Part shown: positions 1 through 64,000 of the stretch, one piece after another
Layout: the number at the start of each line of letters is the position of its first letter
Numbering within the stretch: the first letter of the stretch is position 1
From: Clavibacter nebraskensis NCPPB 2581
Lineage (GTDB): Bacteria; Actinomycetota; Actinomycetes; Actinomycetales; Microbacteriaceae
DNA: 64,000 nucleotides
Direction of reading: 5' to 3'
Assembly: GCF_000355695.1 (NCBI RefSeq)
Contig: NC_020891.1
Coordinates: forward strand, 1,550,001 to 1,614,000
Notes under the pieces: generated by a model
Databases searched by the model: none
Seen by the model: only the letters and a program-made list of their open reading frames with translations
What the model was told of the DNA's origin: nothing
Translations under genes and position numbers: made by a program

Positions 1-1
1 G

Positions 2-175
2 ACGCTCGTGCTGGTGGGCGACCGGGACGCCGTGGTCGACCGCCCGTTCGCGCGCGACTTCGCCGCCCGGATCCCGCGCGGCGAGCACCGGGTGGCGCGC
101 GGCCCGCACGTCGTGATGTACACGGATCCGCTCGGCGTCGCGCGCGCCATCCTGGAGCACGCCCGGGCCCGATGA
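2..175 (+). CDS. Alpha/beta hydrolase, C-terminal fragment
   Basis: The window opens inside this gene; the last 57 codons are present and end at a TGA. The fragment starts TLVLVGDRDAVVDR, the usual loop carrying the catalytic or structural Asp late in alpha/beta hydrolases. It continues to GPHVVMYTDP, where a His before a hydrophobic run fits the catalytic His position. Substrate cannot be inferred. It lies 67 bases before another hydrolase gene on the same strand, but that gene appears to have its own start-proximal promoter. Confidence 0.7.
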   Translation, partial: TLVLVGDRDAVVDRPFARDFAARIPRGEHRVARGPHVVMYTDPLGVARAILEHARAR

Positions 176-230
176 CGCCCGACGCGGACCGGCGTCGGAC
201 GCTCCGGCCGACGGGCGCTCCGCGCCCGGG

Positions 231-236
231 CAGGAT
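231..236 (+). promoter_or_regulatory. -10 hexamer CAGGAT, probable leaderless start
   Basis: CAGGAT lies exactly 6 bases before the GTG at 243. This is the spacing at which transcription would begin at the start codon itself. There is no Shine-Dalgarno sequence. The hexamer is weaker than the TAnnnT examples elsewhere in the window. Confidence 0.35.
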
Positions 237-242
237 GGACGG

Positions 243-977
243 GTGACCGCCGCCGCACCCGACCCGCTCCCGCCGCTGCCGGCCCTGCGGAAGGCGCTCG
301 ACTGGGCGCTCGACTACGCCTACGTCCTCCGCTGGCAGGCGGCCGCCACGATCTCCCGCGACGACGCCCGCTCCTTCGAGGACGGCCGCGACGACCGGCC
401 GACGATCCTCGTGCTGCCGGGCGTGTACGAGCGTTGGCAGTTCATGCTGCCGATCATCCGGCGGCTGCACGCGCGCGGCCACGGCGTGCACGTGGTCGGC
501 GCGCTCGGCGCGAACGTGGGCCGCGTCGCCGAGATGTCGCGCCGGGCCCGCGCGTACCTCGAGGCCGAGGACCTGCGGGACGTCGTCATCGTCGCGCACA
601 GCAAGGGCGGCCTCATCGGCAAGCACCTCATGGCGTTCGGCGACCCGGATCGTCGGATCCGCGCGATGGTCGCGATCAACGCGCCCTTCGGCGGCTCCTC
701 GTACGCGCGCCTCATCCCCGTCCGCAGCATCCGCGACTTCTCGCCGCGGAACGCCGCGCTCGTGGAGCTCGGCCGGTCGCGCGAGGTCAACGCGCGGATC
801 ACGAGCGTCTTCGCGCGCTTCGACCCGCACATCCCGGGTGGCAGCTCGCTCGACGGCGCGACGGACGAGCGCGTCGCCGCGTCGGGTCACTTCCGGATCA
901 TGGGCGACGAGGACGTGCTCCGCCGGGTGGAGGCCGCGATCGACCGGGCCGGAATGCAGGCGGCACCGCCCGCCTGA
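243..977 (+). CDS. Alpha/beta hydrolase (lipase-like)
   Basis: A 244-residue alpha/beta hydrolase starting at GTG. The nucleophile elbow AHSKGG (Ser at about residue 120) follows a strand DVVIVAH, as in lipases and esterases of this fold. The segment TILVLPGVYERW (about 54-65) sits where the oxyanion-hole loop is expected. A late SGHFRIMGD supplies a candidate catalytic His. No signal peptide is seen, so it is probably cytoplasmic. Substrate is unknown; the Lys after the Ser (SKGG) is typical of a small actinobacterial esterase group. Confidence 0.8.
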   Translation: MTAAAPDPLPPLPALRKALDWALDYAYVLRWQAAATISRDDARSFEDGRDDRPTILVLPGVYERWQFMLPIIRRLHARGHGVHVVGALGANVGRVAEMSRRARAYLEAEDLRDVVIVAHSKGGLIGKHLMAFGDPDRRIRAMVAINAPFGGSSYARLIPVRSIRDFSPRNAALVELGRSREVNARITSVFARFDPHIPGGSSLDGATDERVAASGHFRIMGDEDVLRRVEAAIDRAGMQAAPPA

Positions 978-996
978 TCCGCCTCGGAGCGCGGCG

Positions 997-1002
997 CATA
1001 CT
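997..1002 (+). promoter_or_regulatory. -10 hexamer CATACT, probable leaderless start
   Basis: CATACT sits 6 bases before the ATG at 1009, with no ribosome binding site between. This fits a leaderless transcript for the MFS gene and supports that start codon over upstream in-frame starts. Confidence 0.45.
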
Positions 1003-1008
1003 GGGCAC

Positions 1009-2430
1009 ATGCCCGACTCCGCCGCCCCCGCACGCGCGGGCGGCCACCCGGACGGCACCGCCGACGGTCGCGGACGCACGGTGCTCGTCGTCGCGATCCT
1101 CGCCTCCTTCGTCGCGTTCCTCGACGGCACGGTCGTCAACGTCGCGCTGCCCGCGATCGGGGAGGACCTCGGCGGCGGGCTCGTCGTGCAGCAGTGGGTC
1201 GTGGACGCGTACCTCATCACCCTCGGCGCGCTGATCCTCCTGGCCGGCTCCCTCTCCGACGCCTTCGGCCGCGTGCGGGTGCTCCGCTGGGGGCTCGTCG
1301 GCTTCGGCGTCACGTCGCTCGTGTGCGCGATCGCGCCGACCGCCGGGATCCTCATCGCCGCGCGCGCCGCCCAGGGTGCCGCCGGTGCCCTGCTCGTGCC
1401 GAGCTCCCTGGCCCTCCTCGCGCAGGCCTTCCGCGGACTCGCGCAGGCGAAGGCCATCGGCTCCTGGACGGCGTGGACCGGCACCGCGATGCTCGTGGGC
1501 CCCGTCCTCGGCGGCGTCCTGGTGGACGCCCTCGACTGGCGGCTCGTGTTCGAGATCAACGTGCTCCCCATCGCCGTGACCCTCGTCCTGCTCGCCCGGC
1601 TGCCGCGCGACGCGCCCGTCGCCGACGGCACGCGCGTGGACGTGCCGGGAGCGGCGCTCGGCGCCCTGGGGATCGGCGGCCCCGTCTTCGCGCTCATCGA
1701 GCAGTCGCGGCTCGGCCTCGGCCACCCGCTCGTGGTCGGCAGCCTCGTGGTCGGCGTCGCGTGCCTCGTGCTGTTCGTGGTGCGCGAGCGCTCCACCCCG
1801 CACCCGATGCTGCCGCTCGCGCTCTTCCGGGAGCGGGACTTCCTCGTCGGCAACATCGCGACCGTCGGGATCTACGGCGCGCTGTCGCTCGGCGGCTTCG
1901 TGATCGCGGTCTTCCTGCAGCAGACGGGCGGGCTGTCGGCGACGGCCGCGGGCTTCGCGCTCGTGCCGACCACCGTGATCATGCTGCTGCTGTCGACGCG
2001 CTTCGGCGTTCTGGCGGGTCGCATCGGGCCGCGGCTCCTGATGGGCATCGGGCCGATCGTCGCGGGCGGCGGCTACCTGCTGATGCTGCGCGCCACGGAA
2101 CCCGTGGACTACCGGGGGCAGCTGCTCCCCGGGATCCTCGTGTTCGGCCTGGGCCTGTCGATGACGGTCGCGCCGCTGACCGCGACGATCCTCGAGGCCG
2201 TGCCGTCCGCGCAGGCGGGCATCGCGTCGGCCGTCAACAACGCCGTCTCGCGCATCGCCGGGTTGATCGCCATCGCCGCGATCGGGCTCGTGGCCGGGCC
2301 CGATCTCGACGTCGCCGCCTTCCACCGTGTGGTGCTCGTGACGGCGGCGCTCCTCGTGGCGGGCGGGCTGGTGTCCCTCGTCGGGATCCGCTCGCGTCCC
2401 GCCCAAGCCGCGGGCGACGCGGCGGGCTAG
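1009..2430 (+). CDS. MFS transporter, DHA2 drug:H+ antiporter type
   Basis: A 473-residue multi-spanning membrane protein of the major facilitator superfamily. Residues 38-48 (LDGTVVNVALP) match the first-helix motif of the DHA2 (14-TM) exporters such as EmrB/QacA. The loop GSLSDAFGRVRVL corresponds to MFS motif A between helices 2 and 3, and TAMLVGPVLGGVL to the antiporter motif C. Expected role is proton-driven export of hydrophobic or cationic compounds from the inner membrane; the substrate cannot be told. No TetR-type regulator is adjacent. Its TAG stop shares the palindrome CTAG with the stop of the convergent oxidoreductase gene. An upstream in-frame extension overlaps the previous gene and is rejected. 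Confidence 0.88.
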   Translation: MPDSAAPARAGGHPDGTADGRGRTVLVVAILASFVAFLDGTVVNVALPAIGEDLGGGLVVQQWVVDAYLITLGALILLAGSLSDAFGRVRVLRWGLVGFGVTSLVCAIAPTAGILIAARAAQGAAGALLVPSSLALLAQAFRGLAQAKAIGSWTAWTGTAMLVGPVLGGVLVDALDWRLVFEINVLPIAVTLVLLARLPRDAPVADGTRVDVPGAALGALGIGGPVFALIEQSRLGLGHPLVVGSLVVGVACLVLFVVRERSTPHPMLPLALFRERDFLVGNIATVGIYGALSLGGFVIAVFLQQTGGLSATAAGFALVPTTVIMLLLSTRFGVLAGRIGPRLLMGIGPIVAGGGYLLMLRATEPVDYRGQLLPGILVFGLGLSMTVAPLTATILEAVPSAQAGIASAVNNAVSRIAGLIAIAAIGLVAGPDLDVAAFHRVVLVTAALLVAGGLVSLVGIRSRPAQAAGDAAG

Positions 2431-3404
2431 ACCGCCAGCAGCACCTTGCCCACGTGCTGCGACGACGCCACGTGGGCGTGCGCGGCGGCCGCCTCGGCGA
2501 GCGGGAAGACGCGGTCGACGACCGGGCGCACGGATCCGTCGGCCACCGCCGGCCACACGTCCGCCCGGACCGCGGCGACGATGCGCGCCTTGTCCTCGGC
2601 GTCGCGGGCCCGGAGCGTCGTGCCCCAGATCCGCCCGCGCCGGGCCATCAGCTGGCCGAGCGCGATGCTCGTGGGGGCTCCGCTCTGCGCGCCGATGACC
2701 ATGATCCGGCCGTCGCGCGCGAGGGCGCGGATGTCGCGGTCGATGTAGTCGCCGCCGATCGCGTCGAGGATCACATCCGCTCCGCGGCCGTCGGTGGCCG
2801 CGAGGAGCGCCTCCACGAAGTCCTGCTCGCGGTAGTCGATGAGGATCTCCGCCCCGAGCGCCCGGCACGCCTCGAGCTTCGCGGGGCTGCCGGCGGTCAC
2901 GGCCACACGCGCGCCGAGCCGCGTGGCCAGCTGGATCGCCATGGTGCCGATCCCGCTCGACCCGCCGTGCACGAGCAGCGTCTCGCCCGGCGCGAGGCCC
3001 GCGTCGAGCACGACGTTCGACCACACGGTCGCCACCACCTCGGGCAGCCCCGCCGCCTCGACGAGGTCGAGCCCGTCGGGCACCGGCAGGACGTGCCGCT
3101 CGTCGACCGCGACGAGCTCCGCGTAGCCGCCGCCGGCGAGCAGCGCGCACACGCGGTCGCCGACGCCCCAGCGCGCCGCGCCCGCGCCGACCGCCTCGAC
3201 CGTGCCCGACACCTCGAGCCCGAGGTGCGTCGGCGCTCCCGCGGGCGGCGGGTACGCGCCCGCGCGCTGGCTGAGGTCGGCGCGGTTGACGCCGGCGGCG
3301 GCCACGCGGATCAGCACCTCGCCGGGACCCGCGACCGGATCCGGCAGGTCGGTGAGGGAGAGGACGTCGGGGGAACCGGGGGAGGGGAAGGTGATCGCGC
3401 GCAT
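2427..3404 (-). CDS. NADPH:quinone oxidoreductase, zinc-independent MDR family
   Basis: A 325-residue medium-chain dehydrogenase/reductase. The N-terminal GroES-like part contains GVNRADLSQRAGAYPPP and LGLEVSGTVEAVG. The Rossmann segment HGGSSGIGTMAIQLA (146-160) binds NADPH, and its sequence resembles the QOR/PIG3 group. No zinc-binding cysteine cluster is present. It probably reduces quinones or enones in the cytoplasm, giving some oxidative-stress protection; that is inference. The ATG at 3404 is chosen because a TACCGT hexamer stands 6 bases upstream. Confidence 0.88.
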   Translation of the reverse strand: MRAITFPSPGSPDVLSLTDLPDPVAGPGEVLIRVAAAGVNRADLSQRAGAYPPPAGAPTHLGLEVSGTVEAVGAGAARWGVGDRVCALLAGGGYAELVAVDERHVLPVPDGLDLVEAAGLPEVVATVWSNVVLDAGLAPGETLLVHGGSSGIGTMAIQLATRLGARVAVTAGSPAKLEACRALGAEILIDYREQDFVEALLAATDGRGADVILDAIGGDYIDRDIRALARDGRIMVIGAQSGAPTSIALGQLMARRGRIWGTTLRARDAEDKARIVAAVRADVWPAVADGSVRPVVDRVFPLAEAAAAHAHVASSQHVGKVLLAV

Positions 3405-3410
3405 CCCGCC

Positions 3411-3416
3411 ACGGTA
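3411..3416 (-). promoter_or_regulatory. -10 hexamer TACCGT, probable leaderless start of quinone oxidoreductase
   Basis: On the minus strand TACCGT is followed by six bases and then the ATG at 3404. No ribosome binding site fits in the gap, so the mRNA probably starts at the ATG. Confidence 0.5.
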
Positions 3417-3558
3417 CGCCCGCCGCGGCCCGCGTCCGGCCGACCCCAGAAGTACATGAACTCGCAAAGAGAAATGGGAATGGAAGCGGGATCCATGCGC
3501 TTGCATACCTTCGAGGCCGTCGGCCCGCACCCATGACCCCTGTACGAAAGGCACGCAC

Positions 3559-4125
3559 ATGAGCGACACCAGCACCGTCCCCGGATACATCGCCGGCACC
3601 TGGACCATCGACAAGACGCACAGCTCGGTCGGCTTCAGCATCCGCCACATCATGATCAGCAAGGTCAAGGGCACGTTCAAGGACTTCGACGCCGAGATCG
3701 TGACGGGCGCCACCCCCGAGCAGAGCTCCGTCACGGCCCACGCGACCATCGCCTCGATCGACACGAACGAGCCGAACCGCGACCAGCACCTCCGCACCAA
3801 CGACTTCTTCGACGCCGAGAACCACCCCACCATCGACTTCGTCTCGACCGCCGTGCGCGTCGAGAAGGACGGCGACGCCAAGGTCGACGGCGAGCTCACC
3901 GTCCGCGGCGTCACCAAGCCCGTCACGTTCGACGTCGAGTTCGGCGGCTTCGGCGGTGACCCCTACGGCAACACCAAGTTCGGCGCGACGGCCACCACGG
4001 TCATCAACCGCGAGGACTTCGGCCTCACCTACAACGCGGCCCTCGAGACCGGCGGCGTGCTGCTCGGCGACAAGGTCACCATCACGCTCGACATCCAGGC
4101 GGTCCTCGCGACCCCCGCGGCCTAG
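3559..4125 (+). CDS. YceI family lipid-binding protein
   Basis: A 188-residue YceI-domain protein. Hallmarks are WTIDKTHSSVGFSIRH near the start, the central RDQHLRTNDFFDAENHPTI, and a C-terminal beta-rich LTVRGVTKPVTFDVEF. The family forms a lipocalin-like barrel that binds isoprenoid or fatty amides. There is no signal peptide, so this copy is probably cytoplasmic, as is common in Actinobacteria. An AAAGG ribosome binding site precedes the ATG, so this gene is leadered. Ligand unknown. Confidence 0.9.
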   Translation: MSDTSTVPGYIAGTWTIDKTHSSVGFSIRHIMISKVKGTFKDFDAEIVTGATPEQSSVTAHATIASIDTNEPNRDQHLRTNDFFDAENHPTIDFVSTAVRVEKDGDAKVDGELTVRGVTKPVTFDVEFGGFGGDPYGNTKFGATATTVINREDFGLTYNAALETGGVLLGDKVTITLDIQAVLATPAA

Positions 4126-4174
4126 CGCGCTCCGGCCGGGCATCCGTCCGGCCGCCCCCGCGTCACGCGGATCC

Positions 4175-4210
4175 GACGCCCCCGTTCCCCTCGCCGGGAC
4201 CGGGGGCGTC
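4175..4210. terminator. Bidirectional hairpin terminator
   Basis: Arms 4175-4189 and 4196-4210 pair over 15 positions with one mismatch around a 6-base loop. It sits between the ends of the convergent YceI and hydrolase genes. There is no U tract on either strand. Confidence 0.6.
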
Positions 4211-4230
4211 GTCGTGCGCGGCGTCGCGGC

Positions 4231-5163
4231 TCAGGGGACGAGGCCGAGCGCGCGCAGCGTCTCGGCCGGGCGCTCCACGTGCGCGAAGTGGCCGGCGTCG
4301 CGGATCACCGCCGACCGCAGCGACGGCACCGCGCGCGCCAGCAGGTCGAGGTCGTCCGGGGAGACGAACACGTCGTCGTCGCCGCGCACCGCGACCACCG
4401 GGCACGCGATGCGCGACCAGAGGCCGTCCGCGTCGTAGCCGCGCGTCACCTCCGCGGCCAGCGAGAACGCGCGGGGGCGCGCCTCAGTCGCGATCGCGTC
4501 GACGATCGAGCGGCGCACGTGCCAGCCGTGGGCGAACAGCGGCAGCGCGACCGGCCGCATGAGGCGGATGCGGCCGACGCCGCGGATGAGCGCGGTGCCG
4601 GGGCGTCCGAGGCGGCGCATGGTGCGCATCACGCCGAGCATCATCGTGAAGCCCGGGATGAGCCGGAACTCCCGCACGGGATGCGCGACGCTCGCGATCA
4701 CGGAGTACGTCGTGGGCGAGACGAGCGCCACGGAGACGACGCGGGAGGGGTCCTGCGCGGCCAGGTGCAGGGCGATGAAGCCGCCCATGGAGTGGCCGAC
4801 GAGCCGGAAGCGCGCGTAGCCGAGGCCGTCGACCACGGCGCGGACGGCGTCGGCGATGGCGTCGACCGTCGCCTCGTCGTCGGGCGCGTCGAGCACGGAG
4901 CCGCCCCAGCCGGGCAGGTCGATCGCGACCACGTCCGCGAACGGCACGCCCGCGTCGCGCGCGGTGCGGATCAGCGGCGTCCAGGTGGTCCAGGATCCGG
5001 CGGCGCCGTGCAGCAGCACCGTTGCCGTGTCCGACCCGCGCACCGCGGCGTGGTGGTGCCGGACCACGCCGAGGCGGGTCGGGGTGGTGCCCCGCACGAG
5101 TCCGGACGCCGCCGGGTCCGGGTCCAGCTCGAGCGGGCTGTAGCCGGGCAGGGGCCGGGTCAC
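4231..5163 (-). CDS. Alpha/beta hydrolase
   Basis: A 310-residue alpha/beta hydrolase with a full motif set: oxyanion loop LLHGAAGSW (about 51-58), nucleophile elbow GHSMGG (Ser about 125), acid loop RGDDDVFVSPDD and catalytic His in DAGHFAHVERP. A cap insertion rich in Met and Arg lies between the nucleophile and the acid. It resembles haloalkane dehalogenase/epoxide hydrolase-like and C-C hydrolase members, but the substrate is not readable. The GTG start at 5163 overlaps the stop of the upstream FUSC gene as GTGA, so the two are translationally coupled. Confidence 0.85.
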   Translation of the reverse strand: MTRPLPGYSPLELDPDPAASGLVRGTTPTRLGVVRHHHAAVRGSDTATVLLHGAAGSWTTWTPLIRTARDAGVPFADVVAIDLPGWGGSVLDAPDDEATVDAIADAVRAVVDGLGYARFRLVGHSMGGFIALHLAAQDPSRVVSVALVSPTTYSVIASVAHPVREFRLIPGFTMMLGVMRTMRRLGRPGTALIRGVGRIRLMRPVALPLFAHGWHVRRSIVDAIATEARPRAFSLAAEVTRGYDADGLWSRIACPVVAVRGDDDVFVSPDDLDLLARAVPSLRSAVIRDAGHFAHVERPAETLRALGLVP

Positions 5164-6206
5164 TCGGCGCCGCCGATGATCTCCGAGCGGATGCGGCGGA
5201 TGTCCTCCAGCAGCGAGCCGATGAGGATCCAGTGCTCCTCGCTCGGCTGCAGCACCACGAGCGGCGCCGTGAGCGCGGGCTCCTCCCGCGGGTCGGCGCC
5301 GTTCGCGCGGCCGTCGCCCGGCAGCGCGTGCTCGGCGAGGAGCCGCACGTCGTGGGCGGCGCGCGTCAGCTCCGTCGCGATCCCGCGCACCACGGGCTCC
5401 TCGGCGAGCGACGGGTCGTAGCGGTCGTGCACGGCGCGCGTCATGCCGACCACGCGGTTCACGAGCACCGTGAGCGTCGCGAGGAGCTCCCGGTCGGCCT
5501 CGAGCAGCGCGCGGTGCCGCCGCCGGAGCGGGTTGAGGGTGAGGCTCTCGAGGCCCCGGTCGACCTCGGCGACGGCCTTCGTGTGCCGCGGCCGGAGCTC
5601 GCGGGCGCGCGCGAGCATGCGGTCGAGCTCCGCGCGGTCGACGGGCTCGGACAGCGCGCCCGCCAGCCGGTCGAGGGCGGCGGCGCAGTCGCCCGCGAGG
5701 CCGACCACGGCGCGGCGGCTCGCCTCGTGCAGCACGGGCGGGGCGATCGCGATGTTGACGACCACGCCGATGGCCGCGCCGAGGATCGTCTCCACGATGC
5801 GGTCGACCGCATAGACGGGCGAGAGCTGGCCGATGGCGAGCACGAGCATCGCGCTGATGGGGATCTGCGTGCTCGACCCGGGCGTCAGCCGGAACACCCA
5901 GCCCACCAGCACGGCGACGACGACCGCGAGCAGCACCACCCCGCTCGACGTGCCGAGCGCGAGGCCGAGGACGAGCGCCAGCAGCACGCCCGTGATCACG
6001 CCGAGGCTGCGCTCGACCGCCTTGCCGAAGGTCTGGTTGATGCTCGGCTGCACCACGAGCAGCGCCGCGATGGTCGCGAAGATGGGCAGCTGCGCGGGCA
6101 GCAGGGCGATGCACACGAACCAGGCGATGATCGCGGCGACGGAGGTCTTGACCACCTGGACGAACGGGATCCGCGTGGTGGTGCGGACGGTCGTGGTGAT
6201 GCGCAC
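5160..6206 (-). CDS. FUSC-family inner membrane protein, aromatic acid exporter-like
   Basis: A 348-residue protein with about six N-terminal membrane segments (roughly residues 18-170) of the FUSC/ArAE (YccS/AaeB-like) type, including PSINQTFGKAVERSLGVITG, followed by a charged helical cytoplasmic domain. Related proteins move aromatic acids or act on cell-envelope compounds; the substrate here is unknown. It is the first gene of a two-gene unit with the downstream hydrolase (GTGA overlap), suggesting joint handling of an ester or aromatic compound. Confidence 0.8.
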   Translation of the reverse strand: MRITTTVRTTTRIPFVQVVKTSVAAIIAWFVCIALLPAQLPIFATIAALLVVQPSINQTFGKAVERSLGVITGVLLALVLGLALGTSSGVVLLAVVVAVLVGWVFRLTPGSSTQIPISAMLVLAIGQLSPVYAVDRIVETILGAAIGVVVNIAIAPPVLHEASRRAVVGLAGDCAAALDRLAGALSEPVDRAELDRMLARARELRPRHTKAVAEVDRGLESLTLNPLRRRHRALLEADRELLATLTVLVNRVVGMTRAVHDRYDPSLAEEPVVRGIATELTRAAHDVRLLAEHALPGDGRANGADPREEPALTAPLVVLQPSEEHWILIGSLLEDIRRIRSEIIGGAE

Positions 6207-6261
6207 GTGCGGCCTCCGGCGGCGGTCTCGGGTGGATCCATCATCCCGCGGGCGGGCGGCC

Positions 6262-9200
6262 TCAGGCGACCTGGGCCGCGTCGTCCATCCCGTCGGCCCC
6301 GCCGTCGCCCTGCCGCCTCGCGTCCTGCCAGCGCGCCCACATCTCCTTGAGGTCCCACGCTTCCTCCGCCTGGATGGAGACGCCGCGCTCGCCCGTGCGC
6401 CGGGTGCGCCCCCGGATCACGAGCAGCCGCGTGCCGAACAGCATGGGCCCGGCCTTCTGCTGCGCCTCGTCGAAGAAGGTGGAGTCCGAGCAGCCCGAGC
6501 CGTCGTCGAGGCTGATGAAGACGACGCGCTTGCCGCTGCGCATGGGCGGCGTCTGCGTGGCGATGCGGATCCCCGCGACCACCACCTCGGAGCCGCTGCG
6601 CACCTCGAGCAGCTGGCTCGCCGGGATGACCCCGAGCTCGTCGAGCATGGGCCGGTAGCTCTCCAGCACGTGCTCGGTGACCTCCATCTGCAGGATGTCG
6701 AGCTCGGCGGCGACGCGCGCCCGGCCGTCGGGGTCGGGCGAGCCGCGCGGGATGAGGTCGCGGTCGTCGACGAAGAGCGGCAGCTGGCCGGCCGGATCCT
6801 GGGGCCGGGCCGCGCGCGCCGTGAGCCGCCGGGCGAACGCCATCACGTCGCCGCGCGACGCGGCCCCGCGGGCGGCGGCGGCGTCCTCGTCGGACGTCGC
6901 GAGCGAGTCGAGCGCGCCCACCGCGGCCAGCCGCTCGAGCAGCGCGCGCGACGGCTGCGCCTTCGCGTAGAAGTCGCTGATGGAGTCGTAGGGCTGGCCC
7001 CGCTCGATGCGCTCCAGCTCCGCCTGGCTCATCCCGTGCACGTCCTGCAGCGACAGCCGGATCCCCAGCTCGCCGATGCGCGTGCGTCCCGTCGTCCCCT
7101 CGCCCGCGACGCGCTCGACCCGGTAGACGCCGGTCGACCGGTTCACGTCGAGCGGCAGCACGGGCACGCCCATGCGCCGGGCCTCGGTGAGGAGCAGGCG
7201 CTTGGGGTACATGCCGGGGTCATGCGTGAGGATCCCCGCGAGGAACTCCGCCGGGTAGTGCGTCTTCAGCCACGCGCTCTGCCAGGTGGGCAGCGCGAAC
7301 GCGGCGCCGTGCGCCTTGCAGAACCCGAACGAGCCGAAGCCCTTCAGTGCCTTCCAGATGCGCTCGACGTCGGCGTCCGAGAAGGGACGCCGGCCCGTGC
7401 GCCCGTCGACGTGCGCGGTCGTGCGCTCCCGGAACGCCTGCTCGACCACCGTGTCCATCCGCTCCATGTTGCGGCGCAGCTCGTCGGCCTCCGCGAGAGA
7501 GACCTGCATGCAGTCGGCGAAGATCCGGATGACCTGCTCGTGGTAGATGACGACGCCGAACGTGGACGCGAGGAACGGCGCGAACCGGGGGTGCAGGTAG
7601 TCGGGCCGGGTGATGCCGTGCTTCGTGTCGAGGAACGGCGCGACCATGTTGCCCTTCATGGGCCCCGGCCGGAACAGCGAGATGTCGGCGATGAGGTCCT
7701 CGTAGACGTCCGGCTGCATCTTGCCGATGAGCTCGCGCTGCCCGGGCGACTCGATCTGGAACATGCCGAGCGTGTGCGTGGTGCGGATGGCCTGGAACGT
7801 CTCCTCGTCGTCGTGCGGGATCTCGTCGAGCTCGATGCGCCCGTCGCGGTGCACGTAGCGCGCGTCGACCGGGATGCCGCCCGCGACCGCCGAGCGCGTG
7901 CCGTGGATGCGGTGGATCTCGTCCAGCGCGTACGCCATGGTGCTCTGCATCCGCACGCCGAGGATGTCGAGCTTCAGGAGCCCCATGTCGTCGATGTCGT
8001 CCTTGTCGAACTGGCTCATCGGCAGGCCCATGCCGCTCGGCTGCACGGGGCTCGTGCTCAGCAGGTCGGAGTCGCCGAGGATCACGCCGCACGGGTGCAT
8101 GGAGATGTGCCGGGGGAGCCGGTCGAGCCGCTCGGTGAGGTCGACCAGCAGGTCGATGCTCGGGTCGTCGCGCACGAGGTCGGCGATGGGCTTGAGCTCC
8201 GGCTTGGTCTCGAGCACCGCCCGGAACTCGCGCGCGTTGAAGCGCCAGATGTTCTTGGCGATGAAGTCGATCTGCTGCTCGTCGAGGTCGAGCGCGAGCC
8301 CCGCGTCGCGCGCGGCGCCGCGGGCCCGGTAGGTGTTCTGCATCGAGAGCAGGGTGACCCGGTTGCTGCCGTACCTCTCGAACACGCGGTGGTACACCTC
8401 GTGCCGGCGCGCGGACTCCACGTCGATGTCGATGTCGGGCAGCGTCGAGCGCACCTTGCCGAGGAAGCGCTCGAACAGCAGGTCGTGCTCGAGCGGGTCC
8501 ACGTTGGAGATGCGCAGCAGGTAGTTGACGAGGCTGCCCGCGCCGGATCCCCGCGCCTGGTTGCGCACGCCCATGTCGCGCATGAGCGCGCACACGTCGG
8601 CGACCGTGAGGAAGTAGGTGGCGAAGCCGAAGCCCGTGATGGTGGTGAGCTCGGTGCGCATGCGGGCGAGCACGCGCTGCCGCATGGCCTCGTCGACGTG
8701 CCCGAACCGCTCGGTGACGCCGACCTCGGCCTTCCGCCAGAGCGCCTCGTCCGGGTCGCCGGTGACGCCGATCACGGACTTCTCCGGCAGCTTCGGCTTC
8801 CGCCAGGCGAGGTCGGCGTCGGGATCCAGCCGGCAGCGGTCGGCGAGCTCCTCCGTGGCGCGCAGCAGCGCCTCGCCCGCCCGGCGGTCGAGGGACGACG
8901 CACCCGCGACCTCCCGCGCGATGCCCTGCATCTCGGCCGGGGTCTTGAGCCACGCCTGGCCGTTGGGCTGCGGGCGGAACGACCCGAGCGGCCGCAGCGT
9001 GCCCGCGGAGTCGAGCACGTCTCCCGTGAGCGCGTCGTCGGGCTCGAGGTACCGCGCGGCGTTGGTGAGCACGGCGGGGACGCGGTGGGCGTCGGCGAGC
9101 TCGAGCATGCGGGCGGCGTGGCGGAGGCTGGCGGACTCGCCGGGCTCGGTGAAGTGGCAGACCACCTCGACGACGACCGCGCCGGGCAGGAGCCGGGCCC

Positions 9201-9687
9201 ACTCGGCCAGGTGGCGGGAGGCGAGCGCGTGGTCGCCCGCCGCGACGGCGCGGCCGACGTCCGAGTCGGGCCCGAGCATGACGGTGCCGACGGGCCCCTC
9301 CTCGCCGAGCAGGAACGCGGGCGGCCGGGTGCGCGCGATGCCGGCCTGGGCGCTGCGGGCGGTGCTCCTCGCCGTGCCGCGCCCGTGGCTCGCGCTGATG
9401 AGCCGGCTGAGCGCCGCCCAGCCCTGGCCGCGGGTGCCGCCGTGCGCGAGCACCGTGATGCGGCCCGGGTGCTCGCCCGTGAGCCCGAGCTCCGCGCCGA
9501 CGACGGGGGAGACCCCGGCGGCGATGGAGCGGCGGATGTGGCGGACGGCCCCGTACAGCCCGTCGCGGTCGGTGATCGCCGCGGCCGACGCGCCCTCGGA
9601 CGCGACCCGGTCGACGAGCGCCTCGGGCGCCGAGGTGCCGAAGTGGGCGGAGAAGGCGGACGCGACGTGCAGGTGGGTGAAGCTCAC
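6262..9687 (-). CDS. dnaE2: Error-prone DNA polymerase III alpha subunit DnaE2
   Basis: A 1141-residue C-family polymerase, the usual length for DnaE2 and shorter than replicative DnaE1. Order seen: N-terminal PHP domain (HLHVASAFSAHFG; AAITDRDGLYGA), palm with PDIDIDVESARRHEVY, fingers and thumb (ARGSGAGSLVNYLL; GSFGFCKAHGAAFA), a helix-hairpin-helix region and a C-terminal OB fold (VVFISLDDGSGCSDSTFFD). It carries out translesion synthesis on damaged templates and normally works with ImuA/ImuB; neither is encoded in this window. The GTG at 9687 starts the PHP domain. A LexA box lies 48 bases upstream, so SOS induction is expected. Confidence 0.93.
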   Translation of the reverse strand: MSFTHLHVASAFSAHFGTSAPEALVDRVASEGASAAAITDRDGLYGAVRHIRRSIAAGVSPVVGAELGLTGEHPGRITVLAHGGTRGQGWAALSRLISASHGRGTARSTARSAQAGIARTRPPAFLLGEEGPVGTVMLGPDSDVGRAVAAGDHALASRHLAEWARLLPGAVVVEVVCHFTEPGESASLRHAARMLELADAHRVPAVLTNAARYLEPDDALTGDVLDSAGTLRPLGSFRPQPNGQAWLKTPAEMQGIAREVAGASSLDRRAGEALLRATEELADRCRLDPDADLAWRKPKLPEKSVIGVTGDPDEALWRKAEVGVTERFGHVDEAMRQRVLARMRTELTTITGFGFATYFLTVADVCALMRDMGVRNQARGSGAGSLVNYLLRISNVDPLEHDLLFERFLGKVRSTLPDIDIDVESARRHEVYHRVFERYGSNRVTLLSMQNTYRARGAARDAGLALDLDEQQIDFIAKNIWRFNAREFRAVLETKPELKPIADLVRDDPSIDLLVDLTERLDRLPRHISMHPCGVILGDSDLLSTSPVQPSGMGLPMSQFDKDDIDDMGLLKLDILGVRMQSTMAYALDEIHRIHGTRSAVAGGIPVDARYVHRDGRIELDEIPHDDEETFQAIRTTHTLGMFQIESPGQRELIGKMQPDVYEDLIADISLFRPGPMKGNMVAPFLDTKHGITRPDYLHPRFAPFLASTFGVVIYHEQVIRIFADCMQVSLAEADELRRNMERMDTVVEQAFRERTTAHVDGRTGRRPFSDADVERIWKALKGFGSFGFCKAHGAAFALPTWQSAWLKTHYPAEFLAGILTHDPGMYPKRLLLTEARRMGVPVLPLDVNRSTGVYRVERVAGEGTTGRTRIGELGIRLSLQDVHGMSQAELERIERGQPYDSISDFYAKAQPSRALLERLAAVGALDSLATSDEDAAAARGAASRGDVMAFARRLTARAARPQDPAGQLPLFVDDRDLIPRGSPDPDGRARVAAELDILQMEVTEHVLESYRPMLDELGVIPASQLLEVRSGSEVVVAGIRIATQTPPMRSGKRVVFISLDDGSGCSDSTFFDEAQQKAGPMLFGTRLLVIRGRTRRTGERGVSIQAEEAWDLKEMWARWQDARRQGDGGADGMDDAAQVA

Positions 9688-9734
9688 GCGCGCCTCCCTC
9701 GATGTCCGCCCGCGTCCTCCCCGGACGCAAGGTT

Positions 9735-9748
9735 CGAACGTATGTTCG
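9735..9748. promoter_or_regulatory. LexA (SOS) box, perfect palindrome
   Basis: CGAACGTATGTTCG matches the Gram-positive LexA consensus CGAACnnnnGTTCG exactly. It sits between dnaE2 (minus) and the zwf-like gene (plus). On the minus strand a TACACT -10 hexamer (9757-9762) lies just upstream, so bound LexA would cover the start of the dnaE2 transcript. On the plus strand it is 54 bases before the zwf-like ATG and just upstream of its -10. Confidence 0.9.
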
Positions 9749-9756
9749 ACTCGCCC

Positions 9757-9762
9757 AGTGTA
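9757..9762 (-). promoter_or_regulatory. -10 hexamer TACACT of dnaE2
   Basis: TACACT on the minus strand, 8 bases before the LexA box. The same hexamer stands before the second LexA box at 14642-14647, which supports both as real promoters. Confidence 0.5.
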
Positions 9763-9789
9763 GTTCGGCTGCCCGGCAGCCGCGACCCG

Positions 9790-9795
9790 TAGTCT
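9790..9795 (+). promoter_or_regulatory. -10 hexamer TAGTCT, leaderless start of the zwf-like gene
   Basis: TAGTCT is followed by cggagg and then the ATG at 9802. The GGAGG abuts the ATG with no spacing, so it cannot act as a normal ribosome binding site; a leaderless transcript is the better reading. Confidence 0.5.
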
Positions 9796-9801
9796 CGGAG
9801 G

Positions 9802-11169
9802 ATGACCAGCGAACCCTCCACCCTCGTCATCCTCGGCGCCAGCGGTGACCTCACGGAACGCCTCCTCCTGCCGGGTCTCGGCAGCCTCATGGCGAGCGAT
9901 CGGGGGCGCCGGATCCAGCTCATCGGCACCGGCCGGAGCGAGCGCACGCCTGCGGAGTGGACGAAGACGGTCAAGACCGCGTTCGACTCGGTGGACGCCA
10001 CGGGACGCCGGGCGGCGGGCATCGTCTCGTCCACGGAGTACATCCAGGCCGACCCCACCGACCTCGATGACCTGAAGCGCATCCTCGACGCGTGCGAGGG
10101 CGCGCCGGCCCTCTACTTCGCGCTCCCGCCGGCCATCTCCATCGCGGTCTGCGAGCAGCTGGCGAAGCTCGACCTGCCGGAGGGCACCACGCTGGCGCTC
10201 GAGAAGCCGTTCGGCTCGAACAGCCGCAGCGCCGCGCAGCTCAACCGCCAGCTGCTGAAGCTCGTGCCGGAGGACCGCATCCACCGCACCGACCACTTCC
10301 TCGGCCTCTCCACGGTGCTCAACCTGGTGTCGCTGCGCTTCGCCAACCGCTTCTTCGAGTCGGTGTGGAGCGCGAAGGACATCGAGAAGGTCGAGATCCT
10401 CTACGACGAGACGCTCGCGCTCGAGGGCCGCGCCGCCTACTACGACAAGTCGGGCGCGCTCGTCGACATGATCCAGAGCCACATGCTGCAGGTCCTCGCG
10501 GTCTTCGCTATGGAGCCGCCCGCGAGCATCGACCCGGACGACCTGCGCTCGAACATCGCCTCGGTCCTCCGCGCCACGGAGGTCTGGGACAACGACCCCA
10601 TCGCCCACAGCCGCCGGGCCCGCTACACGGGCGCCACGGTCGACGGCACCCGCATCCCCGCGTACGCCAAGGAGGAGGGGGTGGATCCGGCCAACGAGAC
10701 GGAGACGCTCGCCGAGGTCACGTTCGGCGTCGCCAACGCGCGCTGGGCGGGCGTGCCGTTCCACCTCCGCTCGGGCAAGGCCCTCAAGGAGGCGTCGAAG
10801 CGCATCATCGTCACCTTCAAGCCCGTCGCGCACCTGCCGCGGGGCCTCCACGGCTCCGCGCGTCCGGACCGCCTCATCATCGACCTCAAGCCCGACGGCA
10901 TCTCGCTCGAGGTCACGATGGACGGCACGGGCGAGCCCTTCACGCTCACGCAGTCCACGTTCCGCGCGGAGTTCGCCGAGCCCGAGCTCACCCCGTACGG
11001 CGAGGTCCTCGACGGCATCCTCGCGGGCGATCCCCGTCTCTCCGTCCGGGGCGACGTGGCCGAGCGCTGCTGGCGCATCGTCGCGCCCGTCATGCGCGCC
11101 TGGAAGGGCGATCGCGTGCCCATGGCCGAGTACCGCGCCGGATCCGCGGGGCCGACCGCCTGGCGCTGA
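9802..11169 (+). CDS. Glucose-6-phosphate dehydrogenase homologue with altered active site
   Basis: A 455-residue member of the Zwf family. The NADP loop GASGDLTERLLLP (about 12-24), EKPFG (134-138) and IQSHMLQVLAVFAMEPP are all in place. The signature RIDHYLGKE appears as RTDHFLGLS (162-170): Asp164 and His165 are kept, but the Lys that contacts glucose 6-phosphate is Leu169 and the Glu is Ser170. From known Zwf enzymes this Lys matters greatly for binding and catalysis, so the substrate may differ or activity be low. It is not next to tal, opcA or gnd, unlike the usual actinobacterial zwf. Probably a second, divergent paralogue. Confidence 0.82.
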   Translation: MTSEPSTLVILGASGDLTERLLLPGLGSLMASDRGRRIQLIGTGRSERTPAEWTKTVKTAFDSVDATGRRAAGIVSSTEYIQADPTDLDDLKRILDACEGAPALYFALPPAISIAVCEQLAKLDLPEGTTLALEKPFGSNSRSAAQLNRQLLKLVPEDRIHRTDHFLGLSTVLNLVSLRFANRFFESVWSAKDIEKVEILYDETLALEGRAAYYDKSGALVDMIQSHMLQVLAVFAMEPPASIDPDDLRSNIASVLRATEVWDNDPIAHSRRARYTGATVDGTRIPAYAKEEGVDPANETETLAEVTFGVANARWAGVPFHLRSGKALKEASKRIIVTFKPVAHLPRGLHGSARPDRLIIDLKPDGISLEVTMDGTGEPFTLTQSTFRAEFAEPELTPYGEVLDGILAGDPRLSVRGDVAERCWRIVAPVMRAWKGDRVPMAEYRAGSAGPTAWR

Positions 11170-11255
11170 CCGCTCGCGCCGGCCGCACCGGCCCCCTCCG
11201 CATGACGGCTCCCTGGGCGTCGTCGCCTCCCGGCGGCGGCGCCCTCGTCGCGTCC

Positions 11256-11261
11256 TAGCGT
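11256..11261 (+). promoter_or_regulatory. -10 hexamer TAGCGT, probable leaderless start
   Basis: TAGCGT followed by six bases and the ATG at 11268 of the dienelactone hydrolase gene; no ribosome binding site. Confidence 0.5.
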
Positions 11262-11267
11262 GAGGGC

Positions 11268-12017
11268 ATGCCCGTGACCCTCAGCGAGATCCCCCTGCCC
11301 GCGGCCGCGCCCGGAGCGTCGCCCGGGCTGCACGGCGTGCTGGCGGTGCCGGAGGGCGAGGGGCCGTGGCCCGCGGTCGTGGTGGTGCACGAGGCCTTCG
11401 GCGTCACCGACGTGATGCGCCGCCAGGCCGAGCGCCTCGCCGAGGCCGGCTTCCTCGCGCTCATGCCCGACCTCTTCTCCGCGGGCGGCGCGCGCCGCTG
11501 CCTGGTCGCCACCTTCCGCACGCTGGCAGCGGGGGAGGGCCGCGCGTTCGTCGACGTCGAGTCCGCCCGCCGCGCGCTCCTCGCCCGGGCCGACTGCACG
11601 GGCCGCGTCGGCGTCATCGGCTTCTGCATGGGCGGCGGGTTCGCCCTCGCGGCGGCCTCCCGCGGCTTCGACGCGTCGAGCGTCAACTACGGCATGCTCC
11701 CCGAGGACATCGACGGCGTGCTCGAGGGCGCATGCCCCATCGTCGCGAGCTACGGCGGACGCGACCGGCAGCTCGCGGGATCCGCCGACCGGCTCGAGGC
11801 CGCGCTGTCGGCGCACGGCATCGCGCGCGACGTGCGCGAGTACCCGGCCGCCGGCCACTCCTTCCTCAACGACGCCGAGATGGGTCCCCGGCCGCTCCGC
11901 CCGGTGCTGCGCGCGGTGGGCATGGGCCCGGAGCCCGCGTCGGCGGCCGACGCGTGGCGACGGATCGACGCGTTCCTCCACGCCCACCTACGCGACGCGG
12001 AGCGCACGGGCGCTTAG
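11268..12017 (+). CDS. Dienelactone hydrolase family protein
   Basis: A 249-residue DLH-family hydrolase. Visible are VVVVHEAFGVTDVMRRQAERLAE (oxyanion and Glu region), the Cys nucleophile in GFCMGGG, the acid in SYGGRD and the His in AAGHSFLND. The Cys-Asp-His triad is complete, as in carboxymethylenebutenolidase. No other gene for aromatic ring degradation is adjacent, so a housekeeping thioester or lactone hydrolase role is as likely as protoanemonin or dienelactone use. Confidence 0.87.
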   Translation: MPVTLSEIPLPAAAPGASPGLHGVLAVPEGEGPWPAVVVVHEAFGVTDVMRRQAERLAEAGFLALMPDLFSAGGARRCLVATFRTLAAGEGRAFVDVESARRALLARADCTGRVGVIGFCMGGGFALAAASRGFDASSVNYGMLPEDIDGVLEGACPIVASYGGRDRQLAGSADRLEAALSAHGIARDVREYPAAGHSFLNDAEMGPRPLRPVLRAVGMGPEPASAADAWRRIDAFLHAHLRDAERTGA

Positions 12018-12039
12018 CGCATCGGCCCTGCGCGCCGGG

Positions 12040-12067
12040 CTGACTCTCCACCGGCCTCGGCTACTCT
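12040..12067 (+). promoter_or_regulatory. Promoter candidate for the LCP gene
   Basis: CTGACT (12040-12045) and TACTCT (12062-12067) are 16 bases apart and fit -35 and -10 elements, giving a leader of about 50 bases before the ATG at 12125. Confidence 0.4.
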
Positions 12068-12124
12068 GTGGAGGATCCGGGTGCCCGCGCCCGGCGCTCC
12101 CCGCCCGGCGACGAGAGACCACCC

Positions 12125-13387
12125 ATGCAGCACGCCCCTCAGAGGACCCGCGCCGACCGGGCCCGCATCCGCGGCATCGCCCGGCACGGGCGTCTCCGCA
12201 CCCCGAGCGCCGGACGCGCCGTCATGAAGGGCATCGGCATGGTCGCCGCGGTGGCGTTCGCGGCCGCCGCGTCGCTGCTGACCATCGTCTTCGCGGACCT
12301 CTCCCGCACCGTCGCCGACAACACGGTCGACATCTCGGACGGACAGACGGTGCCGCCCTCGCTCGGTGGCATCGACGGCGGCGCCAACATCCTCATCGTC
12401 GGCAGCGACAGCCGTGCCGGCCAGGGCGACGGGTACGGCGCCGCGAAGGACGTGGGCACGGCCACGCTCAACGACGTCACGATGCTGCTGCACATCAGCG
12501 AGGACAGCAGCCGCGCCACGGTCATCTCCTTCCCGCGCGACATGCTCGTGCCGATCCCGGAGTGCGAGGGCCCCGACGGCACGAAGTACGCCGCCAGCTC
12601 CCGCGCCCAGCTCAACGAGTCCCTGTCACGCGGCGGGTTCGAGTGCACCGTCCGCATGGTCGAGGGACTCACCGGGCTCGACATCCCCTACGGCGGCGTC
12701 GTGCAGTTCAACGGCGTGGTCGAGATGTCCAACGCCGTCGGCGGCGTCGAGGTCTGCGTGGCCAACGGCATCTACGACAAGAAGACCGACCTGTCCCTCG
12801 ACCCCGGGCTGCACACCCTCCAGGGCAAGGACGCCGTGCAGTTCCTCCGCACCCGCTACGGCGTCGGCGACGGCAGCGACATCTCGCGCATCGGCAACCA
12901 GCAGGTGTTCCTGAGCGCGCTCGTGCGCACGATCAAGAGCACCGACACCCTCACCAACCCCGCGAAGCTGTACGGCATCGCGCGCGCCGTGGTCGACAAC
13001 ATGCAGCTGTCCACGTCGCTCGCCGACCTCGACACGCTCGTCTCGGTGGCGCTCACCTTCAAGGACATCCCGCTCGACGACGTCGTGTTCCTGCAGTACC
13101 CGGGCACGGTGCTCGCCAACGGGCGCGTCCAGCCGGACGAGGCGGCGGCCGCCCAGCTCATGGGCCTCCTCGCGTCCGACGCGGACTTCTCGCTCGGCCA
13201 GGCGGCGACGTCCGACGAGTCCGGCAGCGTGCCCGCCGAGGGCACCGCGACGCCGCCGGCCACGACCGCGCCGCCGGCCGACGGCTCGACGCCGACGACG
13301 CCGCCCACGGCGACGGCGGAGGTGCTCGACCCGAGCATCACCGGCCAGACGGCCGCGCAGAGCACCTGCTCCAACGGCCAGGGCTGA
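12125..13387 (+). CDS. LCP (LytR-CpsA-Psr) family cell wall glycopolymer ligase
   Basis: A 420-residue type II membrane protein. A basic N-terminus is followed by one membrane helix (about 34-57), then the extracytoplasmic LCP domain with NILIVGSDSRAG, VISFPRDMLVPIP and RTRYGVGDGSDISRIGNQQ, whose Arg and Asp residues bind the polyprenyl pyrophosphate. A Pro/Thr-rich low-complexity tail ends the protein. Family role: transfer of teichoic-acid-like or arabinogalactan-like polymers from a lipid carrier to peptidoglycan. The ATG at 12125 is preferred over one 57 bases upstream because the promoter candidate lies over the latter. Confidence 0.9.
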   Translation: MQHAPQRTRADRARIRGIARHGRLRTPSAGRAVMKGIGMVAAVAFAAAASLLTIVFADLSRTVADNTVDISDGQTVPPSLGGIDGGANILIVGSDSRAGQGDGYGAAKDVGTATLNDVTMLLHISEDSSRATVISFPRDMLVPIPECEGPDGTKYAASSRAQLNESLSRGGFECTVRMVEGLTGLDIPYGGVVQFNGVVEMSNAVGGVEVCVANGIYDKKTDLSLDPGLHTLQGKDAVQFLRTRYGVGDGSDISRIGNQQVFLSALVRTIKSTDTLTNPAKLYGIARAVVDNMQLSTSLADLDTLVSVALTFKDIPLDDVVFLQYPGTVLANGRVQPDEAAAAQLMGLLASDADFSLGQAATSDESGSVPAEGTATPPATTAPPADGSTPTTPPTATAEVLDPSITGQTAAQSTCSNGQG

Positions 13388-13415
13388 TCGGTCGGGCCGC
13401 GCCCGTCGGCGGCGC

Positions 13416-14114
13416 TCAGCGGCCGGCGGGGGCCTCGACGACGCGCGGATCCGGGAAGGCCGTCTCCACGGCGGGGGCGCCGGTGCCGCGGGCGCGCATC
13501 CAGACGAAGAAGCCCGTGAGGGTGAAGGCGCCGTAGAAGACGTACATGAAGGCGGACGCGTAGTAGCCGGCGCTCACGAGCAGCGGCACGCCGACGAGGT
13601 CGACCGCCACCCAGATCAGCCAGAACTCGACCCAGCCCTTGTCCATGCCGTAGGTGGCGAGGAGCGAGCCGACGAAGATCCAGGCGTCGGCCCACACGGG
13701 CTCGTAGGAGCCGAGCGCGCGGAAGACGGGCGTGAGGATCGCGGTGCCGCCGACGAGCGCGACGACGAGCAGGATCCGCTCGCGTCCCGACGCCCACTGC
13801 GGGACGACGGGCGCGCCGCCGTGCCGCGCCTGCTGCCAGCGGTACCAGCCGTAGACCGACACGGCGATGAACATGACCTGGCGCCCGGCCTGGCCGAGCA
13901 GGTTGACGGGATTCGGCGTGCCGAAGACGGCGCCGAGGAAGACGGTGAACAGGAGCACGTTGCCGACGATGCCGACGGGCCACGCCCACACCTTCCGGCG
14001 CATGCCGCCGAGCGCGCTGGCGAGGCCGAAGAGGTTGCCGACGATCTCGCGCCAGAGGATGGTCTGGTCGCCGATGCGGAGCTGCGCGTCGAACAGCCAC
14101 TCGAGTGCCGCCAT
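13416..14114 (-). CDS. pnuC: Nicotinamide riboside transporter PnuC
   Basis: A 232-residue membrane protein with about seven helices and the PnuC signatures WREIVGNLFGLASALGGM, WPVGIVGNVLLF, VYGWYRWQQ and the C-terminal FWLIWVAVDLVGVPLL. It facilitates uptake of nicotinamide riboside, trapped inside by phosphorylation. No NadR or other NAD gene is adjacent. The 133 bases upstream hold no riboswitch I can recognise. Confidence 0.9.
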   Translation of the reverse strand: MAALEWLFDAQLRIGDQTILWREIVGNLFGLASALGGMRRKVWAWPVGIVGNVLLFTVFLGAVFGTPNPVNLLGQAGRQVMFIAVSVYGWYRWQQARHGGAPVVPQWASGRERILLVVALVGGTAILTPVFRALGSYEPVWADAWIFVGSLLATYGMDKGWVEFWLIWVAVDLVGVPLLVSAGYYASAFMYVFYGAFTLTGFFVWMRARGTGAPAVETAFPDPRVVEAPAGR

Positions 14115-14247
14115 GCGGGATCCCTCCGTGCGCCGCGGTCCGGGTGACCTGCGTGCGGGACGCCGCGTGCGGCGCCGATGGGGTGAAGGCGCGGGCGCCC
14201 CCGGCTATTCCCCGGCGGGCCGCCCGGCCCCGGCGATGGGGGCTGCC

Positions 14248-14571
14248 TCAGGCGAACAGGCGCACGTCGAGCTCCTCGTCCGACGCGGTGACGAGCGACC
14301 AGCGGCCGCGCGCGTCGACGCTCAGGTCGAACGAGCCGTCGACCCGGCGCGCGCCCGTGGTGAGCGGCACGGCCTCGACGCGCCACATCCGCAGCTCCAG
14401 CAGGTGGGCGCTCGCGCCGCGGGGCGCCCGTCCCGTGCGCTGCCACCAGTCGACCCGCGCGATCCACCGCTCGGGCGAGCTCACCACCCCGTAGACCACG
14501 CCCCGCCAGGTGAACCGCAGCGGCGATCCGTCTCCCGAGAGCTCGACCTCCACGTCCTCGTCGATCCGCAT
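14248..14571 (-). CDS. DUF6504 family protein, SOS-controlled
   Basis: A 107-residue protein with core LRFTWRGVVYGVVSSPERWIARVDWWQRTG and the ending ELRMWRVEAV...GRWSLV, which I recognise as DUF6504. In many Actinobacteria this short gene sits inside the imuA-imuB-dnaE2 damage-tolerance operon. Here it stands alone with a strong AGGAG ribosome binding site and its own LexA box 43 bases upstream. A role in ImuB/DnaE2-dependent translesion synthesis is inferred from that association; its biochemical function is unknown. Confidence 0.8.
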   Translation of the reverse strand: MRIDEDVEVELSGDGSPLRFTWRGVVYGVVSSPERWIARVDWWQRTGRAPRGASAHLLELRMWRVEAVPLTTGARRVDGSFDLSVDARGRWSLVTASDEELDVRLFA

Positions 14572-14614
14572 GTGCCGCTCCTCTCGCCCGTCGCGCCGGC
14601 CGCGCTCCTGCGTT

Positions 14615-14628
14615 CGAACGGGTGTTCG
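14615..14628. promoter_or_regulatory. LexA (SOS) box
   Basis: CGAACGGGTGTTCG matches CGAACnnnnGTTCG with both arms perfect. It lies upstream of the DUF6504 gene on the minus strand, with a TACACT -10 hexamer at 14642-14647. The aldo/keto reductase on the other strand starts 197 bases away with its own ribosome binding site, so it is a less likely target. Confidence 0.88.
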
Positions 14629-14824
14629 AACTTCTGATCCGAGTGTAGGAACGGGCGCCGACATCCACGAGGGGAGCGGGCGGATCCACCTCACCCTCGA
14701 CCGGAGCCTGAGGGTCGCGTCCGGATCGCGCGCATCGGGCATGGATCCGTCGCCCGCCGCGTTGGCACCAGGGTCCCGAGGGCGGCAGACGCCCCCTCGT
14801 CATCGACACCCGAGGAGGGTCCAC

Positions 14825-15694
14825 ATGACCGACACCACCAGCCGCCCCGCCGAGGCCTCCGGCACCTTCGCCATCGGCGGCGACCTGCCCGTCGTCCGGC
14901 TCGGCTACGGCACCATGCAGCTGACCGGCGAGGGCGTCTGGGGCGCCCCCGAGGACCCGCACGAGGCCGTCCGCGTCATCCGCCGCGCCGCCGAGCTCGG
15001 CGTCACGTTCTTCGACACCGCCGACTCCTACGGCCCGTTCGTGGCCGAGGAGCTCCTCAAGGAGGCGCTCCACCCCTACGCCGACGACATCGTCATCGCG
15101 ACCAAGGGCGGGCTCACGCGCCCCGGCCCCGGGAACTGGCAGCCCGTCGGCCGCCCCGAGTACCTGCGCCAGCAGCTGGAGCTGAGCCTCCGCCACCTCG
15201 GCCTCGAGCGCATCGACCTCTACCAGCTGCACCGCATCGACCCCGCCGTGCCGCTCGCCGACCAGATCGGCGTGCTCAAGGACCTGCAGTCCGAGGGCAA
15301 GATCCGCCACATCGGGCTCTCCGAGGTGCAGGTCGACGACGTGAAGGCCGCACGCGAGATCGCCGACATCGTCTCCGTGCAGAACCTCTTCAACCTCGCC
15401 AAGCGCGACGCCGAGCCGCTGCTCGACTACGCCGAGGCCGAGGGCCTCGCGTTCATCCCGTGGTTCCCGCTCGCGACCGGCGAACTCGCGAAGGACGGCG
15501 GCCCGCTCGACGCCCTCGCGAAGCAGCACGACGCGCGCGCCTCGCAGCTCGCGCTCGCGTGGCTCCTGCGCCGCTCGCCCGTCATGCTGCCGATCCCCGG
15601 CACCAAGTCGGTCGGGCACGTGGAGGACAACATCGCCGCAGCGGGCATCGAGCTCACCGACGACGAGTTCCAGGCGCTCACCGACGCCGTCTGA
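14825..15694 (+). CDS. Aldo/keto reductase
   Basis: A 289-residue NADPH-dependent (alpha/beta)8-barrel reductase. The catalytic tetrad is present: Asp in FFDTADSYG, Tyr in the same motif, Lys in VIATKGG and His in YQLHRID. The cofactor motif IPGTKSVGHVEDN lies near the C-terminus. It resembles the YajO/oxidoreductase Tas group; substrate unknown, probably small aldehydes or ketones. A strong GAGGAGG ribosome binding site fixes the ATG, and a perfect hairpin terminator follows the stop. Confidence 0.92.
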   Translation: MTDTTSRPAEASGTFAIGGDLPVVRLGYGTMQLTGEGVWGAPEDPHEAVRVIRRAAELGVTFFDTADSYGPFVAEELLKEALHPYADDIVIATKGGLTRPGPGNWQPVGRPEYLRQQLELSLRHLGLERIDLYQLHRIDPAVPLADQIGVLKDLQSEGKIRHIGLSEVQVDDVKAAREIADIVSVQNLFNLAKRDAEPLLDYAEAEGLAFIPWFPLATGELAKDGGPLDALAKQHDARASQLALAWLLRRSPVMLPIPGTKSVGHVEDNIAAAGIELTDDEFQALTDAV

Positions 15695-15709
15695 TCCACC
15701 CCGACGCAC

Positions 15710-15743
15710 GAGGGCCCCGCGGGAGCGATCCCGCGGGGCCCTC
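15710..15743. terminator. Bidirectional terminator, 15-bp perfect stem with GCGA loop
   Basis: Arms 15710-15724 and 15729-15743 pair perfectly around the tetraloop GCGA (a GNRA loop). It lies between convergent stops of the reductase and App1 genes. No T run follows on either strand. Confidence 0.8.
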
Positions 15744-15766
15744 CGTCGTGCACGGCGGCGTCGGGG

Positions 15767-16876
15767 CTAGGTGCCGATCCGGGTGCCCGAGTCGTCGGCG
15801 AGGCCGAGGTCGTCGAGCTGGGCGAGCAGGCTCGCGCCGTCCGGGGCGTAGACCCACGGGATCGGGCTGTCGAGGGCGCGCTTCTCCGCCTTCGCCCGTC
15901 CGCCCGCGAGAACGGCCTCGCCCGCCGAGAGCTGCCGGATGAGGACGACCTCCACGTTGTCGGGGTGCTGCACCGCGAACTCGCCGTAGAGCAGCTCGTC
16001 GTGCTGGCCGTCGTCGCCCGCGAGGATCCACTTCACGTGCGGGAACTCCTCCGCGAGGCGCCGCAGGTTGTTGCGCTTGTGCTCCATGCCGCTGCGGAAC
16101 CACCGGTCGACGGTGGGGCCCCAGTCGGTGAGGAGGATCGGCCCCGGCGGATACAGGTTGCGCGACAGGAACCGCGTGAGCGTCGGCGCGACGTTCCACG
16201 CTCCCGTGGAGAGGTAGAGGACGGGCGCGCCCTCGTGCTGCAGGCGCAGGCGCTCGTAGAGCACGGCCATGCCGGGGGTGGGCGTGCGCGCGTGCTCGTC
16301 GAGCACGAACGTGTTCCAGGCGGCGAGGAACGGCCGGGGGAGCGCGGTGACCATGACGGTGTCGTCGATGTCGCTCAGGATCCCGGTGCGCACGTCGTCG
16401 CCCACGATGAAGACGGGCGCCTCGACGGTCTCGGACCCCTTCGCCCGGATGCGGATCGTGTGCCAGCCGCTCGGCAGGCTCGCCTCGACGACCTGGTCGA
16501 CGACGCCGCCGCGGTCGGCCCGCACGTGGTGCTCGGTGCCGTCGATCTCGACGACGACGTCCACGTCGGTGAGCGGCACGCTTGTGAAGCTCCGCCAGCC
16601 GCGGACGACCTTGTCGCCGGCCAGCGCGCGCTTGCTCTTCGGGTCGGTGAGGAGCACGCGGCAGAGGACGCGGACCCAGCGCACGGATCCGTAGCCGGCG
16701 TACGGCATGACGGTGGGCTTGAGCCCCCGCTTCCGGGCGCGGCCCTCGCGGATCTCGTGGATGCGGTCCTCGATGCGCGCCGCCCGGTGCAGCACGGGGG
16801 CGGCGGCCGGTGACTCGAGGAGCGTGCGGGTCGCGTGCTTCTTCTTCTTCGAGGAGGGGGCCACGGGCCCAGTCAA
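15767..16876 (-). CDS. App1 family phosphatase (DUF2183)
   Basis: About 369 residues. The HAD-like motif SDIDDT (168-173) and the contexts YLSTGAW and WILAGDDGQHDELLY mark the conserved App1 phosphatase domain, known from yeast as a Mg-dependent phosphatidate phosphatase. A beta-rich region (SFTSVPLTDVDVVVEIDG) precedes it. The start is uncertain: a TTG at 16876 or a GTG at 16864, neither with a clear ribosome binding site. It is 25 bases downstream of the SRAP-like gene on the same strand and may be cotranscribed with it. Substrate unknown. Confidence 0.82.
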   Translation of the reverse strand: MTGPVAPSSKKKKHATRTLLESPAAAPVLHRAARIEDRIHEIREGRARKRGLKPTVMPYAGYGSVRWVRVLCRVLLTDPKSKRALAGDKVVRGWRSFTSVPLTDVDVVVEIDGTEHHVRADRGGVVDQVVEASLPSGWHTIRIRAKGSETVEAPVFIVGDDVRTGILSDIDDTVMVTALPRPFLAAWNTFVLDEHARTPTPGMAVLYERLRLQHEGAPVLYLSTGAWNVAPTLTRFLSRNLYPPGPILLTDWGPTVDRWFRSGMEHKRNNLRRLAEEFPHVKWILAGDDGQHDELLYGEFAVQHPDNVEVVLIRQLSAGEAVLAGGRAKAEKRALDSPIPWVYAPDGASLLAQLDDLGLADDSGTRIGT

Positions 16877-16901
16877 CCAGACGCGGGGTGCCCGCCCGTC
16901 G

Positions 16902-17633
16902 TCACACGGGTCGGGCGAGCTCCGCCGTGTCCGGCGCGCCCTGGTCGATCCCGGGCCCGACCTCGTCGATCGCGAGCTCCTCGACCACGTCCTCCGCCTG
17001 CGCGGCGACGGCGCGCAGCAGGTCGGGGGAGCCCTCGGCCGTGGGGTCGAGCCACTCCTCGACGACGTCGGGGGAGAGCACGACCGGCATCCGCTCCGCG
17101 AGCGCCTCCACCGTGCCGGTCGACGGCCGTGTGAGCACGGCGCAGCTCAGCACCCAGCGGGCCGGGTCGTCGGCGGCGCGCGAGGGATCCCGCCACCACT
17201 CGTACAGCGCCGCGAGGAGCACGGTGCCCTCGCCCGCGCCGACGAGGTAGGGGGTGCGGAGCCCGTCGTCGGTCTCGTGGTGCTCGTAGTATCCCGACAC
17301 CGGGACCGCCGCGCGGCGCGACACGAGCGCCTGCAGGAGCTCCGGCCGGGAGGCGAGCTGCTCGGCGGGGAGCTCCGCCAGCGGCGGCCCCTGGTCCGGC
17401 CCGGACGATCCCGCGGGCACGAGGCCCCACCTGGCCGACTCGAGGCGCCGCACGGGCACCTGGTCCTCCGTGTCGCCCTCCGCCCGGCGCGGCAGGGTGT
17501 CGACCAGGACCGCCACGCGCTGGCCGGGGACGATGCGCCAGGAGGGGGCGGCGATGGCGTCGCCCGCGTGATCGACGTCGAGCAGCCCGACCAGGTCGTC
17601 GGCGGTCGTGGCCCGGGCGAGGATGCGCGTCAT
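16902..17633 (-). CDS. Degenerate SRAP-domain protein (YedK/HMCES family)
   Basis: About 243 residues with the SRAP fold outline: WRIVPGQRVAV, RWGLVP, AVPVSGYYEHHE, LAALYEWWRD, AERMPVVLSPDVVEEWL and a terminal LARPV. Active members begin MCGRF and use Cys2, an Asn, a Glu and a His to crosslink to abasic DNA. Here position 2 is Thr (MTRILAR), the NARxE segment reads LAELPAEQ, and the His of IHxRxP is lost (LAERMP); only the Glu of YYEHH remains. It may be a pseudo-enzyme that still binds DNA ends. The ATG at 17633 is chosen because CAGGAT stands 7 bases upstream; an ATG at 17642 is the alternative. No LexA box is seen nearby. Confidence 0.72.
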   Translation of the reverse strand: MTRILARATTADDLVGLLDVDHAGDAIAAPSWRIVPGQRVAVLVDTLPRRAEGDTEDQVPVRRLESARWGLVPAGSSGPDQGPPLAELPAEQLASRPELLQALVSRRAAVPVSGYYEHHETDDGLRTPYLVGAGEGTVLLAALYEWWRDPSRAADDPARWVLSCAVLTRPSTGTVEALAERMPVVLSPDVVEEWLDPTAEGSPDLLRAVAAQAEDVVEELAIDEVGPGIDQGAPDTAELARPV

Positions 17634-17640
17634 GCCCTCC

Positions 17641-17646
17641 ATCCTG
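17641..17646 (-). promoter_or_regulatory. -10 hexamer CAGGAT of the SRAP-like gene
   Basis: CAGGAT on the minus strand, 7 bases before the ATG at 17633. It favours a leaderless start there rather than at 17642. Confidence 0.35.
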
Positions 17647-17824
17647 GCGGACGCGTCCGACGCCGACCGACGTGCGGACGGCTTCCGGGGACTGTCCGCT
17701 GGAGCCCCATTTGTTACGAAGTGGCGACAGGGGACGACCCGGTGCGGCCGTTCCGCCCCGACCGTGGTTCGCTGGTGTGCCTGGCAAGTGTCGATTCGTA
17801 GTGCCTACGAGGAATGAGCCACCC

Positions 17825-18730
17825 ATGATCGAGTTCCACCACGTCCGCAAGCAGTACCCGGACGGCACGCTCGCGATCGAGGACTTCAGCCTCGTCGTCC
17901 CGTCGCAGACCACGACGGTCCTCGTCGGATCCTCGGGCTGCGGCAAGACGACCCTCATGCGCATGATCAACCGCATGGTCGAGCCCACCTCCGGCCGCAT
18001 CGAGATCGACGGCACCGACATCGCCACCCAGGACGCCGTCCAGCTCCGCCGCAGCATCGGCTACGTGATGCAGAACTCCGGCCTCCTCCCGCACCGCAAG
18101 GTCGTCGACAACATCGCCACCGTGCCGCGCCTCACCGGCATCGACAAGCGGACGGCGCGCGAGGGCGCCCTGAGGCTCATGGACACCGTGGGCCTCGACC
18201 GCTCGATGGCCGACCGCTACCCGTCGCAGCTCTCCGGCGGCCAGCAGCAGCGCGTCGGCGTCGCCCGCGGGCTCGCGGTCGACCCGAACATCCTGCTCAT
18301 GGACGAGCCCTTCGGCGCCGTCGACCCGCTCGTGCGCGACGACCTCCAGCAGGAGCTCATCCGCCTGCGGACCGCGCTCGACAAGACGGTCGTCTTCGTG
18401 ACGCACGACATCGACGAGGCGTTCCTGCTCGGCGACCAGGTCGTGATCCTCGAGAAGGGCGGCCGCATCGCCCAGCAGGGCACGCCGCAGGAGATCCTCT
18501 CGAACCCGGCGAACGACTTCGTCCGCGACTTCGTGGGCGCCGACAAGGGCAAGCGCGCGCTGCACGTCGAGGACACCGGCACGGGCCAGGTGCTCGTCGA
18601 TCGCGACGGCCGGCTGGTGGGTGTGCTCGACGACGAGGGCCGCGCCGCCGCCCGATCCGCATCCGCTCCGACCGGGGCGGGGGCCGTGCACGCCCCCGGT
18701 GCCCCGGCGCAGGGTGCGGGACCCGCGTGA
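17825..18730 (+). CDS. Osmoprotectant-type ABC transporter, ATP-binding subunit
   Basis: A 301-residue ATPase of the ProV/OpuCA group. Walker A is GSSGCGKTT, the signature LSGGQQQRVGVARGL, Walker B ILLMDEPFGAVDP and the H-loop VFVTHDIDEAF. The motif YVMQNSGLLPHRKVVDNI is typical of betaine/choline importers. The C-terminus lacks the paired CBS domains used for ionic-strength sensing in OpuA and ends in an Ala/Pro tail. It leads a four-gene operon; the next gene overlaps as GTGA. Confidence 0.93.
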   Translation: MIEFHHVRKQYPDGTLAIEDFSLVVPSQTTTVLVGSSGCGKTTLMRMINRMVEPTSGRIEIDGTDIATQDAVQLRRSIGYVMQNSGLLPHRKVVDNIATVPRLTGIDKRTAREGALRLMDTVGLDRSMADRYPSQLSGGQQQRVGVARGLAVDPNILLMDEPFGAVDPLVRDDLQQELIRLRTALDKTVVFVTHDIDEAFLLGDQVVILEKGGRIAQQGTPQEILSNPANDFVRDFVGADKGKRALHVEDTGTGQVLVDRDGRLVGVLDDEGRAAARSASAPTGAGAVHAPGAPAQGAGPA

Positions 18731-19428
18731 ACTGGGTCATCGCCAACATCCAGACGGTGCTCGACCTGGCCGTCGCGCACGTGGCGCTGGCCGCGCCGCC
18801 CATCATCCTGGGGCTGCTCCTGTCCCTCCCGCTGGGCTGGCTCGCGAACCGGTACACCCGGGCCCGCGGCCTCCTGCTCACGGCGGGCGGGCTGCTCTAC
18901 ACGATCCCGTCCATCGCGTTGATCCTCGTGGTGCCCGGGCTCATCGGCACCTCGCTGCTGGACCCCCGCAACATCGTGATCGCGCTGACGGTCTACGCCG
19001 TCGCGCTCATGGTGCGCATCACCACGGACGCGCTCGCCTCGGTGCCCGCGGACGTGAAGCAGTCGGCCACCGCCATGGGCTACGCCGGCTGGGCACGCTT
19101 CTGGCGCGTGGAGCTCCCGCTCGCCGGGCCCGTGCTGCTGGCGGGCCTCCGCGTCGTCTCCGTGAGCACGGTGAGCATGGTGACGGTCGGCTCGCTCATC
19201 GGCGTGCAGAGCCTCGGCACCATGATCCTCAGCGGCTACCGGAGGTCCTTCTACACCGAGATCCTCACCGGCGTCGTCGGCATCCTCGTCATCGCCCTGG
19301 TGTTCGACCTGGTCCTCGTGCTGCTCGGCCGCGCGCTGATGCCCTGGTCGCGCTCGACGTCCAGCCGGGCCCGTCGGCGTAGCTCCGCCGCGGCGGACGC
19401 CATCGCCGTGACCGGAGGCCTGCCGTGA
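18727..19428 (+). CDS. Osmoprotectant-type ABC transporter permease (first)
   Basis: A 233-residue permease with about five or six membrane helices and the coupling-helix motif of the OpuCB/ProW family (SATAMGYAGWARFWRVELPLAGPVLLAGLR). GTG start overlaps the ATPase stop (GTGA). It forms the membrane channel with the second permease. Confidence 0.93.
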   Translation: MNWVIANIQTVLDLAVAHVALAAPPIILGLLLSLPLGWLANRYTRARGLLLTAGGLLYTIPSIALILVVPGLIGTSLLDPRNIVIALTVYAVALMVRITTDALASVPADVKQSATAMGYAGWARFWRVELPLAGPVLLAGLRVVSVSTVSMVTVGSLIGVQSLGTMILSGYRRSFYTEILTGVVGILVIALVFDLVLVLLGRALMPWSRSTSSRARRRSSAAADAIAVTGGLP

Positions 19429-20150
19429 ACCTGTTCGCCGAGGCGTTCGACCTCATCTTCGACGCGAGCCGCTGGAGCGGCTCGACCGGCACGGGCGTCC
19501 GGCTGGTGGAGCACCTCTCCTACACGTTCCTCGCCATCTTCCTGGCCGCGCTCGTCGCGGTCCCCGCCGGGCTCTACATCGGCCACACCGGGCGCGGACG
19601 CACGATCGCCGTCTCGCTCTCCGGCGGGTTCCGGGCCCTCCCCACGCTCGGCGTCCTCGTGATCTTCGGCCTGGTGTTCGGAATCGGGCTCACCGGCCCG
19701 ATGATCACCTTCGCGATCCTCGGGATCCCGCCGCTGCTCGCCGGCGTCTACGCCGGGCTGCAGGCCGTCGACCGGGCGACCGTCGACGCCGCCCGCGCCG
19801 TCGGGATGACGGAGTGGCAGATCCTCGGGAAGGTCGAGATCCCGCTGGCCCTGCCGCTCATCATCAGCGGCTTCCGGGCCGCGACCCTGCAGGTCATCAG
19901 CACCGTGACCCTGGGCGCCTACCTCGGGCTCGGCGGCCTCGGGCCCGACATCTTCACCGGCCTCACGACGCGCAACTACCCGCTCATGGTGTCCGCATCC
20001 ATCCTCGTCACCGTCCTCGCGCTGGTCGTGGACGGCGTGCTCGCGATCGTCCAGCGCCTCGTCGTCCCCCGGGGCGTCGTCGCCGCGGCGGGCCGTCCCT
20101 CCGACTCCGTCCGTGCCTCGTCGAGGCCGGCGGTCAGCATCACCTCCTGA
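19425..20150 (+). CDS. Osmoprotectant-type ABC transporter permease (second)
   Basis: A 241-residue permease paralogous to its neighbour, with the coupling motif DAARAVGMTEWQILGKVEIPLALPLIISGFR and ending in a Ser/Arg-rich tail. GTG start overlaps the previous stop as GTGA. Two distinct permeases plus one ATPase and one lipoprotein match the OpuCABCD layout. Confidence 0.93.
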   Translation: MNLFAEAFDLIFDASRWSGSTGTGVRLVEHLSYTFLAIFLAALVAVPAGLYIGHTGRGRTIAVSLSGGFRALPTLGVLVIFGLVFGIGLTGPMITFAILGIPPLLAGVYAGLQAVDRATVDAARAVGMTEWQILGKVEIPLALPLIISGFRAATLQVISTVTLGAYLGLGGLGPDIFTGLTTRNYPLMVSASILVTVLALVVDGVLAIVQRLVVPRGVVAAAGRPSDSVRASSRPAVSITS

Positions 20151-20163
20151 AAGGAACACAGCA

Positions 20164-21093
20164 ATGTCCCTCAGCATCTCCCGCCGGGTCCTCCTCGGCA
20201 CCGTCGCGGTCGGCACCGCGATGGCCCTCGCCGGCTGCGCGTCCGGCGACCCCACCGACCCGACCGGCGGCCAGTCCGCCTCCGCCGCGCCCACCGACAC
20301 CATCTCCGTCGGCTCCGCGGCCTTCGGCGAGAACGTCATCCTCGCCGAGGTCTACGCGCAGGCCCTCGAGGCCAACGACGTGAAGGTCACGCGCAACCTG
20401 CAGATCGGCGAGCGCGAGGTCTACCTCAAGGCGCTCGAGGAGGGGTCCATCGACCTCATCCCCGAGTACACGGGCAACCTGCTCGCCGCCTACGACGCCG
20501 ACTCGACGGCCACCTCCAGCGACGACGTCTACTCCGCCCTCGGCGACGCCCTGCCGGACGGCTTCGAGGTGCTCGACGAGTCGCCCGCCGAGGACAAGGA
20601 CTCGTACAACGTCACGAAGGAGTACTCGGCGGCCAACGGCGTCACGAGCCTCTCCGACCTCAAGGGCAAGACCGTCCGCGTCGGCGGCGGCGCGGTGCTG
20701 GGCGAGCGCGAGTACGGGATCCCCGGCCTCACGGGCACCTACGGCATCGACGCGAGCCTCGTCACCATCGAGGACCAGGGCGGCCCCAACACCGTCAAGG
20801 CGCTCCTCGACGGCCAGGTCGACATGGCGAACATCTACTCGACCACCCCGTCGATCCTTGACAACGGCTTCGTCACGCTCCAGGATCCCGAGAACCTCAT
20901 CAAGGCGCAGAACGTCGTGCCGCTCGTCAAGACCGCGAAGATGAACCCCGACGTCACGGCCATCCTCGACAAGGTGTCAGCTGCGCTGACCACCGAGGAC
21001 CTCACCGAGATGAACCGCCGCAACCAGGGCGACGAGAAGGCCGAGCCGGCCGCGATCGCCGCCGACTGGCTGAAGGAGAAGGCCCTCTTCTAG
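20164..21093 (+). CDS. Osmoprotectant-type ABC transporter, substrate-binding lipoprotein
   Basis: A 309-residue lipoprotein. The signal ends in the lipobox LAGC (Cys at about 20), so the mature protein is anchored outside the membrane. The OpuAC/OsmF fold is shown by ISVGSAAFGENVILAEVYAQ, DLIPEYTGNLLAAY and VRVGGGAVLGEREYG. Such proteins bind glycine betaine, choline, carnitine or, in the EgtU group, ergothioneine; which ligand fits here cannot be read reliably. An AAAGGAA ribosome binding site precedes the ATG. Confidence 0.92.
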   Translation: MSLSISRRVLLGTVAVGTAMALAGCASGDPTDPTGGQSASAAPTDTISVGSAAFGENVILAEVYAQALEANDVKVTRNLQIGEREVYLKALEEGSIDLIPEYTGNLLAAYDADSTATSSDDVYSALGDALPDGFEVLDESPAEDKDSYNVTKEYSAANGVTSLSDLKGKTVRVGGGAVLGEREYGIPGLTGTYGIDASLVTIEDQGGPNTVKALLDGQVDMANIYSTTPSILDNGFVTLQDPENLIKAQNVVPLVKTAKMNPDVTAILDKVSAALTTEDLTEMNRRNQGDEKAEPAAIAADWLKEKALF

Positions 21094-21125
21094 GAGGCGC
21101 CGGCCGGGCGGCGACGCCCGGGACC

Positions 21126-21161
21126 CGCGAGGGGTCGACGCGCGAGCGCCGGCCCCTCGCG
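21126..21161 (+). terminator. Hairpin terminator of the ABC operon
   Basis: Arms 21126-21134 and 21153-21161 (CGCGAGGGG / CCCCTCGCG) flank an 18-base loop, 33 bases after the lipoprotein stop. No U tract. Confidence 0.5.
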
Positions 21162-21241
21162 CCGTCCGTCGGTGCCCGGCCCGGGCACGACGGAGCATGA
21201 TGGATCCACCGCATGTCTTTCCCGATGGCAGGAGCTCGCGC

Positions 21242-21691
21242 ATGGCCAAGAAGAAGTCCCCGACCGGCGAGGTGAGCGTCATCGGCGCCGTCACCACGGT
21301 CGCCCGCGAGGTCCGCAAGCACAAGGCGGTCGCCGAGTCGGCGCCGCACGGCCAGGGCGCGAACATCCCGCCCGCGCCCAAGCGCAGCCCCGAGGAGCTG
21401 AAGCACGACATCCAGGCCGGCCGCGACGAGCTCGCGCGCACCGTCCGGGAGCTCGAGACGGCGCTCGACGTGCCGGCCCGCGCCTCCGAGCTGAAGGCCG
21501 ACGCCCGTGCCCGGGCCCGTGCCGTCCGCGACGACGTCACGACGCGCGTCCGCGCGACCGGACGCGACGTCGCGCGCCGCACGCGCGCGTTCACGAAGAA
21601 GGACCCGGCCGTCGCCGCGTCGATCGGCGTGGGTGCCGTCGCCGTCGTGCTCGCGGTCGGCGCCGCCGTCGTCTCCGGCGGCCGACGCTGA
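21242..21691 (+). CDS. DUF3618 family membrane-associated protein
   Basis: A 149-residue basic protein. The segment [24 protein letters not shown] is the DUF3618 signature, followed by a helical charged stretch and one C-terminal membrane helix ([20 protein letters not shown]). Function of the family is unknown; it is common in actinobacterial envelopes. Its TGA overlaps the probable CTG start of the polyketide synthase gene as CTGA. Confidence 0.85.
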
Positions 21692-22908
21692 TCGCCTCCA
21701 TCCGGTCGATCGCCACGGCCCTGCCGCCGACGGTCCTCGCGCAGGACGGCGTGCGCGACCTCTTCGGCAGCCAGCCCGAGCTCGGGCGGCTCGGCACGCG
21801 GCTCGTGTCCGCGGCCTTCAACGCGTCGGGGATCCGCACGCGCCACACGGTGATCGGCGAGCTCGGCACCGCGCCGGGCATGGCGGGAGCCGACGCGCCC
21901 GCCGACGCCGCCGACGGCGAGCCCGTCTTCTACGACCGGACCACCGGCCGGATCCTCACCCCCGGCACCGGCGCACGCAACGACACGTACATCCGCGAGG
22001 CCCCCGCCCTGCTGCTCGGGGCGGCGCGCCAGGCGGTCGACGAGGCAGCGGGGATCGAGGCGGCCGACGTCACGCACGTCGTCACCGTCTCCTGCACGGG
22101 CTTCTACGCGCCCGGCCCCGATTACCAGGTCGTGCGGGGCCTCGGCCTCGGCGCCTCCACCCATCGCTTCCACCTCGGCTTCATGGGCTGCTACGGCGCC
22201 TTTCCGGCGCTCCGCATGGCCGCGCAGTTCTGCGCCGCCGACCCGGACGCCGTCGTCCTCGTCGTGTGCGTGGAGCTCTGCTCCCTGCACCTGCACTCGT
22301 CGGACGACGCCGACACCATCGTCGCCTCGTCGGTCTTCGGCGACGGGGCGGCGGCCGCCGTCGTCACCGCGCGGCCCGCCCCTGCCGGCTCCACCGTGCT
22401 CGACCTCGAGGCGTTCGAGACCGTCCTCACGCCCGTGGGCGAGGACGACATGGCGTGGACCATCGGTGACCAGGGGTTCGACATGATCCTGTCGAGCTAC
22501 GTGCCGAAGATCATCGACGAGCACATCACGGGCGCGCTGGAGCCGCTGTGGGCGCAGGTGCCCGCGCTCCAGGGCGTCGCCCCGGCGGCGATCGAGGACT
22601 GGGCGATCCACCCCGGCGGCCGCAGCATCCTCGACCGGGTCGAGGACCGGCTGGCGCTCGCGCCCGCGCAGCTGGAGGCCTCGCGGTCGACGCTCGCGGA
22701 GGTGGGCAACATGTCGAGCGCGACGGTGCTGTTCGTGCTCCGGCGGATCCTGCACGGGACGCCGCCGGCCGACGTGCCCGGCCGCCCCGACGTCGCGGAG
22801 CCCGCGCCGATACCGGCGTCCGGGCCCGGCGCGGGACGCGTGTGCGCCATGGCGTTCGGCCCCGGTCTCACGGTGGAGGCGGCGCTCATGACCCGCCGGA
22901 CCATCTGA
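21688..22908 (+). CDS. Type III polyketide synthase (chalcone/alkylresorcinol synthase family)
   Basis: About 406 residues. The catalytic triad is complete: Cys136 in [11 protein letters not shown], His308 in [12 protein letters not shown] and Asn341 in [12 protein letters not shown]. The family condenses an acyl-CoA starter with malonyl-CoA to resorcinols or pyrones in the cytoplasm. It is followed at once by a methyltransferase and an FAD hydroxylase, the layout of Streptomyces srsABC for phenolic lipids. The start is unusual: no ATG, GTG or TTG lies in frame near the domain start, so a CTG at 21688 overlapping the previous stop (CTGA) is proposed. A GTG further in (GVRDLF) would cut off the first strand. 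Confidence 0.88.
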
Positions 22909-23630
22909 TGGACCTGTCCCGGCGCGACACGGAGCTCATCGAGCTCATGGACGACCCGTCGTGCGACCCCGCGACGCTCGACCTCACCTACGCGCGGTTC
23001 GGGATCGTCAACAGGGTGGTCGCGGGGTGGCGCGGGGTCTACCGGTCCCGCATCCGCCCGCTGCTGTCCGCCGAGCGGGAGACGACGCTCCTCGACATCG
23101 GCTCGGGCGGCGGCGACGTGCCGCTCGCCCTCGCGCGATGGGCGCGCCGCGACGGGCTGCGGCTGCACGTCACGGGCATCGACCCGGATCCGCGGGCCGC
23201 CGCCTTCGCGCGCGCCCGGCCGCGGGACCCCGACGTCGAGTTCCTCGCCGCGTCGAGCGCCGAGCTCGCCGCCGATGGCCGCCGGTTCGACCTCGTGACG
23301 AGCAACCACGTGCTGCACCACCTCGACGCCGCCGCCTTCGACGCCCTCCTCGCCGACTCGGCCGCGCTCGCCCCGCGGGCGATCCACAGCGACATCGCGC
23401 GCGGCCGGCTCGCCTACGCCCTCTACGGCCCGGCCTCCCGGCTCGTCGCGCGCGGCTCCTTCGTGCACGTCGACGGGCTCCGGTCGATCCGCCGCAGCTG
23501 GACCCCCGTGGAGCTCGCCCTCCGGGTGCCGGCGGGTTGGCGCGTCGAGGGCGCCGTGCCGTTCCGCGTGCTCGTGGTGCGCGACCCGGCCGCGGGCGGC
23601 GCCGGGCCCGCCGACCGCACCGGCCGATGA
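22908..23630 (+). CDS. SAM-dependent methyltransferase of the PKS cluster
   Basis: A 240-residue class I methyltransferase. The SAM-binding motif LLDIGSGGGDVPLALA and the acidic GIDPDP are clear, followed by FDLVTSNHVLHHL. The ATG overlaps the synthase stop by one base (TGATG). By analogy with SrsB it would O-methylate the polyketide-derived resorcinol; that is inference from order. It also resembles UbiE/MenG-like proteins. Confidence 0.85.
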   Translation: MDLSRRDTELIELMDDPSCDPATLDLTYARFGIVNRVVAGWRGVYRSRIRPLLSAERETTLLDIGSGGGDVPLALARWARRDGLRLHVTGIDPDPRAAAFARARPRDPDVEFLAASSAELAADGRRFDLVTSNHVLHHLDAAAFDALLADSAALAPRAIHSDIARGRLAYALYGPASRLVARGSFVHVDGLRSIRRSWTPVELALRVPAGWRVEGAVPFRVLVVRDPAAGGAGPADRTGR

Positions 23631-24817
23631 CCCGCGTCGACGCGCTCGTCGTGGGCGGCGGGCCCGTGGGGATCCACCTCGCCGCGCTCCTCGCGCGGGC
23701 CGGCCTCGACGTGCGCGTGTGGGAGGCGCGGCCGACGCCCGCGCTGCTGTCGCGCGCCATCGGGATCCACGCGCCCTCGCTCGATGCGTTTGACCGCCTG
23801 GGCGTCGCGGGCGAGATGGTCGCGGAGGCGGTCCTGGTCCGCACGGGCATCGCGATGGGGCCGCGCGGGGAGCTCGGACGCGTCTCGTTCGCGGGGGTCT
23901 CGGCCACGCACCCCTACGTCGCGGCGCTGCCGCAGTGGCGCACGGAGGCGATCCTCGCGCGGCGCCTGGCCGCCCTCGCGCCCGAGGCCCTCACCCGCGG
24001 CGTGACGCTCACGGGGCTCGACGCGACGCCGCCCGACCTGCTGGGCGGCGTCGTCCGCGCGACCGGGCGGGACGCCGACGGCGCCGCCGTCGAGGTCACC
24101 GCCCCTCTCGTGATCGGGGCGGACGGCACGCGCGGCGTCGTCCGCGGGTTCCTCGGGATCGGCGTCGACGAGCGCCCGCTGCCGGACCGCTTCCTCATGG
24201 GCGACGCGCCCGACCGCACCGGCGGCGGCGAGGACGCGGTGGTCACGCTGCACCCGGACGGCGTGGTCGAGTCGTTCCCGCTGCCGGGCGGCCGGCGGCG
24301 GTTCGTCGTGGGCGTCCGCGCGGGGGAGCGCGACGGGGATCCGGCCACCCTCATCGCCCGCGCGGTCACGGCGCGCACCGGGCACGTCGTGTCGGCGGCG
24401 GAGCTGGATCCGGTCAGCGGCTTCGGCGTGCGCCGCCGCCTCGCGCGCCGCATGGTCGCCGGACGCGGCGTGCTGATCGGCGACGCGGCCCACGAGATCA
24501 GCCCCATCGGCGGGCAGGGGATGAACCTCGGTTGGCTGGACGCGGACGCCCTCGCGCCGATCCTCGTCGACGCCGTCCGCGCGCGCCGCGGCGTGCCGGA
24601 TCCCGTGCGCCTCGCCCGCTGGGAGCGGGACCGGCTCGCCAGCGCGCGCCGCGCGGCCGTCCAGTCGGAGATCAACACGGCTCTCGGGCGTCCCGTCCGG
24701 GGGCTCACCCGCCTCGTGCGCGACGCGGGACTGCGCGCCGTGCTCGCCTCGCCCGCCGCGGCCGGGCTCGCCTCCGTCTACGCCATGGGCCGGGACGCGG
24801 GCACGCGCGTCAGGTGA
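23627..24817 (+). CDS. FAD-dependent monooxygenase of the PKS cluster
   Basis: A 396-residue flavoprotein hydroxylase of the PHBH/UbiH type. It has the dinucleotide motif VVGGGPVGIHLAALLARAG at the N-terminus, the middle LVIGADGTRGVVR, and the flavin motif GDAAHEISPIGGQGMNLG. Overlap with the methyltransferase is ATGA. By analogy with SrsC it would hydroxylate the aromatic ring towards a quinone. Its end overlaps the end of the convergent UbiA gene by 8 bases. Confidence 0.87.
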   Translation: MTRVDALVVGGGPVGIHLAALLARAGLDVRVWEARPTPALLSRAIGIHAPSLDAFDRLGVAGEMVAEAVLVRTGIAMGPRGELGRVSFAGVSATHPYVAALPQWRTEAILARRLAALAPEALTRGVTLTGLDATPPDLLGGVVRATGRDADGAAVEVTAPLVIGADGTRGVVRGFLGIGVDERPLPDRFLMGDAPDRTGGGEDAVVTLHPDGVVESFPLPGGRRRFVVGVRAGERDGDPATLIARAVTARTGHVVSAAELDPVSGFGVRRRLARRMVAGRGVLIGDAAHEISPIGGQGMNLGWLDADALAPILVDAVRARRGVPDPVRLARWERDRLASARRAAVQSEINTALGRPVRGLTRLVRDAGLRAVLASPAAAGLASVYAMGRDAGTRVR

Positions 24818-25655
24818 GGCGCGTTGCGTTCAGCGCGAGCTGGGCGACGAGCAGCAGCGAGGCCGCCATGATCAGCTGGAACAGCAGGCGCCCCGGCGGC
24901 CGGGTGACGACGCGCACGGCGCCCCACGCGGCGATGCCCAGCGTGAGGACGAGCCCGGCGACCGCGAGCGGCGTGATCGCGTGCGCGGGATCCGCCAGCA
25001 CGGGACCGACGGCGACGACGACCGCACCCAGCGCCAGCGCCCCGAACGCGACGAGGCCCGACGGCACGCGCCCGAGCCGGTGCGGCAGGCCGCGCACGCC
25101 CGTGCGGGCGTCGTCCTCGAGGTCGGGCAGGACGTTGGTGAAGTGGATGGAGACGCCGAGCACCGCGCCGGTCGCCATGGCCCATGCGGCGGCCGGCACG
25201 GGATCCGGGCCGCCGAGGGCGACCACCGACGGCAGGGTCCCGAACGCCACGACGAACGGCACGACGCTCGCGGCGGTGCGCTTGAGCCCGGCGTTGTAGG
25301 CCCAACCCGCGCCCACCAGCACGCCGTGCGCGAGGAGGAAGGCGGGGCCGAGCGCGGCCGACGCCGCGCCGCACGCCACCACCGTCACGAGGGCGGCCGC
25401 CCGGACCAGGCCGACCGTGACCTCGCCGCGCGCGACGGGCTTGTCGGCGCGGGCGACGCTGCGGTCGCGCTCGGCGTCGATCCAGTCGTTGGAGAGGCCG
25501 ATGGACAGCTGCCCGAGGAGCACGGCCAGCGCCACCGCGGCCACGCGGCCCGGTTCGAAGCCGAGCGCGACCGCGAGCACCGCGGCGAGCACCGTGACGG
25601 TCGCCGTCGGCCCCGGGTGCGAGGACAGGGCGAGGAGCCGGAGCCGGCGGATCAC
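24810..25655 (-). CDS. UbiA family prenyltransferase
   Basis: A 281-residue membrane protein with about eight or nine helices. The first Asp-rich motif is NDWIDAERD and the second lies in LPDLEDD; both hold Mg and the isoprenyl diphosphate. ADKPVARGEV is a typical UbiA segment. It attaches a prenyl chain to an aromatic or quinone acceptor. Facing the polyketide operon, it could act on its product; a role in menaquinone-type or tetraprenyl lipid synthesis is also possible. The GTG start overlaps the upstream GNAT gene stop (GTGA). Confidence 0.87.
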   Translation of the reverse strand: MIRRLRLLALSSHPGPTATVTVLAAVLAVALGFEPGRVAAVALAVLLGQLSIGLSNDWIDAERDRSVARADKPVARGEVTVGLVRAAALVTVVACGAASAALGPAFLLAHGVLVGAGWAYNAGLKRTAASVVPFVVAFGTLPSVVALGGPDPVPAAAWAMATGAVLGVSIHFTNVLPDLEDDARTGVRGLPHRLGRVPSGLVAFGALALGAVVVAVGPVLADPAHAITPLAVAGLVLTLGIAAWGAVRVVTRPPGRLLFQLIMAASLLLVAQLALNATRLT

Positions 25656-26122
25656 GCGAGCGTCAGCGCGTAGCAGCGCGAGCCCTCGGAGTCCGCGTAG
25701 GCGCCGAAGCGCGGGATCTCCGTCCAGCCCTCGCGCACGTAGAACCGCATCGCGTCGGGCTGCTCCGGGCCGGTCTCGAGCACCAGGTCGACCACGCCGA
25801 GCTCGCGGGCCGTCTCCTCGAGGGCGCGGAGGACGGCCGTCGCGACGCCCGTGCCGCGGACGGCGGGCACCACGTACATGCGCGTGAGCTCCGCCCACGG
25901 CGTGCCGTCGCCGCGGTCGCCGAGCGGCCGGATCCCGCCGCAGCCGACGGGGGCCCCGTCCGCGTCGCGCGCCACGAGGAACGCGGCCATGTCGTCGGCC
26001 GTGGGCTTCGTGCCCGGCTCCGTGTCGCCGCCGTAGCGGAGGTCGAGCTCGGCGCGCTGGGCGGCGCGGAGGGCGACCGCGGCGGCGGCGTCCCACGCGA
26101 CCCGCGAGATGGTGAGGTCCAT
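25652..26122 (-). CDS. GNAT family N-acetyltransferase
   Basis: A 156-residue acetyltransferase. The acetyl-CoA site is MYVVPAVRGTGVATAVLRALEE, and VLETGPEQPDAMRFYVREGW gives the end of the fold. Substrate unknown. It overlaps the UbiA start (GTGA), so the two are coupled. ATG at 26122 has CAGGAT 6 bases upstream. Confidence 0.85.
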   Translation of the reverse strand: MDLTISRVAWDAAAAVALRAAQRAELDLRYGGDTEPGTKPTADDMAAFLVARDADGAPVGCGGIRPLGDRGDGTPWAELTRMYVVPAVRGTGVATAVLRALEETARELGVVDLVLETGPEQPDAMRFYVREGWTEIPRFGAYADSEGSRCYALTLA

Positions 26123-26128
26123 GCGTCG

Positions 26129-26134
26129 ATCCTG
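26129..26134 (-). promoter_or_regulatory. -10 hexamer CAGGAT, probable leaderless start
   Basis: CAGGAT on the minus strand, 6 bases before the ATG at 26122. It faces the TACCCT element of the divergent gene 32 bases away. Confidence 0.4.
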
Positions 26135-26166
26135 CCGCACGGCAGGGCGGATGCCGACCGCGCCGG

Positions 26167-26172
26167 TACCCT
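26167..26172 (+). promoter_or_regulatory. -10 hexamer TACCCT, probable leaderless start
   Basis: TACCCT is followed by six bases and the ATG at 26179; no ribosome binding site is present. Confidence 0.5.
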
Positions 26173-26178
26173 GCTGGC

Positions 26179-26715
26179 ATGAGGATCCGCCCCGCCGAGC
26201 CCCGTGACATCGACGACCTGCTGGCGATCCGCAACGACGCGATCCTCCACGGCACCGCCCTCTGGACGGAGGATCCGGTCGACCGCGCCGAACGCGAGCG
26301 GTGGTTCCGCGAGACGACGGAGGCGGGCGATCCGATCCTCGTCGCCGAGGTCGACGGCGCGTTCGCGGGCTACGGGACCTACGGGCCGTGGCGGCGCCTG
26401 TCCGGCTACCGGTTCTCGGTGGAGGACTCGGTCTACGTCCGCGACGCCTTCCAGGGTCAGGGCGTCGGCCGCGCGCTCGTCGAGGCGGTCGTCGAGCACG
26501 CACGGGCGGCCGGGAAGCGCGCCGTGTTCGCGGACATCGAGGCCCGCAACACCGGCTCCATCCGCCTCCACGAGCGGCTCGGCTTCCGGCGGGTGGGGCT
26601 GCTGCCCGGCATCGGCTGGAAGTTCGGCCGCCCGCTCGACCTCGCGATCCTGCACCTGCCGCTGGTCGACGACGCGGAGGCGCAGCAGGACGCGGACGGC
26701 GGCACCGCGCGCTGA
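26179..26715 (+). CDS. GNAT acetyltransferase, phosphinothricin/methionine-sulfone type
   Basis: A 178-residue acetyltransferase of the PAT/MnaT group. It begins MRIRPAEPRDIDDLLAIRND and carries GTALWTEDPVDRAERERWF, the PAT-family aromatic segment. The acetyl-CoA site is VRDAFQGQGVGRALVEAVV, and GWKFGRPLDLAILHL is the typical end. Relatives acetylate methionine sulfone, sulfoximine or phosphinothricin; natural resistance to such glutamine-synthetase inhibitors is possible but unproven. Confidence 0.87.
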   Translation: MRIRPAEPRDIDDLLAIRNDAILHGTALWTEDPVDRAERERWFRETTEAGDPILVAEVDGAFAGYGTYGPWRRLSGYRFSVEDSVYVRDAFQGQGVGRALVEAVVEHARAAGKRAVFADIEARNTGSIRLHERLGFRRVGLLPGIGWKFGRPLDLAILHLPLVDDAEAQQDADGGTAR

Positions 26716-26757
26716 CCCGCGCGCTGATCCCGCGGGCGATCCGCACGCCGCACGATC

Positions 26758-26805
26758 GAGAGGCCCGGCACGGGGCGCGGGAACGCCACGGGTGCCGGGC
26801 CTCTC
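26758..26805. terminator. Hairpin terminator, 14-bp stem
   Basis: Arms 26758-26771 and 26792-26805 (GAGAGGCCCGGCAC and its complement) pair perfectly around a 20-base loop, 43 bases after the GNAT stop. No T run. The rest of the 316-base convergent gap (26716-27031) holds no gene I can support. Confidence 0.65.
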
Positions 26806-27031
26806 CGGGGATCACGGTCCTTCGGGGGACGGGTGATCTCCGTGGTCCGGGAGCCGTCCGATCCGGGGGAGTGGAGGGACGTGCTCGTCGGGTTGCGAGC
26901 GCATGGTCCAAGGGGGGGTAAGGGCCGTGCGCTCATGGACGACTCTAGCCGGGTCCTCATTTATGCGGACACCTGGGTGTGGCCCCAGAAGGAGGGGCGC
27001 GCCGGTGGATCGGGCGGCGACCTCCGCCTGA

Positions 27032-27484
27032 TCAGTCCTGGGACTCGTCGAGCTCGCGCCCGCCGCCCGCGACGACGGCGTCGCGCAGCGCGTGGAACTG
27101 GTCGACCGTCAGGCCGTTGCGGAGGAGGTACGGCTCCACCCCGCCGCGGCCGGCCAGCGAGTGCAGCGCCTGGATGACGGGCGCGGGATCCCCGTCGACG
27201 GCGTGCTGGGCGGCGTCGCGGACGTCGAGCCCGCCCGCCACGAGCGCGAGGGCCACGACGAGCGCGTCCTCCGCCGACGCGGCGCGGGCGTCGTAGCGCT
27301 CCGCGGGCCCCCCGGCCTCGAGGCGGTCGGCCGCCTCGGCGACCCGCTCCGTGAGGTGCGCGCCGTCGGCGACCAGCAGGGCGACGAAGGCGGATGCGGG
27401 GGCGCCCGCGGCGGCGGGGACGGTGGTCGTCGCGGATCCGAGGATGCGGTCGGACGCCGGCGAGGCGGGAGCGGAGGAGGTCAT
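27032..27484 (-). CDS. Hypothetical protein, Ala-rich
   Basis: A 150-residue protein I do not recognise. After a Ser/Ala-rich start it is mostly helical, with a possible repeat-like core DALVVALALVAGGLDVRDAAQHAVDG and a more conserved-looking end EPYLLRNGLTVDQFHALRDAVV. No signal peptide or membrane helix. A GGAGG in the coding start region and the codon bias (third-position G/C) support that it is coding. Neighbours give no clue. Confidence 0.6.
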   Translation of the reverse strand: MTSSAPASPASDRILGSATTTVPAAAGAPASAFVALLVADGAHLTERVAEAADRLEAGGPAERYDARAASAEDALVVALALVAGGLDVRDAAQHAVDGDPAPVIQALHSLAGRGGVEPYLLRNGLTVDQFHALRDAVVAGGGRELDESQD

Positions 27485-27714
27485 GGCGGCGGCCCTTCGG
27501 TCGACGTGCGCGGTGCGGGTGGGTGCGGTGCCGGATCCGGGTGCCGACGGCGGATGCGGAGCCGGTGCCGGCCCCGCGCGTGGGCGCACCGGGTCGACGC
27601 CGATCCGGATGCGTGATCCGACCCTCGCCCGGCCGGGTGAACGGCCGGTGTCGCGCGCGCCGCCGGGCGGCCAACGCGACGCGGCCGGATCGCCCGCGGG
27701 GCTCGCGCGGATCG

Positions 27715-27731
27715 TCTACAAGTCGTAGAAT
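27715..27731 (+). promoter_or_regulatory. Palindromic operator candidate overlapping the cyd -10
   Basis: TCTAC-AAGTC-GTAGA (27715-27729) is a perfect 5+5 inverted repeat. TAGAAT (27726-27731) inside it fits a -10 box. It is one of the few A/T-rich spots in the 409-base gap before cydA. The half-site resembles the ACTACA/TGTAGT sites of BlaI/MecI-type repressors, but the match is partial. Confidence 0.4.
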
Positions 27732-27798
27732 CGAGGCGTCGCGATGGAGCCTCGCCACCCGCATGATCCGCCCTCCACAGGAAGCGCATCCGGTCGCC

Positions 27799-27897
27799 AT
27801 GACACCGCACCCCGTTCCCGAAGAGCACCACCCCGAAGACGCCCGCCCCGCGGCCCCCGACGCGGCCGGCCGCCGCCCGAGCGGTCGCCCCCAGTGA
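27799..27897 (+). CDS. Short upstream ORF coupled to cydA (32 codons)
   Basis: ATG at 27799 opens a 32-residue frame rich in Pro, His, Glu and Arg whose TGA overlaps the GTG of cydA as GTGA. cydA itself has no ribosome binding site, so translation of this small frame could deliver ribosomes to it. An AGGAAG lies about 14 bases before the ATG, rather far. It is hydrophilic, so it is not CydX. It may be only a chance frame. Confidence 0.35.
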   Translation: MTPHPVPEEHHPEDARPAAPDAAGRRPSGRPQ

Positions 27898-29306
27898 ACG
27901 AGCTCCTCGATCCTCTCGTCCTCTCGCGCTGGCAGTTCGGCCTCACGACCGTCTACCACTTCCTCTTCGTGCCGCTCACGATCGGCATGGCGTTCGTCTG
28001 CGCGCTCTACCAGACGGCCTGGGTGCGCACGGGGAAGCAGCACTACCTGCGGCTCACGCGCTTCTTCGGGCGGATCTTCCTCATCAACTTCGCGATGGGT
28101 ACCGTCACCGGCATCGTGCAGGAGTTCCAGTTCGGCATGAACTGGTCTGAGTACTCCCGCTTCGTCGGCGACGTGTTCGGCGCCCCGCTCGCGCTCGAGG
28201 GCCTGCTCGCGTTCTTCCTCGAGGCCTCGTTCATTGGCGTGTGGATCTTCGGCTGGGACAAGCTGCCGAAGCGGCTGCACCTCGCGTCCATCTGGGTGGT
28301 GTCGGTCGCGTCGATCCTGTCGGCCTACTTCATCCTGGCGGCCAACGCCTTCATGCAGAACCCGGTCGGCTACCGCATCGACGAGGCCCGGGGACGTGCC
28401 GAGCTCACCGACATCGGGGCGCTCCTCACCAACAAGGTCGCCCTCGCCGCGTTCCCGCACACGATCTTCGCGGCCTTCATGTGCGCGGCCGCCGTGATCA
28501 TCTCGGTCGCCGCCTGGCACCTGTCGCGCAACCAGCACCTCGAGACGATGATGCCGGCCATCAAGTTCGGCATGTGGTTCATGGTCGTCTCGGGCGCCCT
28601 CACCATCCTCTCGGGCGACCAGCTCGGCCTCGCCATGGTGCAGACGCAGCCCATGAAGATGGCCGCCGCCGAGGCGCACTACGACACCTCGTCCGGCGCC
28701 GCCGCCTCCTTCTCCCTCTTCACCTGGGGCACGCCGGACGGGTCGAGCGAGCTGTTCTCCATCCGGATCCCGTACCTGCTGTCGTTCCTGTCCACGCACA
28801 CGCTCGACGGCACCGTGCAGGGCATCAACGACCTGCAGGCGCAGTACGTCGCCAGCTACGGCCCCGGGGACTACACGCCCACCATCTGGGTCACGTACTG
28901 GGCGTTCCGCTGGATGATGGGCTTCGGCATGGCGGCCATCGGCGTCGCGGTCGCGGGCCTGTGGTTCACCCGACGGGGCCGCCGGATCACGAAGCCCTGG
29001 ATGTGGAAGGTCGCCATCTGGGCCGCCCCGCTGCCGCTGCTCGCCATGACGGTCGGCTGGATCTTCACGGAGATGGGCCGCCAGCCCTGGATCGTGTTCA
29101 GCCTGCTGCAGACCTCGTCCGCGGTCTCGCCGAACGTCACCGGGATCCAGGTGCTGCTCTCGCTCGTCGCGTTCACCGTGGTCTACGGGTCGCTCGCGGT
29201 GGTCGAGTTCCGCCTCATCCTGAAGGCTGCCCAGAAGGGGCCGGAACCGGAGCGCGAGCCGGACCCCGTCACGGGCGAGGTCGCGCGGGAAGCGAGCGTG
29301 TACTGA
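27894..29306 (+). CDS. cydA: Cytochrome bd ubiquinol/menaquinol oxidase subunit I
   Basis: A 470-residue membrane protein. It opens ELLDPLVLSRWQFGLTTVYHF (the haem b595 His region), contains NFAMGTVTGIVQEFQFGMNW and the quinol-oxidising Q-loop region with KMAAAEAHYDT, and ends with the hallmark GWIFTEMGRQPW. It carries haems b558, b595 and d and reduces O2 to water with high affinity. GTG start without a ribosome binding site; see the short upstream frame. First gene of cydABDC. Confidence 0.95.
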   Translation: MNELLDPLVLSRWQFGLTTVYHFLFVPLTIGMAFVCALYQTAWVRTGKQHYLRLTRFFGRIFLINFAMGTVTGIVQEFQFGMNWSEYSRFVGDVFGAPLALEGLLAFFLEASFIGVWIFGWDKLPKRLHLASIWVVSVASILSAYFILAANAFMQNPVGYRIDEARGRAELTDIGALLTNKVALAAFPHTIFAAFMCAAAVIISVAAWHLSRNQHLETMMPAIKFGMWFMVVSGALTILSGDQLGLAMVQTQPMKMAAAEAHYDTSSGAAASFSLFTWGTPDGSSELFSIRIPYLLSFLSTHTLDGTVQGINDLQAQYVASYGPGDYTPTIWVTYWAFRWMMGFGMAAIGVAVAGLWFTRRGRRITKPWMWKVAIWAAPLPLLAMTVGWIFTEMGRQPWIVFSLLQTSSAVSPNVTGIQVLLSLVAFTVVYGSLAVVEFRLILKAAQKGPEPEREPDPVTGEVAREASVY

Positions 29307-30310
29307 TGGAGCTCACCACCCTCTGGTTCGGCGTCATCGCCTTCCTGTTCGTCGGCTACTTCGTGCTCGACGGCTTCGACTTCGGCGTGGGCATGAGCCT
29401 GCCGTTCCTCGCGAAGGACGACACCGACCGCCGCGTGCTCATCAACACCATCGGACCGGTCTGGGACCTCAACGAGACGTGGCTCATCGTCGCGGGGGCG
29501 GCGCTCTTCGCGGCCTTCCCCGAGTGGTACGCGACGATGTTCAGCGGGTTCTACCTGCTGCTCGTCGCGATCCTCATCACGCTCATCCTCCGCGGGGTCT
29601 CGTTCGAGTTCCGGCACCAGGGGGCGTCGGACCGGTGGCGCGGGTGGTTCGACGCGATGATCGTCGTGGGCTCCGTCGTGCCGTCGTTCCTCTGGGGCGT
29701 CGTGTTCGCGAACGTGGTGCGCGGCGTGCCGATGGACGCCAACCACGACTACACGGGATCCACGCTCGACCTGCTGAACCCCTACGCGCTCCTCGGCGGG
29801 CTCACGACGCTGTCGCTGTTCCTCGTCAACGGCCTGCAGTTCGCGGCGCTCAAGACCGACGGGCCGATCCGCGCCCGCGCCCGGCTGCTGTCCATGCGCG
29901 TCGGCGCCGTGACCATCGTGATCGCGGCGGCCTTCCTCGTCTGGACCACGCTCGCGCACGGGTCGGCGCTGTCGGCGCTCGTCTCCGCGCTGGCGGCCGT
30001 CGCGCTCGTCGGCTCGTACCTCGCCAACGTGCGGGGTCGGGAGTGGTGGGCGTTCGGGCTGCTCGCCCTCACCATCGCGCTCGCGGTCGCCAGCCTCTTC
30101 ACGGCGCTGCACCCGTACGTCATGCCCGCGTCGAACGACCCGGCGTACGGCCTCACGCTGGAGAACGCGTCGTCGTCGCCGTACACGCTCACGATCATGA
30201 CGTGGGCCGCGGGCTTCGCGCTGCCGCTGATCCTCGCGTACCAGGCGTGGACGTACTGGGTGTTCCGCAAGCGCATCACGCGCGCCGTCATCGCCCAGGC
30301 CGCGCACTAG
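29306..30310 (+). CDS. cydB: Cytochrome bd oxidase subunit II
   Basis: A 334-residue membrane protein with the opening LWFGVIAFLFVGYFVLDGFDFGVG and GPVWDLNETWLIVAGAALFAAFPEWYA, both CydB signatures. Its ATG overlaps the cydA stop by one base (TGATG). Together with CydA it forms the terminal oxidase. Confidence 0.95.
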   Translation: MELTTLWFGVIAFLFVGYFVLDGFDFGVGMSLPFLAKDDTDRRVLINTIGPVWDLNETWLIVAGAALFAAFPEWYATMFSGFYLLLVAILITLILRGVSFEFRHQGASDRWRGWFDAMIVVGSVVPSFLWGVVFANVVRGVPMDANHDYTGSTLDLLNPYALLGGLTTLSLFLVNGLQFAALKTDGPIRARARLLSMRVGAVTIVIAAAFLVWTTLAHGSALSALVSALAAVALVGSYLANVRGREWWAFGLLALTIALAVASLFTALHPYVMPASNDPAYGLTLENASSSPYTLTIMTWAAGFALPLILAYQAWTYWVFRKRITRAVIAQAAH

Positions 30311-30317
30311 GGGCGCC

Positions 30318-32066
30318 GTGAAGCCCCTGGATCCGCGGCTGCTGCGGCACTCCGCGTCGGCCCGCACCATGCTCGCCGTGGGCGCCGTCGTGAGCGTGGT
30401 GCAGACGGCCGCGCTCGTCGCGTTCTGCTGGTCGCTCACGCAGCTCGTCGTGCGGGCGATCGGCGGTGCGGATCAGGCCGCGCTCGCGCCCGTGCTCGCG
30501 CTGGCGGTCGGATCCGCCGTCGTGCGCGGCGCGGCGGCATGGCTCCTCGACGTGACCGGCGCGCGCGGCGCTGCCCGGGTCACGGCCGAGTTGCGCCGGC
30601 GCGCGCTCCGGGCGATCGCCGACCTCGGTCCCGCGTGGACGGCCGCCCGCAGCCGCGGGCGCCTCGCGACCATCGTCGGCCCCGGGCTCGACGCGCTCGA
30701 CCCGTACTTCGCGCGCTACGTGCCGCAGCTGATCCTCACGGCGCTGGCGACGCCGATCGTCGTGGCCGTGCTCCTCCTGTCGGACCCGCTGACGGGCGTG
30801 ACCGTGCTCGTGACGCTGCCCGTCATCCCCGTCTTCATGGTGCTCGTCGGCTGGGCGACGCAGGAGGTGCAGCGGCGGCAGTGGTCGCGCCTCACCGAGC
30901 TCGCGTCCAGCTTCCTCGAGGTGGTCGACGGACTGTCGACGCTGCTGGTCTTCCGGCGCGCGCGGCGGCAGACCGCGCGGATCCGCCGCGTCACCGAGGA
31001 GTACCGCGTCGAGACCATGCGGGTGCTCCGGATCTCGTTCCTCTCCGGCTTCGTGCTGGAGCTCGCGGCGTCGCTGTCGGTCGCGCTCGTGGCGGTGTCG
31101 GTGGGCGTGCGCCTCATCGGCGGGCAGCTGGACCTCGAGGTCGGGCTCTTCGTGCTGCTGCTCGCGCCCGAGGCGTTCCTGCCGATCCGGCAGGTGGGCG
31201 TGCAGTTCCACGCGGCCGCCGAGGGGGTCGCGGCCGCCGACGACGTGCTCGGGATCCTCGAGGAGGAGCGGGCGGCACGCGCGACGCGTCCCGTGCCGGG
31301 CCCCGCGACCGCGACGCCTCCCGCGGGCGACGCGCTCGTGATCCGCGACCTCGCCGTCGCACGTGGCGACCGCGCCGTGCTGTCCGGCGTCTCCGCGCGA
31401 TTCCCGCGCGGCCGCGTCACGGCCGTGACCGGGCCGAGCGGCGTCGGCAAGTCCTCGCTGCTCGGGGCGATGCTCGGCCACCTGCCCGCGGGCGGAGCCG
31501 CGGGTTGGATCGACGACGACGCGTCCTCCCTGCGGCCGCCCGTCCCGACCGAGATCGCCTGGGCGGGACAGCGTCCGGGGCTCGTCGCGGGGACGGTGCG
31601 CGAGAACGTGGCGCTGGGCGTCGCGGATCCCGACGACGCGCTCGTGCGGCGTGCGCTCGCGCTCGCGGCGGCCGACGGCATCGACCCCGACCTCGTCCTC
31701 GGCGTCGGCGGGCAGGGGCTCTCGGGCGGGCAGGCCCAGCGGGTGGCCGTCGCGCGCGCCGTGCATCGCGCGCTCGCGCTCGACTGCCCGCTCGTGCTGC
31801 TCGACGAGCCGAGCTCCGCGCTCGACGCGGCGACCGAGGAACGGCTCGCCGCGGGGATCCGCGCGCTCGCCGACCAGGGTCGCGCGGTCGTGGTCGTCAC
31901 CCACCGCGGCGCGCTCGTGCGGGCCGCGGACGCCGAGCTGCGTCTGGGCGGGGCATCCGGCGAGGACGACGCCCCGGCCGCCGTCGGATCATCGGTCGGC
32001 GCTGGCCGCGTCGCTCCCGCCCGCATCGCGCCGGAGCCCGCCTGGCGCGCGCAGGTGGCGCCGTGA
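30318..32066 (+). CDS. cydD: ABC exporter CydD (thiol exporter needed for cytochrome bd)
   Basis: A 582-residue half-transporter: six-helix membrane domain to about residue 320, then an ATPase with Walker A GPSGVGKSS, signature LSGGQAQRVAVARAV and Walker B LVLLDEPSSALD. CydDC exports glutathione/cysteine or haem-related compounds and is required for bd assembly. GTG start 7 bases after cydB; Ala/Pro-rich tail. Its stop overlaps cydC as GTGA. Confidence 0.93.
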   Translation: MKPLDPRLLRHSASARTMLAVGAVVSVVQTAALVAFCWSLTQLVVRAIGGADQAALAPVLALAVGSAVVRGAAAWLLDVTGARGAARVTAELRRRALRAIADLGPAWTAARSRGRLATIVGPGLDALDPYFARYVPQLILTALATPIVVAVLLLSDPLTGVTVLVTLPVIPVFMVLVGWATQEVQRRQWSRLTELASSFLEVVDGLSTLLVFRRARRQTARIRRVTEEYRVETMRVLRISFLSGFVLELAASLSVALVAVSVGVRLIGGQLDLEVGLFVLLLAPEAFLPIRQVGVQFHAAAEGVAAADDVLGILEEERAARATRPVPGPATATPPAGDALVIRDLAVARGDRAVLSGVSARFPRGRVTAVTGPSGVGKSSLLGAMLGHLPAGGAAGWIDDDASSLRPPVPTEIAWAGQRPGLVAGTVRENVALGVADPDDALVRRALALAAADGIDPDLVLGVGGQGLSGGQAQRVAVARAVHRALALDCPLVLLDEPSSALDAATEERLAAGIRALADQGRAVVVVTHRGALVRAADAELRLGGASGEDDAPAAVGSSVGAGRVAPARIAPEPAWRAQVAP

Positions 32067-33754
32067 ACCGGGACGGCGTCCTCCGGCTCGCCCAGCCGCC
32101 CACGCGCCGCACCCTGCCCGGCCTGCTGGCGGGCCTCGCGAGCGCGGTCGGCGCGGTCGCGCTCCTCGCGACCTCGGCCTGGCTCATCACGCGCGCGTCC
32201 GAGCAGCCGCCGATCCTGTTCCTCGGCATGGCGATCGTCGGGGTCCGCGCCTTCGCGCTCGGGCGCGCCGCGTTCCGCTACCTCGAGCGCATCACGAGCC
32301 ACGACGCGGCCTTCCGCGCGCTGGCGACGCTGCGCGTGGGCGTCTTCGAGCGCCTCCTCCCGTTCGCGCCCGCCGGCCTCCGCGACACGCGCCGCGGCGA
32401 TCTCCTCGCCCGGCTCGTCGGCGACGTCGACCGCCTCCAGGACCTCCCGCTGCGCGTCGTCCAGCCGCTCGCGGTGTCGGTGGTCGTGCAGGCGGCGAGC
32501 GTCGCGGTCGTGGGGGCGGTCCTCCCGGCGGCGGGCATCGCCCTCGCCGTCGTGCTCGGGGTCGCGCTCGTCGTCGGGATCGGCGCGACCACGGCTCTGG
32601 CGGGGCGCGCCGAGACGCGGATCGCGCCGCTCCGCGCCCGCCTGCAGGATCTGGTGCTCGACTTCGTCGGCGGGCTCGACGTCCTGACCTCGTTCGGGGC
32701 GGTGGACGATCGCCTCGCCGCGATCGACCGGGCCGCCACCGAGCTCCGGCGCGCGGAGCTGCGCAGCGCCGCGGCGGCGGGCGTCACCACGGGCGTCGTG
32801 CTCGCCGGCACGGGCGCGGTCGCCGGGTGGACCGTGCTGCAGGGCGTGCCGGGGCTCGCTTCCGGGACGCTGGACCCCGCCTGGCTCGCGCTGGCCGCGC
32901 TGGTGCCGCTCGCGCTCGTCGAGCAGGCGACCGCCGTGCCGCTCGCGGTGCAGGCGTGGCGGCGCGTGCGCACGAGCGCGGAGCGCGTGGCGGGCGTCGT
33001 GCCGGAGACGGTGCCCGACGAGATCCCGCGGGAGCCGGACGACGCCGCCGACGCGCAGCCCGTCACCGCCGACGCGTCGCCCGCGGGCACGACGCTCGAG
33101 GTCCGCGACCTCGTCACGCGCTGGCCCGGCGCCGACGAGGACGCCCTCGCGCCCGTGTCGCTCGTGGTGCGGCCGGGGGAGACGGTCGTCGTGCGCGGCC
33201 CGAGCGGATCCGGCAAGTCGTCGCTCGCGGCCGCCCTCGCCCGCTTCCTCGAGTCGCGCGGCGCCTACGAGCTGGACGGCCGGGACGCCCGGTCGATGCC
33301 GCCGTCGGCCGTGCGGCGGATCGTCGGCCTCTGCGAGCAGGCGCCGCACCTCTTCGACGCGAGCATCCGGCAGAACCTGCTCTTCGCGCGCGACGACGCG
33401 ACCGACGACGAGCTCGTCGCCGTGCTCGCGCGCGTGGGCCTCGCGGACTGGACGGCCGGTCGGGGCGGCCTCGACGCGCGCGTCGGCGACCGCGGCGGCC
33501 TCGTCTCCGGCGGGCAGGCGCAGCGGATCGCCCTGGCACGGGCCCTGCTCGCCGACTTCCCGGTGCTCGTCCTCGACGAGCCGACGGCGGACGTCGACGC
33601 CGAGCGCGCCCGCGCCGTGCTGCGCGACGTGCTGACGGCCGCGCGCGACCGCGGTCCCGGGGTGCTCCTGCTGACGCACACGGACGTGCCGCACGACCTC
33701 GTGGACCGGACGGTCGAGCTGCGGGTCGCCGGCGACCGCGTCCGGACGGAGTGA
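32063..33754 (+). CDS. cydC: ABC exporter CydC
   Basis: A 563-residue partner of CydD with an N-terminal membrane domain (SAWLITRASEQPPILFLGMAIVG, FRYLERITSHDAAF are CydC-like) and an ATPase with Walker A GPSGSGKSS, Q-loop GLCEQAPHLFDASI, signature VSGGQAQRIALARAL and Walker B VLVLDEPTADVD. It completes the cydABDC operon. Confidence 0.93.
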   Translation: MNRDGVLRLAQPPTRRTLPGLLAGLASAVGAVALLATSAWLITRASEQPPILFLGMAIVGVRAFALGRAAFRYLERITSHDAAFRALATLRVGVFERLLPFAPAGLRDTRRGDLLARLVGDVDRLQDLPLRVVQPLAVSVVVQAASVAVVGAVLPAAGIALAVVLGVALVVGIGATTALAGRAETRIAPLRARLQDLVLDFVGGLDVLTSFGAVDDRLAAIDRAATELRRAELRSAAAAGVTTGVVLAGTGAVAGWTVLQGVPGLASGTLDPAWLALAALVPLALVEQATAVPLAVQAWRRVRTSAERVAGVVPETVPDEIPREPDDAADAQPVTADASPAGTTLEVRDLVTRWPGADEDALAPVSLVVRPGETVVVRGPSGSGKSSLAAALARFLESRGAYELDGRDARSMPPSAVRRIVGLCEQAPHLFDASIRQNLLFARDDATDDELVAVLARVGLADWTAGRGGLDARVGDRGGLVSGGQAQRIALARALLADFPVLVLDEPTADVDAERARAVLRDVLTAARDRGPGVLLLTHTDVPHDLVDRTVELRVAGDRVRTE

Positions 33755-33764
33755 CGCGGCGTCG

Positions 33765-34583
33765 TCAGCCCGCGGGCAGCTCGCGCCGCAGCGCATCCAG
33801 CCGCGTGCGCCACGCGCGCACGCGGCCGGGCTCGGCGGCGGTGGCCGGGCCGTCGATCCAGCCGCGCACCAGGCGGATCCCGTGCAGCGCGCTGACCGCC
33901 CACACCTCGCGGCCGTCGAGGTCGGCCGGCCGCACCCGCTCGTGCAGCACGTCGACGCCGAGGGCCGTCGCCAGGGCGACGATGCTGCGCTCGGTGACGC
34001 TCGGGATCCGCGGCACGTCGCCCTCGACGACCGCGAGAGCGTCGCCGTGCCACCACAGGATCGCGCTGTAGGCGCCCTCCACGATCGTGCCGTCGGCCGC
34101 GAGGATCACCGCCTCGCCCGCGCCGTACCGGGACGCGCGGCTGCGCAGGGCTCCCAGCGCGTGCAGGTCAGGTCCCTTGACGCGCGGCATCGTGCGCGGA
34201 TCCGGGCCGTCGTGGTCGCGGAGCACCACCGACGCCGTGCGCTCCGGCGCCGGTCGCACGAGGAGCCGCGCGGTGTCGCCGTCGGGCCCGCGGAGCGCCT
34301 CGACGCGCGGGAACCACGCGCCGTCCCGGGGCAGCGCGGCGACCGCGGCGTCGAGGAAGGCGGCGGGATCCGGCACGGCCGCGGCCTGCACGCGCAGCGA
34401 CGCGAGGAAGCGCTGGCGGTGCACGTCGAGCGCGAGGACGCGGCCGTCGTCGACGAGGAACGAGTCGGCCGCGAGCACCCGGTGCCCGGCGGGTCGCGCC
34501 TCCTCGAGCCCTCCACCGGCGGGATCCGCGGGTTCCGGCGCCCAGCCCGCCGCGGTCCACCGGAGGATCTTCTCGGAACTCAT
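33765..34583 (-). CDS. pabC: Class IV aminotransferase, probable aminodeoxychorismate lyase
   Basis: A 272-residue PLP enzyme of fold type IV. The PLP Lys is in MPRVKGPDLH and the second motif is TIVEGAYSAILWW, with IPSVTERSIVALA later. Divergent neighbour is pabB, so conversion of aminodeoxychorismate to p-aminobenzoate for folate is the likely job; a branched-chain or D-amino-acid role is less likely. ATG at 34583 has TAGCCT 7 bases upstream. Confidence 0.8.
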   Translation of the reverse strand: MSSEKILRWTAAGWAPEPADPAGGGLEEARPAGHRVLAADSFLVDDGRVLALDVHRQRFLASLRVQAAAVPDPAAFLDAAVAALPRDGAWFPRVEALRGPDGDTARLLVRPAPERTASVVLRDHDGPDPRTMPRVKGPDLHALGALRSRASRYGAGEAVILAADGTIVEGAYSAILWWHGDALAVVEGDVPRIPSVTERSIVALATALGVDVLHERVRPADLDGREVWAVSALHGIRLVRGWIDGPATAAEPGRVRAWRTRLDALRRELPAG

Positions 34584-34590
34584 ACCCTTG

Positions 34591-34596
34591 AGGCTA
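34591..34596 (-). promoter_or_regulatory. -10 hexamer TAGCCT, probable leaderless start of pabC
   Basis: TAGCCT on the minus strand with 7 bases to the ATG at 34583. Confidence 0.45.
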
Positions 34597-34636
34597 GGCG
34601 GCCACCGGGTGCGCTCACGACACCGGGAGGCCGAGG

Positions 34637-36142
34637 ATGCACGAGGCCGACGCGCGCGCCGCGGGGCAGGTCGTCGGCCGACGGCTGGGCGCATGGCACG
34701 ACCCGGAGGCGGTGTTCCTCGCGCTCTTCGCGGACGAGCGGGCCGGCGACGTCGCCTGGCTCGACGACTCGGCGGGGGAGGGCTGGAGCTACCTCGCGGC
34801 GTCCGCCGGGACGACCGTGGACTGGCCGCGGGGCGTGTTCGCGGGGCTGGCGGGGATGCTGCCCGCGTCCCCGGACGAGCGCTCCGCGCCCGCGCGCGCC
34901 GATGCCGACGCCGACGCCCTCCCGGACGGCCTCGCCTTCCGGCTGGGTGTGGTCGGCTGGATCCCGTACGACGCCTGGACCGAGACCGTCCCGCTCCATC
35001 ACGCCCCGCCGAGCGCGTCCGCCGAGGCCGCAGCCCCGGTGCCCGCCGCCGCACTCCGCGTCGACCGCCTCCTCGCCTTCGACCACGCGGCGGGGGAGGT
35101 CTGGGCCGTCGCCCGAGCCGGGGATCCCTGGCCGCGCTCCGTCGAGGAGGAGCTCGCCCGCGTGGCCGCGTCGGGCGCGCGTCCCGTCCCGCGTAACGCG
35201 GACGAGGACGCCGACGCCGACGCCACCCTCGTCTGGCGCCACGACGACGCCACCTACCTCGACCTCATCCGCTCCTGCCAGGAGTCCATCCGCCGCGGCG
35301 ACGCCTACCAGCTGTGCCTCACGAACAGCGCGGCGATCCCGGGAGCCGTCGATGCCGTCCGCGTGCACGTCGCCCTCCGCGCCCTCAGCCCCACCCACCA
35401 CGGCGCCTTCCTCCGCGTGGGCGGCACGGCCCTCGTCAGCGCGTCGCCCGAGCGGTTCGTGGAGGTCGACGCGCGCGGCACGCTCCGCACCCTGCCCATC
35501 AAGGGCACGCGACCCCGCCACGCGGATCCCGCCGCCGACGCCCGGGCGCGCGCCGACCTCCTCGCCAGCGAGAAGGAGCGCGCGGAGAACGTCATGATCG
35601 TCGACCTCATGCGCAACGACCTCAGCCGCGTGTGCGTGCTCGGATCCGTGCGCGTCACGAGCCTGTTCGCCGTCGAGGCGTACGCGCAGGTGCACCAGCT
35701 CGTGAGCCGCGTCGAGGGGGAGCTGGCCCCGGGCGTCTCGGCCGTCGACGCCGTGCGCGCCCTGTTCCCCGCGGGATCCATGACGGGTGCCCCGAAGTCG
35801 GCGGCCGTCGGCATCCTCGCCGCGCTCGAGGGCGGGCCGCGCGGCGTCTACGCGGGCGCGTTCGGCTGGTTCGGCGACGACGGCCGCGTCGACCTCGCCA
35901 TGGTGATCCGCTCGGTCGTCGTCACGGACGGCCGCGCGACGGTCGGCGCCGGCGGCGGGATCACGGCGCTGTCCGTCCCCGAGGAGGAGCTCGAGGAGGT
36001 GCGCGTGAAGGCCGCGCCGCTCCTGGCCGCCGTCCGGGCGGGCCGCCTGGGCTCACCGCGTCCGCCCCTCCCCAGCGCGCCCGATCCGGCCCGACCGGCA
36101 GCCCCTCCCACCGGTTCGGGACCGCACCCGCGCGTTCACTAG
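34637..36142 (+). CDS. pabB: Aminodeoxychorismate synthase component I
   Basis: A 501-residue chorismate-utilising enzyme. The conserved C-terminal domain has YQLCLTNS, LVSASPERFVEVD, LPIKGTRPRHADP (the Lys of the PabB nucleophile motif), ENVMIVDLMRNDLSRV, and FPAGSMTGAPK. It adds ammonia to chorismate to give 4-amino-4-deoxychorismate. No glutaminase domain is fused and no pabA/trpG is adjacent, so the amidotransferase must come from elsewhere. A Pro-rich tail ends the protein. Confidence 0.9.
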   Translation: MHEADARAAGQVVGRRLGAWHDPEAVFLALFADERAGDVAWLDDSAGEGWSYLAASAGTTVDWPRGVFAGLAGMLPASPDERSAPARADADADALPDGLAFRLGVVGWIPYDAWTETVPLHHAPPSASAEAAAPVPAAALRVDRLLAFDHAAGEVWAVARAGDPWPRSVEEELARVAASGARPVPRNADEDADADATLVWRHDDATYLDLIRSCQESIRRGDAYQLCLTNSAAIPGAVDAVRVHVALRALSPTHHGAFLRVGGTALVSASPERFVEVDARGTLRTLPIKGTRPRHADPAADARARADLLASEKERAENVMIVDLMRNDLSRVCVLGSVRVTSLFAVEAYAQVHQLVSRVEGELAPGVSAVDAVRALFPAGSMTGAPKSAAVGILAALEGGPRGVYAGAFGWFGDDGRVDLAMVIRSVVVTDGRATVGAGGGITALSVPEEELEEVRVKAAPLLAAVRAGRLGSPRPPLPSAPDPARPAAPPTGSGPHPRVH

Positions 36143-36193
36143 TCTTGTCGAGGCCTTCACGGCCGCGACCCCCGCATCGAATCGAGAGCGCCC

Positions 36194-38752
36194 TTGGCAC
36201 ACGAGACCCCCGACACCCCCGGCGACACCTACGACTTCCGCGCCATCGAGGCCGAGTGGTCGGCGGTCTGGGAGCGCGAGCAGCCGTTCCGCACGCCGGA
36301 CGCGAGCGACAGCCGCCCCCGCAAGTACATCCTCGACATGTTCCCGTACCCCTCGGGCGACCTCCACATGGGTCACGCCGAGGCGTTCGCGCTGGGCGAC
36401 GCGGTCGCGCGCTACTGGCGCCAGCAGGGCTTCAACGTGCTCCACCCCATCGGCTGGGACTCCTTCGGCCTGCCCGCGGAGAACGCCGCCATCAAGCGGG
36501 GGGTCGACCCGCGCGAGTGGACCTACGCCAACATCGAGACGCAGAAGCAGTCGATGAAGCGCTACGGCCTCTCCTTCGACTGGGAGCGCGAGCTCCACAC
36601 GAGCGACCCCGAGTACTACCGGTGGAACCAGTGGCTGTTCCTCAAGATGCACGAGAAGGGCCTCGCCTACCGCAAGGACAGCTGGGTCAACTGGGACCCG
36701 GTGGACCAGACCGTGCTCGCCAACGAGCAGGTGCTGCCCGACGGCACGTCGGACCGCTCCGGCGCCGTCGTCGTCAAGAAGAAGCTCACGCAGTGGTACC
36801 TGCGGATCACCGACTACGCCGACCGCCTCGTCGACGACCTCAACCAGCTCGAGGGCACGTGGCCCGCCAAGGTCCTCAGCATGCAGCGCAACTGGATCGG
36901 CCGCTCCATCGGCGCGGAGGTCGACTTCGTCGTCGACGGCCGCGACGAGCCCGTCACGGTCTTCACCACGCGCCCGGACACGCTGCACGGCGCGACCTTC
37001 ATGGTCGTCGCGCCCGACAGCGACCTGGCCGCGGAGCTCGTCGAGGGCGCGTCCGAGGAGATCCGCGAGGACTTCCGCGGCTACCTCGAGCGCACGCAGC
37101 GCCTCAACGAGATCGAGCGCTCCACGACCGATCGCCCGAAGACGGGGATCCCGCTCGGCCGCACGGCGATCAACCCGGTCAACGGAGAGCGCATCCCCGT
37201 CTGGGCCGCCGACTACGTGCTCGCCGACTACGGCACGGGCGCGGTCATGGCCGTGCCCGCGCACGACCAGCGCGACCTCGACTTCGCGCGCGCCTTCGAC
37301 CTGCCCGTGCGCGTCGTGGTCGACACCACGCAGCCCGTCACGGGCGCGATCCGCATCATCCCCGAGGACGGCGAGCTGCCCGACCTCGAGGAGGTGCTGC
37401 CCGGGCGCACGGGCGTGGCGCTCCCCGGCGAGGGACGCCTCATCAACTCCGGATCGCTGAACGGCCTGAGCAAGCAGCCGGCCATCAAGCGCGTCATCGA
37501 GCAGCTGGAGGCGGAGGGCCGCGGCCGCGCCGCGAAGAGCTACCGCCTGCGCGACTGGCTCATCTCGCGCCAGCGCTTCTGGGGCACGCCCATCCCCATC
37601 GTCTACGACGCCGAGGGCCGTGAGATCCGCGTCCCGGAGGACCAGCTGCCCGTCCGCCTGCCGGACACCGCGGGCCTCGACCTCACACCGAAGGGCAAGT
37701 CGCCGCTCGCCGCCGCCACGGAGTGGTCGAACGTGCCGAGCCCGGTGGACGGGAGCCCCGCCACACGCGACCCCGACACCATGGACACGTTCATGGACAG
37801 CTCCTGGTACTGGCTGCGTTTCCTGTCGCCGAACGACGCGACGAAGGCGTTCGACCCGGCCGACGCCGACCGCTGGGCGCCCATCGACCAGTACGTGGGC
37901 GGCGTGGAGCACGCCATTCTGCACCTGCTGTACTCGCGCTTCATCACCAAGGTCCTGTTCGACCTGGGGTACGTCACCTTCACCGAGCCGTTCAGCGCGC
38001 TGCTCAACCAGGGCATGGTGCTCTCCGGCGGCAGCAAGATGTCGAAGAGCAAGGGCGGGGTCGACCTGGGGAGCGAGATCGACCGCCACGGCGTCGACGC
38101 CATCCGCCTGACCATGGCGTTCGCCGGCCCGCCGGAGGACGACATCGACTGGGAGGACGTCTCCCCGTCCGGCTCCGCGAAGTTCCTGGCGCGCGCCTGG
38201 CGGCTCACGGGCGACATCACGAGCGCGCCCGAGGTCGAGTGGAAGACGGGGGATGAGGCGCTGCGCCGTGTCACCCACCGCTTCCTCGCCGAGGCCCCCG
38301 GCATGCTCGAGGCGTTCAAGTTCAACGTCGTCATCGCCCGCACCATGGAGCTCGTCAACGCCATCCGCAAGACCATCGACCAGGGCCCGGGCGGCGGCGA
38401 CGCGGCGGTGCGCGAGGCCACCGAGGTCGTCGCCATCGCCCTGAGCCTGTTCGCCCCGTACACGGCGGAGGACATGTGGAAGCGCCTCGGCCGTGAGGGC
38501 TCGGTCGCGTTCGCCGGCTGGCGCAAGGCTGAGCGGAACCTGCTCGTCGTGAACACGGTCACGGCCGTGGTGCAGGTCGACGGCAAGGTGCGCGACAAGC
38601 TCGAGGTCGACGCGAAGATCGGCGCCGACGAGCTCGAGGCGCTCGCGCGGGAGACGGCGGGCGTCAAGCGGTCCACCGCGGGACGCACGATCGACAAGGT
38701 CATCGTGCGCGCGCCGAAGATCGTGAGCATCACCACCACCCCCGCTCCCTGA
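36194..38752 (+). CDS. leuS: Leucyl-tRNA synthetase
   Basis: An 852-residue class I synthetase. The HIGH-type motif is [10 protein letters not shown] in [12 protein letters not shown], the CP1 editing domain carries [14 protein letters not shown] and [15 protein letters not shown], and the KMSKS motif is SKMSKSKGG (about 614-622). It charges tRNA-Leu and removes mischarged residues. The start is TTG; the next in-frame Met lies within the catalytic core, so TTG is favoured. No T-box leader fits in the 51-base gap upstream. Confidence 0.95.
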
Positions 38753-38785
38753 GGGGAGGCCGGCGACACGACGTCGCGGTGACAC

Positions 38786-38813
38786 GAGGGCGGCCCGGCG
38801 ACGGGCCGCCCTC
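38786..38813 (+). terminator. leuS terminator, 12-bp stem with GCGA loop
   Basis: Arms 38786-38797 and 38802-38813 pair perfectly around GCGA. It begins 34 bases after leuS. No T run follows. Confidence 0.7.
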
Positions 38814-38889
38814 GCTCCATCCCAGGGCGGATCCGCGTCGGCGATCCCCAGACCATCCCGCCCGCCCGTGCGTGCCGCCGCGCACCGCC

Positions 38890-38895
38890 TACCGT
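38890..38895 (+). promoter_or_regulatory. -10 hexamer TACCGT, probable leaderless start of comEA
   Basis: TACCGT, six bases, then ATG at 38902. It supports this start over an upstream in-frame one at 38779 that overlaps the leuS terminator. Confidence 0.5.
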
Positions 38896-38901
38896 GCCCG
38901 C

Positions 38902-39846
38902 ATGCGCCCCCTCCGCCGTGCCCGTCCCGAAGCCGCCGACCAGCCGGCATGGACGGGCGACGGCTCGGTGACGGACGGGGCCTGGCCGTCCGACGTCGCG
39001 CGGCCGTGGCGTGAGCCACCCGGCGGGGAGTTGGCCGACGAGGAGCCGGCCGACGAGGAGCGGGTCGTCGAGGACGTCCCCGCGCCCCGCGCACCCGCCG
39101 ATGCGCGTCCGCTGCCCGGTCAGCGGGTGCGCGTCCGGCTCCGTGTCGGCGTCGGGGCGGCGGCCGTGCTGGTCGGGGCCGCGCTCGTGGGGACGATCCT
39201 CGTGACCGCCATCCAGTCGGCGGGCGATGCCTCCCCGACGGCACCCGCCGCCGCGCGTCCGAGCTCCGGGGCGAACGCGAGCGCGGGTTCCGGCGCGTCG
39301 GACGCTTCCGCTCACGGTGACGCGGCCGGGGACACCGGGGACGAGGACACAGCCGGCGGGGGCGGCGGGGGCGCCGAAGGCGGCGCATCCGCGGACGGCG
39401 CGCGGACGCCCATCTACGTGCACGTGGTCGGCGCGGTCGTCTCCCCGGGGCTGTTCCCGCTGGCGCCGGGCAGCCGCGTCGTCGACGCCCTCGCCGCTGC
39501 GCACGGCTTCGCCGACGGCGCCGACACCGCGGGCGTGAACCTGGCGCGCGTCCTCTCCGACGGCGAGCAGCTCGTCGTCCCGCGCCAGGGGGAGACGCCG
39601 ACGGCGGCCCCGGCAGGCCCGGCCGTCGGCGGCGCCGGGAGCGCGAGCCCGTCCGCGCCGGTCGACCTCAACACCGCCACGGCGGAGCAGCTGGAGACGC
39701 TCCCACGCGTCGGCCCGTCCCTCGCCGCGCGCATCATCGCCTGGCGCTCCGCGCACGGTCGCTTCGCGCGCATCGCCGACCTGGGACGGGTCCCGGGCAT
39801 CGGCGACCGCACGCTCGCGTCGCTCACCCCGCTGGTGCGGGTGTGA
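38902..39846 (+). CDS. comEA: ComEA family DNA-binding protein
   Basis: A 314-residue protein: acidic cytoplasmic N-terminus, one membrane helix (about 83-105), a long Ala/Gly/Ser linker, an SLBB domain (IYVHVVGAVVSPGLFPLAPG) and a C-terminal helix-hairpin-helix pair (VDLNTATAEQLETLPRVGPSLAARII; IADLGRVPGIGDRTL). Family role is binding double-stranded DNA outside the membrane for uptake. comEC follows with a GTGA overlap. Natural competence is not established for this group. Confidence 0.9.
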   Translation: MRPLRRARPEAADQPAWTGDGSVTDGAWPSDVARPWREPPGGELADEEPADEERVVEDVPAPRAPADARPLPGQRVRVRLRVGVGAAAVLVGAALVGTILVTAIQSAGDASPTAPAAARPSSGANASAGSGASDASAHGDAAGDTGDEDTAGGGGGGAEGGASADGARTPIYVHVVGAVVSPGLFPLAPGSRVVDALAAAHGFADGADTAGVNLARVLSDGEQLVVPRQGETPTAAPAGPAVGGAGSASPSAPVDLNTATAEQLETLPRVGPSLAARIIAWRSAHGRFARIADLGRVPGIGDRTLASLTPLVRV

Positions 39847-41585
39847 CGCGGAGGCCAGGGGTTCGCGGAGGCTCGCGCGGACCCGCGCGATGGCGGTCGG
39901 GTGCGGTCGATCTCCGACTGGCGATCCCCGCAGCCGTCGGCTGGTCGGCCACCGCGCTCGCGATCGGCGTCCGCGGTGCGCCCGCGCCGTCGGCCGTCGT
40001 CGCCGCGTCGCTGGCGCTGGCGTCCGCCGGGATCGCCGTCCGGTCGGCCGTGCGCGCGCGGCCGCGAAGCACCGCGACGGGTCCCGCGCACGCCGAGCGG
40101 CGCGTCCCCCCTCGGCGGTCACCGCGTGGAGCGGAGGCGTCGGCGGCCCGGTTCCGCCGGGGTGCGGCCGTGCTGGCGGTCGCCGCCGGGGTGACCGCCA
40201 TGCTCCTCGGGGCCGCCGCCGCCCGGGAGCCGGCGCGCCACCCGGAGACCCTGGACACCGCCGCGCACGCGGACGGCACGGTGGTCGCGGACGCCGTCGT
40301 CGACGAGCCTCCCGCCCCGGTCGCCTCGCGTTCGGGGAGCGGCTCCGGCCGCGTCGACCGGGTGCGGATCGTGGCGCACCTCACCGCCGTCCACGTCAGC
40401 CGCGAGGTGAGCGGGCGGACGGTGGACGACACGCTGCGGCTGCCGGCCCCGGTGCCCGTCGTGGTCTTCGCCGCCGCTGGCGACCGCGGCGATGGTCCCG
40501 GCCGGGATCGGCGGGGCGTGGGGGCCGTCGTGCGGCTGACCGCCGCCGTCCGGCCCGCGGATCCGGGCGGTCGCGCGGCCTACCTCCTCCTCGCGCGCGG
40601 CGCACCCGAGCCCGCAGGCGGTCCCGTCGGCCCGCTCGGGTTCGCCGACGGCATCCGCTCCGGCCTCGCCGGCGCCGCCGCCGACCTCGGCGGACCGGGG
40701 GCGCAGCTGCTGCCCGGGCTCGCGATCGGCGACGTGTCCGCGGTGACGCCCGCCCTCGCGCAGACCATGAAGGACAGTTCGCTCACGCACCTCACGGCGG
40801 TCTCCGGCGCGAACTGCGCGGTCATCGTGGGTCTCGTGCTCGCGCTGGCAGCCGCCGTCGGGCTCCGGCGACCGGCGCGAGCCGCCGCGGCGCTGGCGGC
40901 CCTCGGCGCGTTCGTGATCCTGGTGACCCCGCAGCCCAGCGTGCTGCGCGCCGCCGTCATGGCCGCCGTGCTCATCGTCTCCACCGCATCCGGCCGGCCC
41001 TCCCGCGGGCTGCCCGCGCTCTCCGCGGCCGTGGTCGCCCTGCTCACGGGTGATCCCTGGCTGGCCCGCGACCTCGGCTTCGCCCTGAGCGTGCTGGCGA
41101 CGGCCGGGCTCCTCGTGCTCGCGCCCCCGCTCGCGGACCGCCTGTCGCGCCGCATGCCCCGCCGCCTGGCCGAGGCGCTCGCGATCCCGGTCGCCGCGCA
41201 GGTGGCGTGCCAGCCGGTTCTCCTCGTGCTGCAACCCGGGCTGCCCGTGCACGGCGTGCTCGCCAACGTCCTCGCCGAGCCCGCCGCCGCCCCCGCCACC
41301 ATCGGCGGGCTCGTCGCCTGCGTCGTCCTGCCCGTCTGGCCCGCGGCGGGCGTCCTCGTGCTGCGACTGGCGTGGCTGCCCGCATCGTGGATCGCCGCCG
41401 TCGCGTCGGTCACGTCGCGTCTCCCGGCGGGACGCGTGCCCTGGGCGGCGGGGCCCGTCGGCGTCATCGCCCTCGCGGTCGCGATCGCCCTGGTCATCGC
41501 GGTGGTCACGCTCGGTCGACCGGCAGCGCCGCGACGGCCTCCGGACGCCGTCGCGCGGCCGGGCGACGTCGCCCCGGACGGCTAA
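39843..41585 (+). CDS. comEC: ComEC family membrane protein without the C-terminal nuclease domain
   Basis: A 580-residue protein with an N-terminal membrane pair, an OB-like extracytoplasmic region (HADGTVVADAVVDEPPAP onwards) and the ComEC competence domain with LLPGLAIGDVSAVTPAL, SSLTHLTAVSGANCAVIVG and GDPWLARDLGFALSVLATAGL. It ends soon after the last helices. Full-length ComEC proteins carry a further beta-lactamase-fold domain of about 200 residues that degrades one strand; it is absent here. Overlap with comEA is GTGA. Confidence 0.88.
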   Translation: MTRRPGVRGGSRGPARWRSGAVDLRLAIPAAVGWSATALAIGVRGAPAPSAVVAASLALASAGIAVRSAVRARPRSTATGPAHAERRVPPRRSPRGAEASAARFRRGAAVLAVAAGVTAMLLGAAAAREPARHPETLDTAAHADGTVVADAVVDEPPAPVASRSGSGSGRVDRVRIVAHLTAVHVSREVSGRTVDDTLRLPAPVPVVVFAAAGDRGDGPGRDRRGVGAVVRLTAAVRPADPGGRAAYLLLARGAPEPAGGPVGPLGFADGIRSGLAGAAADLGGPGAQLLPGLAIGDVSAVTPALAQTMKDSSLTHLTAVSGANCAVIVGLVLALAAAVGLRRPARAAAALAALGAFVILVTPQPSVLRAAVMAAVLIVSTASGRPSRGLPALSAAVVALLTGDPWLARDLGFALSVLATAGLLVLAPPLADRLSRRMPRRLAEALAIPVAAQVACQPVLLVLQPGLPVHGVLANVLAEPAAAPATIGGLVACVVLPVWPAAGVLVLRLAWLPASWIAAVASVTSRLPAGRVPWAAGPVGVIALAVAIALVIAVVTLGRPAAPRRPPDAVARPGDVAPDG

Positions 41586-41672
41586 CCTGGATCCGCCCGA
41601 CCACCCGCCCACCGCCGGGCCGCCCGGCGCACGTCGACGCACCCGCACCCGCACGCTCCCGGAAGGACCCGC

Positions 41673-42701
41673 ATGGCGACCAGGACGTCCCGCAGCACGG
41701 CCGCGAAGCCCTCCGCGGCCATCCCGCAGCTCCCGTGGGATGCGGTGCGGCCGGCGCCCATCGTCCTCGTCTCCGGCACCGAGGCCCTCCTCGCCGACCG
41801 GGCGATGCTACGCCTCCGCGACATCCTCACGGCGGAGGACCCCCGCATCGAGGTCTCCGACATCGAGGCCGACTCGTACGCGCCGGGCGAGCTCATCACG
41901 CTGGCGAGCCCGTCCCTCTTCGCGGAGCCGCGGCTCATCCGGGTCGTCAACGTGGAGAAGTGCTCGGACCAGTTCCTGCTCGACGCCGTGGCCTACCTCG
42001 AGTCGCCGGCCGACGACACGTACGTCGTGTTCCGGCACGCCGGGGGAGTGCGCGGCAAGAAGCTCCTCGATGCCGTGCGCGCGGGCACCGGCGGCGGCAT
42101 CGAGATCGTGTGCGCGGAGCTCAAGAAGGACAGCGAGAAGCACGACTTCGCCGTCGCCGAGTTCCGGGCCGCGAAGCGCTCCATCACACCGGGTGCCGTG
42201 CGGCAGCTCGTCGCGGCGTTCCAGGACGACGTGAGCGAGCTCGCGTCCGCGTGCCAGCAGCTCATCTCCGACACGGCCCACGAGATCACCGAGGTCACGG
42301 TCGACCAGTACTACGGCGGCCGGGTCGAGATCAACGCCTTCGCGGTCGCGGACGCGGCTATCGCCGGCCGCAGCGGCGAGGCGCTCGTGCTGCTCCGGCA
42401 CGCGCTCACCTCGGGCGCGGACCCGGTGCCGCTCATCGCCGCGTTCGCCATGAAGATCCGCACGATGGCGAAGGTGTCGGGCGTCTCCGGCGCGTCGGGC
42501 CAGCTGGCGTCGAAGCTCGGCATGGCGCCGTGGCAGGTCGACCGTGCCCGGCGCGACCTGCAGCTGTGGGACGACGCGGGTCTCGGCCGGGCCATCGAGG
42601 CCCTCGCCGAGGCGGACGCTCAGGTCAAGGGCGGCGGGCGCGATCCCGTCTACTCGCTGGAGCGCATGGTGCGCACCGTCGCCTCCCGCGGTCGCGACTG
42701 A
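41673..42701 (+). CDS. holA: DNA polymerase III delta subunit
   Basis: A 342-residue HolA with the AAA+-like fold lacking a functional Walker A. Recognisable are PIVLVSGTEALLADRAM, SPSLFAEPRLIRVVNVEK, DDTYVVFRHAGGVRGKKL and MAPWQVDRARRDL near the end. It opens the beta clamp within the clamp loader. Its place after comEA-comEC is conserved in Actinobacteria and Firmicutes. Confidence 0.93.
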   Translation: MATRTSRSTAAKPSAAIPQLPWDAVRPAPIVLVSGTEALLADRAMLRLRDILTAEDPRIEVSDIEADSYAPGELITLASPSLFAEPRLIRVVNVEKCSDQFLLDAVAYLESPADDTYVVFRHAGGVRGKKLLDAVRAGTGGGIEIVCAELKKDSEKHDFAVAEFRAAKRSITPGAVRQLVAAFQDDVSELASACQQLISDTAHEITEVTVDQYYGGRVEINAFAVADAAIAGRSGEALVLLRHALTSGADPVPLIAAFAMKIRTMAKVSGVSGASGQLASKLGMAPWQVDRARRDLQLWDDAGLGRAIEALAEADAQVKGGGRDPVYSLERMVRTVASRGRD

Positions 42702-42705
42702 CGGT

Positions 42706-42745
42706 CGCCGCCGACGCCGACGCCGCCGACGCCGACGCCGCCGAC
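42706..42745. repeat. 15-bp tandem repeat, 2.7 copies
   Basis: The unit CGCCGCCGACGCCGA occurs at 42706-42720 and 42721-42735, with ten bases of a third copy. It fills the space between the holA stop and the terminator hairpin. Confidence 0.85.
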
Positions 42746-42773
42746 CGGCCCGCGATCCGCACCCGGATACGAG

Positions 42774-42804
42774 GACGGGCCCCGCGCGATGCGCGGGGCC
42801 CGTC
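42774..42804. terminator. Bidirectional terminator, 14-bp perfect stem
   Basis: Arms 42774-42787 and 42791-42804 pair perfectly around a 3-base loop (or 13 pairs with a 5-base loop). It lies between the convergent ends of holA and rpsT. Confidence 0.8.
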
Positions 42805-42821
42805 GTTCACACCAGGGGAGG

Positions 42822-43085
42822 TCAGCCGATCTTGGCGACCTGCTTGGCGATCGCGCCCTTGCGGTTCGCGGCCTGGTTCTTGTGGATGACGCCCTTGCTG
42901 GCGGCCTTGTCGAGCTTCTTGCCGGCGAGGCTGACGGCCTTGACGGCCGCGTCCTTGTCGCCCGCGGTGATGGCGGTCTTGACGGAGCGGATGGCCGTCT
43001 TCAGCTCGCTCTTGACGGCCTTGTTGCGCTCCTGGGCCTTCTTGTTGGTGCCGATGCGCTTGATCTGCGACTTGATGTTTGCCAC
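42822..43085 (-). CDS. rpsT: Small subunit ribosomal protein S20
   Basis: An 87-residue, very basic helical protein opening [20 protein letters not shown], with [23 protein letters not shown] near the end, both S20 signatures. It binds the 5' domain of 16S rRNA. Length is normal. Its reverse placement after holA is common in Actinobacteria. Confidence 0.97.
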
Positions 43086-43158
43086 GTGTTATGTCTTCCG
43101 TTCGAATTGTCGTCGTATGAGTTGCCGCTCAGCGAGAGAGGGCGCCTGCGGCGATACC

Positions 43159-43200
43159 GCGTGATCGGGGAGGATCACACGCAGCCAACAGGCGACGATA
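43159..43200 (-). promoter_or_regulatory. rpsT promoter and leader hairpin candidate
   Basis: On the minus strand TATCGT (43195-43200) fits a -10 box, giving a leader of about 100 bases before rpsT. The leader starts with a hairpin whose GTGATC/GATCAC arms are at 43161-43166 and 43173-43178. Whether S20 regulates itself here cannot be told. Confidence 0.35.
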
Positions 43201-43219
43201 CCAGGTCCCGGCCCGGAAA

Positions 43220-43738
43220 TCAGGCGGCAGGATCCCGCGCGTCGCGGGCCGGACGCGGGACGTCGTCGCCGGGTCGCACGAAGCGGGTCTCGGGTTCGTC
43301 ATCGAGCGCGTTCTGGATCCGCGCGAGGAAGTCGGCGGACATGTCCGGCAGCGCGTCCACCGGCCACCACGCGACCTCGAGCGACTCGTCGTCGTTGACG
43401 CGCGCCTCGCCCGAGACGTAGCGGCAGCGGAACGTCAGGTCGAGGTAGCTGGCGCGGTCGCCGTTCGGGTAGGTGACCTCGCCCGTGGTCCCCACTCCCA
43501 CCAGCCGCTCCACCTCCACGGTCACGCCGGTCTCCTCCTCCGCCTCACGCCAGGCGGCCACGGCCGGCTCCTCGCCCGGATCGAGGATCCCCGTCACGGG
43601 CGCCCACTCGCCGGTGTCGCTGCGTCGGACGAGGAGGACGCGAGGTCCGTCGAGGATCACGGCGGTGACGCCCGAGAGCCACAGGGGAGCGGTGCCGATC
43701 CGCTCACGGAGGGAGACGATGAAGTCGGGGATGCCCAT
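43220..43738 (-). CDS. NUDIX hydrolase
   Basis: A 172-residue protein with a full Nudix box, GILDPGEEPAVAAWREAEEETGV, matching GX5EX7REUXEEXGU. The N-terminus GIPDFIVSLRERIGTAPLWLSGVTAVI is typical of an actinobacterial group of uncertain substrate. Metal-dependent hydrolysis of a nucleoside diphosphate derivative is expected. ATG at 43738 has TAGGCT 6 bases upstream. Confidence 0.9.
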   Translation of the reverse strand: MGIPDFIVSLRERIGTAPLWLSGVTAVILDGPRVLLVRRSDTGEWAPVTGILDPGEEPAVAAWREAEEETGVTVEVERLVGVGTTGEVTYPNGDRASYLDLTFRCRYVSGEARVNDDESLEVAWWPVDALPDMSADFLARIQNALDDEPETRFVRPGDDVPRPARDARDPAA

Positions 43739-43744
43739 CCCGCG

Positions 43745-43750
43745 AGCCTA
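43745..43750 (-). promoter_or_regulatory. -10 hexamer TAGGCT, leaderless start of the Nudix gene
   Basis: TAGGCT on the minus strand, six bases, then the ATG at 43738. The same hexamer and spacing precede the genes at 45020 and 57980. Confidence 0.55.
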
Positions 43751-43818
43751 CCGACGGGCGGCTGGCCACCCGCCCGCCCGCCACGCGCCCGCCCGCCACG
43801 CGTTCCCCACCTGCGGAA

Positions 43819-43824
43819 TACGCT
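43819..43824 (+). promoter_or_regulatory. -10 hexamer TACGCT, probable leaderless start
   Basis: TACGCT, seven bases, then the GTG at 43832 of the aminotransferase. No ribosome binding site. Confidence 0.45.
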
Positions 43825-43831
43825 CGATGCC

Positions 43832-45010
43832 GTGCCCCGTCTCGGGCCCCACATCCCGTCCGAGCCCGAGTCGGGCATCCGCCGCATCCTCGAGCTGTCC
43901 TTCGAGGTGGACGACGTCGTCCCGCTGCGCGTCGGCGATCGGGATGTCCCCGTCGCGCCGCACATCCGCGAGGCCGCGCGCCGAGCCTGGGCGGGGGACC
44001 GCACCGACGACACAGCGAACGCCGGCATCCCGGAGCTCCGCGCCGCGCTCGTGGAGAAGCTGCGTCGCGACAACGGGCTCGACGTGCAGACCGAGCAGGT
44101 CTGGGTCACCGTCGGCGCGACGCAGGCGCTGCACCAGGCCATGACGCTGACGCTCGGCGCGGGCGACGAGGCGCTCGTGCCGGATCCCGGCTACACGACC
44201 TTCTCGATGGGCGCGCGCATGCTCCAGGCCGAGCCCGTGACCTACCCGCTGCTGCCCGAGCGCGGCTTCCTGCCCGACATGCAGGAGCTCGAGCGGCTCG
44301 TCACCGAGCGCACCCGCGTGCTCGTCGTGAACTCGCCCTCGGACCCGCTCGGCGCGGTCTTCCCGCGGGAGACGCTCCGCGAGCTCCTCGCGTCCGCGCG
44401 GCGCCACGACCTCTGGGTCGTCAGCGACGAGGTCTACGAGTACTTCGTGCACGACGCCGAGCACGTGAGCGTGGCGAGCCTGCAGGAGCCGGGGGAGCAG
44501 CGCGCGCTGAGCGCGTCCTCGCTCTCGAAGACGTACGCGCTGACGGGCGTCCGGGTCGGCTACCTCGGGGTGCCGACCGGCATGACGACCGTGATGCGCA
44601 CCGTGCAGGAGGCGACGATCAGCTGCGTCAGCGCGCCCGCGCAGTGGGCGGGCGTGGCCGCGGTCACGGGCGACCAGGCGCACGTCCGGGAGGCGGTCGC
44701 CCACTACCGCGAGAACCTGGACGCGGCGACGGCGCTGCTGGAGGCCCGGGGGATCCGGCACCTGCGCCCGACCGGCGCGTTCTACCTCTGGATCGACGTG
44801 GGCCACGCCTCCGACGGCGACGTCGCCGGGTGGGCCGAGCGGTTCCTGCTGCGCGAGCGCGTGGCCGTCGCCCCGGGCAGCGCGTTCGGCCGCTCGGGGG
44901 AGGGCTGGATCCGCGTCTGCCTCGCCGCCGGCCGCGATGTGCTCCTCGAGGGCCTCCGCCGGCTGCACGCGCCCGCGCCCGCGCCGGACTCCGCCGTCCT
45001 CGCGTCCTAG
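43832..45010 (+). CDS. Class I/II PLP-dependent aminotransferase
   Basis: A 392-residue aminotransferase of fold type I. Motifs: VTVGATQALHQAM (PLP phosphate region), LVVNSPSDPLGAVF (Asn), VVSDEVYEYF (Asp and Tyr), SASSLSKTYALTGVRVGYL (PLP Lys) and WIRVCLAA (carboxylate-binding Arg). It resembles aspartate/aromatic aminotransferases; the exact amino acid is unknown. It leads a unit with the amidohydrolase and the epimerase, though the amidohydrolase also has its own -10 box. Confidence 0.9.
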   Translation: MPRLGPHIPSEPESGIRRILELSFEVDDVVPLRVGDRDVPVAPHIREAARRAWAGDRTDDTANAGIPELRAALVEKLRRDNGLDVQTEQVWVTVGATQALHQAMTLTLGAGDEALVPDPGYTTFSMGARMLQAEPVTYPLLPERGFLPDMQELERLVTERTRVLVVNSPSDPLGAVFPRETLRELLASARRHDLWVVSDEVYEYFVHDAEHVSVASLQEPGEQRALSASSLSKTYALTGVRVGYLGVPTGMTTVMRTVQEATISCVSAPAQWAGVAAVTGDQAHVREAVAHYRENLDAATALLEARGIRHLRPTGAFYLWIDVGHASDGDVAGWAERFLLRERVAVAPGSAFGRSGEGWIRVCLAAGRDVLLEGLRRLHAPAPAPDSAVLAS

Positions 45011-45013
45011 GCT
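45008..45013 (+). promoter_or_regulatory. -10 hexamer TAGGCT, leaderless start of the amidohydrolase
   Basis: TAGGCT, six bases, ATG at 45020. Its first three bases are also the TAG stop of the aminotransferase gene. Confidence 0.5.
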
Positions 45014-45019
45014 CGGATC

Positions 45020-46279
45020 ATGCCCCTCTCCGACAGCACGTCCCCCGTCCGCGCGTCCGCCACCACCGTCACCGCCATCGTCGGCGGCCACGTCGTCCCC
45101 GTCGACGGCGCGCCCATCCCCGGCGGCACCGTCCTCCTCCGCGACGGCCTCGTCGCCGCGGTCGGGCTGGCCGCCGACGTCGAGGTCCCCGACGACGCGA
45201 CCGTCATCGACGCGGCCGGCCGCTGGGTGCTGCCCGGCTTCGTGGAGGCGCACGGCCACGTCGGGATCCACGAGGAGGCCAACGGCCCCGCGGGCAACGA
45301 CACCAACGAGATGACCGACCCCGACATGAGCTCGGTGCGCGCGATCGACGCCATCGACATCGATGACGAAGGCTTCCGCGACGCGCTCAAGGGCGGCGTC
45401 ACGACCATCGTCGTGAAGCCCGGCTCCGGCAACCCGATCGGCGGCCAGTCGGTCGCCATCAAGTCGTGGGGCGGCCGCACGATCGACGAGCAGCTGGTCA
45501 GCGACTCGGTGAGCGTCAAGAGCGCCCTCGGCGAGAACCCGAAGCGCGTCTACGGCGCCAAGGACCGCACGCCGTCGACGCGCCTGGGCGTCGCCATGGT
45601 GATCCGCCGCGCATTCCGCGACGCCGAGGACTACCGCGCCGCCCGCGACCACGCCGCGAAGGAGGGGAAGCCCTTCTCCCGCGACCTCGGCAAGGAGACG
45701 CTCGTGCGCGTGCTCGACGGCGAGCTCGCCTGGGACCAGCACACGCACCGCCACGACGACATCGCCACCGCGATCCGGCTCGCCGACGAGTTCGGCTACC
45801 GCCTCGTCGTCAACCACGGCACCGAGGGCGACAAGATCGCGGACGTTCTCGCCGAGCGCGGGATCCCCGTGATCTTCGGCCCGATGATCACCTCGCGCTC
45901 CAAGGTCGAGCTCCGCGACCGCGCCGTCGCGAACCTCGCGGCGCTGCACCGCGCGGGCGTCCTCGTCGCGATCACGACCGACGCGCCCGTCGTGCCCATC
46001 GACTTCCTGGTGCACCAGGCCTCCTTCGCGGTGAAGGACGGGCTGCCGGGCGATGTCGCCCTCCGCGCCATCACGGCGAACCCGGCCGCGATCCTCCGCC
46101 TCGACCACCGCGTGGGCGCGCTCACCCCGGGCCTCGACGCCGACGTCGTGATTTGGTCGGGCGACCCGCTCGACGTCCAGTCGCGAGCGGAGCACGTCAT
46201 CATCGGCGGCAGCACGGTCTACACCTGGGCCGACGGCACGGGCACCACGGTGGAGCGCCGCACGCGCTTCAGCGCATGA
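45020..46279 (+). CDS. Amidohydrolase family protein (imidazolonepropionase-like, COG1228)
   Basis: A 419-residue metal-dependent hydrolase. Metal ligands are visible: HGH in FVEAHGHVGI, His residues in HTHRHDDI and VVNHGTE, and the catalytic Asp in AITTDAPV. The flanking beta domain carries GGHVVPVDGAPIPGGTVLLRDG and GLDADVVIWSGDPLD. A segment VVKPGSGNPIGGQSVAIKSWG is typical of this actinobacterial group. It may hydrolyse cyclic amides or peptides; substrate unknown. Overlaps the next gene as ATGA. Confidence 0.9.
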   Translation: MPLSDSTSPVRASATTVTAIVGGHVVPVDGAPIPGGTVLLRDGLVAAVGLAADVEVPDDATVIDAAGRWVLPGFVEAHGHVGIHEEANGPAGNDTNEMTDPDMSSVRAIDAIDIDDEGFRDALKGGVTTIVVKPGSGNPIGGQSVAIKSWGGRTIDEQLVSDSVSVKSALGENPKRVYGAKDRTPSTRLGVAMVIRRAFRDAEDYRAARDHAAKEGKPFSRDLGKETLVRVLDGELAWDQHTHRHDDIATAIRLADEFGYRLVVNHGTEGDKIADVLAERGIPVIFGPMITSRSKVELRDRAVANLAALHRAGVLVAITTDAPVVPIDFLVHQASFAVKDGLPGDVALRAITANPAAILRLDHRVGALTPGLDADVVIWSGDPLDVQSRAEHVIIGGSTVYTWADGTGTTVERRTRFSA

Positions 46280-47251
46280 GCGACGCACCGGGAACGACCG
46301 CCCCGCGCACCGCGGTCGTCGCGGGCGCGTCGGGCTTCATCGGGCAGGTGCTCGTCCGCGAGCTCGCCGAGGAGGGCTACCGCGTCCTCACGATCGGCCG
46401 CTCCGGCGCGGATGCGCCCTGGGGCGACGAGGACGGGATCCGCCGCATCGTCGACGGCGCCGACCTCCTCGTGAACCTCGCGGGCAAGAGCGTGAACTGC
46501 CGGTACGGCGTCGCGAACCGCCGGGAGATCCTGCGCTCGCGCGTGGAGACGACCGCCGAGCTCGCGCGCGCCGTCGCCGACAGCGCGCGGCCCGTGCCGC
46601 TCTGGATCAACGCCTCGACCGCGACCGTCTACCGGCACGCGACCGACCGGCCGCAGACCGAGTCGACGGGCGAGCTGGGCGACGACTTCTCGCCGTCCGT
46701 CGGCCGCGTGGGAGCGGGCGTTCTTCGCGCCCGAGCTGCCGTCCACGCGCCGCGTCGCGCTCCGCATCGCGATCGTCCTCGGCCGCGACGGCGCCCTGCA
46801 GCCCCTCCTCGGCCTCGCGCGCTTCGGCCTCGGCGGGCCGCAGCTGGACGGGCGCTTCCCCGGCCGCCCCTCGCGGATCCGCGCCGGCGCCCACCACGTC
46901 TTCCAGCCGACGAAGGGCCGCCAGGTCTTCAGCTGGTTGCACATCGACGACCTCGTGGGCATCATCCGCTTCGTCCGCGACACGCCCTCCATCGACGGAC
47001 CGGTCAACGCGTCGAGCCCATCGCCCGTCACGAACCGGCGGCTGATGAAGGTCCTCCGCGGCGCGGTCGGCATGCCCATCGGGCTCGCCGCGAACCGGTG
47101 GATGCTCGAGGTCGGCATGTGGCTGTTCCGCACGGAGCCCGAGCTCGTGCTCAAGAGCCGCTGGGTCGTGCCGGAGACGCTCGAGGCCACGGGGTTCCGG
47201 TTCCGGTGGCCGGAGCTGGATGCGGCCGTCGCCGACATCGTGCACCGCTGA
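46276..47251 (+). pseudogene. TIGR01777/DUF1731 NAD-dependent epimerase, frameshifted
   Basis: The first 143 codons read a normal epimerase: VVAGASGFIGQVLVREL, LVNLAGKSVNCRYGVANR and NASTATVYRHATD, to DDFSPSVGR at about 46707. The frame then breaks. The next frame continues the same protein: AAWERAFFAPELPSTRRVAL, LGLARFGLGG, HVFQPTKGRQVFSWLHIDDL and a DUF1731-like end KSRWVVPETLEATGFRF. Restoring two bases (a lost GC in CGCGCG before TGGGAG) would rejoin them into about 325 residues. Either a real mutation or a sequencing error in a GC run. It starts at an ATGA overlap with the amidohydrolase. Confidence 0.85.
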
Positions 47252-47362
47252 CCGCCACGCGGCACGGTCGGGCCGGTCGGCCGCGCGCCGCGGGGACGGC
47301 CCCTCGCGCGACCCGTGGGATGATCGGGGTTCCGCTCCACCGACGAGACCCGTAAGGAACGC

Positions 47363-49210
<1,848 letters not shown>

Positions 49211-49219
49211 CCCGACCCG

Positions 49220-49996
49220 TCAGCAGGAGCCGGACGGCTGCAGGGAGCCGGCGGCGATCCACAGATCGAAGGACAGCGCGAGGCCGCCGGGCTCCGCGAT
49301 GCCGGCGTAGCGGATCTCCGCGCTCCCGGGCACCGAGCAGTACCGGTCGCCCGGGAACGCGGCGACGATGCCCGGCGTCGGTCGGCCCGCCTCCGACCAC
49401 TCGTCGAAGGAGACGCGGTGGCTGTCGACCCCCCGATCCGGTCGTGCGATGACGGTCTCCAGCCAGCTGAGGCGCTCGTAGACGTACTCGCCACGCCGGT
49501 CGACGGGTGGGAAGCCGAGCGTCCTCCATTCGTGGAACGTCATCGTGTGCCAGACCGCGGAGTGCTGGTCCCAGCCGAACCGCGTCCGGACGAGGAGCTC
49601 GTCGGAGCCGGGGTGCTGCCAGATCTCCGACGCCTCGGGCAGGACTCCCCGGGACGGCGCGGGCGATCCCGCGCGTCGCCACTGGGCGGCATCCAGCGCC
49701 AGCCCGAAGTCGGTGATGCCCACGTGGACGTCGGTGTACACCGTGGTGTCCCACGGGAGGAGCCGGTACGCGACGGTCGCCGGCGTCGGGACGGGGGACC
49801 CGTCGGCCTGGTACCGCTCGGTCGTGGCGAAGGCGTAGCCACGGTCCGGGTAGCGCGCGGTGTAGACGAGCGCGTCGGAGAACGGCAACGAGTAGTACGG
49901 CCGTCCAGGAAGGGCGTCGGCCGGCGCGGGGAGCGAGACGGCTCCGCCTGCGACGAGCGCGGCGCCGAAGACGAGGGCGGTGATCGAGCGGTGCAT
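49220..49996 (-). CDS. Secreted five-repeat protein, copy 1
   Basis: A 258-residue protein with a signal peptide (to about residue 28, cleavage near ADALPG). I do not recognise the family. The mature part is five tandem units of about 42-50 residues. Each unit opens with a Tyr or Glu-rich strand (YYSLPFSDALVYT; YRLLPWDTTVYT; GSDELLVRT; YERLSWLETVIA; SAEIRYAG) and ends in a W-centred motif such as AQWRRAGSPAP, FHEWRTLGFPPV, FDEWSEAGRPTP and FDLWIAAGSLQP. The only two mature cysteines lie in unit 5 (RYC and the final C), suggesting one disulfide. It is a paralogue of the next gene upstream. GGGAAGG ribosome binding site. Confidence 0.75.
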   Translation of the reverse strand: MHRSITALVFGAALVAGGAVSLPAPADALPGRPYYSLPFSDALVYTARYPDRGYAFATTERYQADGSPVPTPATVAYRLLPWDTTVYTDVHVGITDFGLALDAAQWRRAGSPAPSRGVLPEASEIWQHPGSDELLVRTRFGWDQHSAVWHTMTFHEWRTLGFPPVDRRGEYVYERLSWLETVIARPDRGVDSHRVSFDEWSEAGRPTPGIVAAFPGDRYCSVPGSAEIRYAGIAEPGGLALSFDLWIAAGSLQPSGSC

Positions 49997-50163
49997 GAGG
50001 ACCTTCCCGGCTGCGGCATCGTCGCCGCGATTCCGACGACCTCCCGAGGAGATCGGAGTCCGCCCGTCGAGTCTCGAGGGCTGCGGTCGGATCTCCACCG
50101 TATGCCCCGGGCAGCGAGCTGGCGGCCCAGTCCGGTCACGGATCCGTCTCATCCCTGCCGCAC

Positions 50164-50207
50164 GCACGACGCGCCCCCTGCCTCGAGAGGAGGGGGGCGC
50201 GTCGTGC
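50164..50207 (-). terminator. Terminator between the two repeat-protein genes
   Basis: Arms 50164-50178 and 50193-50207 pair perfectly over 15 bases around a 14-base loop. It follows the stop of copy 2, so copy 1 probably has its own promoter in the remaining gap (49997-50163). Confidence 0.75.
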
Positions 50208-50220
50208 CGTGCGGACGGGC

Positions 50221-51000
50221 TCAGCAGGTGGCGGGCTTCGGCGATCCCGCGGCGACCCACTCGCCGAACGTCAGCGCCATGCCATCCGGAGCGGCCTGGC
50301 CGATGTAGCGGATCTCGTCCGCTCCGGCTGCCTGGCAGAACCTGTCGCCGTCGTAGGAGGCGACCACGGCGGGCGTGGGCCGGGCGAAGTAGTCCCACAC
50401 GTCGAACGGCACCGGGCCGGTCTCGCCCATGCTCGAGATGGGCCCGACGAGCGTCGGGTTCCACGAGAGCTTCGTGAAGATGCGCGGCGGGGTCTGATCG
50501 ACCGACGGGTAGCCGAGGTGCGCGTACTCGGCGAAGGTCAGCTGGTGGTAGCCCGCGTTGTCGTCTACCCAGGAGGATCCGCCGTCGACGACGAAGAGCT
50601 CGTCCGAGCCCTGGTACTGGAGGATCGTGGCCGCGGGGGTGAGCCGATCCGTGCGCGGTGCGGGGGACCCCACGCGCCGCCACTGGGCGCCGTCGATGTA
50701 GGTGGAGAAGGAGGCGGAGCCCGCCGCGGAGACGGCGTAGATCGTCGCGTCCCAGGTGAATCGTCGATAGTCCGTCGGAGCGGGGATCGGCTTGGGGAAG
50801 CCGGCCGAGCGCCACGACTCGAAGGACGCGGGCTCGACGTACGGGCGACCGTCGACCGCGGAGACCTCGAAGAGCGTCGAGTCGTAGGGCACCGAGTAGA
50901 ACGTGCCGCTGGCCGATGCGGCGGATGCGGGGGTCGCGACCGCGAGACCGCCGACGGCGAGGGTGCCGGCGACGGCGAGGGCGGTGAGGGAGCGGAGCAT
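50221..51000 (-). CDS. Secreted five-repeat protein, copy 2
   Basis: A 259-residue paralogue of copy 1. The signal peptide ends ATPASAASA. Five units again: FYSVPYDSTLFEV...FESWRSAGFPKP; FTWDATIYAV...AQWRRVGSPAP; GSDELFVVD...FAEYAHLGYPSV; LSWNPTLVG...FDVWDYFARPTP; ADEIRYIG...FGEWVAAGSPKP. Two cysteines in unit 5 (RFC and the final C) match copy 1. The alternation of a short strand and a conserved W-x3-G-x-P turn suggests a small propeller-like or solenoid surface fold. Function unknown; secreted and possibly wall- or host-facing. GGAAGG ribosome binding site. Confidence 0.78.
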   Translation of the reverse strand: MLRSLTALAVAGTLAVGGLAVATPASAASASGTFYSVPYDSTLFEVSAVDGRPYVEPASFESWRSAGFPKPIPAPTDYRRFTWDATIYAVSAAGSASFSTYIDGAQWRRVGSPAPRTDRLTPAATILQYQGSDELFVVDGGSSWVDDNAGYHQLTFAEYAHLGYPSVDQTPPRIFTKLSWNPTLVGPISSMGETGPVPFDVWDYFARPTPAVVASYDGDRFCQAAGADEIRYIGQAAPDGMALTFGEWVAAGSPKPATC

Positions 51001-51178
51001 GCGGGAGAGCCTTCCGGTAGTCGACGGAGAGCGTCGGGATGGGATCGGGTGCGGCGCCGGGAGGCCCGTCGTCGTGTGAAGGCTAGGGGGCGCGGAGGTC
51101 GTCCCGCGCTCGTCCAGATCACGATCCGGTGACGCTCCGGTGGCCGCTACGGCGCCGGGATGAGAGGCGGGGCGCGCA

Positions 51179-51198
51179 CGTCATCCGCAGGGATGACG
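51179..51198. promoter_or_regulatory. 20-bp perfect inverted repeat, operator candidate
   Basis: CGTCATCC-GCAG-GGATGACG has 8-base perfect arms. It lies in the 295-base divergent gap between repeat-protein copy 2 and the DUF1990 gene, 97 bases before the latter. A shorter relative, CATCC-CGC-GGATG, lies before the histidine kinase gene at 62255-62267. Confidence 0.5.
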
Positions 51199-51282
51199 CA
51201 AGGCGTCGCGCCCCGATCCGGGGGCACGCTGGACCGCGGCGGTCGCCGCGGCCGCACGCGCGGGACGCCCATCGACACGCCG

Positions 51283-51288
51283 TAGTCT
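51283..51288 (+). promoter_or_regulatory. -10 hexamer TAGTCT, probable leaderless start
   Basis: TAGTCT, seven bases, ATG at 51296 of the DUF1990 gene. Confidence 0.5.
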
Positions 51289-51295
51289 TGACGAC

Positions 51296-51949
51296 ATGCG
51301 CCGCAGCACCTACACCGCGACCGCCGTCACGTACGGCTCCGTCGGCGGCACCCAGGCCGTCGACCTCATGACCTATCCGCCCGAGGGCTACCGTCCCGCC
51401 GAGGCGAGCGCCCGGCTCGGCAGCGGCGACGAGCGCTTCGAGCAGGCCGTCGCCCTCCTCATGACGTGGGGCGTGCAGCGCGGCAGCGGCATCGAGGTCA
51501 CGCGCATCGAGCAGGAGGTGCCGGACGACCCCGGCTACACCGGCCTCGAGTTCGACGAGGACGGGGTGCCCCAGGTGCCCGTCGACCGGCCGCGGGAGAC
51601 GCTGTACGGCGACGACGGCACCGCGTGGATCACGTCGGGCACGTCGGCCGTGCTGCGCATGCCCTTCGGTCCGTTCCACCCCGAAGCGCCCGTCCGCGTC
51701 GTGTACACCGTGCAGGAGACCGACCGCGTCGGCTTCGCGTACGGCACGGTGCACGGGCATCCGCTGAGCGGCGAGGAGGCGTTCCTCGTCTCCCGGGAGC
51801 CCGACGGCAGCGTCTGGCTCACCCTCCGTGTCTTCTCGCGACCGGCGTCGTGGCCGATGCGCCTGGCGAGCCCGGTGCTCCGGATCGTGCAGGGCGTCTT
51901 CATGCGCCGGTACCTGCGGTCGCTGCACCCGGCGGTCGCGTCCGCCTGA
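51296..51949 (+). CDS. DUF1990 family protein
   Basis: A 217-residue protein with the DUF1990 pattern: TYTATAVTYGSVGGT at the start, FEQAVALLMTWGVQRGSGIEV, RVVYTVQETDRVGFAYGTVHGHPLSGEEAFLV and a basic helical end. The central segment resembles a hot-dog or START-like cavity. Function unknown. Third-position G/C bias supports coding. Confidence 0.85.
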   Translation: MRRSTYTATAVTYGSVGGTQAVDLMTYPPEGYRPAEASARLGSGDERFEQAVALLMTWGVQRGSGIEVTRIEQEVPDDPGYTGLEFDEDGVPQVPVDRPRETLYGDDGTAWITSGTSAVLRMPFGPFHPEAPVRVVYTVQETDRVGFAYGTVHGHPLSGEEAFLVSREPDGSVWLTLRVFSRPASWPMRLASPVLRIVQGVFMRRYLRSLHPAVASA

Positions 51950-51970
51950 TCCGCCGTCCGCGGAGCGGCC

Positions 51971-52672
51971 TCAGCGCCCGGCGAGACCGTCCAGGTACGC
52001 CATGACCTCGTCGTGGCCGGCCTGGAGATCGGGCACCACCACGGCCGCGTGCGCATCCGGCGACCGGAGCTGCTCGACGTCGTAGGCCCCCGTGGCGACG
52101 GCCACGAACGGGAAGCCGGCCGCCTCGGCCGCGACGCCGTCGGCGGGGGTGTCGCCGATGATCACGACCGCGGCCCCGGCCAGCGCCTCCGCGGCGCGGC
52201 GCGTGAGGTCGCTGCGGATCCTGGCCTCGTGCCCGAAGAACGACGCGTCCCAGTCGAACAGGTCGACGTCGAGCCCGGCTCCATCGAGCTTGTAGCGCGC
52301 GCGGAGCGGCGAGTTTCCGGTGAGCAGCGCGTTCACCCAGCCGCGCGCGGCGACGTCGGTGACGAGCCGCGGCACGCCGACCGGCACCTCGCGCCGACCC
52401 GCGCCGTAGTGCTCGACGCGGGACATCCCCTCGAGCTGCTCCCGGACCGCGGCGTGCAGCGACGCGGGCAAGCCGTAGAGGTCGAGCGTCTCCCAGATGA
52501 TCTGGCCGTCCGTCTTCCCGTGCGCGTGCACGGTGCGGTCCTCGAGCTCCTCGCCCGCGGCGAGCTCGATGGCGCGGTGGTACATGCTCCCGGCGCGCGG
52601 GCCGTTGAGCAGGAGCGTGCCGTCGACGTCCCAGAGGACGTGCAGGGGCCGGGGCGAGGGGGCGTCGGTCAT
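51971..52672 (-). CDS. HAD-superfamily phosphatase
   Basis: A 233-residue HAD hydrolase. Motif I is LWDVDGTLLLNG (nucleophile Asp), motif II ALLTGNSP, and motif IV IIGDTPADGVAAEAAG. A four-helix cap lies between I and II. It resembles phosphoglycolate phosphatase-like proteins; substrate unknown. CAGGAT lies 6 bases before the ATG (minus strand, 52679-52684). Confidence 0.87.
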   Translation of the reverse strand: MTDAPSPRPLHVLWDVDGTLLLNGPRAGSMYHRAIELAAGEELEDRTVHAHGKTDGQIIWETLDLYGLPASLHAAVREQLEGMSRVEHYGAGRREVPVGVPRLVTDVAARGWVNALLTGNSPLRARYKLDGAGLDVDLFDWDASFFGHEARIRSDLTRRAAEALAGAAVVIIGDTPADGVAAEAAGFPFVAVATGAYDVEQLRSPDAHAAVVVPDLQAGHDEVMAYLDGLAGR

Positions 52673-52678
52673 GCCCCC

Positions 52679-52684
52679 ATCCTG
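52679..52684 (-). promoter_or_regulatory. -10 hexamer CAGGAT of the HAD gene
   Basis: CAGGAT on the minus strand with six bases to the ATG at 52672. hemW on the opposite strand has a weaker GATGAT at 52740-52745, also 6 bases before its ATG. Confidence 0.4.
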
Positions 52685-52751
52685 CCGGAGGAGGAGGCGG
52701 ATCCCGACGGCGGCGGACCCGGGCGCCTCCCGGCCGGGGGATGATGGACGG

Positions 52752-53975
52752 ATGCCGTCCGCCCTGCCCCTCGCCGATCCCGCCCCCGCCGACGGCCGGC
52801 TCCCCGCCTCCGCCGCGGACGGCGCCGAGGCCCGGGCGTTCGGCGTGTACCTGCACGTCCCGTTCTGCCGCGTCCGCTGCGGCTACTGCGACTTCAACAC
52901 CTACACGGCGCCCGAGCTGCGCGGCGTGAAGCAGTCCGACTACGCGTCGCAGGCCGTGCAGGAGGTGCGCTTCGCCGGATCCGCCCTGCGGGACTCGGGC
53001 GTCCCCGCGCGTCCCGCGTCCACCGTCTTCCTCGGCGGCGGCACCCCGACGCTCCTCCCCGTCCAGGACCTCGTCCGCATGCTCGACGCCGTGCGCGACA
53101 CCTGGGGCATCGCGGAGGGCGCCGAGGTCACGACGGAGGCGAACCCCGACAGCGTCGACGACGCGTACCTCGCGGCCCTCGCGGCGGGCGGCTTCACGCG
53201 CGTGTCCTTCGGCATGCAGTCCGCCGTGCCGCGCGTGCTCGCGACGCTGGAGCGCACGCACGATCCCGCGCGCATCGCGCCCGTCGTCCGCGGTGCCCGG
53301 GCGGCCGGCCTCGAGGTGAGCCTCGACCTCATCTACGGGACGCCGGGGGAGACCATCGACGACTGGCGCGCCTCGCTCGAGCAGGCGATCGCGCAGGAGC
53401 CGGACCACCTCTCCGCCTACGCGCTCATCGTCGAGCCGGGGACGAAGCTCGCGCGGCAGATCCGCCGCGGCGAGGTGCCCGAGCCCGACGAGGACCTCCA
53501 GGCCGACATGTACGAGCTCGCCGACCGCCTCCTGGGCGAGGCCGGCTACGAGTGGTACGAGGTGAGCAACTGGGCGCGCGGCGGCCGTCACAGCCGCCAC
53601 AACCTCGCCTACTGGCAGGGGCACGACTGGTGGGGCGTCGGCCCCGGCGCGCATAGCCACGTGGGCGGCGTCCGCTGGTGGAACGTCAAGCACCCGGCCG
53701 CGTACGCCGACCGCGTGCTCGCGGGCGCGTCGCCCGGCGCGGGACGCGAGTCGCTCGACGAGGCGACGCGCGAGGTGGAGCGCGTGCTCCTCGGCGCCCG
53801 CATCCGCGACGGGCTGGCCATCCCGACGCTCTCGACGGAGGGCCGGCGCCAGGTCGCCGGTCTCATCGCGGACGGCCTGGTGGACCCGCGTGCCGCGCTG
53901 TCCGGCACGCTCGTGCTCACGCTGCAGGGGCGCCTGCTGGCGGACGCCGTCGTGCGCCGGCTGCTCGAGGACTAG
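52752..53975 (+). CDS. hemW: Radical SAM haem chaperone HemW
   Basis: A 407-residue radical SAM protein. The cluster motif is PFCRVRCGYCDF (Cys-x3-Cys-x2-Cys), followed by FLGGGTPTLL and EVTTEANPDSV. The tail has RHNLAYWQGHDWWGVGPGAHSH, typical of HemW. HemW proteins insert haem into respiratory enzymes and lack the fourth Cys that marks true coproporphyrinogen dehydrogenase HemN; here the residue after CDF is Asn-Thr-Tyr, fitting HemW. A link with the cytochrome bd operon is plausible. Confidence 0.9.
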   Translation: MPSALPLADPAPADGRLPASAADGAEARAFGVYLHVPFCRVRCGYCDFNTYTAPELRGVKQSDYASQAVQEVRFAGSALRDSGVPARPASTVFLGGGTPTLLPVQDLVRMLDAVRDTWGIAEGAEVTTEANPDSVDDAYLAALAAGGFTRVSFGMQSAVPRVLATLERTHDPARIAPVVRGARAAGLEVSLDLIYGTPGETIDDWRASLEQAIAQEPDHLSAYALIVEPGTKLARQIRRGEVPEPDEDLQADMYELADRLLGEAGYEWYEVSNWARGGRHSRHNLAYWQGHDWWGVGPGAHSHVGGVRWWNVKHPAAYADRVLAGASPGAGRESLDEATREVERVLLGARIRDGLAIPTLSTEGRRQVAGLIADGLVDPRAALSGTLVLTLQGRLLADAVVRRLLED

Positions 53976-53990
53976 GCCGCGGCCGGGGCG

Positions 53991-54404
53991 TCAGAGGACG
54001 ACCGCGCCCACCTCGTCGCCGGCCTCGCGCTCGGCGTCGCTGCGCTCCACGCAGAACTCGTTGCCGTTGGGATCCGCGAGCACCACCCAGCCGCTGCCGT
54101 CCGCGTTCCGCCGGTCGGCGACGAGCGACGCCCCCAGCCCCAGCACGCGGTCGACCTCCTCGTCGCGCGTGCGGTCGTCGGGCGCGAGGTCGAGGTGGAG
54201 CCGGTTCTTCGCGGTCTTGGGGGTCTCGGCCCGCTGCAGGATGATCCCGAGCCCCGAGACGGGGTCGCCGAGCCATGCCACGTCCTCGCCGGGGAGGTTC
54301 GGCTCGTCCGGGTCCTCCGCGAAGCCCGTCACGCCGGCCCAGAAGAGGGAGAGCGCGTGCGGGTCCCCGCAGTCGATGGCGACGTGCCGGATCCGGGCGC
54401 TCAT
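53991..54404 (-). CDS. VOC (glyoxalase/bleomycin resistance) family protein
   Basis: A 137-residue two-module VOC protein. It opens IRHVAIDCGDPHALSLFWAGVTGF and ends GWVVLADPNGNEFCVE, the standard pattern, with KNRLHLDLAPDDRTRDEEVDRV between. Metal ligand His is in HLDL and Glu in NEFCVE. Substrate unknown. Ten bases after the DUF4870 stop on the same strand. Confidence 0.87.
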   Translation of the reverse strand: MSARIRHVAIDCGDPHALSLFWAGVTGFAEDPDEPNLPGEDVAWLGDPVSGLGIILQRAETPKTAKNRLHLDLAPDDRTRDEEVDRVLGLGASLVADRRNADGSGWVVLADPNGNEFCVERSDAEREAGDEVGAVVL

Positions 54405-54414
54405 GGGCGACCGC

Positions 54415-54810
54415 CTACTTGATCCACCGGATGTTGAGCGGGTAGCGGTACGGCCGCCCGGCCTGCACGCGCGTGCCGCCGATGATCGCGAACACGATGT
54501 TGACCACGACCACCGCGAAGATCACGAGGCCGAGGAGGAGGTTGAGGATGATCCCGAGGAAGGGGATGACGAGGAACACCGCCTGCAGCACGTTGAGGGC
54601 GACGAGCGCGCCGGCGACGTTGATGGTCCAGTTGGTCGCCTCCTTGCCCTCCTGGTCCGTGAACCGGCCGCGCTCGCGGAAGACGAGCCAGACGATGAAC
54701 GACGGCACGATGAGGATCGCGAGGAAGTGCGTGAGCGACGCCCAGAGGCGGTCCTCGCTCGGCGTGAGCGGAGCGGGCGCGCCGTACGGGTGGGGATCGG
54801 GTGCGGACAT
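54415..54810 (-). CDS. DUF4870 membrane protein
   Basis: A 131-residue protein with three or four hydrophobic segments. SEDRLWASLTHFLAIL and FTDQEGKEATNWTINV are DUF4870 (Tic20-like) signatures. A Pro-rich N-terminus precedes them. Function unknown. The ATG at 54810 is chosen over an upstream start that would overlap the hrcA control region. Confidence 0.85.
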   Translation of the reverse strand: MSAPDPHPYGAPAPLTPSEDRLWASLTHFLAILIVPSFIVWLVFRERGRFTDQEGKEATNWTINVAGALVALNVLQAVFLVIPFLGIILNLLLGLVIFAVVVVNIVFAIIGGTRVQAGRPYRYPLNIRWIK

Positions 54811-54958
54811 CGCGGAGAGCCTCTCGGTGCCGGGCGACGACCGGGGATCGGCGGACGCGGACGGATCGTGGGTGGAGCCAGGCAGCACCGGGCTCATCCA
54901 CGGTACCGCCGACGGCGCGCGCCCGGCAACGCCGAGCACCCGCGGACCCGCGGTACGA

Positions 54959-54985
54959 TTGGCAGTCAGAACCGACGAGTGCCAG
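54959..54985 (+). promoter_or_regulatory. CIRCE-like element (HrcA operator), degenerate
   Basis: TTGGCAGTC-N9-GAGTGCCAG resembles the CIRCE consensus TTAGCACTC-N9-GAGTGCTAA with exact 9-base spacing; the arms pair at 7 of 9 positions. It lies just upstream of hrcA, right after a TACGAT -10 box (54954-54959) whose last base it shares, so HrcA would cover the start site and regulate itself and dnaJ. Confidence 0.75.
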
Positions 54986-54997
54986 GAGGGAGCCGCC

Positions 54998-56020
54998 ATG
55001 GTCTCGGAACGCGGACTCGACGTCCTCCGGGTGATCGTGCAGGACTACGTGTCCTCGCGGGAGCCCGTGGGCTCCAAGTCCATCGTCGAGCGCCACGCCT
55101 TCGGCGTCTCGGCCGCCACCATCCGCAACGACATGGCCCTCCTCGAGGAGGAGGAGCTCATCGCCGCGCCGCACACCTCGTCCGGGCGCGTGCCGACGGA
55201 CAAGGGGTACCGCCTCTTCGTCGACCAGCTCGCCGACGTGCGCCCGCTGACGCCCGCGCAGCGCCAGGCGATCCACGTGTTCCTCGGCGAGTCCGTCGAC
55301 CTCGACGACGTGCTCGCACGCACCGTCCGCCTCCTCGCGCAGCTCACCAACCAGGTCGCGCTCGTGCAGTACCCGTCGCTCGCGACGAGCCACGTGAAGC
55401 ACGTCGAGCTCGTGGCGCTGTCCACCACGCGCGTGCTCACCGTGCTCATCACCGACACGGGGCGCGTCGAGCAGCGCGTCGTCGAGCTCGCGGGCGACTC
55501 GGACGACGCGTTCCTGGCGGTCATGCGCACGCGGATCAACCAGGCCGTCGGCGGGCTCGGGCTCGCCGAGGCGGCGGCTCGGCTCGAGACCCTGTCCGAC
55601 GAGGTCGAGCCCGGCCAGCGCGCCGCGGCGTCCGTGCTCGCGGGCACGCTCGTGGAGCAGGTGCTCGCCAACCAGCAGGAGCGCCTGCTCCTGGCGGGGT
55701 CCGCGAACCTCGCCCGCACCGAGCGCGACTTCCCCGGCAGCATCTCGCCCGTCCTCGAGGCCATCGAGGAGCAGGTGGTGCTCCTGCGCCTGCTCGGCGA
55801 GATGGAGGCCGACCAGCACGGCGTCTCGGTGAGCATCGGCCGGGAGAACGCCCCGTTCGGCCTCGGCGAGACCAGCGTGCTCACCAGCGGCTACAGCTCG
55901 TCCGGCGGGGTGCTCGCGCGCCTCGGCGTGCTGGGCCCGACCCGGATGGACTACTCCACCAACATGGCGTCGGTGCGCGCGGTCGCGCGCTACCTCTCGC
56001 GCCTGCTCGAGGAGCGGTGA
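54998..56020 (+). CDS. hrcA: Heat-inducible transcription repressor HrcA
   Basis: A 340-residue HrcA: N-terminal winged helix with DYVSSREPVGSKSIVE, GVSAATIRNDMALLEEEELI and SGRVPTDKGYRLFVD, then the inserted dimerising domain and a C-terminal GAF-like part. It represses heat-shock genes by binding CIRCE. GGAGG ribosome binding site. dnaJ follows; no dnaK or groEL lies in the window. Confidence 0.95.
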   Translation: MVSERGLDVLRVIVQDYVSSREPVGSKSIVERHAFGVSAATIRNDMALLEEEELIAAPHTSSGRVPTDKGYRLFVDQLADVRPLTPAQRQAIHVFLGESVDLDDVLARTVRLLAQLTNQVALVQYPSLATSHVKHVELVALSTTRVLTVLITDTGRVEQRVVELAGDSDDAFLAVMRTRINQAVGGLGLAEAAARLETLSDEVEPGQRAAASVLAGTLVEQVLANQQERLLLAGSANLARTERDFPGSISPVLEAIEEQVVLLRLLGEMEADQHGVSVSIGRENAPFGLGETSVLTSGYSSSGGVLARLGVLGPTRMDYSTNMASVRAVARYLSRLLEER

Positions 56021-56080
56021 CGGCCCCGCGCCGACGCACCGCCCCCTGTTCCCACGACCATCACCACCGAAGGGCCCGAC

Positions 56081-57196
56081 GTGGCTGACCACTACGAAGT
56101 ACTCGGCGTGAGCCGCGAGGCGACGCCCGAGGAGATCAAGAAGGCGTACCGCAAGCAGGCGCGCCAGCTCCACCCGGACGTCAACGACGCCCCCGACGCC
56201 GCCGAGCGGTTCAAGCTCGTCACGCACGCGTACGACGTGCTGTCGGATCCGCAGCAGCGCCAGCAGTACGACCTGGGCCCGCAGGCCGGGTTCGGCGGCC
56301 AGGGCGGCCAGGGCTTCGGCGGGTTCGGCGACATCTTCGAGACGTTCTTCGGCGGCCAGCAGGGCGGCGGCGGACGCGGCCCGCGGTCCCGCCAGGAGCG
56401 CGGCCAGGACGCGCTGCTGCGCGTCGAGGTCGAGCTCGAGGAGGTCATCTTCGGCGTGCACCGCGACCTCGAGGTCGACACCGCGGTCGTGTGCGACACG
56501 TGCCACGGATCCTGCGCGCAGCCCGGAACGAGCGCCGTCACGTGCGACATCTGCCGCGGCTCCGGCAGCATCCAGCGCCAGGTGCGCTCGCTCCTCGGCA
56601 ACGTCATGACCTCGAGCCCGTGCGGCACCTGCCGCGGCTACGGCACCGTCATCCCGCACCCGTGCCCCACCTGCCAGGGCCAGGGCCGCGTCCGCGCGCG
56701 CCGCACCGTGCCGGTCGACATCCCGGCCGGAGTCGACACGGGCCTCCGCCTGCAGATGCCGGGCTCCGGCGAGGTCGGACTCGCTGGCGGCCCCAACGGC
56801 GACCTCTACCTCGAGATCAAGGTCAAGCACCACGAGGTGTTCAGCCGCAACGGTGACGACCTCCTCGCGACCGTCGAGGTGAGCATGGTCGACGCCATCC
56901 TCGGCAGCGACGCGCACATCGAGGCGCTCGACGGCGACGTCGACCTGGAGCTGCGCCCCGGGATCCAGAGCGCCGAGATCATCACGGTGCGCGGCCGAGG
57001 CGTCACGAAGCTCCGCGGCTCCGGGCGCGGCGACCTCAAGATCGGCATCCAGGTGGTCACGCCGCAGAAGCTCGACCACAAGGAGCGCGACCTCATCCAG
57101 CAGTTCGCGCGCCGCAACAAGGCGCCCGCGCCGCACCTCGCGCACTTCCAGCAGGGTCTGTTCCAGAAGCTCCGCGACCGCTTCCTCAACGTCTGA
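56081..57196 (+). CDS. dnaJ: Molecular chaperone DnaJ (DnaJ2 type)
   Basis: A 371-residue DnaJ: J-domain with LHPDVND (HPD motif), Gly/Phe-rich linker, four zinc motifs ([32 protein letters not shown]) and the C-terminal substrate-binding domain. The first zinc motif has Cys in place of the last Gly, as in other actinobacterial hrcA-linked DnaJ2 proteins. It stimulates DnaK ATPase. GTG start; 60 bases after hrcA. Confidence 0.95.
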
Positions 57197-57198
57197 CC

Positions 57199-57951
57199 GT
57201 GGCGCACTTCCACCTCGCGGACGACCTCGACGCGGCCGACCTCGCCGTCGGCCGCGTCGTCGCGCTCGGGCCGCAGGAGTCGCGGCACGCCGTGACGGTG
57301 AGCCGGGTGCGCGCGGGGGAGGGCCTGCTCGTCGGCGACGGGCGGGGCACCATCGCGTCCTGCGTCGTCACGACGGCGGATCCGCAGCGGCTCGAGCTCC
57401 GCGTGGAGTCCGTCGAGGCGCACCCCGATCCCTCGCCGCCCGTCGTGCTCGTGCAGGCGCTGGCGAAGGGCGACCGCGACGAGCTCGCCGTGCAGGCCGC
57501 GACCGAGCTGGGCGTCGACGCGGTGATCCCGTGGCAGGCGCAGCGCTCGGTCTCCCGCTGGGAGGGCGCCAAGGTCGCCAAGGGCCGGGAGCGCTGGCGC
57601 GCGATCGTCCGCGAGGCCGTGAAGCAGTCCATCCGGCCCCGCCTGCCCGAGGTGGAGACGCTCGCGACGACGAAGGACCTCGTGCGCATGGCGGCGACCG
57701 CACGCGTGCTCGTGCTCGACCCGACGGCCGAGGCGCGGCTGTCGCGGCTCGACCTGGCCACGGCCGACGGCGACGCCGCGAGCGACGTGCTGCTCGTGGT
57801 CGGACCCGAGGGCGGCATCAGCCCGGCCGAGGTCGAGGCGCTCCGGGCGGCGGGCGCGATCCCGGTGGCGCTCGGCCCGGGCATCCTCCGCACGTCCACC
57901 GCCGGACCGGCCGCGCTGGCGCTCGTCAACGCCGCGCTCGGGCGCTGGTGA
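57199..57951 (+). CDS. rsmE: 16S rRNA (uracil-1498-N3) methyltransferase RsmE
   Basis: A 250-residue SPOUT methyltransferase. It opens with a PUA-like domain (ESRHAVTVSRVRAGEGLLVGDG) and has the knot motifs LVVGPEGGISPAEVEAL and LGPGILRTSTAGPAAL. LVQALAKGDRDELAVQAATELGVDAV is typical. Only 2 bases separate it from dnaJ, and no ribosome binding site precedes its GTG, so it is likely coupled. Confidence 0.93.
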   Translation: MAHFHLADDLDAADLAVGRVVALGPQESRHAVTVSRVRAGEGLLVGDGRGTIASCVVTTADPQRLELRVESVEAHPDPSPPVVLVQALAKGDRDELAVQAATELGVDAVIPWQAQRSVSRWEGAKVAKGRERWRAIVREAVKQSIRPRLPEVETLATTKDLVRMAATARVLVLDPTAEARLSRLDLATADGDAASDVLLVVGPEGGISPAEVEALRAAGAIPVALGPGILRTSTAGPAALALVNAALGRW

Positions 57952-57967
57952 CGTCGCGGGTCCCGCG

Positions 57968-57973
57968 TAGGCT
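57968..57973 (+). promoter_or_regulatory. -10 hexamer TAGGCT, leaderless start of the HIT gene
   Basis: TAGGCT, six bases, ATG at 57980. It probably starts the HIT-phoH-ybeY-corC-era transcript. Confidence 0.55.
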
Positions 57974-57979
57974 GGGCGC

Positions 57980-58336
57980 ATGACCAGCACCGCAGAGCCC
58001 ACCGTCTTCGAGCGCATCGTCGCGCGCGAGATCCCGGCCGAGATCGTCGCGGAGACCGACCGTGTCATCGCCTTCGAGGACATCGCGCCGAAGGCGCCCG
58101 TGCACGTGCTCGTCGTGCCGAAGACGGCCGCCTACCGCGACGTCGTCGAGCTCGCCGCCGGCGATCCGGCGCTCCTCGCGGAGGTCGTCGAGCTCGCGTC
58201 GCGCATCGCCGCCGATCGCGCGGGCGGGCAGTTCCGCCTCCTCTTCAACACGGGGGCCGACGCCGGCCAGACCGTGTTCCACGTGCACGCGCACGTGCTC
58301 GCCGGCTTCGACCAGGGGGACCATGTCGGGCTCTGA
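57980..58336 (+). CDS. HIT (histidine triad) family protein
   Basis: A 118-residue HIT protein. IVAREIPAEIVAETDRVIAFEDIAPKAPVHVLVVPK and the triad HVHAHVLAGF are standard for the HINT branch. It probably hydrolyses adenosine phosphoramidates. Its end overlaps phoH by 14 bases. Confidence 0.93.
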   Translation: MTSTAEPTVFERIVAREIPAEIVAETDRVIAFEDIAPKAPVHVLVVPKTAAYRDVVELAAGDPALLAEVVELASRIAADRAGGQFRLLFNTGADAGQTVFHVHAHVLAGFDQGDHVGL

Positions 58337-59372
58337 CCCGCGCGGCGGCGCATCGACGGGGGACGACCGCGTCGAGCAGACGGCGACGATGGACGGCGTG
58401 CTCATGGTGCGCCTCCTGGGGCCGCAGGACCGGCTGCTCCGGCAGATCGAGCGCGAGCACCCGGACGTCGACGTCCGGGTCCGCGGCAACGAGATCACGC
58501 TCGTCGGCACCCGGGCGGACGTGGCCGCGGCCCGCCGGCTCATCGACGAGGTCGTGGCGATGGTGGAGGACGGACAGCACGTGGAACCCCAGGAGATCGA
58601 GACGAGCGCACGCCGGCTCGGCGAGGACGACGGGCGGACCCTGTCCGACGTCCTGAGCGAGGCCATCGTGCAGTCGCGCGGCCGCGTCGTGCGCCCCAAG
58701 ACGCAGGGCCAGAAGCAGTACGTGCAGGCGATCGACGAGAACACCATCGTGTTCGGCATCGGCCCCGCAGGCACAGGCAAGACCTACCTCGCGATGGCGA
58801 AGGCCGTCCAGGCGCTGCAGCGCAAGGAGGTCGAGCGCATCATCCTCACGCGCCCGGCCGTGGAGGCGGGGGAGCGGCTCGGCTACCTGCCGGGCTCGCT
58901 CACCGACAAGATCGACCCGTACCTGCGCCCGCTGTTCGACGCGCTCAACGAGATGATGGATCCGGAGCTCGTCCCGAAGCTCATGGCCTCGAACACCATC
59001 GAGGTCGCGCCGCTCGCCTACATGCGCGGCCGCACGCTGAACAACGCGTTCGTCGTGCTCGACGAGGCGCAGAACACCACGCCCGAGCAGATGAAGATGT
59101 TCCTCACGCGCCTCGGCTTCGGCTCGAAGATGGTGGTCACGGGCGACATCACCCAGGTCGACCTGCCCACCGGGTCCAGCGGCCTCCAGCTCGTCACGCG
59201 CGTGCTCGACGGTATGGACGACATCCACTTCTCCGGCCTCACGAGCGACGACGTCGTGCGGCACACCCTGGTCGGCCGGATCGTGGACGCGTACACGCGC
59301 TACGACGCGGAGCGCCAGGCCGCCGACCACCTCCGCGCCGAGCGCCGCACCGCCCCTGGGAGCACCCGATGA
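58323..59372 (+). CDS. phoH: PhoH family ATPase
   Basis: A 349-residue PhoH: a short KH-like N-terminus ([23 protein letters not shown]) then the ATPase with Walker [16 protein letters not shown] and Walker [22 protein letters not shown]. Gene order phoH-ybeY-corC-era is widely conserved and links it to ribosome maturation or RNA metabolism. A GGGGGA precedes the ATG; ybeY overlaps as ATGA. Confidence 0.93.
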
Positions 59373-59830
59373 GCATCGAGATCAACAACGAATCGGCCGT
59401 GGAGGTCGACGAGCCGCTCATCCAGCGCCTCGCCACCTACGCGCTCGACAGCCTGCACGTGCACCCGGACGCCGAGCTCGCCATCGTGATGGTGGACGAG
59501 GGCGCGATGGAGCAGCTGCACGTGCAGTGGATGGACGAGCCGGGCCCCACCGACGTCCTCAGCTTCCCGATGGACGAGCTCCGCCCCGGCACCGAGGACC
59601 GGCCGACGCCCGCCGGCCTCCTCGGCGACATCGTCGTGTGCCCGCAGGTCGCGGCCGAGCAGGCGGTGACGGCGGGGCACTCCACGATGGAGGAGATCCT
59701 GCTGCTCACGGCGCACGGCATCCTGCACCTGCTCGGCTTCGACCACGCCGAGCCCGACGAGGAGCGCGAGATGTTCGGCCTCCAGCGCGACATCCTGATC
59801 GGGTTCGCCATGAGCGAGCGCGGGCGCTGA
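59369..59830 (+). CDS. ybeY: Endoribonuclease YbeY
   Basis: A 153-residue metalloprotein with the zinc motif [11 protein letters not shown] and the upstream [15 protein letters not shown]. It takes part in 16S rRNA 3'-end maturation and ribosome quality control. ATGA overlap with phoH. Confidence 0.95.
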
Positions 59831-59838
59831 CCGCCCCG

Positions 59839-61164
59839 ATGCTCACCCTCCTCCTCCCCGCGTTCCTCCTGGTCGTCCTCGGCGGCCTGTTCGCGGCCGC
59901 CGAGTCCGCCATCTCGTCGCTGTCCCGCGCGGACATCCAGGAGCTCGCCCTCACCTCGCGCGCCCGCCGGTCGATGCTCGCCATCTCCACCGACACGGGC
60001 GCGTACGTCAACTCGCTGAGCTTCGTGCGCATCATCGCGGAGACGAGCGCCGCCGTGCTCGTGACGCTGGCGCTCGCGTACACGATCGACGAGTGGTGGA
60101 TCACGATGCTCGTGGCCGCCGCGATCATGACGGCCGTGTCCTTCGTGCTGGTGGGCGCCAGCCCGCGCTCGGTGGGCCGGGTGCACGCGCGCCCGCTGCT
60201 CGCCTGGACGGCGCTCATGGTGCGGGTGATCCGCGTCGCCATCGGCCCGGTCGCCGACGCCCTCGTCGCGCTCGGCAACCGCGTCACGCCCGGTCGCCCC
60301 AAGACCGTCGCGACGTTCACGAGCGAGGAGCAGCTGCTCAGCATGGTCGACGAGGCCACGGAGCTCGAGGTGCTCGAGGAGGACGACCGGGAGCTCATCC
60401 ACTCGATCTTCGAGTTCAACGACACCGTCGTGCGCGAGGTGATGATCCCGCGCACGGACATGGTGGTGGTCGAGCAGACCGTGCACGTGGGATCCGCGCT
60501 CGGCCTCTTCCTCTCCCGCGGCATCTCGCGCGCGCCCGTCACGGGTCGCGATTCCGACGAGATCGAGGGCGTGCTGTACCTCCGCGACCTCGCGCGCATG
60601 GTCCACGAGCGGCCCGAGGAGGCGGAGCGGACGACCGTCGACCAGCTCGCGCGCCCCGCCGTCTTCGTCCCCGAGTCGCAGAAGGCCGACGCGTTGCTGC
60701 GGCAGATGCAGCTCGAGTCGAACCACCTCGCCATGGTGGTGGACGAGTACGGCGGCATCGCGGGTCTCGTCACGCTCGAGGACCTCATCGAGGAGCTCGT
60801 GGGCGACATCAGCGACGAGTACGACCGCGACGTGCCCGAGTTCGAGGACCTCGGGGACGGCGTGTACCGTGTGAGCGCCCGCCTCCCGATCGACGAGCTG
60901 GGCGACCTGTTCGGGCTCGAGCTCGACGACGACGACGTGGACAGCGCCGGCGGCCTCCTCGCCAAGACCCTGGGGCGCCTGCCCGAGCGCGGGTCCGTGG
61001 TGCGCGTCGGCGGGCTGGTCCTCACGGCCGACCGGGTCGAGGGGCGCCGCACGCGCATCAGCACGATCCTCGTCGAGCGCGACCGCGCGGACGACGACGC
61101 CGACGACGACCACGAGGCGGCCCCCGCGGGCGCCGCCGCCAGCAGAGGACACGACCATGACTGA
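59839..61164 (+). CDS. HlyC/CorC family membrane protein (DUF21 + CBS pair)
   Basis: A 441-residue protein: DUF21/CNNM membrane domain (about 1-130, with GLFAAAESAISSLSRADIQEL), a CBS pair (EVMIPRTDMVVVE; LQLESNHLAMVVDEYGGIAGLVTLEDLIEELV in part) and a C-terminal CorC_HlyC domain. Family members export Mg or other divalent cations. An acidic tail (DDDADDDH) ends it. Overlaps era by 8 bases. Confidence 0.9.
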   Translation: MLTLLLPAFLLVVLGGLFAAAESAISSLSRADIQELALTSRARRSMLAISTDTGAYVNSLSFVRIIAETSAAVLVTLALAYTIDEWWITMLVAAAIMTAVSFVLVGASPRSVGRVHARPLLAWTALMVRVIRVAIGPVADALVALGNRVTPGRPKTVATFTSEEQLLSMVDEATELEVLEEDDRELIHSIFEFNDTVVREVMIPRTDMVVVEQTVHVGSALGLFLSRGISRAPVTGRDSDEIEGVLYLRDLARMVHERPEEAERTTVDQLARPAVFVPESQKADALLRQMQLESNHLAMVVDEYGGIAGLVTLEDLIEELVGDISDEYDRDVPEFEDLGDGVYRVSARLPIDELGDLFGLELDDDDVDSAGGLLAKTLGRLPERGSVVRVGGLVLTADRVEGRRTRISTILVERDRADDDADDDHEAAPAGAAASRGHDHD

Positions 61165-62233
61165 TCCCCGGGACGACGAGACGCCCGCCGAGGCCGCGCC
61201 GCCCGCCGCGCCGCCCGCCGCGGCGACCGCCGATGAGGAGCCAGCCGACGCGAGGGCCGCGCCGGCCCCGCTGTCCGACGAGGCCTGGGGCATCGACCGC
61301 GCCGCCGAGCCGTCGCGCGCGAAGCGCAAGCCGCGCGGCGGGGCGCCCGCCTACCGCGCCGGCTTCGTCTCGTTCGTCGGCCGCCCGAACGTGGGCAAGT
61401 CCACGCTCACGAACGCCCTGGTGGGGGAGAAGGTCGCCATCACCAGCTCCAAGCCGCAGACGACGCGCAAGGCCATCCGCGGCATCGTGCACCGGCCGGA
61501 CGGGCAGCTCATCCTCGTCGACACCCCCGGGATCCACCGCCCGCGGACGCTCCTCGGCGAGCGGCTGAACGCGCTCGTGCAGACCACGCTCGGCGACGTG
61601 GACGTCATCGGGCTGTGCATCCCCGCGGACGAGCGGATCGGCCCGGGCGACCGCTTCATTAACGAGCAGCTCGACGAGTACCCGCGGGCCCGCAAGATCG
61701 CGATCGTCACGAAGACCGACTCCGCCTCGCGGCACTCGGTCGCCGAGCAGCTGCTCGCCGTGCAGGAGCTGCGCGACTGGGACGCGATCGTGCCCGTCTC
61801 CGCCGTGGAGGCGATCCAGCTCGACGCGCTCGTGGGCGAGCTGCTGAAGGCGCTGCCCGTGTCGGAGCAGCTCTACCCGTCGGACGCCGTCACCGAGGAG
61901 GGGCTCGAGGCGCGCATCTCGGAGCTCATCCGCGAGGCCGCTCTCGAGGGCGTGCAGGACGAGCTGCCGCACTCGCTCGCCGTCACGATCGACGACATGA
62001 TCCAGCGCGAGGACAAGGAGCTCCTCGAGATCTACGCGAACCTCTTCGTCGAGCGCGACAGCCAGAAGGGCATCGTCATCGGCGCGCAGGGCTCGCGGCT
62101 CAAGCACGTGGGCCAGGTGGCGCGCGCGCAGATCGAGCCGCTCGTCGGCACGCGCGTGTTCCTGTCGCTGCGCGTGAAGATCGCCAAGGACTGGCAGCGC
62201 GACCCGAAGCTGCTCGGCCGCCTGGGCTTCTGA
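61157..62233 (+). CDS. era: GTPase Era
   Basis: A 358-residue Era with a 60-residue acidic, Ala/Pro-rich N-terminal extension not found in E. coli. G1 is GRPNVGKSTLTN, G3 DTPGIHRP, G4 TKTD, and the KH domain has SQKGIVIGAQGSRLKHVG. It assembles the 30S subunit by binding the 3' end of 16S rRNA. The usual follower recO is not present; a two-component system comes next. Confidence 0.95.
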   Translation: MTDPRDDETPAEAAPPAAPPAAATADEEPADARAAPAPLSDEAWGIDRAAEPSRAKRKPRGGAPAYRAGFVSFVGRPNVGKSTLTNALVGEKVAITSSKPQTTRKAIRGIVHRPDGQLILVDTPGIHRPRTLLGERLNALVQTTLGDVDVIGLCIPADERIGPGDRFINEQLDEYPRARKIAIVTKTDSASRHSVAEQLLAVQELRDWDAIVPVSAVEAIQLDALVGELLKALPVSEQLYPSDAVTEEGLEARISELIREAALEGVQDELPHSLAVTIDDMIQREDKELLEIYANLFVERDSQKGIVIGAQGSRLKHVGQVARAQIEPLVGTRVFLSLRVKIAKDWQRDPKLLGRLGF

Positions 62234-62254
62234 CCCGCGGGCGGCGCCCGCGTA

Positions 62255-62267
62255 CATCCCGCGGATG
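62255..62267. promoter_or_regulatory. Inverted repeat CATCC-CGC-GGATG before the two-component genes
   Basis: Perfect 5-base arms around CGC, 75 bases before the kinase ATG. It shares the CATCC/GGATG half-sites with the larger repeat at 51179-51198, but the spacers differ (3 against 4 bases). Possible site for the response regulator. Confidence 0.35.
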
Positions 62268-62329
62268 AGATCGGGGCGCCTCAGCGGGGATCGTCGGCCG
62301 CGGACGGCGCCCCGGCCGGGCGCGGCACG

Positions 62330-62335
62330 TACGGT
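62330..62335 (+). promoter_or_regulatory. -10 hexamer TACGGT, probable leaderless start of the kinase gene
   Basis: TACGGT, six bases, ATG at 62342; no ribosome binding site. Confidence 0.5.
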
Positions 62336-62341
62336 GGTCGC

Positions 62342-63847
62342 ATGCTCCGACGGATCCCGAGGTACCAGCTCGTCCTCGACGTCGTCCTCGCGGCGGCGTT
62401 CGTCGCCGTCATCGCTCCCGGCTCGATCGGCGTCGCGGCTGCCAGCGCGTTCGGGGTCTCCTCGTTCGCGACCTCCGAGGTCTCGCTGGTCCTCGTGGTC
62501 CTCATGGGAGCGGCCCTCGCCGTCCGTCGGCTCGCGCCAGGGCTCTCGCTCGCCGTCGCCTGGGCGGGTGCGATCGTCCAGATGGGCGCGGGAGCCGCGG
62601 TCGAGCCCGGCGACATCGCCATCGCGGGCGTCGTCTACTGCACCGCGGCCTACGGCGGGCGGATCGTCCGGTGGCTGGGCCTCGCCTCCGCCATCGTCGG
62701 CGGCGTGGTCGCCGCCTCCTACCTCTCCTACGCCTCAGGCCGCGTCCCCATCGGCAGCGCGGCGTTCAGCTCGGGGGAGTGGACCGCGTTCGCGACCCTG
62801 TTCCTGTTCCTGCTGCTGTGCGCGTGGAGCGTGCTGCTGGCGTCGTGGACGGCCGGCCGCCTCGTGGTCGCGTCCCGCGCGTCGCACGCGAGCCGCGACG
62901 CGCAGGAGGCCGCCGAGCGCGACCAGGCCCGCGCGCTGCAGGACGTCGTCGTCGAGCAGGAGCGCAACCGCATCGCCCGGGACATGCACGACGTCGTCGC
63001 CCACTCGCTCGCCGTCGTGATCGCGCAGGCCGACGGGGCGCGCTACGCCCGGCTGGTGGATCCCGAGGCCGCGGACGACGCGCTGCGCACCATCTCCACC
63101 ACCGCCCGGCAGGCGCTCGGCGACGTGCGGATCCTCCTGGCGCAGCTCCGGCACAGCGAGGACGACGCCCCCCAGCCCGAGCTCAAGGAGCTGAGCGACC
63201 TCATCGACCAGATGCGCTCCACCGGCCTCGTCATCGGGTTCGTCGAGACGGGCCAGCCGGGCGAGTTCGGCACCGGGCAGCAGCTCGCGGTGTACCGGAT
63301 CGTGCAGGAGGCGCTGACCAACGTGCTGCGGCACGGCGACGTCGCGCACCCCGTCGAGGTGGAGCTCGCCTGGGAGCCGGACGGCGTCTCGGTGTCGGTG
63401 CGCAGCCGGACGCTCCCGGATCCGGTGCGCCCGGCGCGCACGACGACGGGCATCATCGCCCTCCCCGTGCTGCCGCCCGCCCCCGCGACCCCGGCGCAGC
63501 CGGTCGGCCACGGCCTCGCCGGCATGCGCGAGCGCGCCACGCTGTCCGGCGGCCGGTTCTCGGCGGGCGTGCGCGAGGGCGTGTGGACCGTGTCCGCGTG
63601 GATCCCGTTCGCTCCCGCCACGCGCCCCGTGCCCCGCGTGCCCGTCGCCGGCGCGTCCGTCGGCACGGGCGCGGACGCGCCGAGCCGCCCCCTCACCATC
63701 GACGAGCTGTTCCCACCCGCGGCCGCGGGCACCACGACGCCCGGCAGGCCCGCCGCGCACGTCAGCCCGCACCGCACCGCCGCCGCCCGCGGGGCGGCCG
63801 CCTCCGCGGCGCGACGCGCGCGCGACGACCGGCCCGGCGGATCCTGA
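62342..63847 (+). CDS. Sensor histidine kinase, NarL/LiaS-type (HisKA_3)
   Basis: A 501-residue kinase. About five membrane helices (residues 10-190), then the dimerisation box ERNRIARDMHDVVAHSLAVVI with the phospho-His, and an ATPase with YRIVQEALTNVLRHG (N box) and GHGLAGMRERATLSGG (G box). The ATPase carries an insertion rich in Pro/Ala before the G box and a long low-complexity tail. It pairs with the regulator starting at 63901. Signal unknown. Confidence 0.92.
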   Translation: MLRRIPRYQLVLDVVLAAAFVAVIAPGSIGVAAASAFGVSSFATSEVSLVLVVLMGAALAVRRLAPGLSLAVAWAGAIVQMGAGAAVEPGDIAIAGVVYCTAAYGGRIVRWLGLASAIVGGVVAASYLSYASGRVPIGSAAFSSGEWTAFATLFLFLLLCAWSVLLASWTAGRLVVASRASHASRDAQEAAERDQARALQDVVVEQERNRIARDMHDVVAHSLAVVIAQADGARYARLVDPEAADDALRTISTTARQALGDVRILLAQLRHSEDDAPQPELKELSDLIDQMRSTGLVIGFVETGQPGEFGTGQQLAVYRIVQEALTNVLRHGDVAHPVEVELAWEPDGVSVSVRSRTLPDPVRPARTTTGIIALPVLPPAPATPAQPVGHGLAGMRERATLSGGRFSAGVREGVWTVSAWIPFAPATRPVPRVPVAGASVGTGADAPSRPLTIDELFPPAAAGTTTPGRPAAHVSPHRTAAARGAAASAARRARDDRPGGS

Positions 63848-63900
63848 CCCGCCGCGACCCGCGATATCCTCCCCACGCCGACCCCGATCGAAGGACCCCC

Positions 63901-64000
63901 GTGCCCACCCCACCCATCCGCGTCGCCCTGGTCGACGACCAGGCCCTGTTCCGCACGGGCGTCCGCATGCTCATCTCCTCGCAGCCCGACCTGGAGTTCG
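63901..64000 (+). CDS. Response regulator, N-terminal fragment
   Basis: GTG at 63901 with a GAAGGA ribosome binding site opens a receiver domain: IRVALVDDQALFRTGVRMLI, with the acidic pair VDD and the helix typical of NarL/FixJ regulators. The window ends after 33 codons. A TATCCT hexamer at about 63865 may be a further promoter. Confidence 0.85.
   Translation, partial: MPTPPIRVALVDDQALFRTGVRMLISSQPDLEF

Follow-up and report, generated by a model that had tools for sequence, protein, structure and literature searches.

Non-covalent surface-binding modules of Gram-positive bacteria include the SLH, CWB2, LysM, SH3b and choline-binding repeats. The module described here is reminiscent of them in being modular, secreted, repeated and joined to unrelated wall hydrolases and extracellular enzymes, and in occurring also in enzyme-free proteins. 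Unlike them, it is a five-unit block with units of 40-45 residues and a predicted beta-beta-beta-helix order, and it matches no Pfam or NCBIfam family, these families included. It resembles the known surface-binding repeat modules in its working but belongs to none in the libraries tested (Pfam, NCBIfam, PHROGs, PDB). Five-bladed propellers, such as tachylectin-2 (repeat of about 47 residues) and GH43/GH62, share with it five repeats of similar length; the module differs from them in its three strands plus helix per unit and in having no significant fold or sequence match. The nearest resemblance is presumably with DUF5648 (PF18885), which likewise occurs in exported proteins of bacteria as tandem beta units that are short and rich in aromatic residues. 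DUF5648 was rejected as the parent family: an hhalign comparison with a single DUF5648 protein from the same order gave a probability of 0.3% and E of 0.22, and no module member matches the DUF5648 model.

The window, a stretch of 64,000 nucleotides, comes from the genome of Clavibacter nebraskensis NCPPB 2581, which is one contig of 3,063,596 bases. Based on ORFs, pairwise identity and a unit HMM, it contains two genes for five-unit secreted proteins, namely gene A (50221..51000, minus strand), which encodes P0001 (259 aa plus stop), and gene C (49220..49996, minus strand), which encodes P0002 (258 aa plus stop). Both genes have an ATG start and an upstream GGAAGG ribosome-binding site. As the sequence-only reading had proposed, the N-termini of both products read as Sec-type signal peptides ending in ..ASA/ADA; that of P0001 comprises residues 1-28 (MLRSLTALAVAGTLAVGGLAVATPASAA; 50917..51000, minus strand). 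Sequence reading reveals no sortase anchor or membrane anchor in P0001 or P0002. The two proteins are 41% identical over their full length, and there is no third copy in the genome, even at E of 10.

A terminator-like, GC-rich stem-loop without a T run lies just 3' of gene A (50148..50224, minus strand). It is strong, with folding energy of -57.5 kcal/mol and z of -5.8. No stem-loop was found 3' of gene C, where the stop codon and that of the convergent lepA are 9 bp apart. Separate terminators had been claimed for the two genes, and only the one stem-loop after gene A is present; separate control by separate terminators is unsupported.

The five-unit organization was recovered from outside the genus. 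An HMM made of ten units of two modules, from other genera only, matches P0002 (all minus strand) at residues 29-71 (49784..49912), 80-115 (49652..49759), 128-167 (49496..49615), 175-208 (49373..49474) and 213-251 (49244..49360). The same HMM matches P0001 at residues 33-71, 74-116, 128-167 and 218-258, with a weak match at 172-185 (E of 0.8), while shuffled controls gave a match at E<1 in only 4 of 400 copies. Iterating the HMM brings out the full set of five units in P0001, with unit 4, weak in the first test, now clear. Specifically, the units of P0001 (all minus strand) are residues 32-71 (50788..50907), 75-116 (50653..50778), 124-168 (50497..50631), 173-211 (50368..50484) and 218-257 (50230..50349), the last of which holds C222. 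The units of both proteins are about 40-45 residues long.

Across 263 units, the unit end has the consensus T-[YF]-x-[EQ]-W-x3-G-x-P-x-P, with W conserved in 89%, G in 85% and the two P in 90% and 76%. This is close to the aromatic-x-x-W/Y-x3-G-x-P-x-P turn read from the two proteins. The proposed unit start, D/E-x-x-hydrophobic-Y, holds only approximately, and the consensus found is [DTE]-[ILV]-[YF]. The matching cysteines noticed in both proteins are borne out as well: C222 and C259 of P0001 have aligned positions in P0002 and are invariant in 28 stand-alone relatives. C222 in unit 5 presumably pairs with C259 at the C-terminus. Of the 39 modules at the very end of their protein, 30 have the pair; of the 11 followed by a C-terminal extension, none has it. 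This distribution fits a tail staple whose place is taken by the extension where one is present.

P0001 and P0002 have no family or structure match in Pfam, NCBIfam or PDB sequences. Neither the two proteins nor 28 diverse modules reach a curated cut-off of Pfam or NCBIfam, and the 28 modules give isolated weak matches only, each confined to one member. The sole sub-threshold Pfam match of the pair is that of P0001 to the virulence protein Nec1 (PF10379), with E of 0.18 and a score of 11.7 bits, the cut-off being 27; it covers the signal-peptide region only and was rejected as chance. The module profile finds no solved structure, and PHROGs does not recognise the module. Consistent with the suggestion of an unrecognised family, sequence comparison indicates that the five-unit module is uncatalogued in the four libraries tested (Pfam, NCBIfam, PHROGs, PDB). 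A viral or plasmid origin was dismissed, as there are no relatives on viral contigs and no plasmid matches. The phage matches of one relative are mostly within its C-terminal non-module domain, and an anti-phage defence library has no match to the module.

The module extends well beyond the tandem pair of secreted proteins. The pair is present as first described, but its five-unit block is a domain found across Actinomycetes. Searches by module profile and by sequence, which amount to 1,993 genome look-ups with many genomes repeated, detect it in 13 of 18 Clavibacter species, 16 of 400 genomes of the family sample (8 of 85 genera), 9 of 396 of the order sample, 3 of 395 of the class sample and 2 of 297 of the phylum sample, counts that include the window's own genome. 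The frequency drops with taxonomic distance from Clavibacter. Related Actinomycetes carry the block on secreted enzymes of roughly a dozen types. Partners confirmed by Pfam are CAP, Peptidase_M23, GH71 and Excalibur in a first set, polysaccharide deacetylase, S8, SpoIID, CAP, reprolysin-like, 5'-nucleotidase, Exo_endo_phos and YkuD in a second, and VanY, GmrSD_C and TIG in a third; GH6, beside a divergent form of the module, was confirmed in the same way. Many secreted Actinomycetes enzymes are thus half annotated, the module being absent from the tested family libraries. In two proteins (L045:2889-3803, minus strand; L044:3076-3984, plus strand) the module is followed by a domain of about 70 residues (GDSGVLxV..GTYRS..CYWxRLSGF), which has no Pfam match and resembles hypothetical mycobacteriophage proteins.

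The substrates of the partners differ and include peptidoglycan, protein, nucleic acids, nucleotides, cellulose and alpha-1,3-glucan. The module is common to unrelated extracellular enzymes of one clade, as a surface-binding module should be. What the partners have in common is most simply where they act, at the producing cell, and not what they act on, so we prefer envelope retention to the other functional readings. Specifically, we lean, on balance, towards P0001 and P0002 being stand-alone secreted copies of a module that binds the outer envelope of the producing cell non-covalently. The most likely target would be a wall glycan or glycopolymer; both this target and the function are what we infer for the module. 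Its repeated units would bind one repeating polymer weakly at several sites. Where fused to an enzyme, the module would retain that enzyme on the cell surface, and in Clavibacter the stand-alone module would coat the surface. A role as envelope anchor, if correct, would explain why these enzymes remain at the cell and provide a handle on the surfaces of Gram-positive plant pathogens, about which little is known.

Envelope retention ranks above targeting of external polymers, such as plant cell wall or exopolysaccharide. In the latter reading the module is a carbohydrate-binding module that guides enzymes, and the Clavibacter copies are lectins directed toward the plant or a biofilm matrix. The GH6, GH71 and nuclease partners could equally suit a module for an external polymer and count against our preferred explanation; the GH6 and GH71 fusions, the aromatic-rich repeated unit and the origin of the window from a plant-associated genus all fit the external target. 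Most partners, however, are peptidoglycan enzymes, proteases, nucleases and CAP, which have no external polymer in common, and GH6 adjoins the most divergent form of the module, which has about four units and gives weak matches only. We consider an external target unlikely, though the best placed of the competing roles. Other genera of the family have this strongly diverged form of about four units N-terminal to GH6 cellulases (L120:622-2241, minus strand; L121:397-2319, minus strand).

The fold of the module was predicted with AlphaFold. A mature relative, modelled with seven sequences, gave a mean pLDDT of 82 and pTM of 0.65, with strand-strand-strand-helix elements recurring across units; P0001 with its signal peptide and the same seven sequences gave a poor model, with pLDDT of 59. 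Coevolution within the unit, a method independent of AlphaFold, supports antiparallel pairing of strands b and c (i+j=38), with a signal that exceeds all 40 column-shuffled nulls, and pairing of strands a and b more weakly. We infer from these models that each unit combines an antiparallel sheet of three strands with a short helix. Exactly five units are present in 50 of 58 non-redundant modules; the other modules, some of which are truncated or carry a frameshift, have 3, 4, 6 or 7. Such constancy suggests that the arrangement is closed and not an open solenoid, and a closed five-ring leaves two proteins, with six and seven units, unexplained. Modules of six and seven units adjoin CAP and metalloprotease domains (L073:1288-2079, plus strand; L076:1186-2097, plus strand). 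In stand-alone forms, the compact ring of five units would be stapled by the cysteine pair between unit 5 and the C-terminus.

The sequence-only reading had suggested a five-bladed propeller. As a rival for the fold alone, this would be an enzyme or lectin with a five-bladed beta-propeller, from a known superfamily but invisible to sequence searches; it concerns fold and the functional readings concern role, so the confidences are not mutually exclusive. The prevalence of five units fits a propeller, and some five-bladed and other propellers are among the top fold matches, all of which are insignificant. A fold search of the PDB and viral models returned nothing at E<0.05, and every match has TM<0.2. 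Moreover, a propeller blade has four strands, where the unit is predicted to have three and a helix. No acidic residue is conserved across 28 modules, in which only W, P, G, S and L occupy columns that are invariant or nearly so. This absence argues against an enzyme and does not fit a propeller-type glycoside hydrolase, which has conserved catalytic acids. A propeller is thus not confirmed and has no support from the fold search, and a cryptic member of a known propeller superfamily is, in our judgement, quite unlikely. The AlphaFold model has no PDB match and so points to no binding fold.

The two genes occupy a slot that is variable among Clavibacter species. Its left flank (47363..49210, plus strand), which we take to be lepA (elongation factor 4), is convergent with gene C and 98-99% identical in other species. 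Its right flank (51296..51949, plus strand), presumably of the DUF1990 family, is 92-100% identical in other species. Thus the flanks are 92-100% identical between species, and the slot content varies from 0 to 5 copies. In twelve species, the number of intact copies is 5, 4, 4, 4, 3, 3, 3, 3, 2, 2, 2 and 1. The slot of G772, the closest relative (gene A 95% identical), contains one intact and one frameshifted copy, the latter a B-type copy split by the frameshift (L091:6503-7278, plus strand). In a tree, the copies form paralogues A, B and C, with C sister to B, and the window keeps A and C. The two genes accordingly arose by duplication, as proposed, but not as a fresh pair: from the tree, they are the A and C survivors of an older A-B-C array that lost B.

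The array is absent in 5 of 18 Clavibacter species. Three of these (G330, G776 and G109) have complete slots with zero copies and carry instead an exported Ig-like protein, whose tail of LPVTG or LPMTG, hydrophobic stretch and basic residues is of the sortase type. In G773, the contig ends inside this same protein, beside lepA. The slot of G260 is only 54 bp. The Ig-like proteins lie at L086:4443-5537 and L089:4154-5794 (minus strand) and at L088:4492-6219 and L085:1-904 (plus strand). A genome-wide search for the LPxTG protein is positive only in these four array-free species, with trivial matches (E above 1e-5) elsewhere; the array (13 species) and the LPxTG protein (4 species) therefore do not co-occur in any genome. 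Because the species are related, the alternation may reflect few events.

Together with the domain fusions, this alternation with a sortase-type wall protein indirectly supports the earlier idea that the proteins could act at the surface. The variable module copies of Clavibacter would sit at a locus that in other species holds a wall-anchored protein, and, if the module is an envelope anchor, the slot between lepA and the DUF1990-like gene would serve as a locus of surface variation. A more general proposal is that the module has a new fold, in which five beta-beta-beta-helix units form a ring, and that it serves Actinomycetes at large as an envelope (wall glycopolymer) binder and in Clavibacter is stand-alone, fast-diversifying and alternating with sortase-anchored proteins. 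We put this forward tentatively, as possible rather than probable.

The copies have dN/dS of 0.24-0.62, compared with 0.04-0.17 for flanking genes. This fast evolution also fits host-directed proteins and in that respect counts against envelope binding. The stand-alone proteins being secreted host-directed factors that diversified by copy birth and death, with the surface module as ancestry only, agrees with the 0-5 copies per species, the frameshifted copy and the protein change faster than in the flanks, but is improbable, given that the array is missing in 5 of 18 species, that dN/dS is below 1, that surface proteins under phage or immune pressure would be expected to show this pattern too, and that the main texts of Clavibacter secretome proteomics, in which the locus cannot be identified, hold no in planta evidence. 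The GC palindrome after gene A has copies of 85-94% similarity elsewhere in the slots of relatives (L091, L094), and resembles a small mobile or terminator-like repeat.
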